Of a DNA stretch of 64,000 bases, positions 1-64,000 are shown in pieces. Where the stretch lies: positions 3,003,001 through 3,067,000 of the forward strand of contig NZ_BSDR01000001.1 in assembly GCF_027925305.1 (NCBI RefSeq). Reading direction: 5' to 3'. This DNA comes from Desulforhabdus amnigena. Its GTDB lineage: Bacteria; Desulfobacterota; Syntrophobacteria; Syntrophobacterales; Syntrophobacteraceae. The number at the start of each line of letters is the position of its first letter. Within the stretch, counting starts at the first letter, position 1. Under the pieces are notes generated by a model that was given only the letters and a program-made list of their open reading frames with translations, did no database searches and was not told the DNA's origin. A program made the translations under genes and the position numbers.

Positions 1-1
1 A

Positions 2-1885
2 TACCTCCTTCTCACGGGCAAGACCCTTTTCAAAGGGATGGCATACAAAGACCTTCACCGCTTGGCCGTCGATATTGAAACCGCCTGTGCTCCCGGCTAT
101 GAATTCCCCAATCCGGAACGAGAAGAGGACCGGATCATCTCCATCGCCCTCATGGACAACAGGGGAAATGAAGAAGTCCTTTTCGGAAGCAGCATGGGCG
201 AAAAAGAGATGATCGAGGCTCTCACCGACCGTATTTCCCGCTGGGACCCCGATGTCCTTGAAGGGCACAATTTCTTCAACTTCGATCTGGAATACCTCGT
301 CGCCCGGGCTCGCAGACACGGAGTCCGGCTTTGCTGGGGACGCGATGGAAGCCTTCCCCGCATCCGCCGGTCGCGATTCACCGTGGCGGAGCGGATCATC
401 GACTACACCCGCATGGACCTTTTCGGTCGGCACGTGGTGGACACGCTTTTTCTCCTTCAGTATTACGACGTGACAGCGCGTGAACTGGAAAGCTACGGGC
501 TCAAGTCCGCGGCCCTTCACTTCGGCCTGGCCGACGAGGAACGCACTTACATCGAACACTCCAAAATTCAGTGGGCCTACGAGCACGACCCGGAGGCCCT
601 CAAGCGTTACAACCTGGACGATGCCAGAGAAACCCTCGCCCTCTCCGAACTTCTCGGCTATCCATTCTTTCTTCAGGCGCGCATTTTTCCCTTTTCTTAC
701 CAGAATATTTTCATCCGGGGAAATGCTACCAAGATCAACGCACTCTTCATGCGGGAATACCTCAGGAAGCGAACTTCCGTACCCAAGCCCAGGGGGCGGG
801 GAATGAGCTTTGAAGGGGGCTACACAGACGTGTTTTTTCAGGGCATTATCCAAAATGTGGTCCATTGCGACGTGGCTTCCCTGTATCCGTCCATCCTGCT
901 CTCCTACGATCTCAAGCCGGTTGGAGACACCCTCGGAATTTTTCTGCCGTTGCTCCGAGATCTGCGTACTTTTCGGCTGGAAGCCAAGAAACGGGCGCAG
1001 GAAGCGCAGGAATCCCACGAACATGACTACTACCAGGCGCTTCAGCAGACTTTCAAGATTTTGATCAATTCCTTTTATGGCTATCTCGGAACAGAAATTC
1101 ACCATTTTTCAGACCCGCAACTGGCGGCGGAAGTCACCCGGTTGGGGAGGGAAACCATCCGGCGCATGATCGAATGGCTGCGAAATGAAGGAGCGACTCT
1201 CATCGAAATCGACACGGACGGGATCTACTTCGTGCCTCCGAAAGGAGTGGAAACCGAAGAGGCGCAGCGGATTCTCGTGGACCGCCTCTCCAGGACCCTG
1301 CCGGAAGGAATCGAGGTGGAGATGGACGGAAGGTATGCAGCCATGTTCTCGTACAAACGCAAAAATTACGCACTCTTGAATGATACCGGCAGTGTAACCA
1401 TCAAAGGGAGCGGCCTGAGGTCCAGAGGCATGGAAAAATATCTGCGGGATTTCCTTGCCGAGATGATCCGGCTTCTTCTGAAGGGAGAAGGCGACGAAAT
1501 TTACGATCTTTATCAGGAGACCCTGCAAAAATTGGCAAGACATGAATTGGATATTTTCTCCCTGGCCAAAACGGAAACCCTCACCGAATCTCTCGAAACC
1601 TATCAGCAGAAAATCAAAGCAAAAAAAAGAAACCGGGCGGCAACTTATGAACTGGCTCTGGCTTCAGGCCGGGATTACAGGGCCGGGGACCAGATTTCCT
1701 ATTACGTTACGGGAGAAGATAAAAAAGTGAGGGTTTTTGACAATTGCAAATTTGCATCCGCTTACGATCCGGATAAACCGGACGAGAACGTAGAATACTA
1801 CCAGGCGAAGCTTTTGGATCTTTTGAAAAAATTTCAGGAATTCCTGCCTTCGCGGCGCATTCTTGTGAAAAAACCTTCCAAATGA
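2..1885 (+). CDS. family B DNA polymerase (3' part, 5' end outside window)
   Basis: Template-directed DNA polymerase with a proofreading exonuclease. An ATG lies at 38, but the same frame is open to the window edge and reads YLLLTGKTLFKG, so the gene starts upstream and this is the C-terminal part. Counting from the ATG at 38, exonuclease motifs are DIET (12-15), NFFNFDLEYL (78-87) and YNLDD (191-195). Polymerase motif A is DVASLYPSI (278-286), motif B KILINSFYGYLG (340-351) and motif C DTDG (392-395). All catalytic acidic residues are present, so both activities are expected. Families PolB2 and Pol II cannot be separated without the N-terminus. It is followed by a 120-bp gap and an unrelated MFS gene. 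Confidence 0.9.
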   Translation, partial: YLLLTGKTLFKGMAYKDLHRLAVDIETACAPGYEFPNPEREEDRIISIALMDNRGNEEVLFGSSMGEKEMIEALTDRISRWDPDVLEGHNFFNFDLEYLVARARRHGVRLCWGRDGSLPRIRRSRFTVAERIIDYTRMDLFGRHVVDTLFLLQYYDVTARELESYGLKSAALHFGLADEERTYIEHSKIQWAYEHDPEALKRYNLDDARETLALSELLGYPFFLQARIFPFSYQNIFIRGNATKINALFMREYLRKRTSVPKPRGRGMSFEGGYTDVFFQGIIQNVVHCDVASLYPSILLSYDLKPVGDTLGIFLPLLRDLRTFRLEAKKRAQEAQESHEHDYYQALQQTFKILINSFYGYLGTEIHHFSDPQLAAEVTRLGRETIRRMIEWLRNEGATLIEIDTDGIYFVPPKGVETEEAQRILVDRLSRTLPEGIEVEMDGRYAAMFSYKRKNYALLNDTGSVTIKGSGLRSRGMEKYLRDFLAEMIRLLLKGEGDEIYDLYQETLQKLARHELDIFSLAKTETLTESLETYQQKIKAKKRNRAATYELALASGRDYRAGDQISYYVTGEDKKVRVFDNCKFASAYDPDKPDENVEYYQAKLLDLLKKFQEFLPSRRILVKKPSK

Positions 1886-2008
1886 CATGAGATGTGATAT
1901 TTCAGCGACCTTCCGTTATAATTTTGGAACGGTGAGCATAAAAAAATGCGTCCGGGGGGAAGCCATCTCCAGCCCGGAACGCGCTGATGCATTAGAGGGT
2001 CAGTCGCT

Positions 2009-3670
2009 TTGGAATCCGCCGACTCCCTTAGAAATTGGAAAAGAACTTATATGAAAGATATGAACAAGCCGTCCACAAAAGATCCCGGCAGGAAAGGAAC
2101 TGCGTGGAGCCCTCTCTATCAGCCCGTCTTTCGGGCACTGTGGATCGCCAGCATCGTCTCCAATATCGGCACGTGGATGCAGAATACCGCCACGGCCTGG
2201 CTCATGACATCCATCACTTCCTCCTCCGTCATGGTCGCCCTCGTGCAGACGGCAACGAGCCTTCCTATGTTCCTCCTAGCGCTGCCGGCGGGAGCTCTCG
2301 CCGATGTGCTGGACCGGCGCAGACTCATTCTCTTTACCCAGGCATGGATGCTTGCCGCAGCCGCTTTGCTGGGCGGTCTCACTCTGGCTGGTGAGACCAC
2401 GCCCTGGATTCTTCTCACCCTTACGCTTCTCCTGGGGCTGGGGGCGGCAATGAACGCGCCAGCTTGGCAGGCAATCATCCCGGAACTGGTCACACGAACG
2501 GAAATCCCATCAGCTGTAGCGCTGAACAGTGCGGGTTTCAATGTGGCCCGATCCATTGGCCCCGCCCTGGGAGGACTGGTGGTAGGAGCCATGGGCGCGG
2601 GCAACGCGTTTCTCATAAACGCCCTCTCCTATCTCGGCGTAGTGGTGGTTCTCTATTATTGGAAGCGGCCAAAGAGCCGGAGCACACTCCCTGCCGAGCG
2701 CATGATCGGCGCCATGCGTACCGGGGTCCGTTTCGTACGGCACGCGCCGGCTCTACGCGCCATATTCGTTCGAGCCGCCGCCTTCATCACTTGCGCCAGC
2801 GCCCTCATGGCGCTCCTCCCCATTCTGGCCCGGCATAACCTTGGACTGGGCTCTCTTGGTTTCGGGATACTCCTGGGTTCTTTCGGCATGGGCGCAGTGG
2901 CTGGAGCATTGATTCTACCGGAGATACGCAGGAGAATTTCCATTGATCTGCAGGTGACTCTATCCACGATCCTGTTTGCCGTTGTCTTCCTGGCTCTGGC
3001 CTACCTGCAAAATTTCATCATCCTGTGCGGAGCGATCCTCACAGCAGGGGCAGCATGGCTGACGCTGCTCTCCATCTTCAACAGCAGCGTGCAATCCATG
3101 GCGCCTTCCTGGGTAAGAGGCCGCGCACTGGCCGTTTACATGTTCATTTTCTTTGGAGGCATGGCGGCAGGGAGCTTTCTCTGGGGTACGATCACGTCTT
3201 ACCTGGGGATCTCCAGGACGTTCGTCCTGGCATCATTAACCATGGTTGCCGGGCTGGGGGTTACGGCGCGCTTTCGTCTCGCCTCTGCGGAACACCTGGA
3301 CCTCACTCCATCCATGCACTGGCCGGCTCCGACCCTCGCGGTGAATCCACAACTGGAAAACGGACCGGTCCTCGTCATGATCGAATACCACATTGATCCG
3401 GCCGATTCCCATGAATTCGGGATGGCCCTCAAACGGCTCCGCAATGTACGTCTGCGGGACGGCGCCATACGATGGGATCTCTTTGTGGACGCTGCAAAGC
3501 CGGAACGTTACATCGAATCCTTTCTCGTAGAATCCTGGATGGAGCATCTGCGCCAACACGAACGGGTAACCGTGGCAGACCGGGAAGTCGAAAAGCGGGT
3601 GAGAGCTTTTCACAAAGGCACCGAACCTCCTGTCGTGACTCATTTGTTGGCAAGGGCTCTTCCGAAATGA
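2009..3670 (+). CDS. MFS exporter (EntS/MFS_3-like) with C-terminal ABM-like domain
   Basis: Predicted inner-membrane drug or metabolite exporter of the major facilitator superfamily. Twelve hydrophobic segments span about residues 35-415, with an MFS loop motif (ALADVLDRRRL) after the second helix. Residues about 430-550 form a soluble tail resembling the dimeric alpha/beta-barrel antibiotic biosynthesis monooxygenase fold (VMIEYHIDPADSHEF at its start), an arrangement seen in some MFS_3 proteins. The start at 2009 is TTG with a GAGGG element about 10 nt before it. The in-frame ATG at 2051 is an alternative. The gene is isolated and converges on fixX. Substrate unknown. Confidence 0.82.
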   Translation: MESADSLRNWKRTYMKDMNKPSTKDPGRKGTAWSPLYQPVFRALWIASIVSNIGTWMQNTATAWLMTSITSSSVMVALVQTATSLPMFLLALPAGALADVLDRRRLILFTQAWMLAAAALLGGLTLAGETTPWILLTLTLLLGLGAAMNAPAWQAIIPELVTRTEIPSAVALNSAGFNVARSIGPALGGLVVGAMGAGNAFLINALSYLGVVVVLYYWKRPKSRSTLPAERMIGAMRTGVRFVRHAPALRAIFVRAAAFITCASALMALLPILARHNLGLGSLGFGILLGSFGMGAVAGALILPEIRRRISIDLQVTLSTILFAVVFLALAYLQNFIILCGAILTAGAAWLTLLSIFNSSVQSMAPSWVRGRALAVYMFIFFGGMAAGSFLWGTITSYLGISRTFVLASLTMVAGLGVTARFRLASAEHLDLTPSMHWPAPTLAVNPQLENGPVLVMIEYHIDPADSHEFGMALKRLRNVRLRDGAIRWDLFVDAAKPERYIESFLVESWMEHLRQHERVTVADREVEKRVRAFHKGTEPPVVTHLLARALPK

Positions 3671-3680
3671 TCGAGTACCA

Positions 3681-3962
3681 TCACCCGAACTTGTGCCGGA
3701 TACCGTATCCTCCCTTGGGAAAACGCCATTCGATATTGAAATGAGGGCATCCGATGCGGCAGGAACCGCATTCCAGGCATCCTTCGTAGCCGATGCTGAT
3801 GCGGTCCTTTTCCAGTTTGTAGACGTTGGCCGGGCAAATATAAAGGCAGGGCTGGTCGGCACACTTTTCCATGCAGACGCTGCCGTCCACGAGACGAAGG
3901 TGTGATTCCTCGTCGACCTTGAAACGATCGAGAAAAAGCTTGTCTTCTACTTTGACACTCAT
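3681..3962 (-). CDS. fixX: ferredoxin-like protein FixX
   Basis: Small iron-sulfur protein that passes electrons between the ETF:quinone oxidoreductase FixC and its partners. The 93-aa product carries a CLECGSCRIGCP cluster motif near the C-terminus and an upstream CMEKCADQPCLYICP segment with incomplete spacing, typical of FixX-type ferredoxins. The ATG at 3962 overlaps the fixC stop codon (ATGA), which fixes the start and indicates translational coupling. An in-frame ATG 24 nt upstream lies inside fixC and is less likely. It is the last gene of the fixA-fixB-fixC-fixX cluster. Confidence 0.88.
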   Translation of the reverse strand: MSVKVEDKLFLDRFKVDEESHLRLVDGSVCMEKCADQPCLYICPANVYKLEKDRISIGYEGCLECGSCRIGCPHFNIEWRFPKGGYGIRHKFG

Positions 3963-5263
3963 CGGACGCTCCTCCATCCATCCCATGCCAGCCGCAGCAA
4001 CTTCCTGAGAGGGATCTCGCTTCGAACGGCCTTCCAGACCATGTGTTGCTTTTTCTTTTTGGGCACACCATCGACCGTGAGCATTTCCCTGGCCGTCAGG
4101 CTTGCCAGGCCGGGAAGGGTCGAAAACAGCTCTTCATGCTTTTCCAGGAACGAAGGGAAACGCCGGTATTTTTTCAAGTCCTGGAGGACATAGGATTCCT
4201 GCAACCGTTCCACATAGCTTTCGAGGGCACGCGCGCTGAAATCCCCCTTGTTCAGGGCATCCAGAATGGCATGCGCCGCAAAACGGCCGGAAGTCATGGC
4301 AAGATTGGAACCTTCCCGATGCAATGCATTGAAAAACATGGCCGAATCGCCGGCGATGAGGAACCCGTCCCCACAAAGTTTTGGAACGGTTTCATAGCCC
4401 CCCTCGGCAAGCCAGTGAGCGAGGTATTCTTTGGGCTTCCCCTCTTTGATGAGAGGCGCCACCATGGGATGAGACTTCAAAGCTTCCAGCATTTCGTACG
4501 GACGCGCTTTGTGCCTGGCAAAATCAGCCAGGTTGGCGCCGATTCCAAGAGAAATGGAACTTTTGTTCGTATAGAGGAAGGCAACTCCGTTCATTCCCCA
4601 GGTGGGCTCCCCCAGAATCTCAGTAGTGACGCCGTTGCCGGGTTCCACGTTGAACCTGGCATCGATTACCTCCTCGGGCAATTCAATGAGCTCTTTCACG
4701 GCCAGGGCCACGTTCTCCGGCCTGGGCTCGGCGCGAAAGCCGGTTTTACGGGCCAGGGGCGAATTGATTCCATCGGCCAAAAGGACCACATTGGCGTGGA
4801 GATCGCCGTCGGGTCGGTCCGTACGGACCCCTATGACACGCCCTCCGCCATCGCGGATCAAGTCCGTGACCACAGTGGCACAAACCACCAGAGCACCTTT
4901 GGATTTTGCCTGATCGGCAAACCAGCGGTCGAATTTAGCCCTTCCCACAGTGAAGACGTTTTGCTTCAATTCATCAGTAAAGGCCCTGTCCCGATACGAG
5001 AGGCTGTAACCTCCATCTTTAGAGAGGTACCAGAGGCGGGATTCGACCACATTGCGTTCCACGGGGCATTTTCTTTCCTGGTAATCGGGAAGAATTCGAG
5101 CCAGGTCATGACCATAGAGAACCCCGCCGAACATATTTTTGGCGCCGGGATATTCTCCCCGCTCGAAGACGATGGTTTTCACCCCTTTTTCAGCCAGAGT
5201 ACACGCCGCCGAAATACCGGCGGGCCCTGCCCCGACGACGGCCACGTCGAATGTTTCTCCCAT
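3959..5263 (-). CDS. fixC: electron-transfer flavoprotein:quinone oxidoreductase FixC
   Basis: FAD-dependent membrane-associated oxidoreductase that takes electrons from the FixAB flavoprotein and, with FixX, delivers them to quinone. The 434-aa length suits the family. The N-terminal dinucleotide-binding motif VVGAGPAGISAA is at about residues 9-20, and a second FAD motif (DGFLIAGDSA) lies about residue 310-320. It overlaps fixX by 4 nt and follows fixB after about 80 bp. In bifurcating EtfABCX complexes this protein is the quinone-reducing arm. Whether this complex bifurcates to ferredoxin is an inference from gene content. Confidence 0.92.
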   Translation of the reverse strand: MGETFDVAVVGAGPAGISAACTLAEKGVKTIVFERGEYPGAKNMFGGVLYGHDLARILPDYQERKCPVERNVVESRLWYLSKDGGYSLSYRDRAFTDELKQNVFTVGRAKFDRWFADQAKSKGALVVCATVVTDLIRDGGGRVIGVRTDRPDGDLHANVVLLADGINSPLARKTGFRAEPRPENVALAVKELIELPEEVIDARFNVEPGNGVTTEILGEPTWGMNGVAFLYTNKSSISLGIGANLADFARHKARPYEMLEALKSHPMVAPLIKEGKPKEYLAHWLAEGGYETVPKLCGDGFLIAGDSAMFFNALHREGSNLAMTSGRFAAHAILDALNKGDFSARALESYVERLQESYVLQDLKKYRRFPSFLEKHEELFSTLPGLASLTAREMLTVDGVPKKKKQHMVWKAVRSEIPLRKLLRLAWDGWRSVR

Positions 5264-5343
5264 ATTTTGATTCCTTCATCAGAAAAGACCGGCAGAATGT
5301 CCATTCAAGTTCAAATGGATAAAAATTCCTGCGAGCATCCATC

Positions 5344-6606
5344 TCACTTCGCCTGACCCATCCGTACCTTCAGCTGCCTGATCAATTCGGGCACAATCTG
5401 CAGGTAGTTCCCGACAATTCCCACGTCCGCCACCCGGAAGATGGGAGCCTTTGGGTCGGAATTGATGGCCACGATTTTTTCAGCTCCCTGTATGGCCACG
5501 AGATGCTGAATGGCTCCGGAAACACCAATGGCGATATAGAGCTTGGGCGCCACGGTCTTGCCTGTCTGTCCCACCTGCCGTTCATAGGGCATAAGCCCCG
5601 CTTCCACCACAGGCCGGGAACAGGCAATGGTTCCTCCCACCAGCTCAGCCAATTCTTCCAGGAGAGGAAACGTCGCCGGATCGCAGGCGCCTCTTCCCGC
5701 CACCACCAGAGCCGAAGAACGGACAATGTCCACGCTTCCGATCTCCTGAACATCACGAATGAAATCCACGATCACGGGCAGTTCACCCTCAGGGGGCACC
5801 CAGTCATGGCGGTGGATCTCTCCCTTTCTGGCGGAATCTTTTTCCGACATCTTCATGACCATGGGGCGGACCGTGCTCATCTGAGGCCGGCGGCGCTCGC
5901 AAAATATGGTGGCCATGATGTTTCCGCCGAAAGTCGGCCGGGTCATGAGCAGCAGCCGGCTCTTCTCTTCGATGGCAAGACCGGTGCAATCCGCAGTGAG
6001 ACCCGTCTGAAGGCGCGTCGCGACGATCCCCGCCAGGTCTCTTCCAAGATGCGTTGCGCCAATCAAGAAGATCTCCGGACGAACGGCCTCACACAGATCG
6101 GAAAGGGCTTTTCCATAGACTCCCGAGAGATAATGTTCCAGAAGAGGGTCTTCAACGACATGAACCACATCGCACCCGTAGGCAACGGCATCCCGCGCAA
6201 TGGCTTCCACACCATACCCCAAAAGGAAACCCATGACTTTGGTCTTGAGGGTTTCCGCCAGTTCCCTCGCCTTGCCCACCAGCTCCCACGAAACCTGAGC
6301 CCCAGCCCCATCGGCCACTTCAATGAAAACCGCTACACCCTCGTAACCGGGCACCCCCTCACTGGGCATTCCCCTCTCTTCCCGCGTGAGGCGCTTTTTC
6401 TGCGTTTTCTCGAAGCGGACGGCATCCACCGGGCAGCTTTCAAAGCATTTGCCGCACCCGATACAGGTTTCGGGATCGATGTGCGCCACCCCTTCCGCAC
6501 TCAATTCTATGGCGCCCACGGGACACTCGCCGATGCAGATCTGGCAGGCGATGCACTTGTCCGGCAGGATTTCTGCGACTTCGATTCCTTTTGTGTTCTT
6601 GGCCAT
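5344..6606 (-). CDS. fixB: electron-transfer flavoprotein alpha subunit FixB with N-terminal 2[4Fe-4S] ferredoxin domain
   Basis: FAD-binding alpha subunit of an electron-transfer flavoprotein. The C-terminal FAD domain (about 290-410) carries the family signature region around GQTGKTVAPKLYIAIGVSGA. Unlike minimal ETF alpha subunits, residues 1-65 form a bacterial ferredoxin domain with two CxxCxxCxxxC motifs (C18, C21, C24, C28 and C48, C51, C54, C58), each followed by P. This gives the subunit its own iron-sulfur wire. Its start lies 6 bp after the fixA stop, so the two subunits are probably made together. Confidence 0.93.
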   Translation of the reverse strand: MAKNTKGIEVAEILPDKCIACQICIGECPVGAIELSAEGVAHIDPETCIGCGKCFESCPVDAVRFEKTQKKRLTREERGMPSEGVPGYEGVAVFIEVADGAGAQVSWELVGKARELAETLKTKVMGFLLGYGVEAIARDAVAYGCDVVHVVEDPLLEHYLSGVYGKALSDLCEAVRPEIFLIGATHLGRDLAGIVATRLQTGLTADCTGLAIEEKSRLLLMTRPTFGGNIMATIFCERRRPQMSTVRPMVMKMSEKDSARKGEIHRHDWVPPEGELPVIVDFIRDVQEIGSVDIVRSSALVVAGRGACDPATFPLLEELAELVGGTIACSRPVVEAGLMPYERQVGQTGKTVAPKLYIAIGVSGAIQHLVAIQGAEKIVAINSDPKAPIFRVADVGIVGNYLQIVPELIRQLKVRMGQAK

Positions 6607-6612
6607 CCGGTC

Positions 6613-7449
6613 TCATGCCTCCCATTTTTTCAAGAGTTTCGACAAGAATCCCTTTTCATCCATGAGCACATCCAGACATTGAGACACCGCCTTTTCCACC
6701 CCTTCACCGGCGTCGAACTTTGGGCCCCCTTCTCGCGCCGGAGGCGATGAAATGGCTCGAACCCAGGTGGGCGAGCCTTTTATACCCAGCATTTGTGGAG
6801 ACGCTTCAATGTCTTCGGCGTTCCATGTGGCTACAGGGGCACGCAGGGAGGCTATGAGGGCAGGAAGCGATGCACGCCTCGGCACGGCCAACTCCAATTC
6901 AACCGTCAGCAAAGCCGGCAGCGGCCCGAGAAGGATCTCTGTACCACCGGAAACTCTCCGCTTCACCTGAATCCGCCTCTTTTCCATGTCGATCCAATCG
7001 ATTTCGATCACATAGGTGAATTGAGCAAGCCCCAATCGGGTAGCGATACCCGGACCCGTCTGAGCCGTGTCCCCGTCGATGGCCTGCTTGCCGCAAAGCA
7101 CCAAATCTACAGGAAGTTCGCGTCCCAGCTTCTCGATGGCCTTACTGAGGGTGTAGCTGGTGGCAAGAGTGTCTGCTCCGGCAAAAGCCCGATCCGAAAG
7201 CAATATGGCTTCATCGGCCCCCAGGGAGAGCGCTTCCCGAAGCGAGCTTTCTCCCTGGGGTGGTCCCATGCAGATGGCGGTGACTTTTCCACCGTATTGC
7301 TCGCGCAGTCGTACGGCTCCTTCGAGAGCCACAATATCATAAGGGTTGGAGATGGATTCGACACCGGCTCGAATCAGCGTGTTGGTCTCCGGGTCGATTT
7401 TTACCTCGGCAGTGTCCGGAACCTGTTTGATACAGCATACTGAATGCAT
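6613..7449 (-). CDS. fixA: electron-transfer flavoprotein beta subunit FixA
   Basis: Beta subunit of the electron-transfer flavoprotein, binding AMP or a second FAD and docking to FixB. The 278-aa product has the ETF-beta signature region (CGKQAIDGDTAQTGPGIA, about residues 115-132) and the usual N-terminal VCCIKQVPDTAEVKID. The ATG at 7449 has an AAGGA element about 9 nt upstream; an out-of-frame ATG lies 4 nt before it. It is the first gene of the minus-strand fixABCX operon, so the operon promoter should lie in 7450-7530. I saw no clear sigma-70 box there. Confidence 0.92.
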   Translation of the reverse strand: MHSVCCIKQVPDTAEVKIDPETNTLIRAGVESISNPYDIVALEGAVRLREQYGGKVTAICMGPPQGESSLREALSLGADEAILLSDRAFAGADTLATSYTLSKAIEKLGRELPVDLVLCGKQAIDGDTAQTGPGIATRLGLAQFTYVIEIDWIDMEKRRIQVKRRVSGGTEILLGPLPALLTVELELAVPRRASLPALIASLRAPVATWNAEDIEASPQMLGIKGSPTWVRAISSPPAREGGPKFDAGEGVEKAVSQCLDVLMDEKGFLSKLLKKWEA

Positions 7450-7532
7450 TCATCCGTCCTTCTTCGGGAAAGGGGGGACCTCAACTTAATGTTATAACGT
7501 GAAGGGTTGAAATCTTGACTTCTGCAGGGTCA

Positions 7533-7820
7533 TCAAGAAGTCGGGATCTCATCCGCGCGGGATATAAAATCGAGGTCGCCTGTTCCAGGTTCGACAATGA
7601 CAGCCTGGATTCGTCTCATACCCAGCTTCTTGCAGGCGCGCCAGCGTTTTTCACCGTCCAGAATCCGGAAGGATGCCCCGACCAACAGGATTTCGACCGG
7701 TTCAAGCTGCCCCTGCAAACGAATACTTTCCGAAATGTTTTCAATGGATTCATCCGAACAGACAAGCCGGCGGTTAGGACTGATCTTGTCCACATCGATC
7801 TCTCGCACATCCCTTTGCAT
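7533..7820 (-). CDS. ParB/Srx-type nuclease-fold domain protein
   Basis: A 95-aa protein that is essentially only the ParB N-terminal (Srx-like) domain: an N-terminal DVDKISPNRR strand, a helical SIRLQGQLEPVEIL segment and the GEKRWRACKKLG motif corresponding to the GERRxRA box that binds CTP/DNA in ParB. It lacks the helix-turn-helix and dimerisation regions of chromosomal ParB. The ATG at 7820 is preceded by AAGGAG with 7-nt spacing. It lies 50 bp downstream of a MinD-type ATPase on the same strand, suggesting a functional pair, and upstream of fixA. Role unknown. Confidence 0.8.
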   Translation of the reverse strand: MQRDVREIDVDKISPNRRLVCSDESIENISESIRLQGQLEPVEILLVGASFRILDGEKRWRACKKLGMRRIQAVIVEPGTGDLDFISRADEIPTS

Positions 7821-7869
7821 GGCTTTTCTCCTTGTTTACCCGGTGTTGCCCGCAGGACGCGGGACATGT

Positions 7870-8634
7870 TCACTCCCCCTTGAGTTTCAGGATGCGGTCC
7901 GCAAGCCCCCCCACGGCTATGGCCGCTTTGCTCCACGGAGCGTCTTTAATGAATGGGACCTGCTCCTGTACCGCCTTCAAAACGGCTTTATCCTTGGGAA
8001 CAAACCCCAGGTATTGCGGCTGAATTTTCAGGAACCGATCCGCCACCCTGGCCATACTGTCAAAGGTTTTGAGTCCTTCCCGTTCACTGACGACAGAATT
8101 GAGGATCAGATAAAACCGCTTTCGTCCGTAATCTTTGGAAAGGATTTTGATCAACGCATAGGCATCGGTCATGGATGTGGGATCCGAAGTGACAATCACC
8201 AGGTTATGAGTGGCAAAGGTATTGAACCAGATGACGGAGTCTCCGATTCCCGCTGCCGTGTCCAATAGAACGTAATCGAAGTGGCGCACAATGGACTTCA
8301 GGATGTTGCCCAAAAGAACGTGCTCTTCCGGCCCCAGGTCCACCATCTCCGGCACCCCCGAACTTGCCGGCAGAACACCAAAATTCGGCTCCACATAAAC
8401 AACCGCATTCAGGGGATCCTCTCCACGCTCCAGCACATCGCGTATGGTCTTACGCACCGTCAGTCGCAGCAAAACATCCACGTTGGCAAGCCCCATATCA
8501 CCGTCTACAACCAGGACTCGCAGGCCTTTCTGCGACAGGGCAAAAGCCAGATTAACCGTCAGGCTCGTTTTTCCGACCCCCCCCTTACCACTGCTTACGG
8601 AGAATATCATGGGACCAGATGTTGCATCCAACAT
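7870..8634 (-). CDS. MinD/FlhG-family P-loop ATPase
   Basis: Deviant-Walker ATPase of the ParA/MinD superfamily that positions cell structures. The 254-aa product has the deviant Walker A SSGKGGVGKTS (about 14-24), switch I region VDGDMGLANVDV and Walker B-like FDYVLLDTAAGIGDS (about 139-153). Overall it resembles FlhG/YlxH proteins that control flagellar number, but no flagellar gene is in the window. The start is ATG at 8634, or the ATG at 8610. A copy of the CTCATGG intergenic repeat lies just upstream. The following ParB-domain gene is probably co-transcribed. Confidence 0.88.
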   Translation of the reverse strand: MLDATSGPMIFSVSSGKGGVGKTSLTVNLAFALSQKGLRVLVVDGDMGLANVDVLLRLTVRKTIRDVLERGEDPLNAVVYVEPNFGVLPASSGVPEMVDLGPEEHVLLGNILKSIVRHFDYVLLDTAAGIGDSVIWFNTFATHNLVIVTSDPTSMTDAYALIKILSKDYGRKRFYLILNSVVSEREGLKTFDSMARVADRFLKIQPQYLGFVPKDKAVLKAVQEQVPFIKDAPWSKAAIAVGGLADRILKLKGE

Positions 8635-8653
8635 ATCATTCCAACCTGTTTAT

Positions 8654-8785
8654 ATGAAAAAAGGCTCATGGTTCATAGCTCATGGCTCATGATAGCATCG
8701 CTTTTCAAGAGCGTTTCCCGCTTTCCATATTGGCTTGCATCTCTTTGCCTTTTTCATTTTTCGTTGTGACCATTCCGGTCATGGG
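8654..8785. repeat. CTCATGG-rich dispersed intergenic repeat, copy A
   Basis: The segment holds near-tandem GGCTCATG / AGCTCATGG units followed by a conserved tail (ATCGCTTTTCAAGAGCGTTT, then CTTGCATCTCTTTGCC and TTCGTTGTGACCA). Related sequence occurs at 15176-15245, 46612-46710 (inverted) and 47641-47765, always between genes. Short ORFs starting MKKGSWFIAHGS in these copies are artefacts of the repeat. Confidence 0.85.
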
Positions 8786-8809
8786 AGTTATAAGAAAATC
8801 GGCATCAAA

Positions 8810-9517
8810 CTACCCGGATATCTGCCAGCGAGTAATAAAAAGAGCTGCACGTTCCTCCGGAAGGACTTCGGACCCAGCGTCAGTCCCTTCGTCTTGCTGG
8901 GAACAGACACAATTGCGGCCTTTGGTCTTTGCCTCGAGAAGGTATTTGTCCGCTCTCTTGATAAATTCATCCGCATCGAACTTATCGGTGGCCTTATAGA
9001 CTTCCACTCCAAAGCTGGCCGTCAGGCGGATCTCCCGCCCATCGAATTCGAATCCGGCATCGGCAAGAATCGTACGGAGACGATGCGCAGTCAACACAGC
9101 TTTTCGCAAAGAAGTCGCCGGTAAGATGAGAGTGAACTCCTCGCCTCCGTAGCGGCAAAGAATATCGTTCACCCGTATGCTATCACGCCAGAGTCTGCTG
9201 ACCCACCGCAGAGCAGCATTGCCGGCCTGGTGTCCGTAAGTATCATTTATTTTTTTGAAATAATCGAGATCGATCATGATGACGGCGAGAGGAAACCCTG
9301 TCCGCCGCGTCCGTTCCATCTCTCGCTCAAGAGATACCTGAAGATACTGAAAATTGAAGATTCCCGTCAAAGGATCACACTGACTGAGCGCGGCAACCCG
9401 ATCATATTCTTTCTTCAAGTGCTCGTATTGCTCTTTGAGACGCTCGATTTCGGCAATAAGAGGGCAATCCGTCTTTCCAACCGGACAAGATATAACATCT
9501 TTACAGTGTTGTTCCAA
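8810..9517 (-). CDS. diguanylate cyclase with GGEEF domain
   Basis: Cytoplasmic enzyme that makes cyclic di-GMP from two GTP. Residues about 20-42 form a short coiled coil, followed by a full GGDEF domain with the start motif DPLTGIFN and the active-site loop RYGGEEF. RVND lies five residues before GGEEF, matching the RxxD product-inhibition site, so feedback control by c-di-GMP is likely. There is no recognisable sensor domain; N-terminal cysteines (C5, C11, C18) may bind metal or respond to redox. It is a candidate source of ligand for the GEMM riboswitches at 38.7 kb. Confidence 0.92.
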   Translation of the reverse strand: MEQHCKDVISCPVGKTDCPLIAEIERLKEQYEHLKKEYDRVAALSQCDPLTGIFNFQYLQVSLEREMERTRRTGFPLAVIMIDLDYFKKINDTYGHQAGNAALRWVSRLWRDSIRVNDILCRYGGEEFTLILPATSLRKAVLTAHRLRTILADAGFEFDGREIRLTASFGVEVYKATDKFDADEFIKRADKYLLEAKTKGRNCVCSQQDEGTDAGSEVLPEERAALFITRWQISG

Positions 9518-10009
9518 GCCGGGGTACCTCCAACATCAAATGGAATCTCTATGTTTATCGTAAGCTCTTACCCTTCCTAAAAAACCGACATTCAGTTTTA
9601 AGGGGTCGGGCAATCGCACAATTATGGTGCTCCAACGCTCAAGGACTCGGGAATCACGTTATGAGATGATCTATTTTTCGAAAGCTGCCGGAAGTTATTG
9701 CCACATTGTCACATCAACCAAGGAGATACGGAGGGCACGGAGAAAGACCTTCAAATGAAAACTCTTTGTTCTCCATGTCTCCATGGTTCAGATGAAATCC
9801 GACAATGTCGAGTTATTCCATAAATCCACAAAAACGAATCACCGCCATGCTGACTTCGAAAGAGCCAAAAACACACTTCCATAATATTTCGAGTTAGCTT
9901 ATTTTACTTGGCAGAAATCAGAAAACGTTACTGTTTTTTGATAAGTACTTCATTATCGATTGTCTTGCAATAATATACAGTTGTTCGACAAGGGCATCTT
10001 TTGCGCTGA
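9518..10009. other. intergenic region, no gene
   Basis: AT-rich spacer between the divergent diguanylate cyclase and GAF-PP2C genes. It contains one copy of the CACGGAGA repeat (9716-9820). No supported ORF or RNA gene was seen. It must hold promoters for both flanking genes, but no convincing boxes were found. Confidence 0.6.
9716..9820. repeat. CACGGAGA dispersed repeat, copy 1
   Basis: Contains GGAGATACGGAGGGCACGG, then CCATGGTTCAGATGAAATCC and GACAATGTCGAG. The same order of blocks recurs at 20581-20685 (CACGGAGACACAGAGGACAC, CCGTGGTTCAGAGAAATCC, GACAATGTCATG). Both copies are intergenic. Confidence 0.75.
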
Positions 10010-11380
10010 ATGCTCTACATGATGACATCAATCGAACATAAAGAAAAACAGACTATGGGTATAAAATCCGAAAGCAAAACGACGAGCGCCACTCTCATTG
10101 CAGATCTTCATCGATGCCATGAACGCATCCAGAATCTCAAGAATTGTTTCCAGCTTGCCGGCCTCATTTCTTCTACGCTGGACTTGGGGCAGGTGCTGCA
10201 ATCCATCATGAGCACTTCAAGGAAGATTTTAAGAGCAGAGGCTTGCAGTCTCATGCTGGTGGACGAAGCGACTCAGGAATTGGTCTTTGAGGTGGCGCAG
10301 GGTCCCGTGGCCAACCAATTGAAGGGCGGCTTTCGTTTGAAAAAAGGGGAAGGAATTGCCGGGAGTGTCTTCGATTCGGGAAAAGCGCTACTCATTGAAG
10401 ATGCATATGAGGACCCACGATTTCATCGTGAATTTGATCTGAAAACGGGCTACCGCACCCGTTCTATCCTCTGTGTTCCCATCAAGATCATGGACCGGAT
10501 CATTGGGGTTTCACAGGTGATCAACAGGATCGATGGAACCCCCTTCGACTCTGAAGATGAAGAGATTTTGACACTGCTTTGCGCTCACGCTGCCATCGCC
10601 ATAGAAAATGCCCGCATGCACCGTGCTCTTCTCCACAAACAGCAGATCGAAAGCGACCTAGCATTGGCCACCAGCATCCAGCGGAGCTTCCTTCCTCAGA
10701 ATACACCCCAACTCCCCGGTTTTCATTTTCTTTCCCATTACCGGGCTGCCCGGGAAGTAGGAGGGGACTTTTACGATTTCATTGCTCTCGATGGTGAAAG
10801 GTGGGGAATCCTCATTGGTGATGTATCGGGAAAGGGAATAGCATCCGCTCTCTGTATGGCGAAACTCACATCGGACTTTCGCCTTCATGCCATCCGGGAA
10901 AAAGACCCGAGCCGCCTGATGGAACGCATCAACGATCTTCTCTGCGGACGGAGCCGCCGAGGAATGTTCGTGACCCTGCTATATATGGTGCTGGACCCCC
11001 AGGAATGCACTCTCACATGCGTAAATGCGGGTCATATCCCTCCTCTTCTCTGGAACCACGAAAAAAACCGCTACGTATTCCTGGATTCCATGGGTGGCCT
11101 TCCAGCAGGAATTATCGCGGGGCAGCGCTATCCATCCGACAAAATCCACCTCGAACCCGGCGACTGCCTTTTCCTATCCACAGATGGACTCATGGAAGCC
11201 AAAAATGCTCAAGGAGAACGTCTCGGGACTGAACGCATGGAGAAGGCTATCCGTTCCGGAAGCTCCCGGGCCGATGAGGTTTACCTCAGAGTGATGGGGC
11301 AATTGAAGGAATTCGTTCAGGAAACTCCCCCTGCGGATGATTTGACTCTAGTTCTTTTGGGGGTCGAGGAATCCCGATGA
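10010..11380 (+). CDS. GAF-domain PP2C-type (SpoIIE/RsbU) serine phosphatase
   Basis: Signal-responsive serine phosphatase of a partner-switching pathway. A short coiled coil (about 25-45) precedes a GAF sensor domain (about 55-205; SSTLDLGQVLQ to HAAIAIENARM) and a SpoIIE-type PP2C catalytic domain (about 225-455) with GGDFYDF and IGDVSGKG metal-binding motifs and the terminal PPADDLTLVLL. Several ATGs (10010, 10019, 10022, 10055) are possible and none has a strong ribosome site. The stop overlaps the ATG of a downstream RsbW-type kinase (ATGA), so the two act together. Confidence 0.9.
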   Translation: MLYMMTSIEHKEKQTMGIKSESKTTSATLIADLHRCHERIQNLKNCFQLAGLISSTLDLGQVLQSIMSTSRKILRAEACSLMLVDEATQELVFEVAQGPVANQLKGGFRLKKGEGIAGSVFDSGKALLIEDAYEDPRFHREFDLKTGYRTRSILCVPIKIMDRIIGVSQVINRIDGTPFDSEDEEILTLLCAHAAIAIENARMHRALLHKQQIESDLALATSIQRSFLPQNTPQLPGFHFLSHYRAAREVGGDFYDFIALDGERWGILIGDVSGKGIASALCMAKLTSDFRLHAIREKDPSRLMERINDLLCGRSRRGMFVTLLYMVLDPQECTLTCVNAGHIPPLLWNHEKNRYVFLDSMGGLPAGIIAGQRYPSDKIHLEPGDCLFLSTDGLMEAKNAQGERLGTERMEKAIRSGSSRADEVYLRVMGQLKEFVQETPPADDLTLVLLGVEESR

Positions 11381-11823
11381 CCTTACAGCAAATCAGTGGC
11401 CCCATTATTCTTGATATTCCTACAGATCCTGCGGTTCTCTTTCTGGTCCGCGGCATGGTGGAGCGCCTTGCCTGCCGTCTGGACTTTCCACGTCCGGAGA
11501 TCGATCAACTGGTTCTGGCTGTGGATGAAGCCTGCACCAATGCGATTCGGCATGCCTATAACAATCGCCCCAATGAAAGGATCCGGCTCACATTCAATGC
11601 AGATCCCCAAAAGTTGGAAATTTTCGTACGCGACTTCGGAATCCAAGCGGACCCCCAACGGCTTAAGCCGAGGGAACTGAGCGATGTTCGCCCCGGAGGG
11701 CTGGGTATTTACTTCATACAGACTGCCATGGACAGGGTTGAATACGAAATTCCGCCCGACGGCGGCACCCTGCTGAAGATGATCAAACTCAGAACGCCGC
11801 AAGGTAATCAACAGAACAGCTGA
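11377..11823 (+). CDS. RsbW-like anti-sigma/serine kinase (HATPase fold)
   Basis: A 148-aa GHKL ATPase of the anti-sigma-factor kinase family. The N-box is DEACTNAIRHAYNN (about 49-62) and the G-box region is VRPGGLGIYFIQTAMD (about 108-123). In the RsbW/SpoIIAB scheme such a kinase phosphorylates a STAS antagonist, and a PP2C phosphatase like the preceding gene reverses this. No STAS protein or sigma factor is nearby, so the partner must be elsewhere. It overlaps the phosphatase gene by 4 nt. Confidence 0.86.
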   Translation: MTLQQISGPIILDIPTDPAVLFLVRGMVERLACRLDFPRPEIDQLVLAVDEACTNAIRHAYNNRPNERIRLTFNADPQKLEIFVRDFGIQADPQRLKPRELSDVRPGGLGIYFIQTAMDRVEYEIPPDGGTLLKMIKLRTPQGNQQNS

Positions 11824-12138
11824 ATCCCGAAGGTTGTGAACAGAAAGCGGAGGGTTGCTCAGCGGAAGGAACCCTGCCATCCTTGCGGCGGGCAAGGAGA
11901 AGAGACCTTGCCCGATCCAAGTTTCATCCATGTGATTGTTAAACCCTTCTTTTGAATATTGGGCTGATCGGGAGGATCCAGTATGTTATAATTTTTTGAA
12001 AAATATTCGCAATGTTTGATAATTGCTCTTACATGACGATCAAGAGTCTTAACCTTATCCATGCAGAATATCTGATTGACGATTCCAAACGATGGGAATC
12101 GCCCTCAAGCCGATATTCAAAGTCAAGGAGGAACGGAA

Positions 12139-14253
12139 ATGAGTAGACTGAACAGGATATTTTTGTTGGCATTTCTGCTCTTTTTTGCCATGGCGACAGT
12201 GAACATTTTTCTCATGCCGCCTCGAGTCCGGGCTGAAGATAATCAGGATTCTGAGGCCCCCCTCCTTGTAGGGCGCATTTCTCATGTTGAAGGACAACTG
12301 CTGCGCTATGTCCCTGAAGAGAAAGACTGGGTGGCAACAGTGAAAGACGCTCCCTTTGGGATCAACGACACTCTCTATTCCGATGAGGCAGGCAAGGCGG
12401 AATTCATCCTGCCGAACAATACCTGGATAAGGATTGACGGAGACACACAAATCCAGAGCATCGCCATAGAAAATGACCTGACCGAAATGGACGTCGCATC
12501 AGGAATTGCACGTTTCTACAATAAGGGTTCGGACGTAGAATTGAAGGTCACGACCCCCTTCGGGTATGTATCAGCACCCGGCAATACCTGTTTCGACCTG
12601 TACGTTGGCGATAACTCGGTGGAAGTCGTCTCTTTGACCGGAACGGTGTATTTCATTCACAACAAAGACGATGCGCGATATGAAGTGATCGAAGGATCTT
12701 CCTCCCTCCTTGCCGACAATGAACAGATAACTGCCGGAGAGAGACCCGCAGCGGGCGAATGGGATGCCTGGAACAGAAGTCGGGATGCGCTGTGGGCCAA
12801 AAGGCTGGAAGTGAAGGGGGATTCCGTCAAATACCTTCCTCCACAACTTCGCGATGACGCCTATGAGTTGGAAAGGCATGGAAAGTGGGAACGGGTTTAT
12901 TACGATGGCGCCTACCGGCCCATGTGGCGACCTTATGTGAGGGCGGATTGGGAACCGTTCACTGTGGGCAGATGGACTGTATGGTATGGAGATAACACGT
13001 GGATTCCCTATGAGCCCTTTGGATACGTCACCCACCATTATGGCAACTGGGTGCATGTCGGACCCCGCTGGTATTGGGCTCCCCCCGTTGTGAGGGCAAG
13101 AGTCCACGTAGCCGCTCCACTTCTGCATATCGGCTTCGGCTGGTATCCCGGCAGAGTGGGGTGGATATATTCGGGAACCCGCATTGGATGGGTGCCTCTG
13201 GCCTATAACGAAATCTACTATGGCCATCGGCCTTGGGGAAGGCGCACCGTCGTAATCAACGAATACAATATAAACAGAATCCATATTTACCCCAATAAAT
13301 ATCGCTACTACAACCGTGCGATCATCGTTGATCGACACAACTTCTACCGTGTGAACGATTACCGAAGGGTGCGCATCAGAAATATCAACAAAACAACCAT
13401 AATAAGAAATTATCGTGGCGCCCCTGTCGTCAACAGAACGGTCTTCAGAGATTATGACAGAGCGAAAGAAAGGTACAGATTCAATAATGTCGTTGTAAAT
13501 CGCAAACCTCACCTTTCGACATTTGAAAGAATTCAGAGGAATCAACTTGTTGCAGAAAAGAGAGGACGGATACGGGGTGCCGAAGTACGCCGGGAAATCC
13601 AAAACAAGCGCCGGGGAACCGTGGTTGAAGGGGCGCGCGTCGCTTCCCCCAAAGTCAAAAGAAGAATAGTTCCCGTACGGCAGGTAAACCAGCCTGAATC
13701 TCAAGTAAAATTTAAAGAGAGGGACCTCAGGAAGATACAGCAACAGAATAGAAGAACAGGAGAGGCCGATCGTCTCAAAAGCGAGCCGGTTCGCAAAAAA
13801 GGGGGGCAACCTTCCATCCAGGAAAGAAGGGAACGCAGAAAATCCTTGACTCCCGAGCAAATCCAGAAACAAGAGGAAATGAGACAGCGGAGGGAGGAAA
13901 AAAGAGTCAGACAGGAGAGAAGCCAGCAGGGGCAAATTCGCCAAAATCAGAACAGGTCTTCCATCCAGGAAAGAAGGGAACGCAAAAAATCCTTGACTCC
14001 CGAGCAAATCCAGAAACGAGAGGAAATGAGGCAGCGGAGGGAGGAAAAAAGAGTCAGACAGGAGAGAAGCCAGCAGGGGCAAATTCGCCAAAATCAGGAC
14101 AGATCTTCCATCCAGGAAAGAAGGGAACGCAGAAAATCCTTGACTCCCGAGCAAATCCAGAAACGAGAGGAAATGAGGCAGCGGAGGGAGGAAAAAAGCA
14201 AGCTTCGAAAACTACAGGAACAGGAAGGGCGACAGCAGCAAGGACCTTATTGA
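12139..14253 (+). CDS. secreted FecR-domain (DUF6600-like) protein with C-terminal tandem repeats
   Basis: Exported protein of unknown function. The ATG at 12139 is chosen because AAGGAGG lies 9 nt before it; the open frame extends 21 codons further upstream. Residues 1-34 are a signal peptide ending VRAED. Residues about 45-150 match a FecR-type beta domain (VGRISHVEGQL, then FILPNNTWIRIDGDTQI). Residues about 240-420 are rich in Trp, Tyr and Arg (WVHVGPRWYWAPP), as in DUF6600 proteins. The C-terminus has three 49-residue charged repeats. It probably lies in the periplasm or on the surface. The gene stands alone and converges on a lipoprotein gene. Confidence 0.82.
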   Translation: MSRLNRIFLLAFLLFFAMATVNIFLMPPRVRAEDNQDSEAPLLVGRISHVEGQLLRYVPEEKDWVATVKDAPFGINDTLYSDEAGKAEFILPNNTWIRIDGDTQIQSIAIENDLTEMDVASGIARFYNKGSDVELKVTTPFGYVSAPGNTCFDLYVGDNSVEVVSLTGTVYFIHNKDDARYEVIEGSSSLLADNEQITAGERPAAGEWDAWNRSRDALWAKRLEVKGDSVKYLPPQLRDDAYELERHGKWERVYYDGAYRPMWRPYVRADWEPFTVGRWTVWYGDNTWIPYEPFGYVTHHYGNWVHVGPRWYWAPPVVRARVHVAAPLLHIGFGWYPGRVGWIYSGTRIGWVPLAYNEIYYGHRPWGRRTVVINEYNINRIHIYPNKYRYYNRAIIVDRHNFYRVNDYRRVRIRNINKTTIIRNYRGAPVVNRTVFRDYDRAKERYRFNNVVVNRKPHLSTFERIQRNQLVAEKRGRIRGAEVRREIQNKRRGTVVEGARVASPKVKRRIVPVRQVNQPESQVKFKERDLRKIQQQNRRTGEADRLKSEPVRKKGGQPSIQERRERRKSLTPEQIQKQEEMRQRREEKRVRQERSQQGQIRQNQNRSSIQERRERKKSLTPEQIQKREEMRQRREEKRVRQERSQQGQIRQNQDRSSIQERRERRKSLTPEQIQKREEMRQRREEKSKLRKLQEQEGRQQQGPY
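13810..14250 (+). repeat. three in-frame 147-bp tandem repeats
   Basis: Units 13810-13956, 13957-14103 and 14104-14250 each encode 49 residues starting SIQERRER and containing SLTPEQIQK and EEMRQRREEK. The first two are nearly identical at DNA level; the third diverges over its last third. They encode a highly charged, probably helical tail and suggest recent expansion. Confidence 0.9.
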
Positions 14254-14338
14254 TGGCTAAGAAGCATGCATGGGTTGACCAAGATCGAGAATATATACTC
14301 CGCACGGATAAATGAAGATTTTTGATCATCGTACAGGA

Positions 14339-14381
14339 GGCGTCCCTGCCGCGATTGAAAAAAGGCTGCGGTAGGGACGCC
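14339..14381. terminator. hairpin between convergent genes
   Basis: Left arm GGCGTCCCTGCCGC and right arm GCGGTAGGGACGCC pair with one mismatch. It lies between the ends of the FecR-domain gene (+) and a lipoprotein gene (-). No T tract follows, so it may be a REP-like element or a bidirectional stop. Confidence 0.5.
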
Positions 14382-14441
14382 GTTCCTGCGAAAGCGCCAT
14401 GATCAACCATTGCGAGCATAAAAAACACTGAGGCCTGTTAT

Positions 14442-14849
14442 TCAATACTCATCGCAGATTTCAGTTTCATATTCGCGGACCACCACACCATTCCGCTTCA
14501 CAGTGGTTCTTTCCTTGTGACACCTAGGAGCATAATACTCCTCATAATAGCTTCCGGGGCAACGATAAGCACGAGGAGGAGGCGGCGGCGCCCCTTCCGC
14601 ACAAGCCTCGTTGGCTTCTATAGCTGAGCCCAAAATAGCTCCACCGGCCAGGCCGGATAATCCTCCCAGTGCGGCTCCCATGGGATTACCCGTTATAGCA
14701 TACCCCATGGCCGTTCCCAGGGCACCCAGCCCAAAAGATGTCGTGGCAACGCGGTCGTAAGCATAAGGCGAATAAGTGGACGCACAACCGGACATGAACG
14801 CTATGACCGCAAGCAGAAGGAAACCCGTTGCTAAACGTTTCGACTTCAT
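14442..14849 (-). CDS. glycine-zipper lipoprotein
   Basis: Predicted outer-membrane lipoprotein of 135 aa. The signal peptide ends in the lipobox FMSGC (Cys21). Residues about 40-80 are a glycine-zipper-like stretch (GLGALGTAMGYAITGNPMG) of the type found in envelope stress and surface-antigen lipoproteins. The C-terminus is Pro- and Cys-rich and basic. It converges on the FecR-domain gene. No specific function can be assigned. Confidence 0.75.
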   Translation of the reverse strand: MKSKRLATGFLLLAVIAFMSGCASTYSPYAYDRVATTSFGLGALGTAMGYAITGNPMGAALGGLSGLAGGAILGSAIEANEACAEGAPPPPPRAYRCPGSYYEEYYAPRCHKERTTVKRNGVVVREYETEICDEY

Positions 14850-15245
14850 GACTTCCCCCCTCCTAAGTCCTACTGCAATCTTCAGTACAAAGTTTTTTTA
14901 TTACAAAATAAATTTTAATCTTTTTTAAGAATCGAGTCACCCACAAACCTCTGGATTACCAGGTAAGGCTTTATTTAGCAATCGGAGTGCCAAAAGCATA
15001 AGGGTTTGGAATATGAATTTATTATCCACAATGTTCGGCGCAAAAAAAGTGGGCATGAATCTATCGATTACAATTTTTGCTCAGCCGGTTACCAATTTCT
15101 GCACATCATATGCCCTGCAGCCTCACATCCTTGCTTAATTGCCGAACTTTGCCGCATCAAAACGCACAACTTTACATGAAAAAAGGCTCAGGGGCCTTAG
15201 CTCATGGCTCATGACAACATCGCTTTTCAAGAATACTTCCCACTC
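14850..15245. other. intergenic region, no gene
   Basis: AT-rich spacer upstream of the glycine-zipper lipoprotein gene. Its right end is repeat copy B (15176-15245). No ORF or RNA is supported. Confidence 0.6.
15176..15245. repeat. CTCATGG-rich dispersed repeat, copy B (short)
   Basis: Matches the first half of copy A, starting ATGAAAAAAGGCTCA and running through GCTCATGGCTCATGACAAC and ATCGCTTTTCAAGAATACTT. It abuts the stop codon of the adjacent minus-strand gene. Confidence 0.8.
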
Positions 15246-15746
15246 TCACTCACCCGCCTTTTCTTTGGCCAATTCTTCGGGAGTCATGGTCCAAAAAGGG
15301 GTACCGTCCTTGGTCTTACGGACTTTGAGCTCAACTGTCTCACTTTTTTTAACCTTTGAGGCCATGAACACTTCTTTTTCCCCAATATCTGCCCAGACCC
15401 CTTTCACTTTGACCTTGTCACCTTTCTTGAGACCAATGGAATCCACATTGACAAAGGACTTTGGCCCCAACTGCACCTCCACCATGTCGCCATCCTGATC
15501 CTTCACTTTCAGTCCGACCCCCGGCGCCATACCGGGCAACGGAATGACTTCCACGATTTCCTCCACCTGGCCTTTGAACTGGTCCATTTCACTGGAGTTG
15601 TAAAATCGATTGTATTCCGACCCTTTCTCCCAGCCGGTCAAATCGCCTTTATCGGCCCCGAAACTACTGGCGGCCTGGATCGGCCCCAAAACCAAGAACA
15701 GCACCAACGTCAATATCACACATCTGTCAAAACCACGCATTGCCAT
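15246..15746 (-). CDS. exported protein, possible OB-fold
   Basis: A 166-aa secreted or periplasmic protein of unknown function. The start at 15746 is supported by GAAAGGAGA directly before the ATG; the frame extends 17 codons further upstream without a good ribosome site. A signal peptide (about residues 1-32) precedes a mature region with alternating strands (VEVQLGPKSFVNVDSIGLKK, then VKVKGVWADIGEK) like nucleic-acid or metal-associated OB-fold proteins. The stop codon is immediately followed by a dispersed repeat. Confidence 0.65.
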   Translation of the reverse strand: MAMRGFDRCVILTLVLFLVLGPIQAASSFGADKGDLTGWEKGSEYNRFYNSSEMDQFKGQVEEIVEVIPLPGMAPGVGLKVKDQDGDMVEVQLGPKSFVNVDSIGLKKGDKVKVKGVWADIGEKEVFMASKVKKSETVELKVRKTKDGTPFWTMTPEELAKEKAGE

Positions 15747-16055
15747 TCTCCTTTCATTATATCGTCCCATCTCGCTCACTGGTTTTGAACAACACAATTA
15801 TAAAAATAGATCCTCTCCCAACTCTTGGCAAACAGATTCAGGAAAAATCCGGTTGACTTGGAACCACGCTTTTCTTTATGGTGCGGCACACTTAGAATTC
15901 CTGATCAGGCAACCGCAAGATTCGTCCTTCCGGGAATTTTTCTTGAATACACATTGGCACCCTCCACTGATTCCTGTTTTCAAGGGGCCGCCGTGAGACG
16001 CATTGAATGGAACACTATTGTTTATTTTTACCATCGCAAGGAGATTCCTGACATC

Positions 16056-16856
16056 ATGAATACATTCCGCTGGGGCGAATGGGTCGCCCTGACGTCACAA
16101 AAAGGGAGAAAATGGCTGGTTAGGATTGAGGAAGGACCGTATTCCTCTCATCTGGGCACCATCCAGATGGAAGATGTGGTGGGAAAGGAGGAAGGGGACT
16201 ATCTCGACACCAACAAGGGTGCGAGAATGTTTCTATTCAGGCCCACCCTGGAAGACTACATCTTCAGCATGAACCGCCACACGCAGATCATCTACCCGAA
16301 AGACTTGGGCGCCATCATTTTCTACGGGGATATTCAGCCCGGCTGTACCATCCTCGAATCGGGCATCGGCTCCGGGGCTCTCAGCCTGGCGTTGCTTCGC
16401 GCCCTGTGCGGTACGGGAAGGCTCATTTCCGTCGAAAAAAGACCTGAATTTGCCCGCAAGGCTCGCGAAAACATCAGCAAATACTTCGGCGCAAATCCTC
16501 CAAATCATGACATCATCTCGGCGGACATACAGGATTTTCATATGAACCTCAAAGCCGACCGCATCTTCCTCGACCTTCCGGAGCCATGGCATGCCATTGC
16601 TTCGGTTTCCCGGTTGATCCGGCATGGGGGGCTTCTGCTCAGCCTGAGTCCCAACGTCGGCCAGGTGCAGATGATGTTCAAAGAACTCAAAACCCATGGT
16701 TTTGCAAACATTACGACCTTTGAATTGCTGAAACGCGATTGGATGGTCGACGAACGCCGCGCCCGCCCCATAGACCGCATGGTGGCCCATACGGGTTTCA
16801 TAACCCTAGCAAAAAGAACGCCCCGCCTTTTTATAGAAGGATCTTCAGGAGAATAA
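16056..16856 (+). CDS. tRNA (adenine-N1)-methyltransferase, TrmI-like
   Basis: SAM-dependent enzyme expected to methylate N1 of A58 in tRNA. The 266-aa product has an N-terminal small beta domain, the TrmI landmark RPTLEDYIFSMNRHTQIIYPKD split across about residues 68-90, the SAM-binding motif ESGIGSGALSLAL and the catalytic-site region DRIFLDLPEPWHA. The ATG at 16056 has AAGGAG 12 nt upstream. The frame is open 77 codons further back, but that part looks non-coding. A hairpin at 16860-16890 follows the stop. Confidence 0.85.
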   Translation: MNTFRWGEWVALTSQKGRKWLVRIEEGPYSSHLGTIQMEDVVGKEEGDYLDTNKGARMFLFRPTLEDYIFSMNRHTQIIYPKDLGAIIFYGDIQPGCTILESGIGSGALSLALLRALCGTGRLISVEKRPEFARKARENISKYFGANPPNHDIISADIQDFHMNLKADRIFLDLPEPWHAIASVSRLIRHGGLLLSLSPNVGQVQMMFKELKTHGFANITTFELLKRDWMVDERRARPIDRMVAHTGFITLAKRTPRLFIEGSSGE

Positions 16857-16859
16857 TAA

Positions 16860-16890
16860 GAGTGAAGGGAGATATTGCCTCCCTTCACTC
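16860..16890 (+). terminator. hairpin after TrmI-like gene
   Basis: Perfect 12-bp stem GAGTGAAGGGAG / CTCCCTTCACTC with a 7-nt loop, three bases after the stop codon. There is no T run, so intrinsic termination is uncertain. Confidence 0.55.
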
Positions 16891-17127
16891 TCTCTCCCGC
16901 CAGAATTCATGTCATTGAAGAACTTTCGATGATCATTTCATACGACAAAAACGTTTCATCCATCTCCCATCCAAGAGCATTTCGCTGAAGATATACAATA
17001 CATTTTTGTATCAAAAATTTACACTATTGCAAATATATCCAATATAAGCACAAATTTGTCCAAAAATATCTATATAATTACATAGATCTATAAAAATAAT
17101 CATGTTATTTCAATACATTATAAACAA

Positions 17128-17143
17128 TGGCAAGCTTGTTGCT
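17128..17143 (+). promoter_or_regulatory. sigma-54 (-24/-12) promoter of glnK-amtB
   Basis: TGGCAAGCTTGTTGCT fits the sigma-54 consensus TGGCAC-N5-TTGCW except for one base, with the invariant GG and GC elements 10 nt apart. It lies about 52 nt before the glnK start in a very AT-rich spacer (16891-17127) that is otherwise featureless. Such promoters are driven by NtrC-type activators, in keeping with nitrogen control of glnK-amtB. Confidence 0.75.
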
Positions 17144-17152
17144 AAATTATAG

Positions 17153-17533
<381 letters not shown>

Positions 17534-17614
17534 TGGACTCAGGAAGAAAAAAATACGGAGTGCAGTCGAAAAGCACCGCTTTTGGAAATATAAAAACGAG
17601 AGAGGAGAAATAAA

Positions 17615-19006
17615 ATGAGAAGGATTTCAATCCCATTGGTCATCGCCATCCTGAGCCTGGCCTGCCCCTTGCTGGGTTGGGCGGAGGACGCCCCCCCAAC
17701 GGCCGCAGATGTTCAGACGCACCTGAACTATGTATGGACCCTCGTGGCCGCAGCACTCGTATTCTTCATGCAGGCAGGGTTCGCCTGTGTGGAAGCAGGA
17801 TTTACCCGGGCCAAGAACGCCGTAAACATCATGATGAAAAACCTGATGGATTTCGCCGTGGGCAGTATCGCTTTTTGGGCCATCGGCTTCGGTTTGATGT
17901 TCGGCGCATCTGCAGGTGGATGGATAGGGACTTCGGGCTTCTTCCTTTCGGACTTTACCCCTGGCGAAGACCCATGGGTGCTCGCATTCTGGATGTTCCA
18001 GGTCGTGTTCGCCGCCACGGCAGCAACCATCGTATCGGGCGCCATGGCTGAACGAACTAAATTCACCAGCTACCTCATCTACAGCGCCTTCATCAGCGCG
18101 TTCATCTACCCCATAGTAGGGAGCTGGGCCTGGGGCGGCCTCTATCACGGAGGCGGCTGGCTGGAAAAACTGGGTTTCATTGACTTCGCGGGTTCCACCG
18201 TGGTCCATTCCGTAGGTGGCTGGTCGGCCCTGGCGGGCGCCATTGCCTTGGGTCCACGGATCGGCAAATACGATTCAAAGGGACGCCCCAGAGCGATCCC
18301 CGGCCACAATCTTCCCCTGGCGGCCATCGGCGTTTTCATCCTATGGCTTGGATGGTTCGGGTTCAATCCGGGTTCCACAACGGCCGGCAACAAAGATATC
18401 GCCATGATTTTCGTCAACACCAACCTGGCCGCTGCTGCTGGTTGCGTCTCTGCCCTGATCACCATCTGGACGATTGCAAAGAAACCGGATCTTTCCATGG
18501 CGTTGAACGGCGCCCTGGCGGGCCTTGTAGCGATCACAGCCCCCTGCAACAACGTAGCTCCCGGCAGTGCTGTAATCATCGGAGCTATCGGTGGAATCCT
18601 CGTGGTCTGGTCAGTCCTCCTCATAGACCGCATCGGTATCGATGATCCCGTGGGAGCCGTATCGGTTCACGCCGTCAACGGAGTCTGGGGAACTCTGGCC
18701 GCCGCCATTTTTGAAATCAAGGGTTTCAGCATTCACCAGCTGGGAGTTCAGGCTCTCGGGTGCGCGGCAACCTTCATCTGGACCTTTTCTACGGTGTACA
18801 TCCTGTTCCGCGTGCTGAAAGCCACCGTCGGTCTCAGAGTGACTCCTGAAGAAGAGATAGAAGGGCTGGATGTGGGAGAACATGGAGAAAGCGCATATCC
18901 GGATTTCACCATGGTCTCGGGACACGGGACGACAGATATCTTCGGTAATAAGACTTCAAAACCCATGATGAGCCCGGCCGCCAAGGAAGCAAATGTTACC
19001 GGCTAG
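17615..19006 (+). CDS. amtB: ammonium transporter AmtB
   Basis: Inner-membrane ammonium channel of 463 aa. An N-terminal signal peptide (about 1-22, ending GWAED) precedes eleven membrane helices. The two conserved pore histidines are in HSVGGWSALAGAI and HAVNGVWGT. The cytoplasmic tail (from about 405) is hydrophilic. A GAGAGGAG ribosome site precedes the ATG. It is co-transcribed with glnK, and a PAS-domain histidine kinase gene follows on the opposite strand. Confidence 0.96.
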   Translation: MRRISIPLVIAILSLACPLLGWAEDAPPTAADVQTHLNYVWTLVAAALVFFMQAGFACVEAGFTRAKNAVNIMMKNLMDFAVGSIAFWAIGFGLMFGASAGGWIGTSGFFLSDFTPGEDPWVLAFWMFQVVFAATAATIVSGAMAERTKFTSYLIYSAFISAFIYPIVGSWAWGGLYHGGGWLEKLGFIDFAGSTVVHSVGGWSALAGAIALGPRIGKYDSKGRPRAIPGHNLPLAAIGVFILWLGWFGFNPGSTTAGNKDIAMIFVNTNLAAAAGCVSALITIWTIAKKPDLSMALNGALAGLVAITAPCNNVAPGSAVIIGAIGGILVVWSVLLIDRIGIDDPVGAVSVHAVNGVWGTLAAAIFEIKGFSIHQLGVQALGCAATFIWTFSTVYILFRVLKATVGLRVTPEEEIEGLDVGEHGESAYPDFTMVSGHGTTDIFGNKTSKPMMSPAAKEANVTG

Positions 19007-19070
19007 AATGTCTTTGGTCCCTTTTGAAAGGCGGTCGCAACAGGCACGATTCAAAGCCGGCCCGAAAACA

Positions 19071-19097
19071 AATCCCCCCTTCACCGGGGGATTTTTT
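19071..19097 (+). terminator. rho-independent terminator after amtB
   Basis: A stem of AATCCCCC with GGGGGATT closes a short loop and is followed by TTTTT. It lies about 65 bp past the amtB stop. Confidence 0.75.
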
Positions 19098-19215
19098 GCC
19101 TTTCAGGAACCGATTTCCGAAGCTTGAAAACCTTGAAAACAAGGAAAGAGGGCATGACTTCTCCTCGACAAGGTTTTCCTTCACGCGAGTTTTCCAACGT
19201 TACTCTTGAATGATT

Positions 19216-20313
19216 TTACGGAGCAATGTCGAGGGGCAATTCAATGATGAAGGTCGCTCCCTTCGAAGGAGCGGAAACAAGGGTGATGGTCCCCCCGTGA
19301 TCCTGAATGATATTGCGAGAGATGGCCAACCCCAGGCCTGTTCCATCGGTCTTTGTGGTAAAAAATGGATCGAAAATTTTTTCCTGGAGTTCTTCACGGA
19401 TCCCGGGCCCATTGTCTTTGATGATGATTTGAACCATCGTAAAAGCCATTCTGGTGCTGACGCTGATTGTCCCCACGCCTTGCATGGCGTCGACCGCATT
19501 TTGAAGAATATTCAAAATGACCTGCTTGAGCTGATCCGCATCCCCTTGAATCATGAGGGGATAAGGTGATAATTCGGTGTTCAGTTCCACCTGACGGTCC
19601 TGGAGCATGGGTTCCAGAAGCTCAAAAGTCTCTTTCAGCACCTGGTTCACGGAAAGGGAATGCTTCTGGCTGGCCGCCGGTGGCCGGGTGAGAAGGCGAA
19701 CACCGTTGAGCAGCGCTTCCAGCCTGCGCACTTCCTCGATGACAATCCCCAGTTTCTGTTTGTTCTTCTCGTCTTCTCTCAGCCCCTCACAGTTTTGCAC
19801 CTGCCGAGCAAATCCTCCCATGAGCATCAGCGGCTTTCGAATCTCATGGACAACTTGAGCCACAGTCTTTCCAATGGCCGCAAGCTTTTCCATGAAACGA
19901 AGTTCCCGTTCCATTTCCTTGCGTCTGGAAATGTCCCGGATGACCGCAGTGAAATAGAGCCGCCCTTCCGTTCTGGAAACGGAATAGGAAATCTCCACGG
20001 GAAAGGACCGTCCCTCCTTGTGCAGCCCGAAACACTCTCTGAACTTACCGATTACCCTGGGAGTGCCCGTCTCGATATAACGTTCCACGTACTCCCTATG
20101 GATGGCCTGATGGGGATTGGGGATCAATGGAGAAACATCCTGCCCGACGATTTCGCTGCATTTGTAGCCGAACATCTTCTCGGCAGCTTTGTTGCAGAGC
20201 AGGACCTTGTGGTCTTCATCAATGGTGATGACGGCATCGGTCACCGATTCAAGGATGTCCCAGACGAGGGTTTCGGATAGAAGCTTTTTGCGAAAGTCCA
20301 GAGGCAAAACCAC
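19216..20313 (-). CDS. PAS-domain sensor histidine kinase
   Basis: Cytoplasmic two-component sensor kinase of 365 aa. A PAS domain (about 15-130; [19 protein letters not shown]) with a PAC-like tail ([16 protein letters not shown]) leads to a HisKA domain with the phospho-acceptor in VVHEIRKPL and a GHKL ATPase with N-box QNAVDAM and G-boxes DNGPGI and GTGLGLAIS. The start is GTG at 20313 with GAGGAG five nt upstream. It has no membrane segment. Its place opposite amtB and its NtrB-like layout hint at nitrogen sensing, but no response regulator gene is adjacent. Confidence 0.9.
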
Positions 20314-20683
20314 GGGCTCTCCTCACATTGGCCGTGCATGCGGGTTCAGGAGCCGAAGGCCATCCGTTTCCCGCAGGATTTACCAAGGCGGCAAAACGAA
20401 GGGCTCTCACTCCCCATGGACGAAAGTACACGCGTTCAACGATCATTCAACGGGTTCCGGAAAACCGAGTCCATATACTAATCGTCATGCCCGTTTGATG
20501 CAAGGCCAACCCGGCAATTCTTATTTTGGATGTCTCTCGGGATAACTGAGGGAGTTGGCGAATTCCAATATCCCGTTATTCAGCACGGAGACACAGAGGA
20601 CACGGAGAGAATCTTGGAATTCTTATGGAATCCCTCTGTGATCTCTGCGCATCCGTGGTTCAGAGAAATCCGACAATGTCATG
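20314..20683. other. intergenic region
   Basis: Spacer between aroB and the PAS kinase gene, both on the minus strand. Its left-hand 100 bp is the second CACGGAGA repeat. The remainder shows no supported ORF. Confidence 0.55.
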
Positions 20684-20685
20684 CT
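20581..20685. repeat. CACGGAGA dispersed repeat, copy 2
   Basis: Shares the block order of the copy at 9716-9820, ending GAAATCCGACAATGTC. It runs up to the aroB stop codon. Confidence 0.75.
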
Positions 20686-21778
20686 ATTTCCCCCTCAAGC
20701 TCGCCAGGGCATCTTCCAATTCCCCCATGTCCAGGTCGTCGCAATCCATGACCTCACCGATTCTCACGGGTAAGATGAAATGCAGGGTCTTCCCCACTCT
20801 TTTTTTGTCCGTCTTCAAGGCGAAAATGATTTCCTTGGGAGAAAATTCGGGGGGAATCCTTACGGGCAATTCCCAGGCTTCACAGAGTTTTTCCAGGCGG
20901 TCCAAATCCCCCCGGATGATCAGCCCCCTCTTCAGGGCCAACTTTGCAGCGACTACCATCCCCATGGCCACCGCATCCCCATGACGAATCCGATACTCGC
21001 TGAGCCTTTCCAAAGCATGTCCCACCGTGTGCCCCAGGTTCAAAATTCTCCGGTAACCGGATTCCCTCTCATCGGATTCCACCACTTTTGCTTTAATGAT
21101 GCAACACGCCGTAACGACCCGAACCAGGGCATCCCTTTCGCGTTTCTTGATGGCTTCACTGTGGCTTTCCAGATACTTCCACAGGACTTCATCGCCGATC
21201 ATGGCCGTTTTGATCACTTCCGCCATGCCCTGCCTCAACTGCTCGTCAGGAAGGGTTTCCAGAAACTGTGCATCCATCCAAATTGCACCTGGCTGGTGAA
21301 ACGTTCCCAAAAGATTCTTTCCCTCGGGAAGGTCGACTCCCGTCTTCCCCCCGACGCTGCTGTCCACCTGAGCAAGGAGTGTGGTGGGAACCTGAAAATG
21401 AGGGATGCCCCGCATGTAAATGGATGCCAGAAACCCCACCACATCGCCGGTCACCCCGCCGCCCACCGCCACCAGGGCGCTCTCCCGGTCAGCCCCGGCC
21501 ACAGCCAGTTGCCGGCCGAGTTCCTCCACTGCAGCGAGACGCTTATTGGGCTCCGAGGCAGGAAAGAGAATCAAATGCCCCTTCAGCCACTCTCCCCAAC
21601 TCCATTTTTCGATGCGTTCCTTCCAGAGGTTCCACACATTTTCATCCCAGATCCAATAAGCAACCCGCCCTTCCAGATAGGACCGGAGCGCTGCCGGCAG
21701 ATCCTGTAGAAGCCCCTCCCCAATGATCACATCAGAAGTTCGAGGAGGTATTCCAGGCAAATTCATAGTCAATTTCAT
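20684..21778 (-). CDS. aroB: 3-dehydroquinate synthase
   Basis: Second enzyme of the shikimate pathway, converting DAHP to 3-dehydroquinate with NAD and a divalent metal. The 364-aa product has the NAD-binding GGGVTGDVVGFLAS, the substrate region AQVDSSVGGKTGVDLPEGKN and the metal ligand motif LGHTVGHALE. The ATG at 21778 (MKLTMN) is chosen by homology. The open frame runs 71 codons further upstream into the small FeoB-associated gene and that part looks non-coding. Confidence 0.95.
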   Translation of the reverse strand: MKLTMNLPGIPPRTSDVIIGEGLLQDLPAALRSYLEGRVAYWIWDENVWNLWKERIEKWSWGEWLKGHLILFPASEPNKRLAAVEELGRQLAVAGADRESALVAVGGGVTGDVVGFLASIYMRGIPHFQVPTTLLAQVDSSVGGKTGVDLPEGKNLLGTFHQPGAIWMDAQFLETLPDEQLRQGMAEVIKTAMIGDEVLWKYLESHSEAIKKRERDALVRVVTACCIIKAKVVESDERESGYRRILNLGHTVGHALERLSEYRIRHGDAVAMGMVVAAKLALKRGLIIRGDLDRLEKLCEAWELPVRIPPEFSPKEIIFALKTDKKRVGKTLHFILPVRIGEVMDCDDLDMGELEDALASLRGK

Positions 21779-21863
21779 TTCCGTACCCCTGTATATGATT
21801 GGTGAGGCCGCTCTCTGCTGGGGGTATCGTCCCACAGCAAAAAGACGCTCCCCCAAAGGCACT

Positions 21864-22055
21864 TCAGCGCAGGCCCGTCTTTCGCTCCCCACAGTCGCAC
21901 CTTTCCGCAACATCCCTTGCCGAAGACTGCACCCCACAGCAGCCCGAACAACCTGAACAGGAGGGGACTTCAGATCGAAACACCCGAACATAATGACGGA
22001 TCACGTAAACCAAAACTGCCGCCAGCAAAACCAGGATCACAACAGTTTGCCACAT
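21864..22055 (-). CDS. small Cys-rich membrane protein linked to FeoB
   Basis: A 63-aa protein with one N-terminal membrane helix (residues 3-20) followed by a cytoplasmic tail containing CSGCSGCCG and a further CDC. This pattern matches the small FeoB-associated Cys-rich membrane proteins often found just after feoB. It lies 9 bp after feoB on the same strand. It may bind Fe(II) or an Fe-S cluster and help FeoB, but no member has a proven mechanism that I can cite from the sequence. Confidence 0.8.
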   Translation of the reverse strand: MWQTVVILVLLAAVLVYVIRHYVRVFRSEVPSCSGCSGCCGVQSSARDVAERCDCGERKTGLR

Positions 22056-22064
22056 AAATTTCTC

Positions 22065-24302
22065 CTAACTTCCCAGGCCAAGCCACCGACCGCCCTGGTA
22101 GATCAGCACGGCGATCAAAAAAGCTATGGTTGTATTGAAAACCATGGAAAACAAACCCCATTTCCAGGCCCCCGATTCCTTGATGATACAGGTGACCGTG
22201 GCAAAGCAGGGAGCATAGAGCATGATGAATACGATCACCGCAAAGGCTTTGAGAGGATTCCAAAGGGGATCCCTGGCCAAATGCTCGCTCAGAGAAACAT
22301 TTTCCCCTGTTTGCACTTCCCCCAGCGAATAGGCGGTGCCAAGTGTCGAAATGATGATTTCCTTGGCTGCAAAGCCCGAAAGGAGGGCCACATTGGTGCG
22401 CCAATCAAATCCGCACCAACGGCTGACACTTTCCATGGCCATTCCCACACGGCCGGCGAAAGAATACTTCAAAGCAGCCTGAGCTTCTTCACGGTCGATG
22501 GCATGGATACGTTCGCGGGCTGCCGCTGATTCAGCAGACAGCTCCTCCCCTTCAGACGGTCCTTTCAGCAGCGCATCCCTCAGATCCTCCGGCACCGAAG
22601 CCAGAACCTTCTGACGCTCCTCCTCGAATTGACTCTTCATGGAATCCGAAAGGGCAGGGAAAGTCATGAGCGCCCAGAAAAGGATGGAAATGGCCAGAAT
22701 GATCGTCCCCGCCTTTTCAATGTATTGCCAGGTGCGTTCCCACGTATGTATCAACAACCCCTTCAGCGTTGGAAGACGATAGGGGGGCAATTCCAGAAGA
22801 AAGGGTGTGCTCGGCCCCCGCAGGATAGTGGACCGGATGAATTTTGCCAGGAAAAGCGCCGCCGTCCAGGAAAGCATTGTCAGGAGAAACATCATGGTCG
22901 CCCGGTTGGTGGGGAAAAAAGCCGCGATGAGCATGGCAAAGACCGGGATCTTGGCTCCACAGTTCATGAAAGGAGCAGTGAGAAGGGTCGCCAGCCGCTC
23001 CCGGGAACTCCGAAGGGTTCGTGTGGCCATGACACCCGGCACCGCACATCCGCCCGCTATTCCTCCGGAAATGATGAAAGCCATCACGGAACTGCCGTGG
23101 AGTCCAAAGCTCCGAAAAACCCGATCGAGCATGTAGGCAACACGCGCCAGATACCCCGTATCTTCCAGAAAAGCGATGGCAAAAAACATGAAAAGAATGA
23201 GAGGCACAAAACCGATGACTCCCCCCACTCCGTCGATGATACCGGAAACGATCAGAGATTTCACGAGGCCTTCGGGGAGAACGGAATTCATGTAGTCCCC
23301 CAGCATGGAAAAACCCGATTCGACAAGACTCACGGGAAACTGACTGTAATTGAACGTGAACTGGTATACCGCATAGAGAATCAGCCCCATGCAGATGGGA
23401 CCCAGGAGCCGGTTGGTCAGAATCTTGTCTATCTGATCTGAAAGATACAGCCGGTCGGCTTTTTGACTTTGCTTCACCACCCCACCTTTGAGCAGAGCGG
23501 AAATGAAACCGTAGCGATGATCGGCAATGATTGCTTCGGGATAGCTTTCCAGCGTTTTCTGCAGATGGTCCGTCACATGGTGCGCTATGGATTCCAATTT
23601 CTTTGAAAGTTCGGGATTGTTTTCCCGCCCTTTTTTCAGAACCTGCTCGTCCGCCTCCAGGTACTTGAGCGCCGTCCATCGGGGAGGAAGCATCTCGGTG
23701 AGAAGCCCTGCTGCGATGATTTCCTTCTCCATTTCATCCAGAGCCGGATCGATGTCAGGACCATAGGAGATATGGAGAGGGTTCCAGGGATGATTTTCTG
23801 CAGCCAGCTTCGCCGTGGTCTCCAGGAGGGCCTCCTTGCCTCTGCCGGTTCGGGCCACTGTGGGGATGACAGGAATCTGCAGGCGACGTGACAGTTCCTC
23901 CACATCGATTTCAATGCCCCGCCCTTCCGCGGCATCGATCATGTTGAGCGCCAGCACTACGGGAATGCCCAATTCCATGAGTTGAACCGTGAGATAGAGA
24001 TTCCTTTCGAGGTTGGAAGCATCCACGATGTTCATGACGACCTGGGGGCGCTCATGAACGAGAAAATCCCTTGCCACCAGCTCTTCGAGGGAATAGGCGG
24101 TGAGAGAGTAGGTACCGGGAAGGTCGACCAGGCGGAGCGAACTCCCGTTGAGCTGATAGAAGCCTTCCTTCTTTTCTACCGTAATCCCCGGATAATTGCC
24201 TACGTGCTGGCGAGCTCCCGTCACGGCGTTGAACAACGTTGTCTTGCCGCAGTTGGGATTACCCGCCAGGGCTATCAAATACTGTGGGTCCCCATTGCTC
24301 AT
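22065..24302 (-). CDS. feoB: ferrous iron transporter FeoB
   Basis: Inner-membrane Fe(II) uptake protein of 745 aa. The N-terminal G-protein domain has GNPNCGKTT (14-22), the switch II motif DLPGTYSL and the base-recognition motif NMID. It is followed by a helical regulatory region and a C-terminal membrane domain with Gate-type repeats (GGIAGGCAVPGVMATRT). A hydrophilic insertion near residues 560-640 (EEERQKVLASVPEDL) separates transmembrane segments. Its ATG overlaps the feoA stop (ATGA), so the two are translationally coupled. Confidence 0.96.
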   Translation of the reverse strand: MSNGDPQYLIALAGNPNCGKTTLFNAVTGARQHVGNYPGITVEKKEGFYQLNGSSLRLVDLPGTYSLTAYSLEELVARDFLVHERPQVVMNIVDASNLERNLYLTVQLMELGIPVVLALNMIDAAEGRGIEIDVEELSRRLQIPVIPTVARTGRGKEALLETTAKLAAENHPWNPLHISYGPDIDPALDEMEKEIIAAGLLTEMLPPRWTALKYLEADEQVLKKGRENNPELSKKLESIAHHVTDHLQKTLESYPEAIIADHRYGFISALLKGGVVKQSQKADRLYLSDQIDKILTNRLLGPICMGLILYAVYQFTFNYSQFPVSLVESGFSMLGDYMNSVLPEGLVKSLIVSGIIDGVGGVIGFVPLILFMFFAIAFLEDTGYLARVAYMLDRVFRSFGLHGSSVMAFIISGGIAGGCAVPGVMATRTLRSSRERLATLLTAPFMNCGAKIPVFAMLIAAFFPTNRATMMFLLTMLSWTAALFLAKFIRSTILRGPSTPFLLELPPYRLPTLKGLLIHTWERTWQYIEKAGTIILAISILFWALMTFPALSDSMKSQFEEERQKVLASVPEDLRDALLKGPSEGEELSAESAAARERIHAIDREEAQAALKYSFAGRVGMAMESVSRWCGFDWRTNVALLSGFAAKEIIISTLGTAYSLGEVQTGENVSLSEHLARDPLWNPLKAFAVIVFIMLYAPCFATVTCIIKESGAWKWGLFSMVFNTTIAFLIAVLIYQGGRWLGLGS

Positions 24303-24541
24303 GATGCTTCATCCACCTCTACATGGATATAATCCGCTTCATTATTGCGCAACGTCAACGTAAAATTGCGAACTCGAATGGCCACAGGATCTTTCAAGGG
24401 AGCCCGTCCCTGAACGTGAATAGGAGTTCCCGGTACGATTCCCATATCACGTATACGGCGCCCCAGCTCACCCGAAGCCTTCACTTGAACCACCACGCCT
24501 CTCTGCCCAGGCAGCATATGACGCAAAAGCACAATACCCAT
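24299..24541 (-). CDS. feoA: FeoA-domain protein coupled to FeoB
   Basis: An 80-aa SH3-like protein that supports FeoB-dependent Fe(II) uptake. Motifs include the LPGQRGVVVQV opening and RRIRDMGIVPGTPI, the hallmark of FeoA. The ATG at 24541 has AAAGGAA five nt before it; an ATG 18 nt upstream is less likely. A TTAGG-N4-CCTAA palindrome lies 23-36 bp upstream and probably controls iron-responsive expression. Confidence 0.9.
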   Translation of the reverse strand: MGIVLLRHMLPGQRGVVVQVKASGELGRRIRDMGIVPGTPIHVQGRAPLKDPVAIRVRNFTLTLRNNEADYIHVEVDEAS

Positions 24542-24563
24542 ACAGTTCCTTTTTTGCAAAAAA

Positions 24564-24577
24564 TTAGGTTTTCCTAA
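24564..24577. promoter_or_regulatory. DtxR/IdeR-type palindrome upstream of feoA-feoB
   Basis: TTAGGTTTTCCTAA is a perfect 14-bp palindrome just upstream of feoA and resembles the core of DtxR/IdeR/MntR operators (TTAGG...CCTAA). A related site with one mismatch precedes the second feoA-like gene at 24977-24990. Confidence 0.6.
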
Positions 24578-24591
24578 CTTTTAGTTCTTTT

Positions 24592-24620
24592 AAAAAGCGG
24601 TTACAGTGAACCGCTTTTTA
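24592..24620. terminator. terminator of the second feoA-like gene
   Basis: AAAAGCGGTT and AACCGCTTTT pair around a short loop. Read on the minus strand the hairpin ends in a T run, so it should stop transcription from the upstream feoA-like gene before feoA-feoB. The A/T tracts on both sides could make it bidirectional. Confidence 0.7.
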
Positions 24621-24647
24621 TACCATCCCGGACAGGGGCAGGTAAGA

Positions 24648-24941
24648 TCAAATTGCTGAAGTGACCATAATTTTCTCGGAAACTCCTGCTCCCAAGCTGA
24701 GTGTGCTGCCGTGTACCCGCACCAGACAGGGACAACCGCATCCCGAGCAGAGCAACTCCATCTCCACCCCCGGATAAATCCCCAAAGCCGCCATTCTCGC
24801 ACAAAGATGCCGTCCGCCTTGAATACAGGCCACCTTGAAACGCTTCCCGGTCACGGCTTTGCAAAGCGGCAACCGCCCCTCTTCCGCGCCCTTCTTACCG
24901 CTGCATGGACAACATTTTTTCCACATCCAACCGTTCAGCAT
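24648..24941 (-). CDS. second FeoA-domain protein with Cys-rich N-terminus
   Basis: A 97-aa FeoA-like protein: the MAALGIYPGVEMELL segment aligns with the RRIRDMGIVPGTPI signature. It differs by Cys pairs at the start (KKCCPCSGKKG) and middle (CSGCGCPC), which suggest metal or Fe-S binding. The ATG at 24941 follows AGGAGG with seven-nt spacing. It is separated from feoA-feoB by a terminator and has its own TTAGG-type box, so it is probably a separate transcript responding to the same signal. Confidence 0.82.
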   Translation of the reverse strand: MLNGWMWKKCCPCSGKKGAEEGRLPLCKAVTGKRFKVACIQGGRHLCARMAALGIYPGVEMELLCSGCGCPCLVRVHGSTLSLGAGVSEKIMVTSAI

Positions 24942-24976
24942 AAATTCCTCCTGAGCACATGCATGAGATACAACAA

Positions 24977-24990
24977 TTAGGTAATCCAAA
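24977..24990. promoter_or_regulatory. imperfect DtxR-type box upstream of second feoA-like gene
   Basis: TTAGGTAATCCAAA matches the TTAGG-N4-CCTAA palindrome of 24564-24577 with one mismatch in the right arm and lies 36 bp before the start. Confidence 0.45.
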
Positions 24991-25080
24991 CTTTATATGT
25001 AGTCAATAGCTTTCTCAGGAATAGAAGTCCTTGACTTCGGTCAAAGTCTGATCGCATTTTAAAATCGGAAAGGGAAAAAA

Positions 25081-27087
25081 ATGACGGCTACGAACAATTC
25101 TCCATCAGACATGCTGACAGCTCTGAGTGAAAAATACAGAATGGGAGATCAGCCTTCGCCTCAAGAGATAGAAGCACTCCTGAAGCTTTGCAGAATGCCG
25201 CCGGGCGACATGCGTGAAGCAGCACTCTCCCTTCTGCTCCACCCGCCGGTCTGCCGGGAACTGGATTACCACCGTTGGCTGACATATTATCTCATGGATA
25301 GTAACATGAGAATCGACTCACTTCCGGACCCTTTGGTGGAGCTTCTTTTGGATCGCCTCGCCTTTTTGGGAAGAATTCCTTGCGAACCCAGGCAAAAAGA
25401 GTTTTTTGTTCGCCTCCTGAGAAATCTTTCTCCCCACTCCCGGGAACTGCTGTTTGAAAAAACTTTCCCTCTTCGCCCTTTTCTCCAGTACATTCCTCCC
25501 AAGTCTTTGATGAAAAGCTTATCCGAAAAGCTCCCCCGCCTCTTTGAAAAGAGGGGCGAGATGAAGGTCGTCCGGGCAGGCTCTCCCCACCACCGCAATC
25601 GCCATCAGCCCTCCAGAGCCCAGTGGAGGCAGCTTCGGAAAAAACTACTCACCCTGCCCGAATTCCCTCCCTGGAGCCAGGTCACGCTCAGAGACCTCAA
25701 GAACATGAGCCGGTCCGCACGGACGGGACGTCGTCTTTTTTCACTTTCCAAAGAAGCCTGGCTCCCAAAAGGCCGTTCCCTGCTTTTTGCTGCATCTGTT
25801 CGAACCCAGGCGCCGCCCCTCAGCCCCATGTCTCAAATTCATTGGGACGGCTCCAGTCCCGAGACGCTCCGGTATTTTGAAACCCTCCTGGCCTGTCAGG
25901 CTGAAGAACTGCGCCGCGTGAGGTCTCTTGCCCAATCCGTCAGCCAAAGCACGGGCCGTGTGGTGCTCAGCTGGCATAACGCCACCCTGGGGGCGGCTGG
26001 AGGGTGGGCTTTTGAAAGCCTTCCCCACTATTTTTCTACAGATTCCGTATTCGAATCCTTCAAGGAAAACGTCCGCAGCGAAATGGAAATAATGGAGAAG
26101 CACCGCTTTGGCGGCAGAGATCGCATCCAGGACCTGTGGGCACTGTGGGAAAAGAGGATGGTGAAGCCCAAAATCATGCACGCCCTCTGGGAAAGCCGGA
26201 TTCGCGCAACACTGGATCCTTCTTCTGAAAAAGGCTGGAAAAGGGATTATCAGGCGGCGAAAACGTACCTGGGAGAGAAAGACCTCTCCGAACTGACCGA
26301 CGGAGCACGGCTCGGCTGGCATGGATGGGTCAGCCCCCACCAGCAGGTTTGCGTGGAAGAGGTCGTTTCCTGGCGTGATCATCGGGAAAAACTCTGGAAA
26401 AATGGGCTCTTGAGCCTCACGGCCCTGATGAAGGAAGGACAAAAGCTCATGGATGCCGGCCGGCTGGGATCTTTCGTTCTTCCCTGGATCGACAAGTTCT
26501 TTATTTCCTCCAAGCGGGAACAAGATGACGAATACCTGCCGGCCCTTGTGGAATGGCTCGAATCGGCCGGTGTTCAGCCCCTCATTTTGTTTTGGGAAGA
26601 TACAGCGCACATCCAGACCCCCAGTTTTCAGCTCACCCTCAAAAAAATGATAGAAAAGGGACATCCGTACCGGGGAATTGGAATTTTCGACACCCATGGA
26701 TCCGAACGGAAAAAGGCTTTGGAAATCATCAATCAAGAACATTCATGCGTAAGGCTTTTCGCTCTGAGACCGCACAGCGACACCCATCATTTCAGATCCT
26801 TGAGTGAGCTCCTGCGAGACAAAGATCCCCATTTTATCGAAGCCTACGACTCTGCCTGGAAAGACGAGCTTTGCTTCATCTACACGGGAACCCAGGTGTT
26901 GCCCCTTCTGTCCGTCCAGTGCGAAATGGAACCCTTTCCTGCCTGGATGGCATCGAAAGGCGCCAAGTACCCCTTTGGCGCATACTTTCGCCGAAGATTA
27001 CGGCAGAGCGTCCTGGGAGAAAAAGCTCCGGCAGCAGAGGAAGATGCCTTTTCAACGGATTATTCCACCTGGGCAAACCTTCTTTGA
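25081..27087 (+). CDS. hypothetical 668-aa protein
   Basis: I do not recognise this family. It is soluble, with no signal peptide or membrane segment, and rich in Leu, Arg and Trp. Residues 1-160 look like a helical repeat region. A basic linker (about 160-240, with HHRNRHQPSRAQWRQLRKK) leads to a larger C-terminal region with mixed alpha/beta segments (LVEWLESAGVQPLILFWED, then IGIFDTHGSERKKALEIIN). The ATG at 25081 follows AAAGGGAAAAAA. It is monocistronic, between the feo cluster and pcm. Codon use looks like that of its neighbours and the frame is intact, so it is a real gene. Confidence 0.7.
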   Translation: MTATNNSPSDMLTALSEKYRMGDQPSPQEIEALLKLCRMPPGDMREAALSLLLHPPVCRELDYHRWLTYYLMDSNMRIDSLPDPLVELLLDRLAFLGRIPCEPRQKEFFVRLLRNLSPHSRELLFEKTFPLRPFLQYIPPKSLMKSLSEKLPRLFEKRGEMKVVRAGSPHHRNRHQPSRAQWRQLRKKLLTLPEFPPWSQVTLRDLKNMSRSARTGRRLFSLSKEAWLPKGRSLLFAASVRTQAPPLSPMSQIHWDGSSPETLRYFETLLACQAEELRRVRSLAQSVSQSTGRVVLSWHNATLGAAGGWAFESLPHYFSTDSVFESFKENVRSEMEIMEKHRFGGRDRIQDLWALWEKRMVKPKIMHALWESRIRATLDPSSEKGWKRDYQAAKTYLGEKDLSELTDGARLGWHGWVSPHQQVCVEEVVSWRDHREKLWKNGLLSLTALMKEGQKLMDAGRLGSFVLPWIDKFFISSKREQDDEYLPALVEWLESAGVQPLILFWEDTAHIQTPSFQLTLKKMIEKGHPYRGIGIFDTHGSERKKALEIINQEHSCVRLFALRPHSDTHHFRSLSELLRDKDPHFIEAYDSAWKDELCFIYTGTQVLPLLSVQCEMEPFPAWMASKGAKYPFGAYFRRRLRQSVLGEKAPAAEEDAFSTDYSTWANLL

Positions 27088-27380
27088 ATGAAAACCTTCT
27101 CCTTCGCTTCGAAATGTCACTGGGCTTCCTGATACGACGGGGTAAGAGGTAGAAAAATATGGGCGCCCCCATACTCAGTTGCCGGAAAGGACGATATGAC
27201 GATATAATGAAAAAGCGGTTGACAATGTTCTCTTTTTGACCTTAGTTCTATAGTTGATAACAATGGATAATTCTCCGCCTCAGTTTGTGGCGAATAAGCA
27301 TTTCAAATAACCTCCCGCCATCCATGAACCTGGTTCTCGAGGGAGGCGACTTCAAAATTCGGTGAAGGTCGAGTCTTTGC

Positions 27381-28025
27381 ATGTTGAATTTTCAAAAAGC
27401 ACGTGATCGTATGGTTGAGCTCCAGCTCGCGAGCCGGGGGATACGGGACCCCAGAGTCCTGGAAGCCATGGGAAAGGTTCCTCGACACCAATTCGTCGAT
27501 GAAGCGCTGCAGGATCAGGCCTATAATGACTACCCCCTCCCCATCGGAGAAAAGCAAACCATTTCTCAACCCTATATCGTCGCGCTCATGACAGAGACGC
27601 TGGAACTCAAAGGGAATGAAAAGGTACTGGAAATCGGGACAGGTTCCGGCTACCAGGCAGCCATTCTTGCGGAACTGGCGGATCGGGTCTTCACCATCGA
27701 ACGCAATCCCAGCCTGGCGTATCGCGCCAATCAAATTTTGAAAAAATTGGGATACAAAAATATCGTCACGCGAGTCTCGGACGGAACTCTGGGTTGGCCT
27801 GACGAAGCCCCGTTTGACGGGATCCTCGTCACGGCGGGAACGCCAAAAATTCCACAGCCGCTCATTGATCAACTGGCAATGAACGGGCGGTTGGTTGTTC
27901 CGGTAGGCGATCACCTCTCTCAGGAACTCGTCCTGGTGGAGCGGACAAGGGAGGGTATCCGCAAAACCAATCTGGGGGGTGTCCGGTTCGTCGACCTGAT
28001 CGGAAAATGGGCATGGCCGGAATGA
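27381..28025 (+). CDS. pcm: protein-L-isoaspartate O-methyltransferase
   Basis: SAM-dependent repair enzyme that methylates isoaspartyl residues in aged proteins. The 214-aa product has the family motif [14 protein letters not shown], the SAM-binding [16 protein letters not shown] and post-motifs [16 protein letters not shown] and GRLVVPVG. Its stop overlaps the ATG of the next gene, so they form an operon. The upstream 290 bp hold TTGACC...TAACAA spaced by 16 nt (27236-27263), only a weak promoter candidate. Confidence 0.94.
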
Positions 28026-28507
28026 GTCGAAAGCCCTTCATAGGTGTTGTGGGCGCCGGCACTTCCTCGCCAGCCGTGGATACAGTGGCCGCTGAGGTCG
28101 GCCGGGAAATTGCCAGGCATGGCGCGGTGCTCATCTGCGGAGGACTGGGCGGTGTCATGACTGCAGCCGCAAGAGGCGCCAAGGAGGCGGGCGGATGGAC
28201 CATCGGGATTCTCCCCGGGCCATCCATTGATCAAGCAAACGATTATATTGACTTTCCCATTGCAACTCATATGGGTCAGGCAAGAAATGCGATCATCGTG
28301 CAGACGGCTCATGTGGTCATCTCCGTTGCCGGCGGCTATGGGACCCTTTCGGAAATCTCTATGGCCCTCAAAATCGGCAAACCCGTGGTCGCCCTTCTCC
28401 CTCGGTTTTCCATTCCAGGAGTGGTTGCAGCCCAAAATCCGGGTGAAGCCGTGCAGAAAGCCATCGCTCATCTCAGACCACCATATTCTGAAACAATCTC
28501 CATCTGA
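28022..28507 (+). CDS. TIGR00725/LOG-like Rossmann-fold nucleotide-binding protein
   Basis: A 161-aa single-domain protein. It opens with [11 protein letters not shown] and has the [20 protein letters not shown] motif of the SLOG/LOG superfamily, plus [18 protein letters not shown], which corresponds to the PGGxGTxxE phosphoribohydrolase motif but is altered to AGGYGTLSE. Members resemble DprA-related proteins. The substrate is unknown. The ATG at 28022 overlaps the pcm stop. Confidence 0.82.
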
Positions 28508-28536
28508 GCTTTGCTTTACTTCAGAGGTTCCTTTTG

Positions 28537-29673
28537 ATGAAACCTTTTGCATCCGTTACACGCATCCAAAAAACCAAAATAAAAAAGAAATCCAATCCCT
28601 CAGATTCACTCGTACAGATTCGAGAGGAAAACGAAGCGCTTCGTCTGCAACTGCAATATGTCGCTGAAACAGCGGCGGAAAATGAAAAGATCTGGCGTCA
28701 CTTTGCGGAAATCGAACGGATTCTTTTCAGAACCCGCGAACTGAATCAACTTGCCGAAGAGCTCCTGAAAGAAATCAAAAGCCGTTTTCAGCCGGATCAG
28801 GCCATTTTACTGCTCTGCCATCCCGATCTTCTGGAAAGGTTTTTTCCGGACATCTCCAATGAAAGTGAACCCATCGGCGAAGGCGCATGGATCCTCCCGT
28901 TTCCCATGGAAATGGGATCGTCCCTCTGCAGCGGCACCTCAAAACCCTTTCTCCTCTCCCCAGACAACATAGAAGGGCTCCTCCGCTTTCTCCCTGAAGT
29001 GGTTTCTTCGACCCGCTCGGGGGTCTTCATTCCCTTGAGAGTCCACCAGATAGTTTTTGGGGGGCTTTTCCTGGGCAGTACGGACGCAGAACGGTATCGT
29101 CCCAAAGATGGAACCGATCTGCTGGAGCAGTTGGGGATGAAAATCGCTCTTTGCATGGACAACTGCCTTGCCTACGAAAGGGTCAAGGAGTTCAGCGTTC
29201 AAGACCCCCTCACCGGCCTGCTCAATTACTTTCAGATCCAAATCGTTCTGGAAAGGGAATTCCGAAAAGCCCGCCGCCGCAACGCTCCCCTCTCCGTCCT
29301 GATCATTCATCTCGATTTCGGGCATGAAATCCATGAACATTTCAACATGGGAAATGCCTTGATCAAACACGCTGCCGGGTTGTTGCAGGAAACTCTTCCG
29401 GCAGACGAAAGCTTTCTGGGGCGTTATGGAAACGATGAATTCGTTGTGGTACTCCCCGGAGTCCAGGAGGAAGAAGCGAGAGAAGTCATTCCATATCTTT
29501 TTAAAATAATAAGAAAATCTCCATTCAGGCACGAGAATGCGGTCATCCTTCTTAAAACCCTCATGGGGGTCGGTGCCCTCAGCGCAGAAACGGAGCGACC
29601 ACAAGATTTGCTGGATGCGGCGTACACGGAACTCTACCGCATCAAACTCTCTCCATTCGAATCCAATGGATGA
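28537..29673 (+). CDS. GAF-like plus degenerate GGDEF-domain protein
   Basis: A 378-aa cytoplasmic signalling protein. An N-terminal coiled coil (about 25-60) precedes a GAF-like sensor region (about 65-215) and a GGDEF domain beginning DPLTGLLNYFQIQ. The active-site loop reads RYGNDEF, with Asn replacing the second Gly, and several substrate-binding positions after DPLTGL are altered, so cyclase activity is doubtful and it may act as a receptor or scaffold. The first base triplet of the open frame is TTG at 28534; the ATG at 28537 is preferred. Confidence 0.8.
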   Translation: MKPFASVTRIQKTKIKKKSNPSDSLVQIREENEALRLQLQYVAETAAENEKIWRHFAEIERILFRTRELNQLAEELLKEIKSRFQPDQAILLLCHPDLLERFFPDISNESEPIGEGAWILPFPMEMGSSLCSGTSKPFLLSPDNIEGLLRFLPEVVSSTRSGVFIPLRVHQIVFGGLFLGSTDAERYRPKDGTDLLEQLGMKIALCMDNCLAYERVKEFSVQDPLTGLLNYFQIQIVLEREFRKARRRNAPLSVLIIHLDFGHEIHEHFNMGNALIKHAAGLLQETLPADESFLGRYGNDEFVVVLPGVQEEEAREVIPYLFKIIRKSPFRHENAVILLKTLMGVGALSAETERPQDLLDAAYTELYRIKLSPFESNG

Positions 29674-30214
<541 letters not shown>

Positions 30215-31291
30215 TTATATCGCCATTGCCGCGCGTTCGGCAGCGACCAGGGCACCTTCCAAATAACCGCCGTGTTGCATGGCGGTTTCCGTGCCGGCAA
30301 AAAGGATAGTGCCGTCCCAAATAGCGGCTTTGCCGGCCGGAGGGTGATACAATGGATGCTCGTACATGGGCGGCTGGTCAAACTCGGTGGCGGTAAATGG
30401 TTCGCGCGCCCAGTCCTGGTAAAAGAAGGCGGTCGGCTGGGCTGCCGGTCGGCCGAAGATGAGGGCCAGCTGCGCCAGAATCGCTTCGGTCAACCGCGGC
30501 TCCTGGTTACGCTGAACCGCCGGGATGCCCACAAAGCCGGTCAGGCCGTAGGGACCGGCACCATTGTTGGAGCCGTCATGGATTTCACTCAGCGGCCCCC
30601 GTTCACTGAATGCCTGTCCCGACAAGCCCATCTGCCGCCAGAAAGGTTCCTCGTAAAAGGCGCTGAATTTGGCCTGGCCTGCCATCCAAGTGCCGATTTT
30701 CAGCATGGCCTGGGTCAGACCATACGACAGTTCGGGGGTGAAGAGAATGGTGGCGGCGGCCAGGCGCGGCGGCAGGGCCAAGATGACGTGACGGGCTCTA
30801 AACTGCACCCATGGATCTTTTTCCAGTTGCCCAACGCTGACCAGAGCGCCGGAAGATATTTTTTCAATGTGACACACCGGGTGGTTCAAGAGAATGGCGT
30901 TTCCATCGATACGTCTACAGAGCGTTTTGATCAGCGCCGCCATACCGCCACAAAGCCTAAAGGATGGCGGATCTGTTGCATACCCTCTGACGGTTTGCAC
31001 CGCACCGTCGAAGCGCTGAAAGCGGCCCAGACCCTCTTCAAACTCGCGAAACCCCTCAAGACCTAGTGTTTGAATCAGCTGTGCCAGTTTCGGATGAATC
31101 GAGGGCCAATACCAGGAAGGTCCCAGGTCCGCGTAAAACCCATGATGCTCGGGGCATAAAATCCTGCCGCCGATACGTTCGCGCGCTTCCAAAACAATAA
31201 AAGAAACCTTTTTTTGAGTGAGCAAACAGGCGGCATAAATGCCGCTCAGGCCACCCCCGACAATAAGGGTATCACATGTTTGTATAGACAT
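30215..31291 (-). CDS. FAD-dependent amine oxidase family protein
   Basis: Flavoprotein of the monoamine oxidase superfamily, 358 aa. The N-terminal Rossmann motif is LIVGGGLSGIYAACLL (about 9-24), followed by ARERIGGRI, the classic GGR FAD-contact motif. The C-terminal FAD motif is ILFAGTETAMQHGGYLEGAL, with Thr-Glu-Thr and HGG-G as in amine oxidases. It lacks a signal peptide. The substrate (amine, polyamine or protoporphyrinogen-like) cannot be told. It is flanked by REP-like spacers and looks monocistronic. Confidence 0.88.
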   Translation of the reverse strand: MSIQTCDTLIVGGGLSGIYAACLLTQKKVSFIVLEARERIGGRILCPEHHGFYADLGPSWYWPSIHPKLAQLIQTLGLEGFREFEEGLGRFQRFDGAVQTVRGYATDPPSFRLCGGMAALIKTLCRRIDGNAILLNHPVCHIEKISSGALVSVGQLEKDPWVQFRARHVILALPPRLAAATILFTPELSYGLTQAMLKIGTWMAGQAKFSAFYEEPFWRQMGLSGQAFSERGPLSEIHDGSNNGAGPYGLTGFVGIPAVQRNQEPRLTEAILAQLALIFGRPAAQPTAFFYQDWAREPFTATEFDQPPMYEHPLYHPPAGKAAIWDGTILFAGTETAMQHGGYLEGALVAAERAAMAI

Positions 31292-31389
31292 GTCACCAAT
31301 GTTTCCGATCAGTTCGGCAACGGATGAGGATCGGGCGCTACCGGGTCAAGTCGCCTCTCCGTCGATCAGCAATTCTCATTTTGAAAAAC

Positions 31390-31475
31390 CTGCACCCCCC
31401 TCCCCCCTGGGGGGAATTTTTAGAACAAAGTCCCCCTTTGAAAGGGGATTGAGGGGGATGTCGCAAATGCCAGTA
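31390..31475. repeat. REP-like C/G-run intergenic element
   Basis: Runs of C and G form nested hairpins (CCCCCCTGGGGGG; TCCCCCTTTGAAAGGGGA) and end GGGGGATGTCGCAAA. The same ending occurs in the palindromic element at 53540-53649, so both may belong to one repeat family. Confidence 0.5.
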
Positions 31476-31556
31476 TCATGAAAGACGCCCAAAATGAGAA
31501 TTGCTGCCATCCGATACCAGAGGATAATATAAAAATACACTCACTTTCATTGTTTC

Positions 31557-32003
31557 CTAGTTATAGGCCAATCGAGTCTTTTCATCGGTCAATGTTGGTT
31601 GGATAATCTCTTTCCACTCAGGAGCGTCCCATGTTCCCAACCGAGTGTGCATATCAAGGTATTTCTGGGGTATAGGGTGTGTACCATAGACGACTTCAAG
31701 ACCATATCGCGTTTTTATAAAATCATGAAAATAGGTGATATAAGGGCATGGAGGATAACCTACCACAAGGCCGGTAGCAAGATGCACTTTCTCTGCTCCA
31801 TTGCCTTTCATTTCCTCTACAGCATATTCAACATTGCCGCCGGGGCACCCATCGCAAGTGGTATACCCAACGACTTCAACTTCCATATTCTTGTACCGGC
31901 TAAAGGCACCTTCTCTGTTACGCAATGATCTTAAGCACTTCCCACCAGCACACCTGCGATACCGATCACAGATAATTATGCCAATCTTTGCTTTTTCTTT
32001 CAC
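31557..32003 (-). CDS. CGGC-domain protein
   Basis: A 148-aa protein with an N-terminal IGIIICDRYRRCAGGKCLRSL segment split over about residues 8-28, containing the Cys pattern of the CGGC domain, then VVGYTTCDGCPGGNVEYAVEE and the C-terminal PYITYFHDFI. Such proteins are thought to bind metal or a redox cofactor and are common in anaerobes. The start is GTG at 32003 preceded by GGAGAAAAAACC. Function is not established. Confidence 0.78.
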   Translation of the reverse strand: MKEKAKIGIIICDRYRRCAGGKCLRSLRNREGAFSRYKNMEVEVVGYTTCDGCPGGNVEYAVEEMKGNGAEKVHLATGLVVGYPPCPYITYFHDFIKTRYGLEVVYGTHPIPQKYLDMHTRLGTWDAPEWKEIIQPTLTDEKTRLAYN

Positions 32004-32265
32004 GGTTTTTTCTCCTTTAGTTGTATAAAGTGAGCAACAAACTTAGTACCGAAGATCGTAAATATGCGGCCATTTCTTTGCAGGAACGGCTTCCAGCCGT
32101 GACAGGAACCGGCAACCGCATAACCTTGTCGCGGCAAGATGCCGCTCCTACGAAAACAATGGATAAACGGTTGCGTAATTACGAAGACCAGTACTTAGCA
32201 TAATAGAAGATAGGACACTACCCCGGTATACCGGGACCAAGGTTTTTACTAACGATACACGAAAT

Positions 32266-33234
32266 ATGGCGGGTATCCCCCGCAACATGCTATGGCCTGC
32301 GACGGGAAGCCGTTTTAGCCAGCTAAAGGAAAATGCTTTGAACGGAAGAGTTGAGGTGCTGGATTCCAAGGCCATTTTAGTTTTAGTGGTGCTCTGCGCG
32401 AGTTGGGGGTTACAGCAGGTAGCCATCAAGATCGCCAATGTTGGCATATCCCCGGTTCTTCAGGCTGGAATTCGTTCAGCCGGTGCCGCCATGCTGGTGT
32501 GGATCTGGATGGTTATTCGCAGGAAGGCGTTTCTGAACAAAGACGGCACGTTCTGGTGGGGCATTGGAGCGGGTCTACTCTTTTCGGCAGAATTCATCCT
32601 GATTTACTGGGGGCTCCAGTTCACCGTTGCATCCCGCGCAGTAATCTTTCTTTACACCTCACCTTTTATTGTCGCTCTGGGAGCCCAGCTCTTCATACCT
32701 GGCGAATCTCTGAGAAAAACTCAGGTAGCAGGTCTCTGCTGCGCCTTTTGCGGTGTGTTTGCTGCTGTTGGCGAATCGTTGCAGTCTCCTTCCGTCCGCA
32801 TGCTGATCGGCGATGGCATGCTTGTGGGTGCGGCAGTGTTCTGGGGGGCAACGACAGTTCTGATCAAAGCCGGTCCACTCTCCCGAATCTCGCCCAGCAA
32901 AACCCTGCTCTATCAGCTTAGCGTATCCGCCATGATTCTGCCGCTGGGATCCCTGTGCATGCACGAATCCGGCGTCGTCCAGATAACTCCAGTGATTGCA
33001 GGTAGTCTAATTTACCAATCCGTCTGGATCGCGTTCATCACTTACTTGGCCTGGTTCTGGCTTGTCAAGAAATATCCGGCCTCCCGCCTGGCATCGTTCA
33101 CGTTTCTCACACCCCTGTTCGGAGTGATCGCCGGAGGCGTACTGTTGGATGAACCCATCACGGCAATGCTCCTGTTGTCACTTACCCTGGTGGCTATAGG
33201 GATCTACCTGGTGAATCGTCCCTTCGGAGAGTAA
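32266..33234 (+). CDS. EamA (DMT) family transporter
   Basis: Inner-membrane exporter with two EamA repeats and ten predicted helices between about residues 34 and 318 of the longest frame. The first repeat begins AILVLVVLCASWGLQQVAIK and the second GDGMLVGAAVFWGATTVLIK. The true start is uncertain: the ATG at 32266 adds about 30 hydrophilic residues, while TTG 32338 and GTG 32356 lie nearer the first helix. The substrate is unknown; relatives export amino acids or metabolites. Confidence 0.82.
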   Translation: MAGIPRNMLWPATGSRFSQLKENALNGRVEVLDSKAILVLVVLCASWGLQQVAIKIANVGISPVLQAGIRSAGAAMLVWIWMVIRRKAFLNKDGTFWWGIGAGLLFSAEFILIYWGLQFTVASRAVIFLYTSPFIVALGAQLFIPGESLRKTQVAGLCCAFCGVFAAVGESLQSPSVRMLIGDGMLVGAAVFWGATTVLIKAGPLSRISPSKTLLYQLSVSAMILPLGSLCMHESGVVQITPVIAGSLIYQSVWIAFITYLAWFWLVKKYPASRLASFTFLTPLFGVIAGGVLLDEPITAMLLLSLTLVAIGIYLVNRPFGE

Positions 33235-33442
33235 TCCTCCTGAACCAATTGAATGGCATGTCCTGGAAAGTCAAAACCGAAAGACATTGGCTGAACTTTA
33301 GCCAAAGGAAATATGGCATCATGACGTTTTAGTTCTTAATTTTCGGCCAAGCCCTTCAGTTATCCCCTCGATGATGGAGTGGTCTCAAGAAAAGATGAAA
33401 AAACGGTAAAGATATGTAATCCATGATAAGGAGGTCACGACC

Positions 33443-33613
33443 ATGAACATAAGACAAGTTTTATCTTTCGCGCTTTTGCTTCTCATTTTGCTGTCTTTTG
33501 GATGCACCGGCGGCGCCATTTATAAGGCAAATATGGAGACCGGTCCAAACCGTTTCGGGTGTGAAGGCGAGACGCCCAGCCCTTATCCGCCATACTGTCA
33601 TCCACACCACTAA
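33443..33613 (+). CDS. small lipoprotein
   Basis: A 56-aa product, short enough to be missed by many gene callers. A strong AAGGAGG lies eight nt before the ATG. The signal peptide ends in the lipobox LLSFGC (Cys21). The mature part is only about 36 residues, with two more Cys and a His-rich end (YCHPHH) that could bind a metal. The gene is alone and converges on a ferredoxin gene. Confidence 0.7.
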   Translation: MNIRQVLSFALLLLILLSFGCTGGAIYKANMETGPNRFGCEGETPSPYPPYCHPHH

Positions 33614-33662
33614 GCGATCAAGAGATGCATCTCTCCGGCACATGTCAACAAAACCTGGTACA

Positions 33663-33702
33663 GCCGGGGCCGAAAGAACCCAGCGGTTCTTTCGGCCCCG
33701 GC
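33663..33702. terminator. 18-bp palindrome between convergent genes
   Basis: GCCGGGGCCGAAAGAACC pairs perfectly with GGTTCTTTCGGCCCCGGC around a CAGC tetraloop. It lies between the small lipoprotein (+) and the ferredoxin (-). Neither side has a long T tract, but the stability suggests a bidirectional transcription stop. Confidence 0.6.
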
Positions 33703-33751
33703 AAAGGATTTGAGCATTCAAAAATTGCAGAGGGACTTCCGCCGGGCAGTA

Positions 33752-33988
33752 CTAGGTAACATGCTTCATTTGGATAGCATCCAATGGGCAGGCCTTAATG
33801 CACTCCCAGCATCCCATGCACATGTCTTGAAAAATTATCGGTGGTTCAAAAACACCATCTATCTGTTTGATAACTTTATGAGTGCAAGCCGATACGGCCA
33901 CACAAACCCCCTTTCCAGGATTACATTTCCCGGGGTTGCACCTTTCATAATCCACCATCGCAAATGACTTTTTGGGTTGCAGACTCAT
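33752..33988 (-). CDS. small ferredoxin resembling the Fe-S domain of RLI/ABCE1
   Basis: A 78-aa iron-sulfur protein. The N-terminal AMVDYERCNPGKCNPGKGVC resembles the RLI (ABCE1) ferredoxin region, and the C-terminal part has CMGCWECIKACPLDAI for one clear [4Fe-4S] cluster. The first cluster (C-x4-C-x6-C...C) has unusual spacing. The ATG at 33988 is favoured over the ATG 12 nt upstream. It stands alone, so its redox partner is unknown. Confidence 0.75.
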   Translation of the reverse strand: MSLQPKKSFAMVDYERCNPGKCNPGKGVCVAVSACTHKVIKQIDGVFEPPIIFQDMCMGCWECIKACPLDAIQMKHVT

Positions 33989-34279
33989 TCTTTCATCCAT
34001 CTATTGGCAATTCACTGACTGAAATTCCATACGCCAGCCGAGGGAGGTTTAAGCGGTAACCGTTTACCGCAAAGGATGCAGGGAGCGCAAAAAACAAGGG
34101 AAATTTTAAAACATGCTCTTTTCCCCTTTTTTGCAACATCTGCGGATATACAAATACAAGTGAACGGTTACCCTAAATATAACCCATATCGCCTGCGCCG
34201 ACACGACGGTGTCTATTGGCGCGGCTTCAGGACGATGGAACTCCTCGCCAGGAGAACTATTCTAGTACAGGTGGGTGTT

Positions 34280-37243
34280 TCACCGGCTACACCTGCCATT
34301 GTGAACATATTTGTCGAGTTCCTGCCGCACAGCCTGACCAATCGCCTTCAGCAGGTATGGCTTGCGCACATACGCTCCTGCTCCAAGTCTCTGAGCTTCG
34401 CGAACCCTGTCGGTTTCTGAAAAGCCACTGGCAATGATCGCTTTCTGGCCTGGATGAAAAGCTAGAATCTTTTTGTAAGTATCCAATCCGTCCATGCCCG
34501 AGTCCATGATCATGTCCAACACCACAAGGTCTGCCTGGTGGGTTTCCAGATAAGCGACCGCCTCTTCCCCGCTCGGAACCGCCACAACGGTATAGCCCAA
34601 TCGAGTCAGCATCAACCGGGCTAAATCGCGCTGCTCCCGGGCGTCATCCACCACCAGGATGTTTTCACAGCCCCGGTAAATGTCGAGAGACGGCTCTACA
34701 GGAAGCTGCAAAATGTTTCCACGGGAGGCGGGAAAGAACAAGGTAATTGTAGTGCCTTTTTCGGGAACGCTTTCCACATTCACGTATCCCCTGTGATCTT
34801 TCACCGTGCCCCAAACCACCGCCATCCCCAGGCCGGTGCCGCTTCGTCCCATCTTCTTCTTGGAATAGAATGGTTCGAATATCTTTTCCACATCCCCCGG
34901 CGGGATTCCCTCTCCATTGTCACTCACCGATAAAACCACATAATCACCTTCATCCACCTTTTCATAGCCCCCGATGGCGCTGTCGACATATTGATTTCTC
35001 GTTGAGACAGCGACAGCACCCTTTCCGTGGATCGCCTCGACGGCATTGTTGACCAAATTCATGATGGTTTTGGAGAGATGAACCGCAGACCCAGAAAGCG
35101 GCAATAGATTCGGTTCGAGATCTATAGTGAAATGGATGTCGGGATGGGACGATTTGAGTTGAATGTATTCCGGGCTGAGTAAGTAGTCATTGATGATGGA
35201 GTTCAATTCGAGAATGTCCCTTGTCACGATGCCACGCCGGGCCAGCGTCAAAAGGTCATTGACAATGGCTGCGGCTTTTTCACCCGATTGCTTGATGACC
35301 TGGATCGGCTTACGCAGTGGACTGCTTTCCGGCAGATCGAGCAGCAAGAGTTCGGGATAGCTTACAATACCGCTGAGGATATTATTGAGATCGTGAGCCA
35401 CTCCACCGGCCAGAGTCCCAAGGGCTTCCATTTTTTCCGCTCTGTGCAGCCTGGCTTCAAGATCCTTTTTTTCGGACTCCGCTTGTTTTCTTTGGCTGAT
35501 ATCGTGTATGGATCCTATGGTTTTGACAGGGTTGCCCTGTTCGTCATATAAAACCATGGCGTTCAGCGAGCATGGAATACGGGCGCCGCTCCTGCTCCGC
35601 ATCATCACCTCAAAATCGGCCAATCGGCCTTTTTGCAGCAACGCTCTCATCAACTGCTCCCTCTGGCCGGGATCATTATAAACCCTGTAAATGGAACGCC
35701 CGATCAACTCCTCGCGCTTGAATTGCAGGACCTTCTCAATTGAGGGACTGGCTTCCCGAATGACTCCATCAAAGTCTGCTTCGAAATAGACATCGACAAT
35801 ATTTTCAAAGATCCGGCGATACTTTTCTTCGCTTTCCCGCAAGGCTGATTCGACCTGTTTGCGTTCCTCAATTTCTTTACGAAGCTGCAGGTTGGAAACG
35901 GCTAGATCTCGCGTGCGTTCTTCCACCCGGGCTTCCAATTCATCCTTCTTCTTTTGAATTTCGCTTGTCAGAGCCTCGTTTTCCTGGAACGCGTTTTTCA
36001 CGGCATCGAACCAGGGTCTCCAGTGTTTCGGCAATGCAGGTTTTAGGGCGAAAGGTTCATCAAGGCTTCGCGCCATAATGTAGCCGGCGAATTGCTCCGC
36101 GGGCACAATGAAAAAACGGTGGGAACTTATCAATACAACGATAACCAAGGCCGGCATCATTACCAGGATCAGGAGCAACCCGATGCTCGTATTTTCATTG
36201 ATGGCCGTCCACTTGGATCTATGGGGTTCGAGGTAGACAAGCTGCCAGGGAGCCTTTTTCAGATGGCTCTTTAGGATGATCCCTTTTTCAGTCGCAGTGA
36301 TCACCTGATCTGGAATACCGTCCAGGATGCCACCCGCTTTCATACCCAGGAGTTGAAAAGCCTCTCCCAGACCTTTTGTCCGTTTGTCGTGAGAGGAAAT
36401 CAAAGTCGGATGAGCAACAAGCTGGTCTCGGTCGTTTATGACGAACATCTCTCCCCTGCCCTGGTGAAATCCCTTGACGATGGAATTAAGGAAATCCACG
36501 GTCAAATCGATTGCCACCGTTCCCGTGAACCGGTCTCCATCGTAAACCGGGGCCGCACAGGTGGTCATCAAGCCTTTTCCGTATTCATCAACATAGATTT
36601 CCGTCCAAAAGAGATCACGCTCCGGATTGTTTTTAGGCCGCCCGAACAGGTAAAACTCATGACGGTAGAGGTCTGGAGAAAAATTAAATTCCTGAGAAGG
36701 TATCCATGGGTAAATATTGACGAATCTATTGCCTGAAATATAGTAAATCCAGGCGGCATTCTTCAGTGAGCTCCCAATGGCATGGAAGTGGGGAGTGAGA
36801 CGCAGCGCCATGTATACTTCACGGTAGAAATCACGGGACCGCTTATCAAGCGATCCCTCACCCGTAAGATTGCCGACCTCTTCTCTCCTCAAGGCCGGCG
36901 GTAATACATCCAGGTTGAAACTCTTCTCTGAAGGGTCTTCAACAAGAGAGGCAAAGGCCTGGGGCGGGATAGGTATTTCAAGTTGTCGAGATTCTTTCAA
37001 ATCCGCCTCTGCAGATACCCTCAGGGCATCCACGAGCAGAGTGACTTCTGTCAACAAGCTATCGAGATGAGAGACCTTCTCATTGAAGTGATTTTGAAGA
37101 AGTTCCTTTTCATGTACCGTATTCAGCTTGTACTGATTGATGGCAAGAAAAATGAAAACCGCCATAAGCAATGAGAAGAGCAGAGCGATAAAGGAGGTGT
37201 AGCGCGCATGAAACCTGACAAAACTGCTATTGCCAATTGCCAT
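34280..37243 (-). CDS. hybrid sensor histidine kinase (Cache-PAS-HisKA-HATPase-REC)
   Basis: Inner-membrane two-component sensor of 987 aa. A transmembrane helix (about 15-37) and a second near 350-372 bracket a periplasmic Cache sensor domain. This is followed by a coiled coil (about 425-470), a PAS domain (YRRIFENIVDVYFEADFDG), a HisKA domain with VAHDLNNILSG, a GHKL ATPase (NLVNNAVEAI; DNGEGIPPGD; GTGLGMAVVWGTV) and a C-terminal receiver with VVDDAREQRD, phospho-acceptor VVLDMIMDSG and the KP motif YVRKPY. The Cache domain suggests sensing of small organic molecules. No separate response regulator is nearby. Confidence 0.93.
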   Translation of the reverse strand: MAIGNSSFVRFHARYTSFIALLFSLLMAVFIFLAINQYKLNTVHEKELLQNHFNEKVSHLDSLLTEVTLLVDALRVSAEADLKESRQLEIPIPPQAFASLVEDPSEKSFNLDVLPPALRREEVGNLTGEGSLDKRSRDFYREVYMALRLTPHFHAIGSSLKNAAWIYYISGNRFVNIYPWIPSQEFNFSPDLYRHEFYLFGRPKNNPERDLFWTEIYVDEYGKGLMTTCAAPVYDGDRFTGTVAIDLTVDFLNSIVKGFHQGRGEMFVINDRDQLVAHPTLISSHDKRTKGLGEAFQLLGMKAGGILDGIPDQVITATEKGIILKSHLKKAPWQLVYLEPHRSKWTAINENTSIGLLLILVMMPALVIVVLISSHRFFIVPAEQFAGYIMARSLDEPFALKPALPKHWRPWFDAVKNAFQENEALTSEIQKKKDELEARVEERTRDLAVSNLQLRKEIEERKQVESALRESEEKYRRIFENIVDVYFEADFDGVIREASPSIEKVLQFKREELIGRSIYRVYNDPGQREQLMRALLQKGRLADFEVMMRSRSGARIPCSLNAMVLYDEQGNPVKTIGSIHDISQRKQAESEKKDLEARLHRAEKMEALGTLAGGVAHDLNNILSGIVSYPELLLLDLPESSPLRKPIQVIKQSGEKAAAIVNDLLTLARRGIVTRDILELNSIINDYLLSPEYIQLKSSHPDIHFTIDLEPNLLPLSGSAVHLSKTIMNLVNNAVEAIHGKGAVAVSTRNQYVDSAIGGYEKVDEGDYVVLSVSDNGEGIPPGDVEKIFEPFYSKKKMGRSGTGLGMAVVWGTVKDHRGYVNVESVPEKGTTITLFFPASRGNILQLPVEPSLDIYRGCENILVVDDAREQRDLARLMLTRLGYTVVAVPSGEEAVAYLETHQADLVVLDMIMDSGMDGLDTYKKILAFHPGQKAIIASGFSETDRVREAQRLGAGAYVRKPYLLKAIGQAVRQELDKYVHNGRCSR

Positions 37244-37880
37244 GGGATTCTTTACCTTTTCACATTGATTTGAAATTTGGGAAGTCGGAACGTGCAGCGA
37301 TAACTTGCTGGATGGTGCCGTTGGAAAATGGGAGAGAAAAATTCACAACAAAGATCGCTCTTTAGAACACGTACAAATTTGGCAGCCAATCCCGTTGAAC
37401 GCACACTTAAATCCAATACAGTTCAGTTAAGCGGAAAATGCGGTCACTTAGCGTTTTTGATAGTTGCTGAAATGGCTTCAGCGCTGGCATCGCCGCATCG
37501 AAAATTATAATTGGATTCCTTACCTGAACTGTATTGCACTTAAATCATAAGGCACCGGCATTGTCAATCGATCGGCTTTCCTCAAGCAACTCTTGCGCCA
37601 GTGTCGCGAAAAGCAACGCAACATTTTTCATGATATTCAATTGACCTTGCCGAAGATATGGGAGCTGGCGATTTTGTTCGGATTCGTGCTGGACAAAAAC
37701 TATCCGTTCAGTTTGCAACCGGTGAAAACCGGTATCCAGTGTTTTTAGTGGCTTACAAAACTCCTGGACCCAGGTCTCACCGGGGCAACGACTTTTTACA
37801 AATCCATCAAAATTACAGCTAAATTGGAGAGCTTACCCAAGTGGAAACCTCTGCGATGAATTCACCGGCATTCAATCCGT
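37244..37880. other. intergenic region with a MITE and decayed coding remnants
   Basis: Holds a 123-bp MITE-like element with a 10-bp target duplication (37404-37546). Downstream of it, short frames such as DIQLTLPKIWELAILFGFVL end quickly and look like eroded coding sequence, but no parent gene is recognised. Confidence 0.5.
37404..37546. mobile_element. MITE-like element with 10-bp target-site duplication
   Basis: Terminal inverted repeats CAATACAGTTCAGTTAAG (37414-37431) and CTTACCTGAACTGTATTG (37519-37536) match at 17 of 18 positions. They are flanked by identical CACTTAAATC copies at 37404-37413 and 37537-37546. The 123-bp core has no transposase. Duplication length suggests mobilisation by an IS4-type transposase encoded elsewhere. 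Confidence 0.85.
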
Positions 37881-38594
37881 TTATCTAATTTCGGGCCAAA
37901 GTGGGCTAGGGCGAGATCGAGTTGTCTTCGCCAGTACGTGCTCTCTTGATGCGATCATAGGGATTTGGGCGAACTGCCGTCCTTTGTTCTTCAGTACTTC
38001 AATTCGATCCTCTGAAGAGAGGTATATGCTCTCGAATTTTATGGGAATAAAAGGCACGATTTGGAAAGAAACCGGCATCATTAAACCTGAATTGCTATGT
38101 GCGTGAGAAAAAATAAAAGCATGCCCTACTTCATGCAGCAGCGTGCGCTTGTCCAGATGTTTGACTACAATATATCGCCTGTATGTGTCGTCGATGCATC
38201 CTTCCCAGGCCCCCACGAGATTCCTTGTCAAAAGTTCTCCTGTCGTCCATCTGGTAAACCCAATGGCCAAATCAAATTCATACCCTTCGGTTGATCTTGC
38301 GAGTTCTTCGAGCATTGGGATAACATCTCGATTTTCCCATTGGATCCAAATATATTTTAAGGGAATGAACGTTATCCCAACCTGCTCACGGAATATCTCG
38401 GAACATTCCTGAAGAAATTGGTCTATTTGATCTCTGGTATGGCTGCCATCCGAAGCGACGAGGATTTTTAATTCTCTAACGGGCTGATTCTGAGCCATAA
38501 AGTCTGAATCATTCATTTGATTCTTCACGGTAGCACAAGCAGAAAGAATCAACAAAAAAACCAGTAATACATGGAGTCTCAATGTGTTCTTCAT
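37881..38594 (-). CDS. zincin-like lipoprotein metalloprotease behind tandem GEMM riboswitches
   Basis: Predicted envelope lipoprotein of 237 aa. The signal peptide ends in LILSAC (lipobox). The catalytic motif HEVGHAFIFSH has the HExxHxxxxxH arrangement of metzincin/matrixin zinc proteases, followed by SGLMMP, which resembles a Met-turn. The ATG at 38594 follows AGGAGG with six-nt spacing; an upstream in-frame start is less likely. Two GEMM-type aptamers with terminators lie in the 5' leader, so expression should respond to a cyclic dinucleotide. The substrate is unknown; control of adhesion or matrix proteins is an inference. Confidence 0.8.
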   Translation of the reverse strand: MKNTLRLHVLLVFLLILSACATVKNQMNDSDFMAQNQPVRELKILVASDGSHTRDQIDQFLQECSEIFREQVGITFIPLKYIWIQWENRDVIPMLEELARSTEGYEFDLAIGFTRWTTGELLTRNLVGAWEGCIDDTYRRYIVVKHLDKRTLLHEVGHAFIFSHAHSNSGLMMPVSFQIVPFIPIKFESIYLSSEDRIEVLKNKGRQFAQIPMIASREHVLAKTTRSRPSPLWPEIR

Positions 38595-38670
38595 ACCAGT
38601 CCTCCTTTCCAAATCCGGGATTCATCCCCTTCTAGAATTAGACAAGCCTGGACCACTTCACACACAAAGA

Positions 38671-38775
38671 CAAAAAAGCCGGGCGACCTCTTCCAAGGCA
38701 ACCCGGCTGTCTCCTCAAAGACCCGTGGCTTTCCGTCCCCACCTTACAATGGGTTTGGCTTTAGCTGTATCAAGG
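38671..38775 (-). ncRNA. GEMM (c-di-GMP-I family) riboswitch, gene-proximal copy
   Basis: On the minus strand the segment reads AGCCAAACC, then GGGGACGGAAAGCCACGGGT and GACAGCCGGGTTGCC, the conserved core of GEMM-I aptamers. Against the Vibrio Vc2 aptamer, position 20 is G, and the G21-C46 pair is replaced by C21-G46, a compensating change. The 3' strand AGCCGGG (38708-38702) can instead pair with CCCGGCT (38683-38677) to make a terminator followed by TTTTTT. Ligand binding would hold that strand in the aptamer and allow read-through, so an ON switch is predicted. Confidence 0.88.
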
Positions 38776-38796
38776 TATTGTTTGGCAAGTACAAAA

Positions 38797-38898
38797 ACAA
38801 AAAGCCGGGCGACCTCTTCCAAGGCAACCCGGCTGTCTCCTCAAAGACCCGTGGCTTTCCGTCCCCACTTTACAATGGGTTTGGCTTTTCTCTTTCGT
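38797..38898 (-). ncRNA. GEMM (c-di-GMP-I family) riboswitch, distal copy
   Basis: Near-identical to the proximal copy, offset by 126 bp. I find a single base difference in the aligned core (ACTTTAC against ACCTTAC, forward strand), implying recent duplication. It has its own AGCCGGG/CCCGGCT terminator followed by TTTTTG. A transcript must therefore pass two ligand-controlled terminators before the zincin gene. Confidence 0.88.
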
Positions 38899-38924
38899 TT
38901 TAGATAGGCATTGTTACTACCACG

Positions 38925-38952
38925 TATATACATAAAGGTCATACGATTACAA
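38925..38952 (-). promoter_or_regulatory. candidate promoter of the riboswitch-zincin transcript
   Basis: Minus-strand TTGTAA (38952-38947) and TATATA (38930-38925) are 16 nt apart and would start transcription near 38918, just before the distal aptamer. Confidence 0.45.
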
Positions 38953-39080
38953 GAAAAAAGATCCTGATTGCCATAATAAATTTTTTCAACATTCTTTATG
39001 AGCTTCGATACCCTCTACCCTGTGACATTTTCTATCATGCAGTACTTCGATAGACCGGCATCTTCCACCCATTCGATTTC

Positions 39081-40481
39081 CTACATAAAAATTCGTTTCT
39101 TCGGCTTTGGGTCTTCAGTCCGGCCTGCAAGAGCGGATCTGCCGCTTCGGTATTCCACCGTCACATCCCTATCTCGTTTGATTGCACCGCGCTTTTCGAG
39201 TCCCGAATATCCGCCGGTTTTGTCCGTCTCTTTATAACTGAAGGGACGGTTCTGGGATCTGGCATTTCTGCCGCGGCTTTCCCTCCCCCTGGCGTGCACG
39301 CCATCACGGATATTCTTCCGGTCACTCCCTTGTCTTTGCATGGGATACGCCGGCTCCAGACCGGGAATCACGCTCATCGGCAGGTTCTGTCCCATATAGC
39401 GCTCGATGCGGTTGAGGTAAGGCAGGTCCGCGCGGGAAGCAAAAGAAATGGCAATACCGGACTTCCCTGCACGGCCCGTCCGACCGATACGATGGACGTA
39501 ATCCTCGGCAAAGCGGGGCAGATCGAAGTTGATCACATGCGTGATCCCCGTAACGTCCAACCCACGGGCAGCGACATCGGTGGCCACCAGCAGCCTGATT
39601 TTTCCGCGGCGCATGTTCAGCATGGTGCGATTCCTGGCATTCTGGGTCATATCCCCGTGAAGGGCCGCCGCAGAGTACCCCTGTGCGTTGAGGGCGTGGG
39701 CCAGACTGTCGGCATCCCGCCTGGTGGCGGAAAATATGATCGCCCTGGTCATAGTGCTGTCCGCGCAGAGATGCTGGAGCATACGGTTCTTATGGTTTAG
39801 ATTGTCCGCCAGATGCAATCGCTGCTCTATCCTGTCATGCGTGATCTCACCGGGGGCAATCTGAATCCTTTCCGGATTTTTCATGAGCCCCTGGGCGAGT
39901 CTGGTCATTTCGCTTCCCACTGTGGCTGCAAAGAGAAGGATCTGGCAACTCTTGGGCACGGTGGACGAAATTCTTTTGACGTCATCAATAAACCCCATAT
40001 CGAGCATACGGTCGGCTTCATCCATGACAAGCATTTCGAGTTGGGACAAGTCGATGCGGCCACGTTCCATATGGTCCAGGAGCCGACCCGGAGTTGCAAC
40101 GATCATGTCCGGCCTTCGGGAAAGCCCCTTGATTTGTTCGCCAAAAGGCATGCCGCCGAAAATGGCGACACTTTTCACTCGCAGGTATTTTCCGTAGGTG
40201 CGCGTCGCCTGAGTCACCTGGTCCGCCAGCTCCCGGGTGGGAGTAAGCACGAGAACGCGGAGACCGGATTTGTGCCCTGGGTTATCCACGGACAACCTCT
40301 GGAGGGCGGGCAGCACGAAAGCGGCGGTCTTCCCGGTGCCGGTCTGCGCCGAGGCGATGATATCATGTCCCGCAAGGGCCTTGGGGATGGCTTCAGCCTG
40401 GACTTGAGTCGGTTTTTGATGGCCACATTGGGCGAGAGCTTTGAGAATGGGTGGTGCTAACTGCAGTGCTTCAAAAGACAT
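39081..40481 (-). CDS. DEAD-box RNA helicase (RhlE-like)
   Basis: ATP-dependent RNA helicase of 466 aa. Motifs occur in order: the Q motif region GHQKPTQVQAEAIP, motif I ASAQTGTGKTAAF, PTRELA, motif II VMDEADRMLDMGF, motif III FAATV (usually SAT), ARGLDV and HRIGRTGR. A basic, low-complexity C-terminal tail follows. MSFEALQL at 40481 is the normal family start; the open frame extends 123 codons further upstream without similarity. The gene lies opposite the cold-shock protein gene, and RhlE/CsdA-type helicases often act at low temperature. Confidence 0.93.
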   Translation of the reverse strand: MSFEALQLAPPILKALAQCGHQKPTQVQAEAIPKALAGHDIIASAQTGTGKTAAFVLPALQRLSVDNPGHKSGLRVLVLTPTRELADQVTQATRTYGKYLRVKSVAIFGGMPFGEQIKGLSRRPDMIVATPGRLLDHMERGRIDLSQLEMLVMDEADRMLDMGFIDDVKRISSTVPKSCQILLFAATVGSEMTRLAQGLMKNPERIQIAPGEITHDRIEQRLHLADNLNHKNRMLQHLCADSTMTRAIIFSATRRDADSLAHALNAQGYSAAALHGDMTQNARNRTMLNMRRGKIRLLVATDVAARGLDVTGITHVINFDLPRFAEDYVHRIGRTGRAGKSGIAISFASRADLPYLNRIERYMGQNLPMSVIPGLEPAYPMQRQGSDRKNIRDGVHARGRESRGRNARSQNRPFSYKETDKTGGYSGLEKRGAIKRDRDVTVEYRSGRSALAGRTEDPKPKKRIFM

Positions 40482-41200
40482 AAAGTGTAAAATCCTTAAT
40501 CCTTTCTGAATCAAAACCAGGCCGCTCCAGCGGTTCAAGGGAAATCCCATCGCTTGACGCAAAATGGCTTGCCTGAATCTTTGCGCCATAAACGCAGAAA
40601 CGGAGGGTGAGAAACAGAAAATCATTCTGGGGTTGAGACTACCAGGCTGTAGAGGAAAACCCGCGCCACGAAAAGCGCTTGCGGCTACAACACAATTGAA
40701 AGGACTGGCATGAAACATCGTCGCCAACCAAATGTGCTGCCGTAGAGGAAAAGAAATCAAAAGGCAAGGGGTCAGTGATCGATGGAACTTAAATTTGCTA
40801 ATGCAAAAAAGCGAAAACAGTCCGCAAAACCGTTTTCGTCGAGGTCTCAAACAATTAAGTTTTTATTATACAGCCACATCTTCAAATGACAATCTGTTTT
40901 TTAAAGCTTTCTGAAAAAGAAAACAAAAATCAAGTATTCGAGCAAGAAGCTTTTTAGCATTACTTCATTGCTCGCAAGGCTACTCCGGGCCATTTTTAAA
41001 CGCGCCGGTGAAAGCTTTTGCTCTTCTCGACTTGCCTTTTTGTGTTTAGGGCTTATAATACTTTCCAGATTCAAGAAGTACGATATTTTGGGTTATTTGG
41101 GAAATCGGTCTTTCGCAATGAACAGAGCGCTTCCAGACTAGCTTCAAAGTAACGCACCGGTAAAAACAACATGTATCAAAAGATTTGAAAGGAATTGAAA
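40482..41200. other. long divergent spacer between DEAD-box helicase and csp
   Basis: About 720 bp without a supported gene. The right part holds a good sigma-70 promoter and a leader of about 135 nt for csp. The left part is presumably the helicase leader. The long leaders fit cold-induced RNA regulation. Confidence 0.55.
41032..41059 (+). promoter_or_regulatory. sigma-70 promoter of the cold-shock gene
   Basis: TTGCCT (41032-41037) and a perfect TATAAT (41054-41059) are separated by 16 nt. Transcription would start near 41066, leaving a 5' leader of about 135 nt, as is usual for cspA-type genes. Confidence 0.6.
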
Positions 41201-41401
41201 ATGGCGGAAGGCCGAGTGAAATGGTTCAATGATCAAAAAGGCTATGGATTCATCGCGGATGACAGTGGAAAAGAATTATTTGTTCATTTCAGCGCCATCG
41301 AAGGTGAAGGTTTTAAGAGCTTGCAGGAAGGCGACCGTGTAAGCTTTGATGAAGAAAGAGGAGCCAAGGGCCCTCAAGCCGTAAGAGTGAGAAAACTCTA
41401 G
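41201..41401 (+). CDS. csp: cold-shock domain protein (CspA family)
   Basis: A 66-aa single-strand nucleic-acid-binding OB-fold protein acting as an RNA chaperone. RNP1 is KGYGFIAD and RNP2 is LFVHFSAIE; the opening GRVKWFNDQ is diagnostic. The ATG at 41201 is used because AAGGA lies 8-9 nt upstream; a TTG two codons earlier is unlikely. A strong terminator follows at 41440. Confidence 0.96.
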
Positions 41402-41439
41402 TAGAACTTTAAAAGATTCTATTAGCTTGCAAAGAATAG

Positions 41440-41473
41440 AAGAGCCGGAGTGAACCTCCGGCTCTTTGTTTTT
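41440..41473 (+). terminator. rho-independent terminator of csp
   Basis: AAGAGCCGGAG and CTCCGGCTCTT form a perfect 11-bp stem with loop TGAAC, followed by TGTTTTT. Confidence 0.9.
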
Positions 41474-41503
41474 GCGGAGCAGGATTCCGTAAGGGACAGC
41501 CCA

Positions 41504-41722
41504 TCACTTTTCCGGTTCACGAAGCATGGCATTGGGATTCATATATGGATCCTGAACACACGTCCGGCAATAATAAAGGATCATAACTGTGCCACAACCA
41601 TGCCCATGTAATTCAAGATGGGCACATTTCCGGCACAAGGGGATTCCACATCCCGAGCAGGTGGTGAAAAACTCGCGTTCTCCGCACATGCCGCATACCT
41701 TCTCGTCTTCTTTCGTTTGCAT
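41504..41722 (-). CDS. small zinc-ribbon/B-box-like protein
   Basis: A 72-aa protein with many CxxC pairs: CGMCGEREF, CSGCGIPLCRKC and a later CRTC, plus His at HGHGC, as in B-box or zinc-ribbon folds binding two metals. AAGGAG lies six nt before the ATG. It lies between csp and the divergent photolyase gene. A regulatory or adaptor role is possible; no function can be named. Confidence 0.7.
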   Translation of the reverse strand: MQTKEDEKVCGMCGEREFFTTCSGCGIPLCRKCAHLELHGHGCGTVMILYYCRTCVQDPYMNPNAMLREPEK

Positions 41723-41791
41723 CGCCGGCTCCTTTCAAGCTTTGGCACTGTTCATGGGCACATCTATACTCGAAGTTTGAGGAGAAAAGAA

Positions 41792-43192
41792 ATGGCAAGC
41801 CCAGGCATTGAGCCCGAACGCATTCAACAACTCAATGAGCGCAATGTTCAAAGGGGCGATTATGTCCTCTACTGGATGCAGCAGTCGCAAAGAGCTGAAT
41901 ATAATCATGCCCTTGAATATGCAATACAACGCGCCAACGATCTGGGTCAGCCATGCCTGGCCGCGTTTGGACTCATGGACTCATATCCCGAAGCGAACTT
42001 GAGACATTATACCTTCATGCTGGAAGGCCTCAAGGAAACACGGGAGACCCTGGCCGAAAGAGGCATACTATTGTTGGTGCGTTTCGGCAACCCCTTCGAT
42101 ATCGCCATGGACCTCGGGCGGAAGGCTTCCCTCATCGTGTGCGACCGCGGCTACCTGAGGCATCAGAAAGCCTGGCGGGAAAAAGTAGCCGAGCAGGCGC
42201 CCTGTCTTGTCATGCAGGTGGAATCGGACATCATCGTTCCAGTGGAAATAGTATCGAACAAGGCCGAATATGCGGCACGCACCATTCGTCCGAAAATTCA
42301 ACGGCATATGGACTCTTATCTCAAGGAACCGGCTCCGACACCCCTGCAAAAAGGATCCCTCGGGATGCCTCTGGATGGAGTCGACCTCAACGATCTGCCG
42401 AAGATACTGGCACAACTCAAAATAGATCGAACGGTATCCCCTGTCAGCCCGCACTTTCCTGGAGGCGCCAGAGCCGCCAGGCGTTTTTTCCAGGAATTCC
42501 TGGAGCACAGATTCTCAAGGTACGCAGCCCATCACAATCAGCCCCAGACCGACGACGTGTCGCACATGAGCCCATATCTTCATTTCGGTCAAATTTCCCC
42601 TCTTTACCTGGCGCTTCGAGCCAGGAACGCACCCAACACATCCGATGAAAGCAGGGAAGCCTTCCTGGAAGAGCTTCTCGTTCGGCGGGAACTGGCCATC
42701 AACTTCGTTCACTACAACCCCGATTACGACGCCTTTTCCGGCCTCCCCGAGTGGGCAAGGCAGACCCTGCTGGATCATGCGGGCGATAAACGCGAGCACC
42801 TCTACACGCAAAGCCAGTTGGAGAGAGCCGCAACCCACGACGAATACTGGAACGCGGCAATGGAAGAGATGAAGATCACCGGCTATATGCACAACAGCAT
42901 GCGCATGTACTGGGGAAAAAAGATCCTGGAATGGAGCCGCACTCCCGAGGAAGCTTTTTTGACCACACTGACCCTCAACAACAAGTACTTTCTGGACGGT
43001 CGGGACCCGAATTCATACGCCGGTGTGGCCTGGATCCTTGGCCTTCATGACCGCCCCTGGAAAGAACGCCCCATATACGGAAAAATACGCTACATGTCCG
43101 CATCCGGCCTGGAAAGAAAATGCGACATTCGGGCTTACGTGCAAAAGGTTCGGAAGCAAGTGGAGAAGCCTTCACAAAATAGCGCAGATTAA
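41792..43192 (+). CDS. phr: class II CPD photolyase
   Basis: Light-driven flavoenzyme that splits cyclobutane pyrimidine dimers in DNA. The 466-aa product matches class II photolyases: N-terminal Rossmann domain starting RGDYVLYWMQQSQRAEYNHA, and the C-terminal FAD and DNA-binding region with HMSPYLHFGQISP, MRMYWGKKILEW, FLDGRDPNSYAGVAWILGLH and IYGKIRYMSASGLERK. The ATG at 41792 has GAGGAG eight nt before it; the frame stays open 58 codons upstream, overlapping the zinc-ribbon gene. Its presence in a presumed anaerobe suggests exposure to light in sediment or surface water. Confidence 0.93.
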   Translation: MASPGIEPERIQQLNERNVQRGDYVLYWMQQSQRAEYNHALEYAIQRANDLGQPCLAAFGLMDSYPEANLRHYTFMLEGLKETRETLAERGILLLVRFGNPFDIAMDLGRKASLIVCDRGYLRHQKAWREKVAEQAPCLVMQVESDIIVPVEIVSNKAEYAARTIRPKIQRHMDSYLKEPAPTPLQKGSLGMPLDGVDLNDLPKILAQLKIDRTVSPVSPHFPGGARAARRFFQEFLEHRFSRYAAHHNQPQTDDVSHMSPYLHFGQISPLYLALRARNAPNTSDESREAFLEELLVRRELAINFVHYNPDYDAFSGLPEWARQTLLDHAGDKREHLYTQSQLERAATHDEYWNAAMEEMKITGYMHNSMRMYWGKKILEWSRTPEEAFLTTLTLNNKYFLDGRDPNSYAGVAWILGLHDRPWKERPIYGKIRYMSASGLERKCDIRAYVQKVRKQVEKPSQNSAD

Positions 43193-43424
43193 TGCGGCAA
43201 CCGGTATTCAAATCTATTGGGTCGGTTTCACCCCTCTCGCGGCTGGAAGCCGCTCCCAAAAAACCCGCAAAATTGAGGATGCAACTCCTTCCTGCAGCCG
43301 CTTCAAAAGAGCCGTACTCAATTAAATCTAACCACCTCTCATACTTTTCCTGGGTCCGCTCCGCCCCTTGAATTTAGATCTTCATGATGCCATGACCTTA
43401 ATTTTCATGGCCATATGTTTTATG

Positions 43425-43584
43425 TTGACCCATATTCAATATACTGATAGATATCCAGCCAATTTATTTGCCAGAAGGCAATATATGTAGGTTTTCCATA
43501 CAGAATGCACTGCATGAGGCCACGAAGGCTTTCAACCGCCGACAAGGGGGTTAAAAGCCTTCGTGGCCTTTTTGTTTTGGGGGG
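43425..43584 (+). ncRNA. candidate attenuated leader or small RNA upstream of porin gene
   Basis: TTGACC (43425-43430) and TAGATA (43448-43453), 17 nt apart, could start a transcript near 43460. It would contain a TTGCC-AGA-AGGCAA hairpin and end at a perfect 15-bp stem (GGCCACGAAGGCTTT with AAAGCCTTCGTGGCC, 43518 to about 43568) followed by TTTTTG. The arrangement fits either a 110-120 nt small RNA or a leader that attenuates the porin gene starting at 43630. I do not recognise a known aptamer in it. Confidence 0.5.
43518..43575 (+). terminator. strong intrinsic terminator or attenuator
   Basis: The arms GGCCACGAAGGCTTT and AAAGCCTTCGTGGCC pair perfectly over 15 bp around an internal GC-rich loop and are followed by TTTTTGTTTT. 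It lies about 55 bp before the porin start codon. Confidence 0.85.
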
Positions 43585-43629
43585 AGGGGAAATAAGGCTG
43601 CAAAATTCAAAAAAAGGGAGGATCAAAAG

Positions 43630-45028
43630 GTGCGTAAGCTGCTATGGGTTTTCATTGTGATCTTGCTGAGTACGGGAGCGGGTACTGTTTGGGCGGATGA
43701 TTCGGAAATCCTCAGGGAATTGGAAGCCTTGAAGCGGAAAGTTCAGGAACTGGAGGCCAAGCTGAGTGAACAGGAAGCCAGGAGCGATTCTGTTTCTGCT
43801 CAGAAAGAATCCCATACTCCACCGCCCGTTCGTGGTGAAGAACTGGAAGCAATACGGAAAGGTGAACAAGAAACGGAAGGAACTCCCCAGCCCACCGCCG
43901 CGAACGAATCGGAGGGCACCCCTCTGCGCGGTGAGGAACTGAAAAGCATTCAGGAAACCATCAAGGAAAAGCTGGGCACATTGCGCATACATGGTGGAGC
44001 GGTGGGATACTATCAGGGACGCAATGGTGTAGACATTGAAGGCATGGACTTCAAAGACGCCAACGGAGCCGGTTTTGCTGCAGATCTCGAACTCACGTTC
44101 GAGCCTTTCAAGAATGGGGAATTTTTTATGAGGGCCCATGCCGGCGAGGGAGACGGTGCCGACAAGGACCTTTCCGATAACGGTGCACTCTTCGCCAATC
44201 TCAACACTATTGCAGATGACAATGTCGGTGATGAGGGGGTGAGTCTCCTGGAAGCGTTCTACACGCAGCAATTTTTTGAGAATCGTTTCTTCATTTCCAT
44301 CGGCAAAACCGAGCAGGTCGTTTTCATCGACGACAACGCCTTTGCCAATGACGAATACACACAGTTTGTGGGAAAGCCTTTCGTCAACAATCCGGTATTC
44401 GACAGCGAAGACGAATATGCTCCCCTGCTGGCTTTGGGCGTCTCACCTCTAAAGGAACTGACATTCACTTTTCTCGTGCAGTCCTCTTCACGGCCCCGGC
44501 TCGAGGAGGATCAGCAAAAAAGCAGATATGAAGACATCTTCGATACCCCGTTCCTTGCAGGACAGATGACCTACTCGCCTGAATTCTGCGGATTAGAGGG
44601 CAACTACATATGGCTGGGGAGCCACCTATCAGCACCCGAATGTTGCAGGCGAAAGTACCGAGAGAGGTTGGGGAGTGGGATTGAGCCTGGATCAGCGCGT
44701 CCATGAAAAGGTGGGACTGTTCGCGCGCCTGGGATACCAAAACGACGAAGTCTACGAAGTCCCCTGGTTCTGGTCCGTGGGAAGCAACCTCAAGGGAATC
44801 ATACCCTGCCGGGGCGATGACGAAATCGGTCTCGGAGTCGCGGGCCTCAAAGCCAATGACGATCTGAAACACGACGGAACGGAATATCATTTGGAAGCTT
44901 ATTATCGCATCGCTCTATCGGAATATTTCGCCATAACCCCGGACATTCAGTATGTCATCAATCCACTGGGCAATGACAGCAACGACGACGTGGTTGCCGG
45001 CATGGTGAAAGGGCAGTTCAGCTTCTAG
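43630..45028 (+). pseudogene. OprB-type carbohydrate porin, frameshifted
   Basis: Outer-membrane beta-barrel protein. The GTG start at 43630 follows GGGAGG; a signal peptide (about 1-22, ending VWADD) and a periplasmic coiled coil (about 25-50) precede the barrel. The frame runs to a stop at 44706, but between about 44603 and 44615 the protein-like sequence moves to another frame: FCGLEGNY is followed there by YGWGATYQHPNVAGESTERG and continues to GQFSF at 45028, with a typical C-terminal Phe. A single-base change would give a product of about 465 aa. It is either a pseudogene or a sequencing error. Confidence 0.8.
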
Positions 45029-45072
45029 GGGAACTGGTGAATTCCAATAATCAATCCTTGTCTCTCATCAAA

Positions 45073-45104
45073 CATGTGAGCTTCCGGCTACCGGGGCTCA
45101 CATG
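45073..45104 (+). terminator. hairpin after porin gene
   Basis: CATGTGAGC and GCTCACATG form a perfect 9-bp stem with an inner CCGG/CCGG pair. No T tract follows. Confidence 0.5.
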
Positions 45105-45255
45105 CGTCCCATTGTTTGCAAGACTTATATTGGATATATCCGGAAAACATTCGCAAAGAAAATATTTCCCCGTTTTTCATGCAAAGCCAGTTGATTGAAC
45201 GTGAGCAAAAGATTTATGCTTTATGTTAAACGCTACTTGCGAGGAGAAAACAGAA

Positions 45256-45768
45256 TTGAGCAAAGATCAATACTACCTGCGTATCGCCCAGGCAGTGGCA
45301 TCGGAATCCAAATGCCTTTCGAGGCAAATAGGAGCCATCCTGGTCAAGGACAAATCCATCATATCCACCGGTTACAACGGCCCTCCGCGTGGAGTTCCTC
45401 ATTGCAACGAAAGGTATACCTGCGATGCCTATCTGCTGGAGAGCCTAGAAAAAGTCAACGGCCCGAGAGAATACGATACCACCATATGCCCGCGGCGGGC
45501 CATGGGGTTTGGAAGCGGCGAGGGGCTGCATTTTTGCATTGCAAGCCATGCGGAGGTCAACTGTATCAACAACGCAGCCAGGCAGGGGATAGCGACCTTC
45601 GGAAGTACCATGTATCTCTCGTGCGATATTCTTCCCTGCAAGTCCTGTCTCTGTGAAATCATCAACGCCGGAATTCAAGAAGTGGTCGTTGTCGAATACA
45701 ACCCCTACGACAGAACCAGTCTTTTTTTGATCGAACACAGTGGACTGCGCATTCGGACCTATGAATGA
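45256..45768 (+). CDS. deoxycytidylate (dCMP) deaminase family protein
   Basis: Zinc-dependent deaminase that converts dCMP to dUMP for thymidylate synthesis. The 170-aa product has the motif HAEVNCINNA and the downstream PCKSC, together the zinc site, plus RQIGAILVKDKSIISTGYNG near the start. A TTG start at 45256 is chosen because AGGAG lies 8-10 nt before it and the resulting N-terminus (SKDQYYLRIAQ) fits the family. An ATG at 45223 lacks a ribosome site. An insertion between the substrate region and HAE (about 60-95) is typical of ComEB-type members. Confidence 0.88.
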   Translation: MSKDQYYLRIAQAVASESKCLSRQIGAILVKDKSIISTGYNGPPRGVPHCNERYTCDAYLLESLEKVNGPREYDTTICPRRAMGFGSGEGLHFCIASHAEVNCINNAARQGIATFGSTMYLSCDILPCKSCLCEIINAGIQEVVVVEYNPYDRTSLFLIEHSGLRIRTYE

Positions 45769-45864
45769 AGGACGAACTGCGGCAGCGGCCGGGTTTCAAA
45801 GAAACCCAGGGCATCGCGGATTGGCGTGACATGTGAGGAATCAAGAAATGGTTTTCAAAATCAA

Positions 45865-46365
45865 TCAAAAGCCTGCAAAAAGCTGAACACAGATGTCCCC
45901 ATAGCACCCGATACCCAGCAGGTCAAAATTGGGATCCATAATGTTCTTGCGATGCGAAGGGCTTTCCATCAATGCCTCATGAAGGGATTCGGCAGGCAGG
46001 TCGCCCCTCACGAGATTTTCACCGGCATATCTAAAGTTGCAGCAGGATTTCAACATGTCCCATGCGGGATTCTTTCCGGTGCGGGGGTCCTTGTGAGAAA
46101 AGCGTTTGTTCTTGACCAGATACTTGGCACGCTCATACGCTTTTTGCGACAGACATTCATTCCACCTCAGCCCCCTGTTTTCCCGATGGACCAATTCAAA
46201 GAGCCTTCGCGCCGTATCTTGGCCGAGATCTCCCGTCATCTGCTGGGTTTCCCCAAAAGAATGACCGCGAGGATAGGCCGGAAGAGTCTTTGAATAGGCG
46301 CTGCAGGACAGGAGAATCCATGTTCCCAGGAGCATCACGGTAAAAACGATAAACGATTTTTTCAT
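45865..46365 (-). CDS. SCP/CAP-domain lipoprotein (YkwD-like)
   Basis: Envelope lipoprotein of 166 aa. The signal peptide ends in ILLSC (lipobox, Cys21). The mature part has the CAP fold signatures LFELVHRENRGL, RFSHKDPRTGKNP, AGENLVRG and SPSHRKNIMDPNF, with the His and Glu residues of the CAP cavity present. CAP proteins in bacteria are secreted and of mostly unknown function. It overlaps no neighbour and is followed by the dCMP deaminase in convergent orientation. Confidence 0.85.
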   Translation of the reverse strand: MKKSFIVFTVMLLGTWILLSCSAYSKTLPAYPRGHSFGETQQMTGDLGQDTARRLFELVHRENRGLRWNECLSQKAYERAKYLVKNKRFSHKDPRTGKNPAWDMLKSCCNFRYAGENLVRGDLPAESLHEALMESPSHRKNIMDPNFDLLGIGCYGDICVQLFAGF

Positions 46366-46765
46366 TTCATCAGTCTATTCCAAGAAATTGCACCGAAGAC
46401 CCCATAGAAAAAGATAGCAAACCGGAGCAGCGCTTATATCACTCCAGCCCGGCGCAAGTCAATTGCAGCAAATGGGTGCTGAAACTTCATCCCAAAAGAC
46501 CATGCGGTTGTTCTCCAAGATTCCCATTCCCTCTCATTTTGAGCAAAAACGCATCCCATCGACCGGAGCAGGTCCATTGAACATTGGGGTTGGAGTATTT
46601 ATGGTATATTTCAGATGCAAAGCAATGTGAAAAATGGGAAACGCTCTTGCAAAGCGATGTTATTGATGAACCATGAGCTATGAACCACGAGCTTTTTTTC
46701 ATATAGACATCCCTTGAGCCCCGGCGAATCCGTATATCCGTATTTTCTGGGGAAAGGCATATCCG
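46366..46765. other. intergenic region, mostly repeat
   Basis: Spacer between divergent genes. Copy C of the CTCATGG repeat occupies 46612-46710. No real ORF is seen; a 71-codon minus-strand frame beginning in the repeat is an artefact. Confidence 0.6.
46612..46710. repeat. CTCATGG-rich dispersed repeat, copy C (inverted)
   Basis: The reverse complement reads ATGAAAAAAAGCTCGTGG, TTCATAGCTCATGGTTCATC and ACATCGCTTTGCAAGAGCG, the order seen in copy A. Confidence 0.85.
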
Positions 46766-47131
46766 ATGAAAAAAATATCCCTCCTTTTCATGCTTTTATT
46801 ATTGCTCGCCGTCATGACGCCAAGCCACTCTTTCGCTTTCCGGTGTGGAACACACCTTGTTCATATCGGTGACCGGAAATGGGAAGTCTTGCAAAAGTGT
46901 GGACCTCCAGACTTCACGGAAGTATGGGAAGAAAAGCGTCTGGAGCGGGTTTTCGGCGTCCCTTATGGAAACTGGGACAGTTCTCTTCAAACCCGCATCC
47001 CTTTTGGCGCCGTCGTTTATGTCCTCATTGAAGAATGGGTCTATAGTTCCGGACCGACAAGATTTGTACGCATACTGCGTTTTGAAAACAGCCAGCTCGT
47101 AGATATTTACACGGGGGATTATGGATTTTGA
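46766..47131 (+). CDS. DUF2845-type exported protein
   Basis: A 121-aa periplasmic protein with a signal peptide (about 1-24, ending SFAFRCG). The mature start FRCGTHLVHIGD and WEVLQKCGPPDF give two Cys that probably form a disulfide; this pattern matches DUF2845. A beta-rich C-terminus ends LVDIYTGDYGF. Function unknown. It is monocistronic. Confidence 0.78.
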   Translation: MKKISLLFMLLLLLAVMTPSHSFAFRCGTHLVHIGDRKWEVLQKCGPPDFTEVWEEKRLERVFGVPYGNWDSSLQTRIPFGAVVYVLIEEWVYSSGPTRFVRILRFENSQLVDIYTGDYGF

Positions 47132-47208
47132 GATTTGCATCGGCTGTTTCGGTCCACCCGTTTTCCCTTCCGTTTTGCAACCTAAGTACCGTGGTATTTC
47201 ACCGCCAA

Positions 47209-47619
47209 TCAGAGTTCTTTCTTGACCCTTTCCAGGACCTTCTCCAATTCCCCCTTGGGATATGCCTTTGCGGGCCATGAAGTGAAAAAACCGTCTCCCA
47301 CGCTTCTGGGAATCAGGTGAAAATGAACATGATCGATGAGTTGCCCCGCTGCCCGATAGTTGTTCTGAATCAGATTGAGCCCATCCGCTCCCATCCCGCG
47401 ATGAATCGCCCTGGCCACCTGCCTGGCCACTGCAATGCAGGCGTGCAATTCTTCGGGCGGGGCTTCAAAGAGAGTGGCGTAGTGGTTCTTGGGAAGAACC
47501 AGTGCGTGGCCCGGGTTGATGGGGTTGATGTCCAGGAAGCTGATCACCCGGTCGTCTTCATAAAGTTTAGCACACGGGATTTCACCTCGAACGATTTTGC
47601 AGAAAATACAATCCGTCAT
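47209..47619 (-). CDS. HIT-family nucleotide hydrolase
   Basis: A 136-aa histidine-triad protein, probably hydrolysing AMP-lysine or dinucleoside polyphosphates. It starts DCIFCKIVRGEIPC with a zinc-binding CxxC and has the triad HVHFHLIPR. GGGAGGG lies four nt before the ATG. It is downstream of a dispersed repeat and has no operon partner. Confidence 0.93.
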   Translation of the reverse strand: MTDCIFCKIVRGEIPCAKLYEDDRVISFLDINPINPGHALVLPKNHYATLFEAPPEELHACIAVARQVARAIHRGMGADGLNLIQNNYRAAGQLIDHVHFHLIPRSVGDGFFTSWPAKAYPKGELEKVLERVKKEL

Positions 47620-47931
47620 GTTGCCCTCCCGACAAAAGGCCGGCTGTCATGGTTTATGGCTCATGGTAACGGTATTTTTCAAGAGCCTTTCCTGCCTTCC
47701 CTGTTGCCTTGCATCTCTTTGCCGTTTCTTTATCTTTCGTTGTGACCACTCCGTTCATGGAGGTCGGTGAATGGATATTTTGCCCAAAAGAGAGAAATAT
47801 GGATTCACCCGCATCCACCGGGAACAATTCATGTTGAGGAGGCAGAAGATCGTTGGTAGAGTACCAAAGAAGAGGGAAGCTGTAAAGTTTCGCTGTTCAT
47901 GGGATTTTTTTAAGGAAAGGAGGGTTCGCTT
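47620..47931. other. intergenic region, mostly repeat copy D
   Basis: Holds dispersed repeat copy D (47641-47765) and about 160 bp of leader before the flavoprotein gene. No gene is seen. Confidence 0.55.
47641..47765. repeat. CTCATGG-rich dispersed repeat, copy D
   Basis: Contains TGGTTTATGGCTCATGG, TTTTTCAAGAGCCTTTCC, TTGCATCTCTTTGCCG and TTTCGTTGTGACCACTCCG, colinear with copy A over more than 100 bp. Confidence 0.85.
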
Positions 47932-48513
47932 ATGCAGGTAGTGGGCATTTACGGATCGCCCCGCAAGGGGGGAAATACCGATCTCATGCTGGACGCATTT
48001 CTTGAGGGAGCCGCAGCCGCCGGGGGCGATATCCAGAGAATCTACGTGCGTGACCTGAACATCAAGGGGTGCCTGGGGTGCGGGCACTGCGATAAAAAGG
48101 GAACCTGCATACAAAAAGACGATATGACCGGGCTCTATCCGATCCTGGAAAACGCTCCCCGCATCGTGGTGGCCTCCCCCATTTACTTTTACGGGGTCAC
48201 AGGACAGCTGAAGCTTCTGATAGACCGCTCCCAGGCATCCTTCATGCTCCAGGACCTGGCTAAAAAAGAAGGCCGGGAGCTGGCTCCGCGAAAGAGTCGA
48301 AAGGGGTTCCTCCTGAGTGCAGGGGCAACAAGAGGGAAGCGCCTTTTCGAGTGCGCGATTCTCACAGCTAAGTACTTTTTCGATGCTCTGAACATGGACT
48401 ACGCCGGGGAACTCTGCTTCCGGGAACTCGATCAAAGGGGAGCCGTCCTCAAACATCCCACCGCTCTCGATGAATGCCGCCGGGCGGGGGAAGCATTCCT
48501 GGCACAAGACTGA
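47932..48513 (+). CDS. flavodoxin-like NAD(P)H-dependent FMN oxidoreductase
   Basis: A 193-aa flavoprotein of the iron-sulfur flavoprotein/NADPH-FMN reductase family. The FMN phosphate loop is GSPRKGGNTDLM (about 8-19). Residues about 42-60 hold GCLGCGHCDKKGTC, the Cys cluster of archaeal and anaerobe ISF proteins. SPIYFYGVTGQLKLLIDR is the second FMN contact. A strong AAAGGAGGG precedes the ATG. It probably handles low-potential electron transfer or quinone/oxygen detoxification. Confidence 0.9.
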   Translation: MQVVGIYGSPRKGGNTDLMLDAFLEGAAAAGGDIQRIYVRDLNIKGCLGCGHCDKKGTCIQKDDMTGLYPILENAPRIVVASPIYFYGVTGQLKLLIDRSQASFMLQDLAKKEGRELAPRKSRKGFLLSAGATRGKRLFECAILTAKYFFDALNMDYAGELCFRELDQRGAVLKHPTALDECRRAGEAFLAQD

Positions 48514-48540
48514 CCTCGAAGGAAGTCAGCCTCTCGGAAA

Positions 48541-49533
48541 TCACGGAAGATCCGTCATCCCGCAGGCGATTTCAGCGAAGGGGAACAAACACTGGCGATC
48601 CAGAGTCCCGATGTATTCCTCCACGCTTTGCAATTTCTGTACACGCAGAAAGAGCTCCATCCCCCGAAGGATCTCTGCGGTTACCGCCGGCTGAATGAAA
48701 TTGGCCGTGCCCACCTGGACGGCCCTGGCTCCCAATAGAAGGAATTCCAGCGCGTCCGTCGCAGTGGCGATGCCTCCAATGCCGATCACCGGGCAATCCA
48801 CGGCCTGCAGTACTTCGTATGTGCAGCGCAGGGCAATGGGCTTGACGGCCGGCCCGGAAAGTCCGCCGAAAATGTTGGCCAGTTTGGGTCGGCGGGTGAA
48901 AATATCCACCGCCATGGCCGCCACGGTATTGATGCAAGAGAGCATATCGCTCCCTGCCCCTACCGCCGCCCGGGCGATTTCTCCAATATGGGTGACATTG
49001 GGAGTCAGCTTGGTGATGAGGGGAAGCGTCGTGGATCGCCGGACCGCATCGACCACGCGGGCCGCCATGGCGGGGTCGGTCCCGAAAATCATCCCGCCGC
49101 TTTTTACATTGGGACAGCTGATATTGATTTCAAGCGCGACGATCCCCGGCACGCCGTCCAGGCGCGCCGCCAATTCCGCGTATTCCTCCAGGGTATTCCC
49201 GAAGATATTCACGATCACCGGCACGTGGCGGTCCCTCAGATACGGCAGCTTGGACTCCAGGAAAACATCCACCCCCACGTTTTCAAGCCCGATGGCGTTG
49301 ATCATCCCCGCCGCGGTTTCCACTAGGCGGGGAGGAGGATTCCCCGGGCGCGGAGCCAGGGAGATGCCCTTCACCACCACAGCCCCCAGTTGGGTCAGGT
49401 CCAGAAAATCGGCGTACTCTTCCCCGTAGCCGAAGGTGCCCGAAGCCACCATCACGGGATTCCTGAGCCGCAAAGGCCCTAGCTGTACAGAAAGATCGGG
49501 GGCGGCGCCCCGTGCGTCTGGATTTTGTGCCAT
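48541..49533 (-). CDS. pyrD: dihydroorotate dehydrogenase, catalytic subunit (class 1B)
   Basis: FMN enzyme of pyrimidine synthesis, oxidising dihydroorotate to orotate. The 330-aa product has NPVMVASGTFGYG, the substrate motif NISCPNVKSGG (with the catalytic Cys nearby as in class 1B), LITKLTPNVT and GIGGIATATDALEFLLLGA. It overlaps pyrK by about 55 bp and, with it, forms the NAD-dependent PyrD-PyrK complex. No alternative start removes the overlap. Confidence 0.95.
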   Translation of the reverse strand: MAQNPDARGAAPDLSVQLGPLRLRNPVMVASGTFGYGEEYADFLDLTQLGAVVVKGISLAPRPGNPPPRLVETAAGMINAIGLENVGVDVFLESKLPYLRDRHVPVIVNIFGNTLEEYAELAARLDGVPGIVALEINISCPNVKSGGMIFGTDPAMAARVVDAVRRSTTLPLITKLTPNVTHIGEIARAAVGAGSDMLSCINTVAAMAVDIFTRRPKLANIFGGLSGPAVKPIALRCTYEVLQAVDCPVIGIGGIATATDALEFLLLGARAVQVGTANFIQPAVTAEILRGMELFLRVQKLQSVEEYIGTLDRQCLFPFAEIACGMTDLP

Positions 49534-50348
49534 TGAATGGATTCCGCTCCAAATATGGGTCCGTCTTTACAGACATGTACGTAGTGGTCCGCCGTGGAAC
49601 CTGCCGGTGCCGAAGCGGGCAGTGCGCACCCGAGGCAGGCCCCGATTCCACAGGCCATCAGAGATTCCAACGAAAGCTGGGAAGGAACCCGGTGTTCAAG
49701 AGCCCACCTCGCCACGTGATACTGCATGGCGAGAGGCCCGCACGCATAGAGGACGGAAGGTTTTATATGCTTTTCTTCTGCCGTTTTTCGGAAAAGATCC
49801 GTGACGAAACCGTCATACCCCAGGCTGCCGTCGTCCGTACCGCGGTAAACCGAAATTCCGAGGTCTTCCAGGTCGCTTTCCGGGAGGAGCTCCCCGGCGG
49901 AGCGCGCTCCGTAGAAGAGATGGATGTCTCGAGCTTCGAGCGTGCCGCGTGAGGCCAGGAGCCGGTGAATGAGTTCACAGAGGGGAGCGATTCCTATGCC
50001 GCCGGCGACGATGGCGACGGGGCTGCCGGCATTTCGAGGCAGTTGAAAGCCGTTTCCAAGTGGGCCGAGGAGATTCAAACGTGTTTGCGGAGCGCACCGA
50101 GATAACCACCACGTGCCCCGCCCCACAACCCTGTAGAGCACCTCGATGTTCCCCTCACCGGGATGGATGCGATGAAAGGAAAAGGGGCGCCGCAAAAGGG
50201 GGTCCATACCCTCACGCACCTGAAGCATGAAAAACTGCCCGGCACAAGCCGCTTCAGCCATCCGTCCGGCCCGAAGCCTCAGACGGTAGGTCTGCTGCGC
50301 GACCTCCCGCTGCTCCAGGATAAGGGCTTCTTCCAAAAACTTAGACAT
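49479..50348 (-). CDS. pyrK: dihydroorotate dehydrogenase, electron-transfer subunit
   Basis: FAD and [2Fe-2S] subunit that passes electrons from PyrD to NAD+. The 289-aa product has the FAD motif RRPFSFHRIHPGEGN, NAD-binding VAIVAGGIGIAPL and the C-terminal iron-sulfur site ACGIGACLGCALP with a later Cys at HVCKDGP. It is the upstream gene of the pyrK-pyrD pair; the preceding YfiH-type gene ends 42 bp before it and may share the transcript. Confidence 0.95.
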   Translation of the reverse strand: MSKFLEEALILEQREVAQQTYRLRLRAGRMAEAACAGQFFMLQVREGMDPLLRRPFSFHRIHPGEGNIEVLYRVVGRGTWWLSRCAPQTRLNLLGPLGNGFQLPRNAGSPVAIVAGGIGIAPLCELIHRLLASRGTLEARDIHLFYGARSAGELLPESDLEDLGISVYRGTDDGSLGYDGFVTDLFRKTAEEKHIKPSVLYACGPLAMQYHVARWALEHRVPSQLSLESLMACGIGACLGCALPASAPAGSTADHYVHVCKDGPIFGAESIQWHKIQTHGAPPPIFLYS

Positions 50349-50389
50349 GGAATGTATTCCTTAAAAATGACATGTGACACAAGCGCGAT

Positions 50390-51175
50390 TTACGATTTCC
50401 ACCCCACTACAGCCGCCAGGCGCCCCGTTGTGCGCTCCCCGCGATAGGAAAAAAAATGATTCGTTTCACACACGGTGCACCGCCCGGCCGCCTCGATGTT
50501 TTCATCGCGCAATCCGGCCTGGATCAATTGATCGCGGCTGATGGCCCAGAAATCAAAATAATCGGCCTTCACCTGATAGCGCCAGAACGCAGTGGGCAGT
50601 TCCTTCCGGTAGTTCTTGAATTCGGCACAACAGGGCCCCAATGAAGGGCCGATGGTTGCCAGCATATCTTCGGGGCGGCAACCGTAATGGTCATGCATGC
50701 ATCGGACGGTTTTTGCCGCCAAATTGCATACACTCCCCCGCCATCCGCTGTGGATGTTGGCAATCACCCGCCTGACGGGATCCACCAGAAAAATAGCCTG
50801 ACAGTCCGCTACCTTGATCATCAATCCCACTCCACGAAGCTGCGTCATGAGGGCGTCTCCGGGAGGAGTCACCCGCACGGGTGGCCGCTCTTCGGCGCTC
50901 GACAAGGCATCTTCATCGATCACATGGATGGTGTCTCCGTGCACCTGGGGGCCGGCAACGAGTTCCTTCAAACCCAGTTCGGTTTTGATGCGCAAAAGAT
51001 TTTCCCGCACGGCATCTTGAGAATCCCCGATATTCCAGGCTGCATTGAGAGATGCAAAGGGAGGAGCGCTCACACCTCCATGGCGGGTGAAAACCCCATG
51101 CACCAGGCCCGAGATCCGGGAAAGGTTTTCGAAGGTATGCCGGACGACGCCTTTATCTGCTTCCATAAAACACAT
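50390..51175 (-). CDS. YfiH/PgeF-type multicopper-like (DUF152) protein
   Basis: A 261-aa member of the polyphenol oxidase (laccase) domain family. Motifs include HGVFTRHGGVS near residue 28, QVHGDTIHVID, NIHSGWRGSVCNLAAKTV and IGPSLGPCC, with His and Cys metal ligands. Relatives act as purine nucleoside phosphorylase/adenosine deaminase or edit peptidoglycan precursors. The start at 51175 (MCFMEADKG) lacks a good ribosome site; the ATG three codons later is possible. It precedes pyrK. Confidence 0.88.
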   Translation of the reverse strand: MCFMEADKGVVRHTFENLSRISGLVHGVFTRHGGVSAPPFASLNAAWNIGDSQDAVRENLLRIKTELGLKELVAGPQVHGDTIHVIDEDALSSAEERPPVRVTPPGDALMTQLRGVGLMIKVADCQAIFLVDPVRRVIANIHSGWRGSVCNLAAKTVRCMHDHYGCRPEDMLATIGPSLGPCCAEFKNYRKELPTAFWRYQVKADYFDFWAISRDQLIQAGLRDENIEAAGRCTVCETNHFFSYRGERTTGRLAAVVGWKS

Positions 51176-51456
51176 GACTCAATCGATCTTCAAGGGTAAA
51201 GTGTTTGACGTTTCGGTGATTGTCGATGGCCGCAAGCGATCGCCCAACCCACGATGAGCAAACTGGGAGACCGGCGGGCCAGCAGTTCATTGCTTAACGC
51301 CAATTTCGAATTAGAGCAAGTTTTATTGCAGAGGGGATGCCTTGACAGGATCGAGCCGGAGGATCGCCGGCTTTATTGACAACACCATGGCAACACTTAG
51401 CTTGGTACAAAAAACGGTTGTTCAGGAATGATCGGATAAACAAGGAGAAGCTGCTC

Positions 51457-51939
51457 ATGTCCCAGGTGAAAGAGCATATGATGGTGACCATAGAATTCAG
51501 CATACGTACGACAAGCCCCCATGGGGAGGTTGCCGAACTGCCCCCACAGACGTCACGGTTTGTTTTTGGCATAGACGCGCAGTACCCCTCGGTCGAAAGC
51601 GCCTTGCAGAATAAAAAATGTGGGGACCGTATCCATGTATATGTCCCCCCTGAAGAATTGTACGGCCATCACGATCCGTCGCTGGTGCGCGAACTCCCAC
51701 GAAAGGATTACAAGCAGACACGCCTCGCCGAAGGGAAAATGTATCGCGAGATGAAAAAGATGACCCTGGTGCAATTTCTGGTGAAAGAGCTCCGGGACGA
51801 TGTCATCGTGGCCGATTTCAACGACCCGAGGGCAGGCACATCGGCCGAATTTGACATCTTAATCAAGGATATACGTGGAGCCAGTCCGGAAGAATTGCGA
51901 CCCTCCTGCGCCCGCGGCCCGGAAATCATGGCCGAATGA
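51457..51939 (+). CDS. FKBP/SlyD-like peptidyl-prolyl isomerase
   Basis: A 160-aa protein of the SlyD-type FKBP group, accelerating proline isomerisation and assisting folding. The ATG at 51457 follows AAGGAGAAG; the frame is open 27 codons further upstream. The barrel opens VTIEFSIRTTSPHGEV and includes FVFGIDAQYPSVESALQNKK and VPPEELYGHHDPSLV, matching the FKBP core and insert-in-flap. A C-terminal region contains VADFNDPRAGTSAEFDI, as in the NHPLAGxxLxF motif. It lacks the His-rich tail of E. coli SlyD. Confidence 0.85.
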   Translation: MSQVKEHMMVTIEFSIRTTSPHGEVAELPPQTSRFVFGIDAQYPSVESALQNKKCGDRIHVYVPPEELYGHHDPSLVRELPRKDYKQTRLAEGKMYREMKKMTLVQFLVKELRDDVIVADFNDPRAGTSAEFDILIKDIRGASPEELRPSCARGPEIMAE

Positions 51940-52108
51940 TTCACGACGCAGCCATCGCTTCGCGCCGATAAGCTCCATCATATCCATTGCAATGGATGCA
52001 TCTTATTCCGCACCGGCCGATGAATTCATTGACAACGCAATGTTCATATGTTACCAAATTGAAATTCGAGATCTTTCAAATATAAAGGGAAAGATCAACC
52101 ACAGCAAT

Positions 52109-52184
52109 GGGCGACTAGCTCAGTGGATAGAGCGTTGGTCTCCGGAACCAAAGGTCCCGAGTTCGATCCTCGGGTCGCCCGCCA
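52109..52184 (+). tRNA. tRNA-Arg (anticodon CCG)
   Basis: Acceptor GGGCGAC pairs with GTCGCCC, discriminator G, encoded CCA. The anticodon loop CTCCGGA sits on TTGGT/ACCAA, and the T arm is CCGAG TTCGATC CTCGG. It marks the left edge of the accessory island. Confidence 0.95.
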
Positions 52185-53394
52185 AGGAAAATCAAGGGCT
52201 TAGCCAAATTGGTTGAGTCCTTTTTTATTTATCCCCAACACTATCCCCAACACGCCCGCCCAAAATACCCTTCAAGAGGAAAAGCGAGCCAATCGAAATT
52301 CAGTTTTTAAAGAGCACGATTTTTTTAAATGAACCACCACACCCTCAGTGCAAAAACCGCAAAAAGTGTGAGGCCATGCTTGCTGTTTAACTCAGCCCGG
52401 TGGCTGTTAACCACTAGGTTGATGGTTCGAGTCCGTCCAGTTGAATCAAGAAAATCAGTGATTTAAGAGACAATCCTAAGCCCTTTTTCGTTGTGTCTTG
52501 CAATAAGCTCCAACCCTATTTCCAACTGATTTGAAAAATCCAACCATGTACAGCTACTCGCCACAAAACGTTTCATAAGAGAAAAAGGGCCCACGAGTAA
52601 TGACAGCAACAAAAGTATGATCCCATTTCAGTACGAAACCAAAAATATTCGACTCAATCAGGATGGCAAAGGGAGATCTTGGAGGAGGGGGCGGACGTTT
52701 GCGATGAACAGGGGATCATGAGCAGTCGGAACGGCATAGCTCACGTCGATGATGTTATGGCACACAATGACCGAGTCCGTCGGTTTGCAGTGTAAAGCAA
52801 GCTTCCTTTTACGGTGTTTTAAAGCCATACTCAGACATGGATTGACCCGAGAAAGCGGCTAAGATACCCCAAACTTAAAGCCGTTTTCGTGAGGAATGAG
52901 AACAAGCCTCTAGACAGTGTGGTAATTGCCCTGAGAATGGCTTCAATTTGTCAGTTGACCTCACTATGATCTGGCAGAGAATATGGCGCCCCCAAAATAT
53001 AGCGCTGAGGTCAGCGCATTTCCAAGAAGAAAACTCTGGGATCTCCTGATTGACAATGTTGCACTGCAGGAGCATAAAATTTAGCTCCGCGATATGATCC
53101 GTCGCCTTCTGGGAGGCACGGATGCTCCTCGCTCACCATTCCAAAGGGGCATATCTTTTGAGACAATGGCAAGCTGTGAGAGCCAAAACTCTAAAGATAT
53201 ATAGCTGGAAAAAAAATGAAAAATCGCATTAATTATGGATCGGCGTTTCAAAAGAGAGCGACATCCCGATAGAGACTTCTCCATCGGCTATGCATCATTG
53301 AACGTTATTACTGAGAATCACCCAATGTGCCGAGACATGCGGGTCTATGGGGCTACTTGCCAGATCGATTGCTCAAAAAAATGGAGGTAAGACA
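52185..53394. other. decayed island-edge DNA, no intact gene
   Basis: About 1.2 kb with no ORF I can support. It begins with repeated ATCCCCAACAC motifs directly after tRNA-Arg and includes a degenerate tRNA-Asn-like sequence. The look is that of eroded mobile-element DNA at a tRNA integration site. No integrase is visible. Confidence 0.5.
52385..52445 (+). pseudogene. degenerate tRNA-Asn(GTT)-like remnant
   Basis: GTGG CTGTTAA CCAC forms an anticodon arm with GTT, and GATGG TTCGAGT CCGTC forms a T arm. The D arm is incomplete and the acceptor ends do not pair, so it is not a working tRNA. Confidence 0.55.
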
Positions 53395-53541
53395 ATGCAA
53401 CTATTGTTCGACATTTTGACTGAGTTGGATCGACAGGAAAGAGACGATTTCACTAGTTGGTTCGCGAGCCTGAGCCTGAAGGAACGTGAAGCTGTGACAT
53501 CCGCATTCGCATCAACCACTGTAGATCAAGACACTTTTTAG
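53395..53541 (+). CDS. small hypothetical protein, possibly truncated by a MITE
   Basis: A 48-aa product. GGAGG lies eight nt before the ATG at 53395. The sequence is acidic and helical (ILTELDRQERDDFTSWFASL). It ends at the exact border of the palindromic element at 53540. Just beyond that element an ATG-less frame (about 53651-53851) encodes VEALIDNIDSLIDETGITQS and EKWAKKKWQLEKPSEN and ends in a stop, and may be the missing C-terminal part. Function unknown. Confidence 0.5.
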   Translation: MQLLFDILTELDRQERDDFTSWFASLSLKEREAVTSAFASTTVDQDTF

Positions 53542-53649
53542 AGCCTATCCAAAAACCTACCTCGGCAGCGGACACCCCCCTTGGTCCCCCCTCAAGGGGG
53601 GACCAAGGGGGGTGTCGCAAAGTCCACAGGTCGTTTCTGGATAGGTTCT
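53540..53649. mobile_element. palindromic MITE-like element
   Basis: Ends AGAGCCTATCCAAAAAC and GTTTCTGGATAGGTTCT are inverted repeats with two mismatches. The centre (53571-53616) is a perfect 22-bp stem of C and G runs with a 2-nt loop. A TA lies at each border. It has no coding capacity. Confidence 0.7.
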
Positions 53650-53650
53650 T

Positions 53651-53851
53651 AGTATTCCTGTCCAAAATCGTATCGCGTTGTTCCTGACAAAGAAGAATCC
53701 GGTCGAGGCGCTCATCGATAATATTGACAGTCTCATTGATGAAACCGGGATTACGCAGTCCAGTGAGAATTTCCGAAAGAAAGCGGAGAAATGGGCGAAA
53801 AAGAAATGGCAATTAGAGAAGCCAAGCGAGAACATTTGGTTGCATCAGTGA
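53651..53851 (+). pseudogene. orphan C-terminal coding fragment
   Basis: This frame has no plausible start codon or ribosome site and begins right at the MITE border. It encodes a charged helical tail (FRKKAEKWAKKKWQLEKPSE). It may be the tail of the 53395 gene cut by the element. Confidence 0.4.
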
Positions 53852-53904
53852 TCACAAAATGTGGGTTGAGAAACTCATGTGATCTAACATGAGTGGAGGG
53901 CGAG

Positions 53905-54081
53905 ATGGAGAAAATCGGTGAAGTGAGGACATGTGCTCATTGCTACGGTACTGGTAAATGCAACTGTCCAAGCTGCACTGGTAATGCTTTAAGTTCGAAA
54001 TCAGTGATCTGTTCGGCATGTGGTGGCAAAGGTAGCGTATGGATTGGCCCAGAGAAAATTTACATTAAGAGCGATAAATAA
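53905..54081 (+). CDS. small DnaJ-type zinc-finger protein
   Basis: A 58-aa protein with CAHCYGTGKCNCPSC and CSACGGKGSVW, two CxxCxGxG-like pairs as in the DnaJ central zinc finger, probably binding one zinc. GGAGGG lies four nt before the ATG at 53905; a GTG at 53893 is an alternative. It lies upstream of the drmD-like helicase and may be part of the island cargo. Function unknown. Confidence 0.6.
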   Translation: MEKIGEVRTCAHCYGTGKCNCPSCTGNALSSKSVICSACGGKGSVWIGPEKIYIKSDK

Positions 54082-55402
54082 CAGCGAATTCGGTCGAAAC
54101 AGATGGGGACTTTTTTATATTCTTTCACCTCTGGTCATTTCTTAAAACGATAGGGTGTTGCTGTTCCGATTTTTGAGAGTATAGGCACCCTCGCCTGATT
54201 TTTGATGAAAATCGCGTGAATCGCTGTGGGCTTGGATTGCCTTGGATGTATGCGGCAGAGAAGCCCTTCTCCTAACCTTCGATGTGAGTGGTTTGATGCA
54301 GAAGACAGTTTTTGCTCCTGGTGCCAGGGTCGTGATTCGCGATGCTGAGTGGTTGGTCCGGAAGGTGGATCGGACTTCTACGGGAGGACAGGCCCTCTCG
54401 GTAGTCGGTCTTTCCGAGCTGGTAAGAGACAAGGAAGCTATCTTCCTAGATGAAATCGATAAGAACATTCAGGTTATGGACCCGACCGACACCGAACTGG
54501 TTTCGGATGGCTCCAACTATTACAGGGACTCCCTCCTTTACATGGAGAGCCTGCTCCGGCAAACCCCGCCAACGGATGAAAATCTCTACATCGGCCATCA
54601 GACAGCCATGGATGTCGTCCCTTATCAGCTTGACCCGGCCATTCAGGCATTGAAGCAGCCCCGCCAACGAATCTTGATTGCGGATGCTGTCGGGCTCGGG
54701 AAAACCATCGAAGTTGGTATTCTCCTGACTGAGCTGATCAAGCGAGGCCGAGGCAAACGAATTCTCGTTCTGACCGTCAAGAGCATGCTCACTCAATTTC
54801 AGAAAGAGCTTTGGAGCCGTTTTACCATTCCCCTCACCCGGTTGGATTCGATTGGGATTCAACGGATTCGCTCCCGCATTCCGACCAACCACAATCCATT
54901 TTTCTACTTCGACAAATCCATCATCTCCATCGATACTCTGAAGCAGGATATCGAGTACCGGACCTACCTGGAAAACTGCACTTGGGACATCATTGTGATC
55001 GATGAAGCGCACAACGTGGCCGAACGGGGCTCGAATTCCCTCCGATCCAGGCTGGCAAAGCTTCTCTCTTCCCGTTCCGATACCCTCATCATGCTTTCTG
55101 CCACTCCCCATGACGGCAGACCCAAGGCATTCGCCAGCCTCATGAACATGCTCAACCCGACCGCCATCGCTGATCCTGAACAGTACGGCCCGGAGGACAT
55201 CAAGGGGCTGTTTGTCCGCCGATTCAAGAAAGACATCAAGGACCAGGTGAAGCAGTCCTTCAAAGAGCGGAAGATCAGCAAGGCAAAGTGCCAGGCAACG
55301 GCCCTTGAGGAGGAGGTTTTTAACACCTTTGCCGAGTTGAGCTTCACTAAAATCGACCAGCGTCGGACGGCTGGAAAACTCTTCAAGACGACTCTGGAAA
55401 AG

Positions 55403-56678
55403 GCCCTGTTTTCAGGGCAATCGCATGACTTTTATTTTCCGAGCAAGACCTTAGCCAGATAGCGGTTATCCCAGCCCGCTTTGAGGCGTTTGTTTTTCAC
55501 CCCGACTTTAGCTGTCTTTTCTTCACGGAGGAGATTCAAAGCAATATGGCGCAAGAGGGCAAGGTTTTCTGGAGCATGATCTTTCCTGACCCTCGACTCG
55601 TCTTCTCGAAACGCTACGTCGAGAACCCAGTGGCAGGAGTTCTCGATTCCCCAGTGAGAGCGCACGGCATTGGCAAAGAGCTTGGCGTTGTTTTCGATGC
55701 TCGCGATGTAGTATCTGCACTCGATTGTGGTTTTCTCATTTCGGGTCACCTCGGAGAGGACGGCTCCAATGGTTTGAAGCCCTTTCCATTCCTCAGGATT
55801 GGGGAGCTGATTCAGAAGGGAAGTTGTGAAATAGGAGCGAACCTCATGGCGACCGTGACCGCTCTCCTCCGTCTGGAGGAAATCAAAGTCCGGGCCATCC
55901 AGGTCCTCTTGCTTGGCCTCGGAGAAGGTCTTTTCCACCGCATCGAGCAGAGTGCCCTGGTTTCCTTTCAGCCCCAGCACGTAATCGCCTCCCTGCTCGA
56001 CGATCTGTCCGGCGATCTTCTTCTGGCAACCCATGGCATCGATGGTCACGATGCACCCATGGACATCGAGGACCTTGAGAAGCTCCGGGATGGCAGTGAT
56101 CTCATTGGATTTCTTCTCCGTTTTTACCTGCCCCAACACCAGTCGGTTCCTATTGGCCCAGGCACTGACCATGTGGATGGCCGCAGTGTTGGACTTGGAG
56201 TCGTGGGAGCGGCGCAGCGTCTTTCCGTCAATGGGTACAATCTCTCCCTCACAGATCTGGACAACCGATTGGATCCAGCTTACGAAACATTCTTGGAATT
56301 TCTCGGGGCGGATCAGGGAAAACACCCGGCCAAAAGTATCATGAGAGGGAATCCCATTGGGGAGATCAAGGAAAGTGCGCAGCCATTTGAACTTGGCTTT
56401 TCCAAAATCAGAGATCCCCATCCAGTCGTCGGCCCCGCAGATAGTACCGCAGATGGCGATAACGAGGATGTCGATCAGCTTGTGGCGAATCTTTTTAGTG
56501 TGTTTCCTTGGGTCTTCCAGCTCGGAGAAATGTTCCATGATAGTCCCTGCTCTCATCGTTCCTCTCAAATCTTTTCTGATTAATGTCAAGGACTATCTCT
56601 ATACAACAACGAAGCGGAGAATGCAGCTATTAATTTGATTTCACAACGAAAGTCATGCGATTGCCCTGGCCCTGTTTT
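55403..56678. mobile_element. ISAs1-family insertion sequence with target duplications
   Basis: The element spans 55413-56668 (1,256 bp). Perfect 20-bp inverted repeats read CAGGGCAATCGCATGACTTT at the left and its complement at the right. Identical 10-bp copies GCCCTGTTTT at 55403-55412 and 56669-56678 are the target duplication. One transposase gene fills it. Perfect ends and duplications imply recent insertion. Confidence 0.95.
55432..56556 (-). CDS. ISAs1-family DDE transposase
   Basis: A 374-aa transposase. The N-terminal ISAs1 domain reads [20 protein letters not shown] and [19 protein letters not shown] residues are in [21 protein letters not shown] and [20 protein letters not shown]. 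The ATG at 56556 follows AGAGGA; a TTG 33 nt upstream is less likely. The stop overlaps the left inverted repeat. It reads opposite to drmD. The frame is intact, so it may still be active. Confidence 0.95.
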
Positions 56679-58405
56679 CGAGTCCGGCAGCATGCCTCCA
56701 GACCATCAAGAACCGTATCCATCGACTGAAGAATGAAAACGATCCGGCATTTGACGGCGACATAGCCTCTCTTGAGGAATTGGCCGAGGTCTTGGGCAAG
56801 ATCGGCCCGGGTGATTTCAGCAAGTACCAGAAGCTCTTGAAGGTTATTCAGGACAAGAAAAGTGGACTCGGCTGGGACGGGAAAGACCCGCTGGACAGGC
56901 TGGTTGTCTTCACCGAGCGGATCGAGACGCTGAAGTTCCTCGAAGAGAACCTGAAACGGGATCTCAAATTGAAGGAGAATCAGATCACCATCCTCCATGG
57001 CGGGCTCTCCGATATCGAGCAACAGGACATCGTGGATTCCTTCGGGAAAGAAGAAGCCCCGATCCGGTTGCTCCTGGCTTCCGATGTTGCATCGGAGGGC
57101 ATCAACCTCCATTTCCTCTCTCACAAGATGATCCATTTCGACATCCCCTGGTCCCTCATGGTCTTCCAGCAGCGCAACGGCCGCATCGACCGGTATGGGC
57201 AGGAGCGGGAACCGACCATCGTCTACCTCATGACCGAGAGCCGAAATGAAGATATTCAGGGAGATACCCGGATCTTGGATCTCCTCATCGATAAAGATGA
57301 CCAGGCGGTGAAAAACATCGGTGACCCGTCGGCTCTCATGGGAGTTTACGACATCGAGCTTGAAGAAAACATCACGGCCAAAGCCATCGAGGATAACCTC
57401 ACTACCCAGGATTTTGAGTCCAGGCTGCAGGCGGCCGCCGTTGATCCCCTGGCAATCCTTTGGGGAGAAGAAGAGGTACCGACCGGACAGGCAACGGATG
57501 AATCGAAGCGGCGCATGCCCTCTCTCTTCCCGGATGATTTTGCCTACCTCAGGGAAGCCGTGGACTATATCCGGCGGGTCCAGCCTGTTCAGGCCGAATT
57601 CGACGACGAGCAGAAGACCGCCAATATCACGGCCCCCGCTGAACTGGAAAACCGGTTCAAATTCCTGCCGCGAGAGGCTTGGCCGGAGGATGGGCGATTC
57701 GTTCTTTCTGCCGACCGCAAGGAGATCATGAAGGAAATCAAGCGGAGTCGGAAAGAGGAGAAGGTTTGGCCCAAAATTCACCTCCTCTGGGAACAGCATC
57801 CCGTAATGAACTGGGTAAACGATAAAGTTGTGGCAGCCTTCGGCCGCAATCAGGCTCCTGTCCTCAACCTGAACGGAGGCCTCCAGCCGGGCGAATCGAT
57901 CTTCATCATGTCAGGACTCGTTCCGAACCGGAAAGGTCATCCCCTTGTCCATCGATGGTTCGGCATTCAGTTCATCAATGACGCGTTCGTTTCCATCATC
58001 GATATGGAAGATGTGCTCAAAAGGACCGAAATCCACCGGAAGCAATACCCGAATAAAGGGGTGGAAGTGGACACCTCATCGCTAAAGAAGCTGATTCCTC
58101 TGGCGGTCGAGAAGGCCTACGAGTGGATGAAGGTCCGACGTGACGCATTCGAGGAGGTCATCAACGAGAAGCTCGATGCGCAGTACAAGGAACTTGAGCG
58201 GCTCAAAGCCAGAAAGTACACCCAGCTTGAATTCCGGTTTTCACAAAACGGGTCTGCAGCACAGATCGTTTTGGATCGAAAGGAAAAGGAGCAACGGGAG
58301 ATCGATCGGATCTTCGATGAGTACCTGGACTGGATTCAAGAGACGATGACCACGGAGAAGCTCCCGTACATCCGCGTGGTTTCCGTCTTGAAGGGAGGCT
58401 GGTAG

Positions 58406-61400
58406 ATGGCTCTCGATCTTACCGGAATCAGTAATGAAAACGAATTCTACACCCAGCACTACCTGAGCGTGATCCTCGAAAATGATCTGAAAAATCTCTT
58501 CTCCACCTGGAGCAAGCTCGAAGAAGAAGAGAACATACAGCCCCCCTACGCCAAACTCGAAAAACTGGCCCGACGGTATTTCACGTTTAGAAGTCAGCTC
58601 GAGAAGTTGAGAAACCCTGAGGAGATCCTGGAGGTCCAGCACGAGTTCTTCCCGATGCTCCTGGAATCTCTTGGCTACCCCTATGCCCCCGTGGTGAAGG
58701 AACTGGATACCGGCGAGCTTTTGCCCCTGATCTGCGAGATCAAAAAGAAGAGCGGAGCTCCGGAGCTGTGGGCCATCGAGACCGTCCGCCAGTCAGAGGA
58801 AACCGTTGACCCCCTCGACCTCTGTCTTGCCCAATGTCAGTACAATGGTGTTGAATCCGACAAGATGCTGCTACAGGACTGCCTGGCCGACCTGGTGACC
58901 AAGAAGATTTTCACCCAATCAGAGCCCCCCAGATGGATCATGCTCTTGAGCCATTTCAATGTGGTCCTCCTGGATCGATCCAAGTGGAACGAGAAAAGAT
59001 TTCTGCGATTCGATCTGCCGGAAATCCTCGGGCGAAGAGAAGCATCCACCCTACGAGCTGTCGCGGCACTGCTTTCCAGGGACAGCACCTGTCCGCAGGA
59101 CGGGATCTGTCTGCTCGATACTCTGGATGAGAGCTCCCACAAGCATGCGTTTGCCGTTTCCGAAGATCTGAAGTATGCCGTTCGTGAGGCCGTGGAGCTT
59201 ATTGGAAACGAGGCCGTTCATTACCTACGGAACGTCAAGGAAGGGATCTACGGAAAGGAATACTCGGACAAGCTGACCAGGGAGTGTCTCCGATACCTCT
59301 ACCGTCTTCTTTTTCTCTTCTATGTAGAAGCCCGGCCGGATCTTGGCTATGCACAGATGAAAAGTGAGGAGTACCGTACCGGGTACAGCCTGGAATCCTT
59401 GCGCGACCTGGAATTGGTTCCACTCACCACCGATGAGTCCCGAAACGCCTTCTTCATCCATGAATCGCTTCAAATCCTTTTCAATTTGGTCTTCAACGGG
59501 TTCAGTCCGCAGCAGCTGGCGACAACTTCAGGCAAACCCGTCTTTCGTATGCAGCCGCTGAAAAGCCATCTGTTCGATCCGGCGAACACCCCTCTCCTGA
59601 GCCGGGTCAAATTCCGAAGCTTTGTGTTGCAGCGGGTCCTGGAACTGTTGTCCCTCTCCAGGCCAAAGGGAAACAGGGAAAGGAGGGGCAGAATCAGCTA
59701 TGCCCAGCTCGGAATCAACCAGCTGGGGGCCGTCTATGAGGGTTTACTCTCCTACAGCGGCTTCTTTGCCGAGACCGATCTCTATGAAGTCAAGAAGGCC
59801 GATGCCCCATACAACGATTTGGATCCCGCCTACTTCGTGAAGGCAGAGGACCTCTCCAAGTACGAGGACAACGAAAAGGTCTTCAATGACGACGGCACCT
59901 TGAAAATGTACCCGAAGGGGACCTTCATCTATCGATTGGCCGGACGAAACCGCGAGAAGTCCGCGTCTTATTACACCCCCGAAATCCTCACGCAATGCCT
60001 CGTGAAGTATGCCCTCAAGGAACTGCTCAAGGACAAGAAAGCCGACGACATCCTGCAATTGACCGTCTGCGAGCCGGCCCTGGGAAGCGGGGCGTTCTTG
60101 AACGAAGTGATCAACCAGTTGTCCGAAGTGTATCTCAAGCTCAAACAGCAGGAAACGGGGCAGATCATCGCTCATGATGCCTATGTAAGAGAGAAGCAGA
60201 AGGTCAAAGCCTATATTGCGGCCAATAACGTCTACGGGGTGGACCTGAATCCGACGGCCGTGGAACTGGCTGAAGTGTCCCTCTGGCTCAATACGATCTA
60301 TGATGGCTCCAGCGTGCCCTGGTTCGGAATGCAGCTGGCAACCGGCAATTCATTGATCGGTGCCAGAAGGCAGGTCTTCTCGGCCGACTTGCTGGAGAAG
60401 AACCGAAAAGGAAAGCAGACGTGGCTGGATGTTGTCCCTGAGAGGGTTCCTCTGAATGAGACCCGACCACCCAAGACGGTCTATCATTTCCTGCTGCCGG
60501 ATAACGGGATGGCCCATTACACCGACAAGGTGGTCAAATCCATGGCCGAGGAGGAACTGAAGAAGATCAAGGCCTGGCGAAGCAGCTTCATTCGACCCTT
60601 TTCAGAAAGTGAGATTCAAACCCTTTCACGGTTGTCCCAGGCCGTGGACAGGCTTTGGCTGAGGTGTGTACAGGACCGCCGGGCCGTCCGGAGTGAAACG
60701 AGGGAAAACCTCACTGTATTCGGCCAAGATGGGGCGGCCGGTCAAAAGACCCCCCTGAGCATCCAGGCGAAGGACAAGCTCTTCGGTGAAAAGATACTCT
60801 CCCGGGGGATGCGCCATTCCAGTGCCTACCGGCGACTGAAAATGATCATGGACTATTGGTGTGCCCTCTGGTTTTGGCCCATCGAAAAAGCGGACCTCCT
60901 GCCGAGCCGGGATGAGTACCTGATGGAGCTGTCCGCCATCCTGGAAGGGAGCGTCTACGATCCCGTTCCCATGGATGGAAACCAGGTCCGGATGTTCCCG
61001 GCGGGTGAGCAGCGACCGAAGCAGCTCAAGACTATGGACCAGTACGGGTTTGTCGATCTGGACAACCTCTGTAGAGAGTTTGAGCGGCTGAAGCTTGTGG
61101 CAGGTTTGGCCGAACAATACCGGTTTCATCATTGGGAGCTGGAATTTGCGGACTTGTTCGCCGAGCGTGAGGGTTTCGATTTGGTCGTGGGAAACCCGCC
61201 CTGGATCAAGGTGGAATGGAACGAAGGGGGCGTCATGGGCGACGCTGAGCCGTTGTTTGTCCTCAGATCGTACACGGCCCCGCAGCTTGCAGGGCTCAGG
61301 AAGGAGATCTTGGGGCGACACAACCTTCGAAGCGGCTACCTGTCCACATTCGAAGAGGCGGAAGGAGTACAGAACTTCCTCAACGCCCTGCAGAACTACC

Positions 61401-63109
61401 CATCCCTCAAGGGCATGCAAACCAACCTGTACAAATGCTTCCTCCCCCAAGCCTGGATGATTGGAAGAAGTACGGGCGTTTCTGCCTTTCTTCATCCCGA
61501 AGGGATCTACGACGACCCCAAGGGAGGGGCATTCAGAAATGCCGTCTACGGTAGACTCAGGCATCATTTTCAGTTTCAGAACGAGTTGAAACTTTTCTCG
61601 GACGTCGATCATCATGCGAAATTCAGCATCAACGTCTACGGCGAGTGCCGTTCCAATCGGGTCGGCTTTTCCCACATTGCCAACCTCTTCATCCCGGCCA
61701 CAGTGGATGGTTGTTTTGAACATTATGGGAATGGTCCGGTGCCCGGTATTAAGGACGATGCCAATCAGTGGAACGTCACCGGCCATGCCGCCCGTATTCT
61801 TCAGGTAACGGACAAAGAACTGGCTCTCTTTGCCGGTCTGTACGATACGGAGGGCACATCGGCCATGCAGGCGCGCCTGCCCGCCCTTCACTCCAGGGAA
61901 CTGGTGAGCGTCCTCCAGAAGTTCGCCGATCAGCCACGGCGGCTTGGAGACTTGCAGGGCGAGTATTTCTCAACCGAGATGTGGCACGAAACAAACTCGC
62001 AGAAAGATGGCACTATCCGGCGGGAGACACGCTTCCCGAAAGCCACCGACGAGTGGGTGCTCTCAGGCCCTCATTTTTTCGTGGGAAACCCATTTTACAA
62101 GACGCCCCGCAGCCAGTGCAGGCTCAATTCCGATTATGACGTGCTTGACCTGACTGAACTTCCGGACGATTACCTGCCACGGACGAACTATGTTCCTGCG
62201 TGCGGTGCCAATGAGTATCAGAGGCGAACACCGAAGGTGCCTTGGGGGGAAAAGAAACCGATTACTGAATTCTATCGGGTTAATGCCAGTCGGGCGTTGA
62301 GCCAATCGGGAGAGCGAACCCTACAGGGTTCCATCATCCCACCAAAGGCTGGTCACATAGATAGTGTGTTCAGTATGACTCTCCAAGACATTACTCTTAT
62401 TCCTTATATCTTAGGTCTGTGGATGTCATTACCGTTTGATTTTTTTGTAAAAACAACGGGTAAAAGCGATCTTCGGAATGATTTAGCAAAACAACTTCCC
62501 TTGCCATCCACACAATCGCACTGGCAGCTGGTAGCCCGTACTCTGATGCTTACTTGCTTGGCCAAGCCCTTTGTAGACCTCTGGAAAGTTATCTTCAATC
62601 AGGACTTTCGCTTAGACCAGTGGGCAAAATTGGACCCCCGCCTCGACAACGCCAAATTCGCCAAGCTCACGCCCGAGTGGTCCCGCCATTGCGCCCTGCG
62701 AACCGACTACGAGCGCCGTCAAGCCCTCGTTGAAATCGATGTGCTTACGGCCATGGCGCTGGGCCTCACCCTGGAAGAACTGAAGACCATTTACCGGGTG
62801 CAGTTCCCGGTTCTTCGCCAGTACGAGGCCGACACCTGGTACGACCGAAACGGCCGCATCGTGTTCACGGCAAGCAAGGGACTGCCCGGCGTCGGCTTTT
62901 CCCGCCCCGAATGGGAGCCCATCAAAGCCATGAAGAGCGGGAGCGTCTCCCGGACCGTCATGGACGACACGCTCCCCGGCGGGCCACGGGAGCGAACCAT
63001 CGTCTACGAGGCTCCCTTCGACCGCTGCAACCGGGAGCGGGATTACGAGACCGCGTGGGCGGAGTTCGAACGACGGTTCGCTCGAATCGGCAAGGTCGAT
63101 ATGTTATAG
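58406..63109 (+). CDS. drmMI: DISARM N6-adenine DNA methyltransferase DrmMI
   Basis: Very large (1,567 aa) N6-adenine methylase, expected to mark host DNA for the DISARM system. The SAM motif I is EPALGSGAFLNEVI (about residue 555) and the catalytic motif IV is VVGNPPWIKVEW (about 930). About 375 residues between them and a long N-terminal region (about 1-500, with FYVEARPDLGY) are typical of the class 1 enzyme and of Eco57I-like fusions. The ATG directly follows the drmD stop codon, so they form one operon. The C-terminal third probably holds target recognition. The frame is intact. Confidence 0.87.
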   Translation: MALDLTGISNENEFYTQHYLSVILENDLKNLFSTWSKLEEEENIQPPYAKLEKLARRYFTFRSQLEKLRNPEEILEVQHEFFPMLLESLGYPYAPVVKELDTGELLPLICEIKKKSGAPELWAIETVRQSEETVDPLDLCLAQCQYNGVESDKMLLQDCLADLVTKKIFTQSEPPRWIMLLSHFNVVLLDRSKWNEKRFLRFDLPEILGRREASTLRAVAALLSRDSTCPQDGICLLDTLDESSHKHAFAVSEDLKYAVREAVELIGNEAVHYLRNVKEGIYGKEYSDKLTRECLRYLYRLLFLFYVEARPDLGYAQMKSEEYRTGYSLESLRDLELVPLTTDESRNAFFIHESLQILFNLVFNGFSPQQLATTSGKPVFRMQPLKSHLFDPANTPLLSRVKFRSFVLQRVLELLSLSRPKGNRERRGRISYAQLGINQLGAVYEGLLSYSGFFAETDLYEVKKADAPYNDLDPAYFVKAEDLSKYEDNEKVFNDDGTLKMYPKGTFIYRLAGRNREKSASYYTPEILTQCLVKYALKELLKDKKADDILQLTVCEPALGSGAFLNEVINQLSEVYLKLKQQETGQIIAHDAYVREKQKVKAYIAANNVYGVDLNPTAVELAEVSLWLNTIYDGSSVPWFGMQLATGNSLIGARRQVFSADLLEKNRKGKQTWLDVVPERVPLNETRPPKTVYHFLLPDNGMAHYTDKVVKSMAEEELKKIKAWRSSFIRPFSESEIQTLSRLSQAVDRLWLRCVQDRRAVRSETRENLTVFGQDGAAGQKTPLSIQAKDKLFGEKILSRGMRHSSAYRRLKMIMDYWCALWFWPIEKADLLPSRDEYLMELSAILEGSVYDPVPMDGNQVRMFPAGEQRPKQLKTMDQYGFVDLDNLCREFERLKLVAGLAEQYRFHHWELEFADLFAEREGFDLVVGNPPWIKVEWNEGGVMGDAEPLFVLRSYTAPQLAGLRKEILGRHNLRSGYLSTFEEAEGVQNFLNALQNYPSLKGMQTNLYKCFLPQAWMIGRSTGVSAFLHPEGIYDDPKGGAFRNAVYGRLRHHFQFQNELKLFSDVDHHAKFSINVYGECRSNRVGFSHIANLFIPATVDGCFEHYGNGPVPGIKDDANQWNVTGHAARILQVTDKELALFAGLYDTEGTSAMQARLPALHSRELVSVLQKFADQPRRLGDLQGEYFSTEMWHETNSQKDGTIRRETRFPKATDEWVLSGPHFFVGNPFYKTPRSQCRLNSDYDVLDLTELPDDYLPRTNYVPACGANEYQRRTPKVPWGEKKPITEFYRVNASRALSQSGERTLQGSIIPPKAGHIDSVFSMTLQDITLIPYILGLWMSLPFDFFVKTTGKSDLRNDLAKQLPLPSTQSHWQLVARTLMLTCLAKPFVDLWKVIFNQDFRLDQWAKLDPRLDNAKFAKLTPEWSRHCALRTDYERRQALVEIDVLTAMALGLTLEELKTIYRVQFPVLRQYEADTWYDRNGRIVFTASKGLPGVGFSRPEWEPIKAMKSGSVSRTVMDDTLPGGPRERTIVYEAPFDRCNRERDYETAWAEFERRFARIGKVDML

Positions 63110-63148
63110 TCAACCAAGCCAAACCAAAGCGAAAAAGGAGAAGACGGG

Positions 63149-63421
63149 ATGCCTGCAATCTCCATGTTTTATGGGATTCTCATCCGGATGTTTTACCGCG
63201 ATATCGAAAAACATCACGTCCCACACATACATGCCGATTACCAAGGGCAAGTTGCGGTGTACTCGATTCCCGACGGAACGCTCCTGGCTGGTGAATTGCC
63301 ACACAACAAGCACAAGCTGGTCGTTGCGTGGATCGAAATTCATCAAGAAGATTTGATGGCTGACTGGACGCTGGCTGTGAACGGCAAGAAACCATTTCCC
63401 ATCAGAGGACTTGACCAATGA
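63149..63421 (+). CDS. DUF4160 protein
   Basis: A 90-aa protein with the DUF4160 signature: MFYGILIRMFYRDIEKHH, HIHADYQGQVAVYSI and LVVAWIEIHQEDLMADWTLA. Its stop overlaps the ATG of a DUF2442 gene, a pairing common in bacteria. The pair has been seen in accessory DNA and may be a toxin-antitoxin-like module, but activity is unproven. It lies 39 bp after drmMI. Confidence 0.9.
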   Translation: MPAISMFYGILIRMFYRDIEKHHVPHIHADYQGQVAVYSIPDGTLLAGELPHNKHKLVVAWIEIHQEDLMADWTLAVNGKKPFPIRGLDQ

Positions 63422-63684
63422 GAATAGCAAAGATCACACCACAACCTGGTTGGGTATTGTCCATCGTTGCGGACGATGGTCGCATGGGCGATTTTGATGT
63501 CAGTCCGTATTTGGAATACGAAGCGTTTGAACCCCTTAAGAATCATACAGAATTTCTGAAGATTTCCAACGGGGGATATTTCGTTGAATGGGATTGCGGC
63601 GCCGATCTATCAGCCGATACCATCGAGGCTCGATGGCGGCTAGTCGGCAAAGCTGAGCCGCAGGCAACGGCTCAAAACGGGTGA
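63418..63684 (+). CDS. DUF2442 protein
   Basis: An 88-aa protein matching DUF2442: the WVLSIVADDGRMGDFDVSPYL opening (split over about residues 12-32) and the FEPLKNHTEFLKIS and YFVEWDCGADLSADTIEAR segments. The ATG overlaps the DUF4160 stop (ATGA). Together they form a coupled two-gene unit inserted inside the DISARM operon. Confidence 0.9.
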   Translation: MRIAKITPQPGWVLSIVADDGRMGDFDVSPYLEYEAFEPLKNHTEFLKISNGGYFVEWDCGADLSADTIEARWRLVGKAEPQATAQNG

Positions 63685-63723
63685 TGAGCTCGAACGGGGA
63701 GAGCAGGCGAGGAGTCAAGAAGC

Positions 63724-63939
63724 ATGCACACCACCTACCGACTTCATGCGAATCAACTGGATGAGAAGTTCATCCAATCCTTGAAAGCCCTTTTCGGGGA
63801 CAAAGACATCGAAATCATGGTGAGCGAGGTTGATGAAACGGCCTACCTGCTTCGGTCGGAAGCGAATGAGGAGCGGCTCTTGAAAGCCATTGAGAATTTC
63901 GAGAAGAGAGAGAATCTGCATGAAATGCGGTGTGAGTAA
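63724..63939 (+). CDS. antitoxin-sized acidic protein
   Basis: A 71-aa acidic protein (QLDEKFIQSLKALFGDKDIE, then EIMVSEVDETAYLLRSEANE). Size, charge and the helical C-terminus recall antitoxins of type II systems, but no toxin gene follows: the next start, four bases on, is the drmA-like gene. It may be an orphan antitoxin or a partner of the DUF4160/DUF2442 pair. AGGCGAGGAG precedes the ATG at about nine nt. Confidence 0.55.
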   Translation: MHTTYRLHANQLDEKFIQSLKALFGDKDIEIMVSEVDETAYLLRSEANEERLLKAIENFEKRENLHEMRCE

Positions 63940-63942
63940 ACG

Positions 63943-64000
63943 ATGATTCCATCCGTCTTGTCCAGCCAGGTTCAACGAGGCATCGAGGACTTCCTCAAGA
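63943..64000 (+). CDS. drmA: start of DrmA-like DUF1998 helicase (cut by window end)
   Basis: Only about 19 codons are visible, reading MIPSVLSSQVQRGIEDFLK. This N-terminus is characteristic of the DUF1998-containing DEAD/DEAH helicases, to which DISARM DrmA belongs. In class 1 DISARM drmA follows drmMI, as here. The gene continues beyond the window, so motifs I-VI and the C-terminal cysteine cluster cannot be checked. Confidence 0.65.
   Translation, partial: MIPSVLSSQVQRGIEDFLK

Follow-up and report, generated by a model that had tools for sequence, protein, structure and literature searches.

The minus strand of the 64,000-nucleotide stretch of Desulforhabdus amnigena DNA analysed here (the window) very probably carries, ahead of a gene for a predicted lipoprotein, two type II class I c-di-GMP riboswitches that act as ON-type attenuators in series and are both opened by c-di-GMP (Table 1). 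Our working model is that the leader of the lipoprotein gene consists of two complete units of this kind. When c-di-GMP is lacking, GCCGGGUUGCC, the 3' strand of the aptamer in each unit, would go into a terminator and transcription would stop; with c-di-GMP, the aptamer would keep the GCCGGGUUGCC strand, the terminator would be blocked and polymerase would pass. As a full transcript would need passage of both stops, read-through should be roughly the product of the two, and the doublet would be expected to leak less and to respond more steeply. Dose–response arithmetic gives, for an output rising from 10 to 90%, a ligand change of ~40-fold for the doublet as against 81-fold, if the copies are equal and independent. 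A promoter scan of the minus strand between 37200 and 39200 returned no sigma-70-like promoter.

Table 1. Features of the tandem leader and the gene that follows it (window positions)
Feature	Position	Strand	Basis
c-di-GMP-I aptamer copy 1, transcribed first	38819..38894	-	RF03167 65.4 bits, RF01051 66.7 bits
90-nt repeat copy 1, one mismatch to copy 2	38799..38888	-	Repeat search
Intrinsic terminator 1, hairpin 38803-38834 + U-rich tail	38793..38834	-	Energy fold -23.0 kcal/mol
c-di-GMP-I aptamer copy 2	38693..38768	-	RF03167 69.4 bits, RF01051 66.2 bits
90-nt repeat copy 2, core aptamer + terminator	38673..38762	-	Repeat search
Intrinsic terminator 2, hairpin 38677-38708 + U tract	38671..38708	-	Energy fold -23.0 kcal/mol
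Shine-Dalgarno AAGGAGG of downstream gene	38601..38607	-	Read from sequence
Downstream gene, presumed target, 237-aa predicted lipoprotein	37881..38594	-	ORF

Rfam covariance models identify two complete class I c-di-GMP (GEMM-I) aptamers on the minus strand of the window, and both copies score above the gathering score of RF01051 (35 bits) and above that of RF03167 (59 bits). A 90-nt direct repeat of 99% identity, with a start-to-start distance of 126 nt and 36 nt of unlike sequence between its copies, spans the core aptamer and the terminator. The lone mismatch in the core, read from the sequence, is an A in copy 1 and a G in copy 2 that faces a U in P2, where pairing is preserved as U-A or U-G. 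The likeness goes no further than the 5' edge of the core. Outside it P1 and J1/2 are unlike, P1 is short in both copies in the Rfam alignments, and at position 14 copy 1 reads A and copy 2 reads G, the commoner base (G in 72/99 and A in 15/99 of the G20/C21-G46 aptamers whose 3' end could be recognised). In Vc2 numbering both copies read G20, C21-G46, C22-G45, A47 and C92, and G20, A47 and C92 are the Vc2 residues expected to matter for c-di-GMP binding (PMC11218506, cited, like the other papers below, for the portions available to us). The same source describes type I aptamers as having both loop and receptor, and type II aptamers as carrying a GYRA loop and lacking a matching tetraloop receptor. 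Both window copies have a GUAA tetraloop and neither has CCUAA after GGAAAGCC, the receptor being judged by the CCUAA motif alone; by these marks they belong to the type II c-di-GMP-I subtype.

The two aptamers have separate expression platforms. In each unit this is a hairpin (-23.0 kcal/mol) that overlaps the aptamer and leads into a U run. In both units the 5' arm of the terminator is made up of the 3' strand of P3 plus the GCC carrying C92, so that aptamer and terminator are mutually exclusive. Both hairpins come from energy folding; the consensus terminator scan listed neither. When the 3' arm of the terminator was blocked, P2 and P3 returned in both units and the minimum energy went from -41.9 to -31.5 kcal/mol (+10.4) in unit 1 and from -42.1 to -28.8 kcal/mol (+13.3) in unit 2, in folds that take in neither tertiary contacts nor co-transcriptional kinetics. 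These competing folds are consistent with the ON direction that we infer, and the reading of the leader as stops in series is supported by its anatomy and by the parallels described below. Much of this anatomy had been anticipated by an earlier, sequence-only reading of the same DNA. Its two copies 126 bp apart that differ by one base in the core are those of the repeat, with the likeness limited to core and terminator; its GEMM-I core in each copy is confirmed by both covariance models, including the RF01051 search of the minus strand that it had proposed; its terminator competing for an aptamer strand corresponds to the hairpins above; and its C21-G46 pair in place of G21-C46, with G20 kept, stands as read. 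Its further claim of two ligand-controlled stops in series is supported by the aptamer matches, repeat, hairpins and folds, the control itself being presumed.

The two stops might not be equivalent. The differences in P1 and J1/2 (A14 versus G14) may give the copies different affinities for c-di-GMP, in which case the leader would be a two-threshold gate, with the higher threshold in the upstream copy, and not a simple doubling; we put this forward only tentatively, and think it the less probable design. Copy 1, without G14 and with a short P1, could bind weakly. A more extreme version, in which a single copy switches and the other is a fresh duplicate that serves mainly as a constitutive stop, seems to us unlikely. 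It draws on the A14 and altered P1 of copy 1 and on the single change in the 90-nt repeat, which indicates that the duplication or conversion was recent; but G20, A47 and C92 are intact in both copies, the lone change leaves the P2 pair intact, and A14 is also present in 15/99 comparable aptamers.

For the favoured reading, in which both copies switch, the ligand of the tandem is, judging from sequence, most likely c-di-GMP. All of the aptamers in the window's own genome have G20 (8/8) and none has A20 (0/8). Five GGDEF domains were found in this genome: at the Hypr position three carry the canonical Asp and one carries Asn, the fifth is degenerate, and none of the five is of the Ser type (0/5), Ser at that position being the Hypr GGDEF signature (PMC6456294). 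The third C21-G46 aptamer of the genome (contig positions 1246185-1246265, plus strand) precedes a PilZ-domain gene. At the five other aptamer loci the next frame, picked mechanically at all such loci, has Pfam domains in four cases (Ig/cadherin-type in two, subtilase, and glucodextranase B domain) and encodes 75 aa in the fifth. These aptamer-linked genes present the usual c-di-GMP picture. As a separate observation, the window itself holds a GGDEF domain (GGEEF; 8912-9382, minus strand) with Asn where canonical domains have Asp and Hypr domains Ser, and a degenerate one (GNDEF; 29197-29652, plus strand) that has no recognisable GHxxGD motif and is probably inactive.

The sequence-only reading had proposed that the swapped pair next to the binding pocket may tune the choice between c-di-GMP and cGAMP. 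Carried further, the tandem would sense 3',3'-cGAMP, as GEMM-Ib aptamers do, with the swapped pair as part of the cGAMP pocket, which we consider highly improbable. The pair is indeed that of the cGAMP riboswitch crystal, in which P2 runs from C15 to G40 with A14 before and A41 after (PMC6274999); in the Vc2 numbering, by a mapping made in this analysis, this is C21-G46 with A20 and A47. With positions 20, 21 and 46 left free, an aptamer pattern matched in 108/117 genomes of the Geobacter-centred order, and the 150 matches listed (from 24/117 genomes) comprise 120 A20/C21-G46, 6 A20/G21-C46, 19 G20/C21-G46 and 5 G20/G21-C46. Among these, C21-G46 is the majority pair with A20 (120/126) and with G20 (19/24) alike, the swap being mildly enriched with A20 (Fisher p = 0.017, kinship uncorrected). 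A further 47 rows, from genomes picked for holding the swap, divide into 4 A20/C21-G46, 3 A20/G21-C46, 32 G20/C21-G46, 7 G20/G21-C46 and one odd case. The window copies, however, have G20 and not A20, and an A20G change makes a cGAMP aptamer select c-di-GMP (PMC6456294). They also have C22-G45, whereas U22-G45 is found in 120/120 A20/C21-G46 matches listed for the Geobacter-centred order, as against 3/19 of the G20/C21-G46 matches listed there and 1/165 G20/C21-G46 cores in the pooled set; U22-G45 as a defining feature of GEMM-Ib is our own reading of these data. The lack of a Ser-type Hypr domain among the five GGDEF domains found points the same way. The ligand thus appears to be tracked by position 20 and, in these data, by the 22-45 pair, and on the 150 matches listed we rejected C21-G46 as a ligand determinant in spite of its mild enrichment with A20.

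Nor is the swap unusual. Strict pattern counts over 395 genomes of the phylum, which for both patterns required AAA before G20 and exact flanks and so missed variants of either kind, gave C21-G46 in 37/395 and G21-C46 in 27/395. A scan of one genome per species found at least 117 stretches with C21-G46, the matches listed including many Desulfo- and Geobacter-type genomes, Methylomonas, Vibrio, Enterovibrio, Campylobacteraceae, Nitrospirae and Acidobacteria; the pair is present in 3/8 aptamers of the window's own genome and in 3/4 of those in one other genome of the genus. What the pair does accompany is the loop and receptor. In 221 distinct pooled cores, from loci chosen by pattern and with p values uncorrected for kinship, a GAAA loop was found in 17/35 G21-C46 cores versus 8/186 C21-G46 cores (p ~2e-10), and the CCUAA motif, taken as the receptor, in 15/35 versus 8/186 (p ~1e-8). 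Because these counts follow its orientation, the 21-46 pair goes with structural subtype, and because C21-G46 occurs with both A20 and G20, we read it from these sequences as a mark of subtype and not of ligand. This link was not met in the available portions of the literature searched, in a search that was not exhaustive. In practical terms, C21-G46 should not be taken as a cGAMP signature.

We also think it very unlikely that the two aptamers are members of the c-di-GMP-I-GGC variant class (RF03167) and have a ligand that is altered or unknown. Both copies exceed 59 bits with RF03167, and it is the family that cmscan lists for both; yet its consensus has G at the position of Vc2 A47, from which the name of the class presumably comes, and both copies have A. 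Copy 1, moreover, scores better with RF01051 (66.7 versus 65.4), and several aptamers with ordinary G20, A47 and C92 are matched by RF03167 as well. Membership of the GGC variant was rejected on A47. That the doublet is an assembly artefact, to which near-identical repeats are prone, can be dismissed with near certainty, given that the genome assembly consists of a single 4.54-Mb contig, that one base sets the copies apart and 36 nt of dissimilar sequence lies between them, and that near-identical neighbours occur elsewhere. Indeed, near-identical neighbouring aptamers are nothing special: among 39 neighbouring pairs in loci fetched by pattern, and so not a random sample, one shows full identity across 64 nt, and two others share the window pair's value of 0.98.

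The presumed target of the doublet is the gene for a 237-aa predicted lipoprotein, whose ATG at 38594 lies six bases past AAGGAGG; the ORF list gives a longer start, TTG at 38612. The protein begins with an LSAC that we take to be lipobox-like and contains HEVGH, which we take to be an HExxH motif. Nothing in Pfam, NCBIfam or, by sequence, the PDB matched it over cut-off, and a single-sequence structure prediction was set aside for its mean pLDDT of 36.8. Relatives were found in 2/55 genomes of the class, its own included: a paralogue in the same genome (2170205-2170879) with 66% identity and a relative in a sister genome with 61%. Both keep HEV(G/A)H and GLMMP, and neither has an Rfam match within 1.5 kb (E <= 0.1), the doublet being specific to the window copy among the three copies of the gene. 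The proposed switch would thus tie c-di-GMP to an uncharacterised HExxH lipoprotein with two relatives that are without it.

Larger arrangements were seen outside the window. A regular-expression tandem count over 117 loci gave one cluster, with many matches near the ends of loci, so that no frequency can be derived from it. In six arrays c-di-GMP-I aptamers stand close together, at distances of 73-113 nt; the arrays lie at loci L185/L243 (G403:C87), L237 and L244 (G582:C75 and C79), L238 and L245 (G647:C122 and C136) and L242/L246 (G692:C78). By sequence they hold four aptamers each, or five in L237 and L238; Rfam confirms 4/4 in L185, 4/5 each in L237 and L238, 3/4 in L242 and 2/4 each in L244 and L245, some being masked in the matching because neighbours overlap. 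No terminator hairpin was seen by eye between the aptamers of the arrays, and a crude U-run flag was raised in three gaps (L242, L244 and L245). The frames that follow the six arrays encode small exported-looking proteins with a QAGI/QAGF motif, and at all six CUGU...ACAG stands directly before an AAGGAG-like site, a placement that hints at translational control. The arrays are present in 4/146 genomes of one order, five more genomes having the pattern without an Rfam match. The available part of one survey lists only doublets and triplets for c-di-GMP-I (PMC9481103). Arrays of four or five aptamers look more novel than the window doublet. RF03167 (GGC) or RF03168 (UAU) labels fall on aptamers with G20, A47 and C92 in L237, L242, L244, L245 and L246, as well as at 38693-38894 of the window. 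The cut-offs of both families thus seem, from these sequences, to admit ordinary c-di-GMP-I aptamers of type II, for which the GGC and UAU labels look unreliable.

The window doublet is a further example of a well-known arrangement. Within the portions available, c-di-GMP-I leads all classes of the survey in tandems, with 347 doublets and 12 triplets (PMC9481103), and enrichment of the family in tandem arrangements is described for Thermodesulfobacteriota and Deinococcota (PMC12452182). In the Bc3-5 triple of Bacillus thuringiensis (PMC4759541), as in the surveyed tandems, complete units of aptamer and terminator, all of one class, stand in series; these systems are likewise of the ON type, which for the window is our inference, and precede genes for surface or exported proteins. 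The natural triple was reported to be tighter in its control than the double, and the double than the single, with double and triple tandems more stringent and more digital than singles (PMC4759541). The window differs in having two units, of type II with C21-G46, in copies that are almost identical, before the gene of an uncharacterised lipoprotein. Geobacter GEMM-Ib riboswitches (pilM, GSU1761, and the tandem before omcAHG; PMC6456294, PMC9262584) share with it terminator–aptamer strand competition and tandems, C21-G46 (120/126 A20 matches listed) and a GYRA loop (21/21 A20/C21-G46 cores), but have A20 and U22-G45 in place of the window's G20 and C22-G45. Type I c-di-GMP-I aptamers, Vc2 among them, share G20, A47, C92, the three-helix layout and a GNRA loop, and differ in G21-C46, with the GAAA loop in 17/35 and the CCUAA receptor in 15/35 such cores. 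The c-di-GMP-I-GGC family (RF03167) matches the window above its cut-off, though the window is without the consensus G47. Set among these systems, the leader is one more clean doublet of a class already known.
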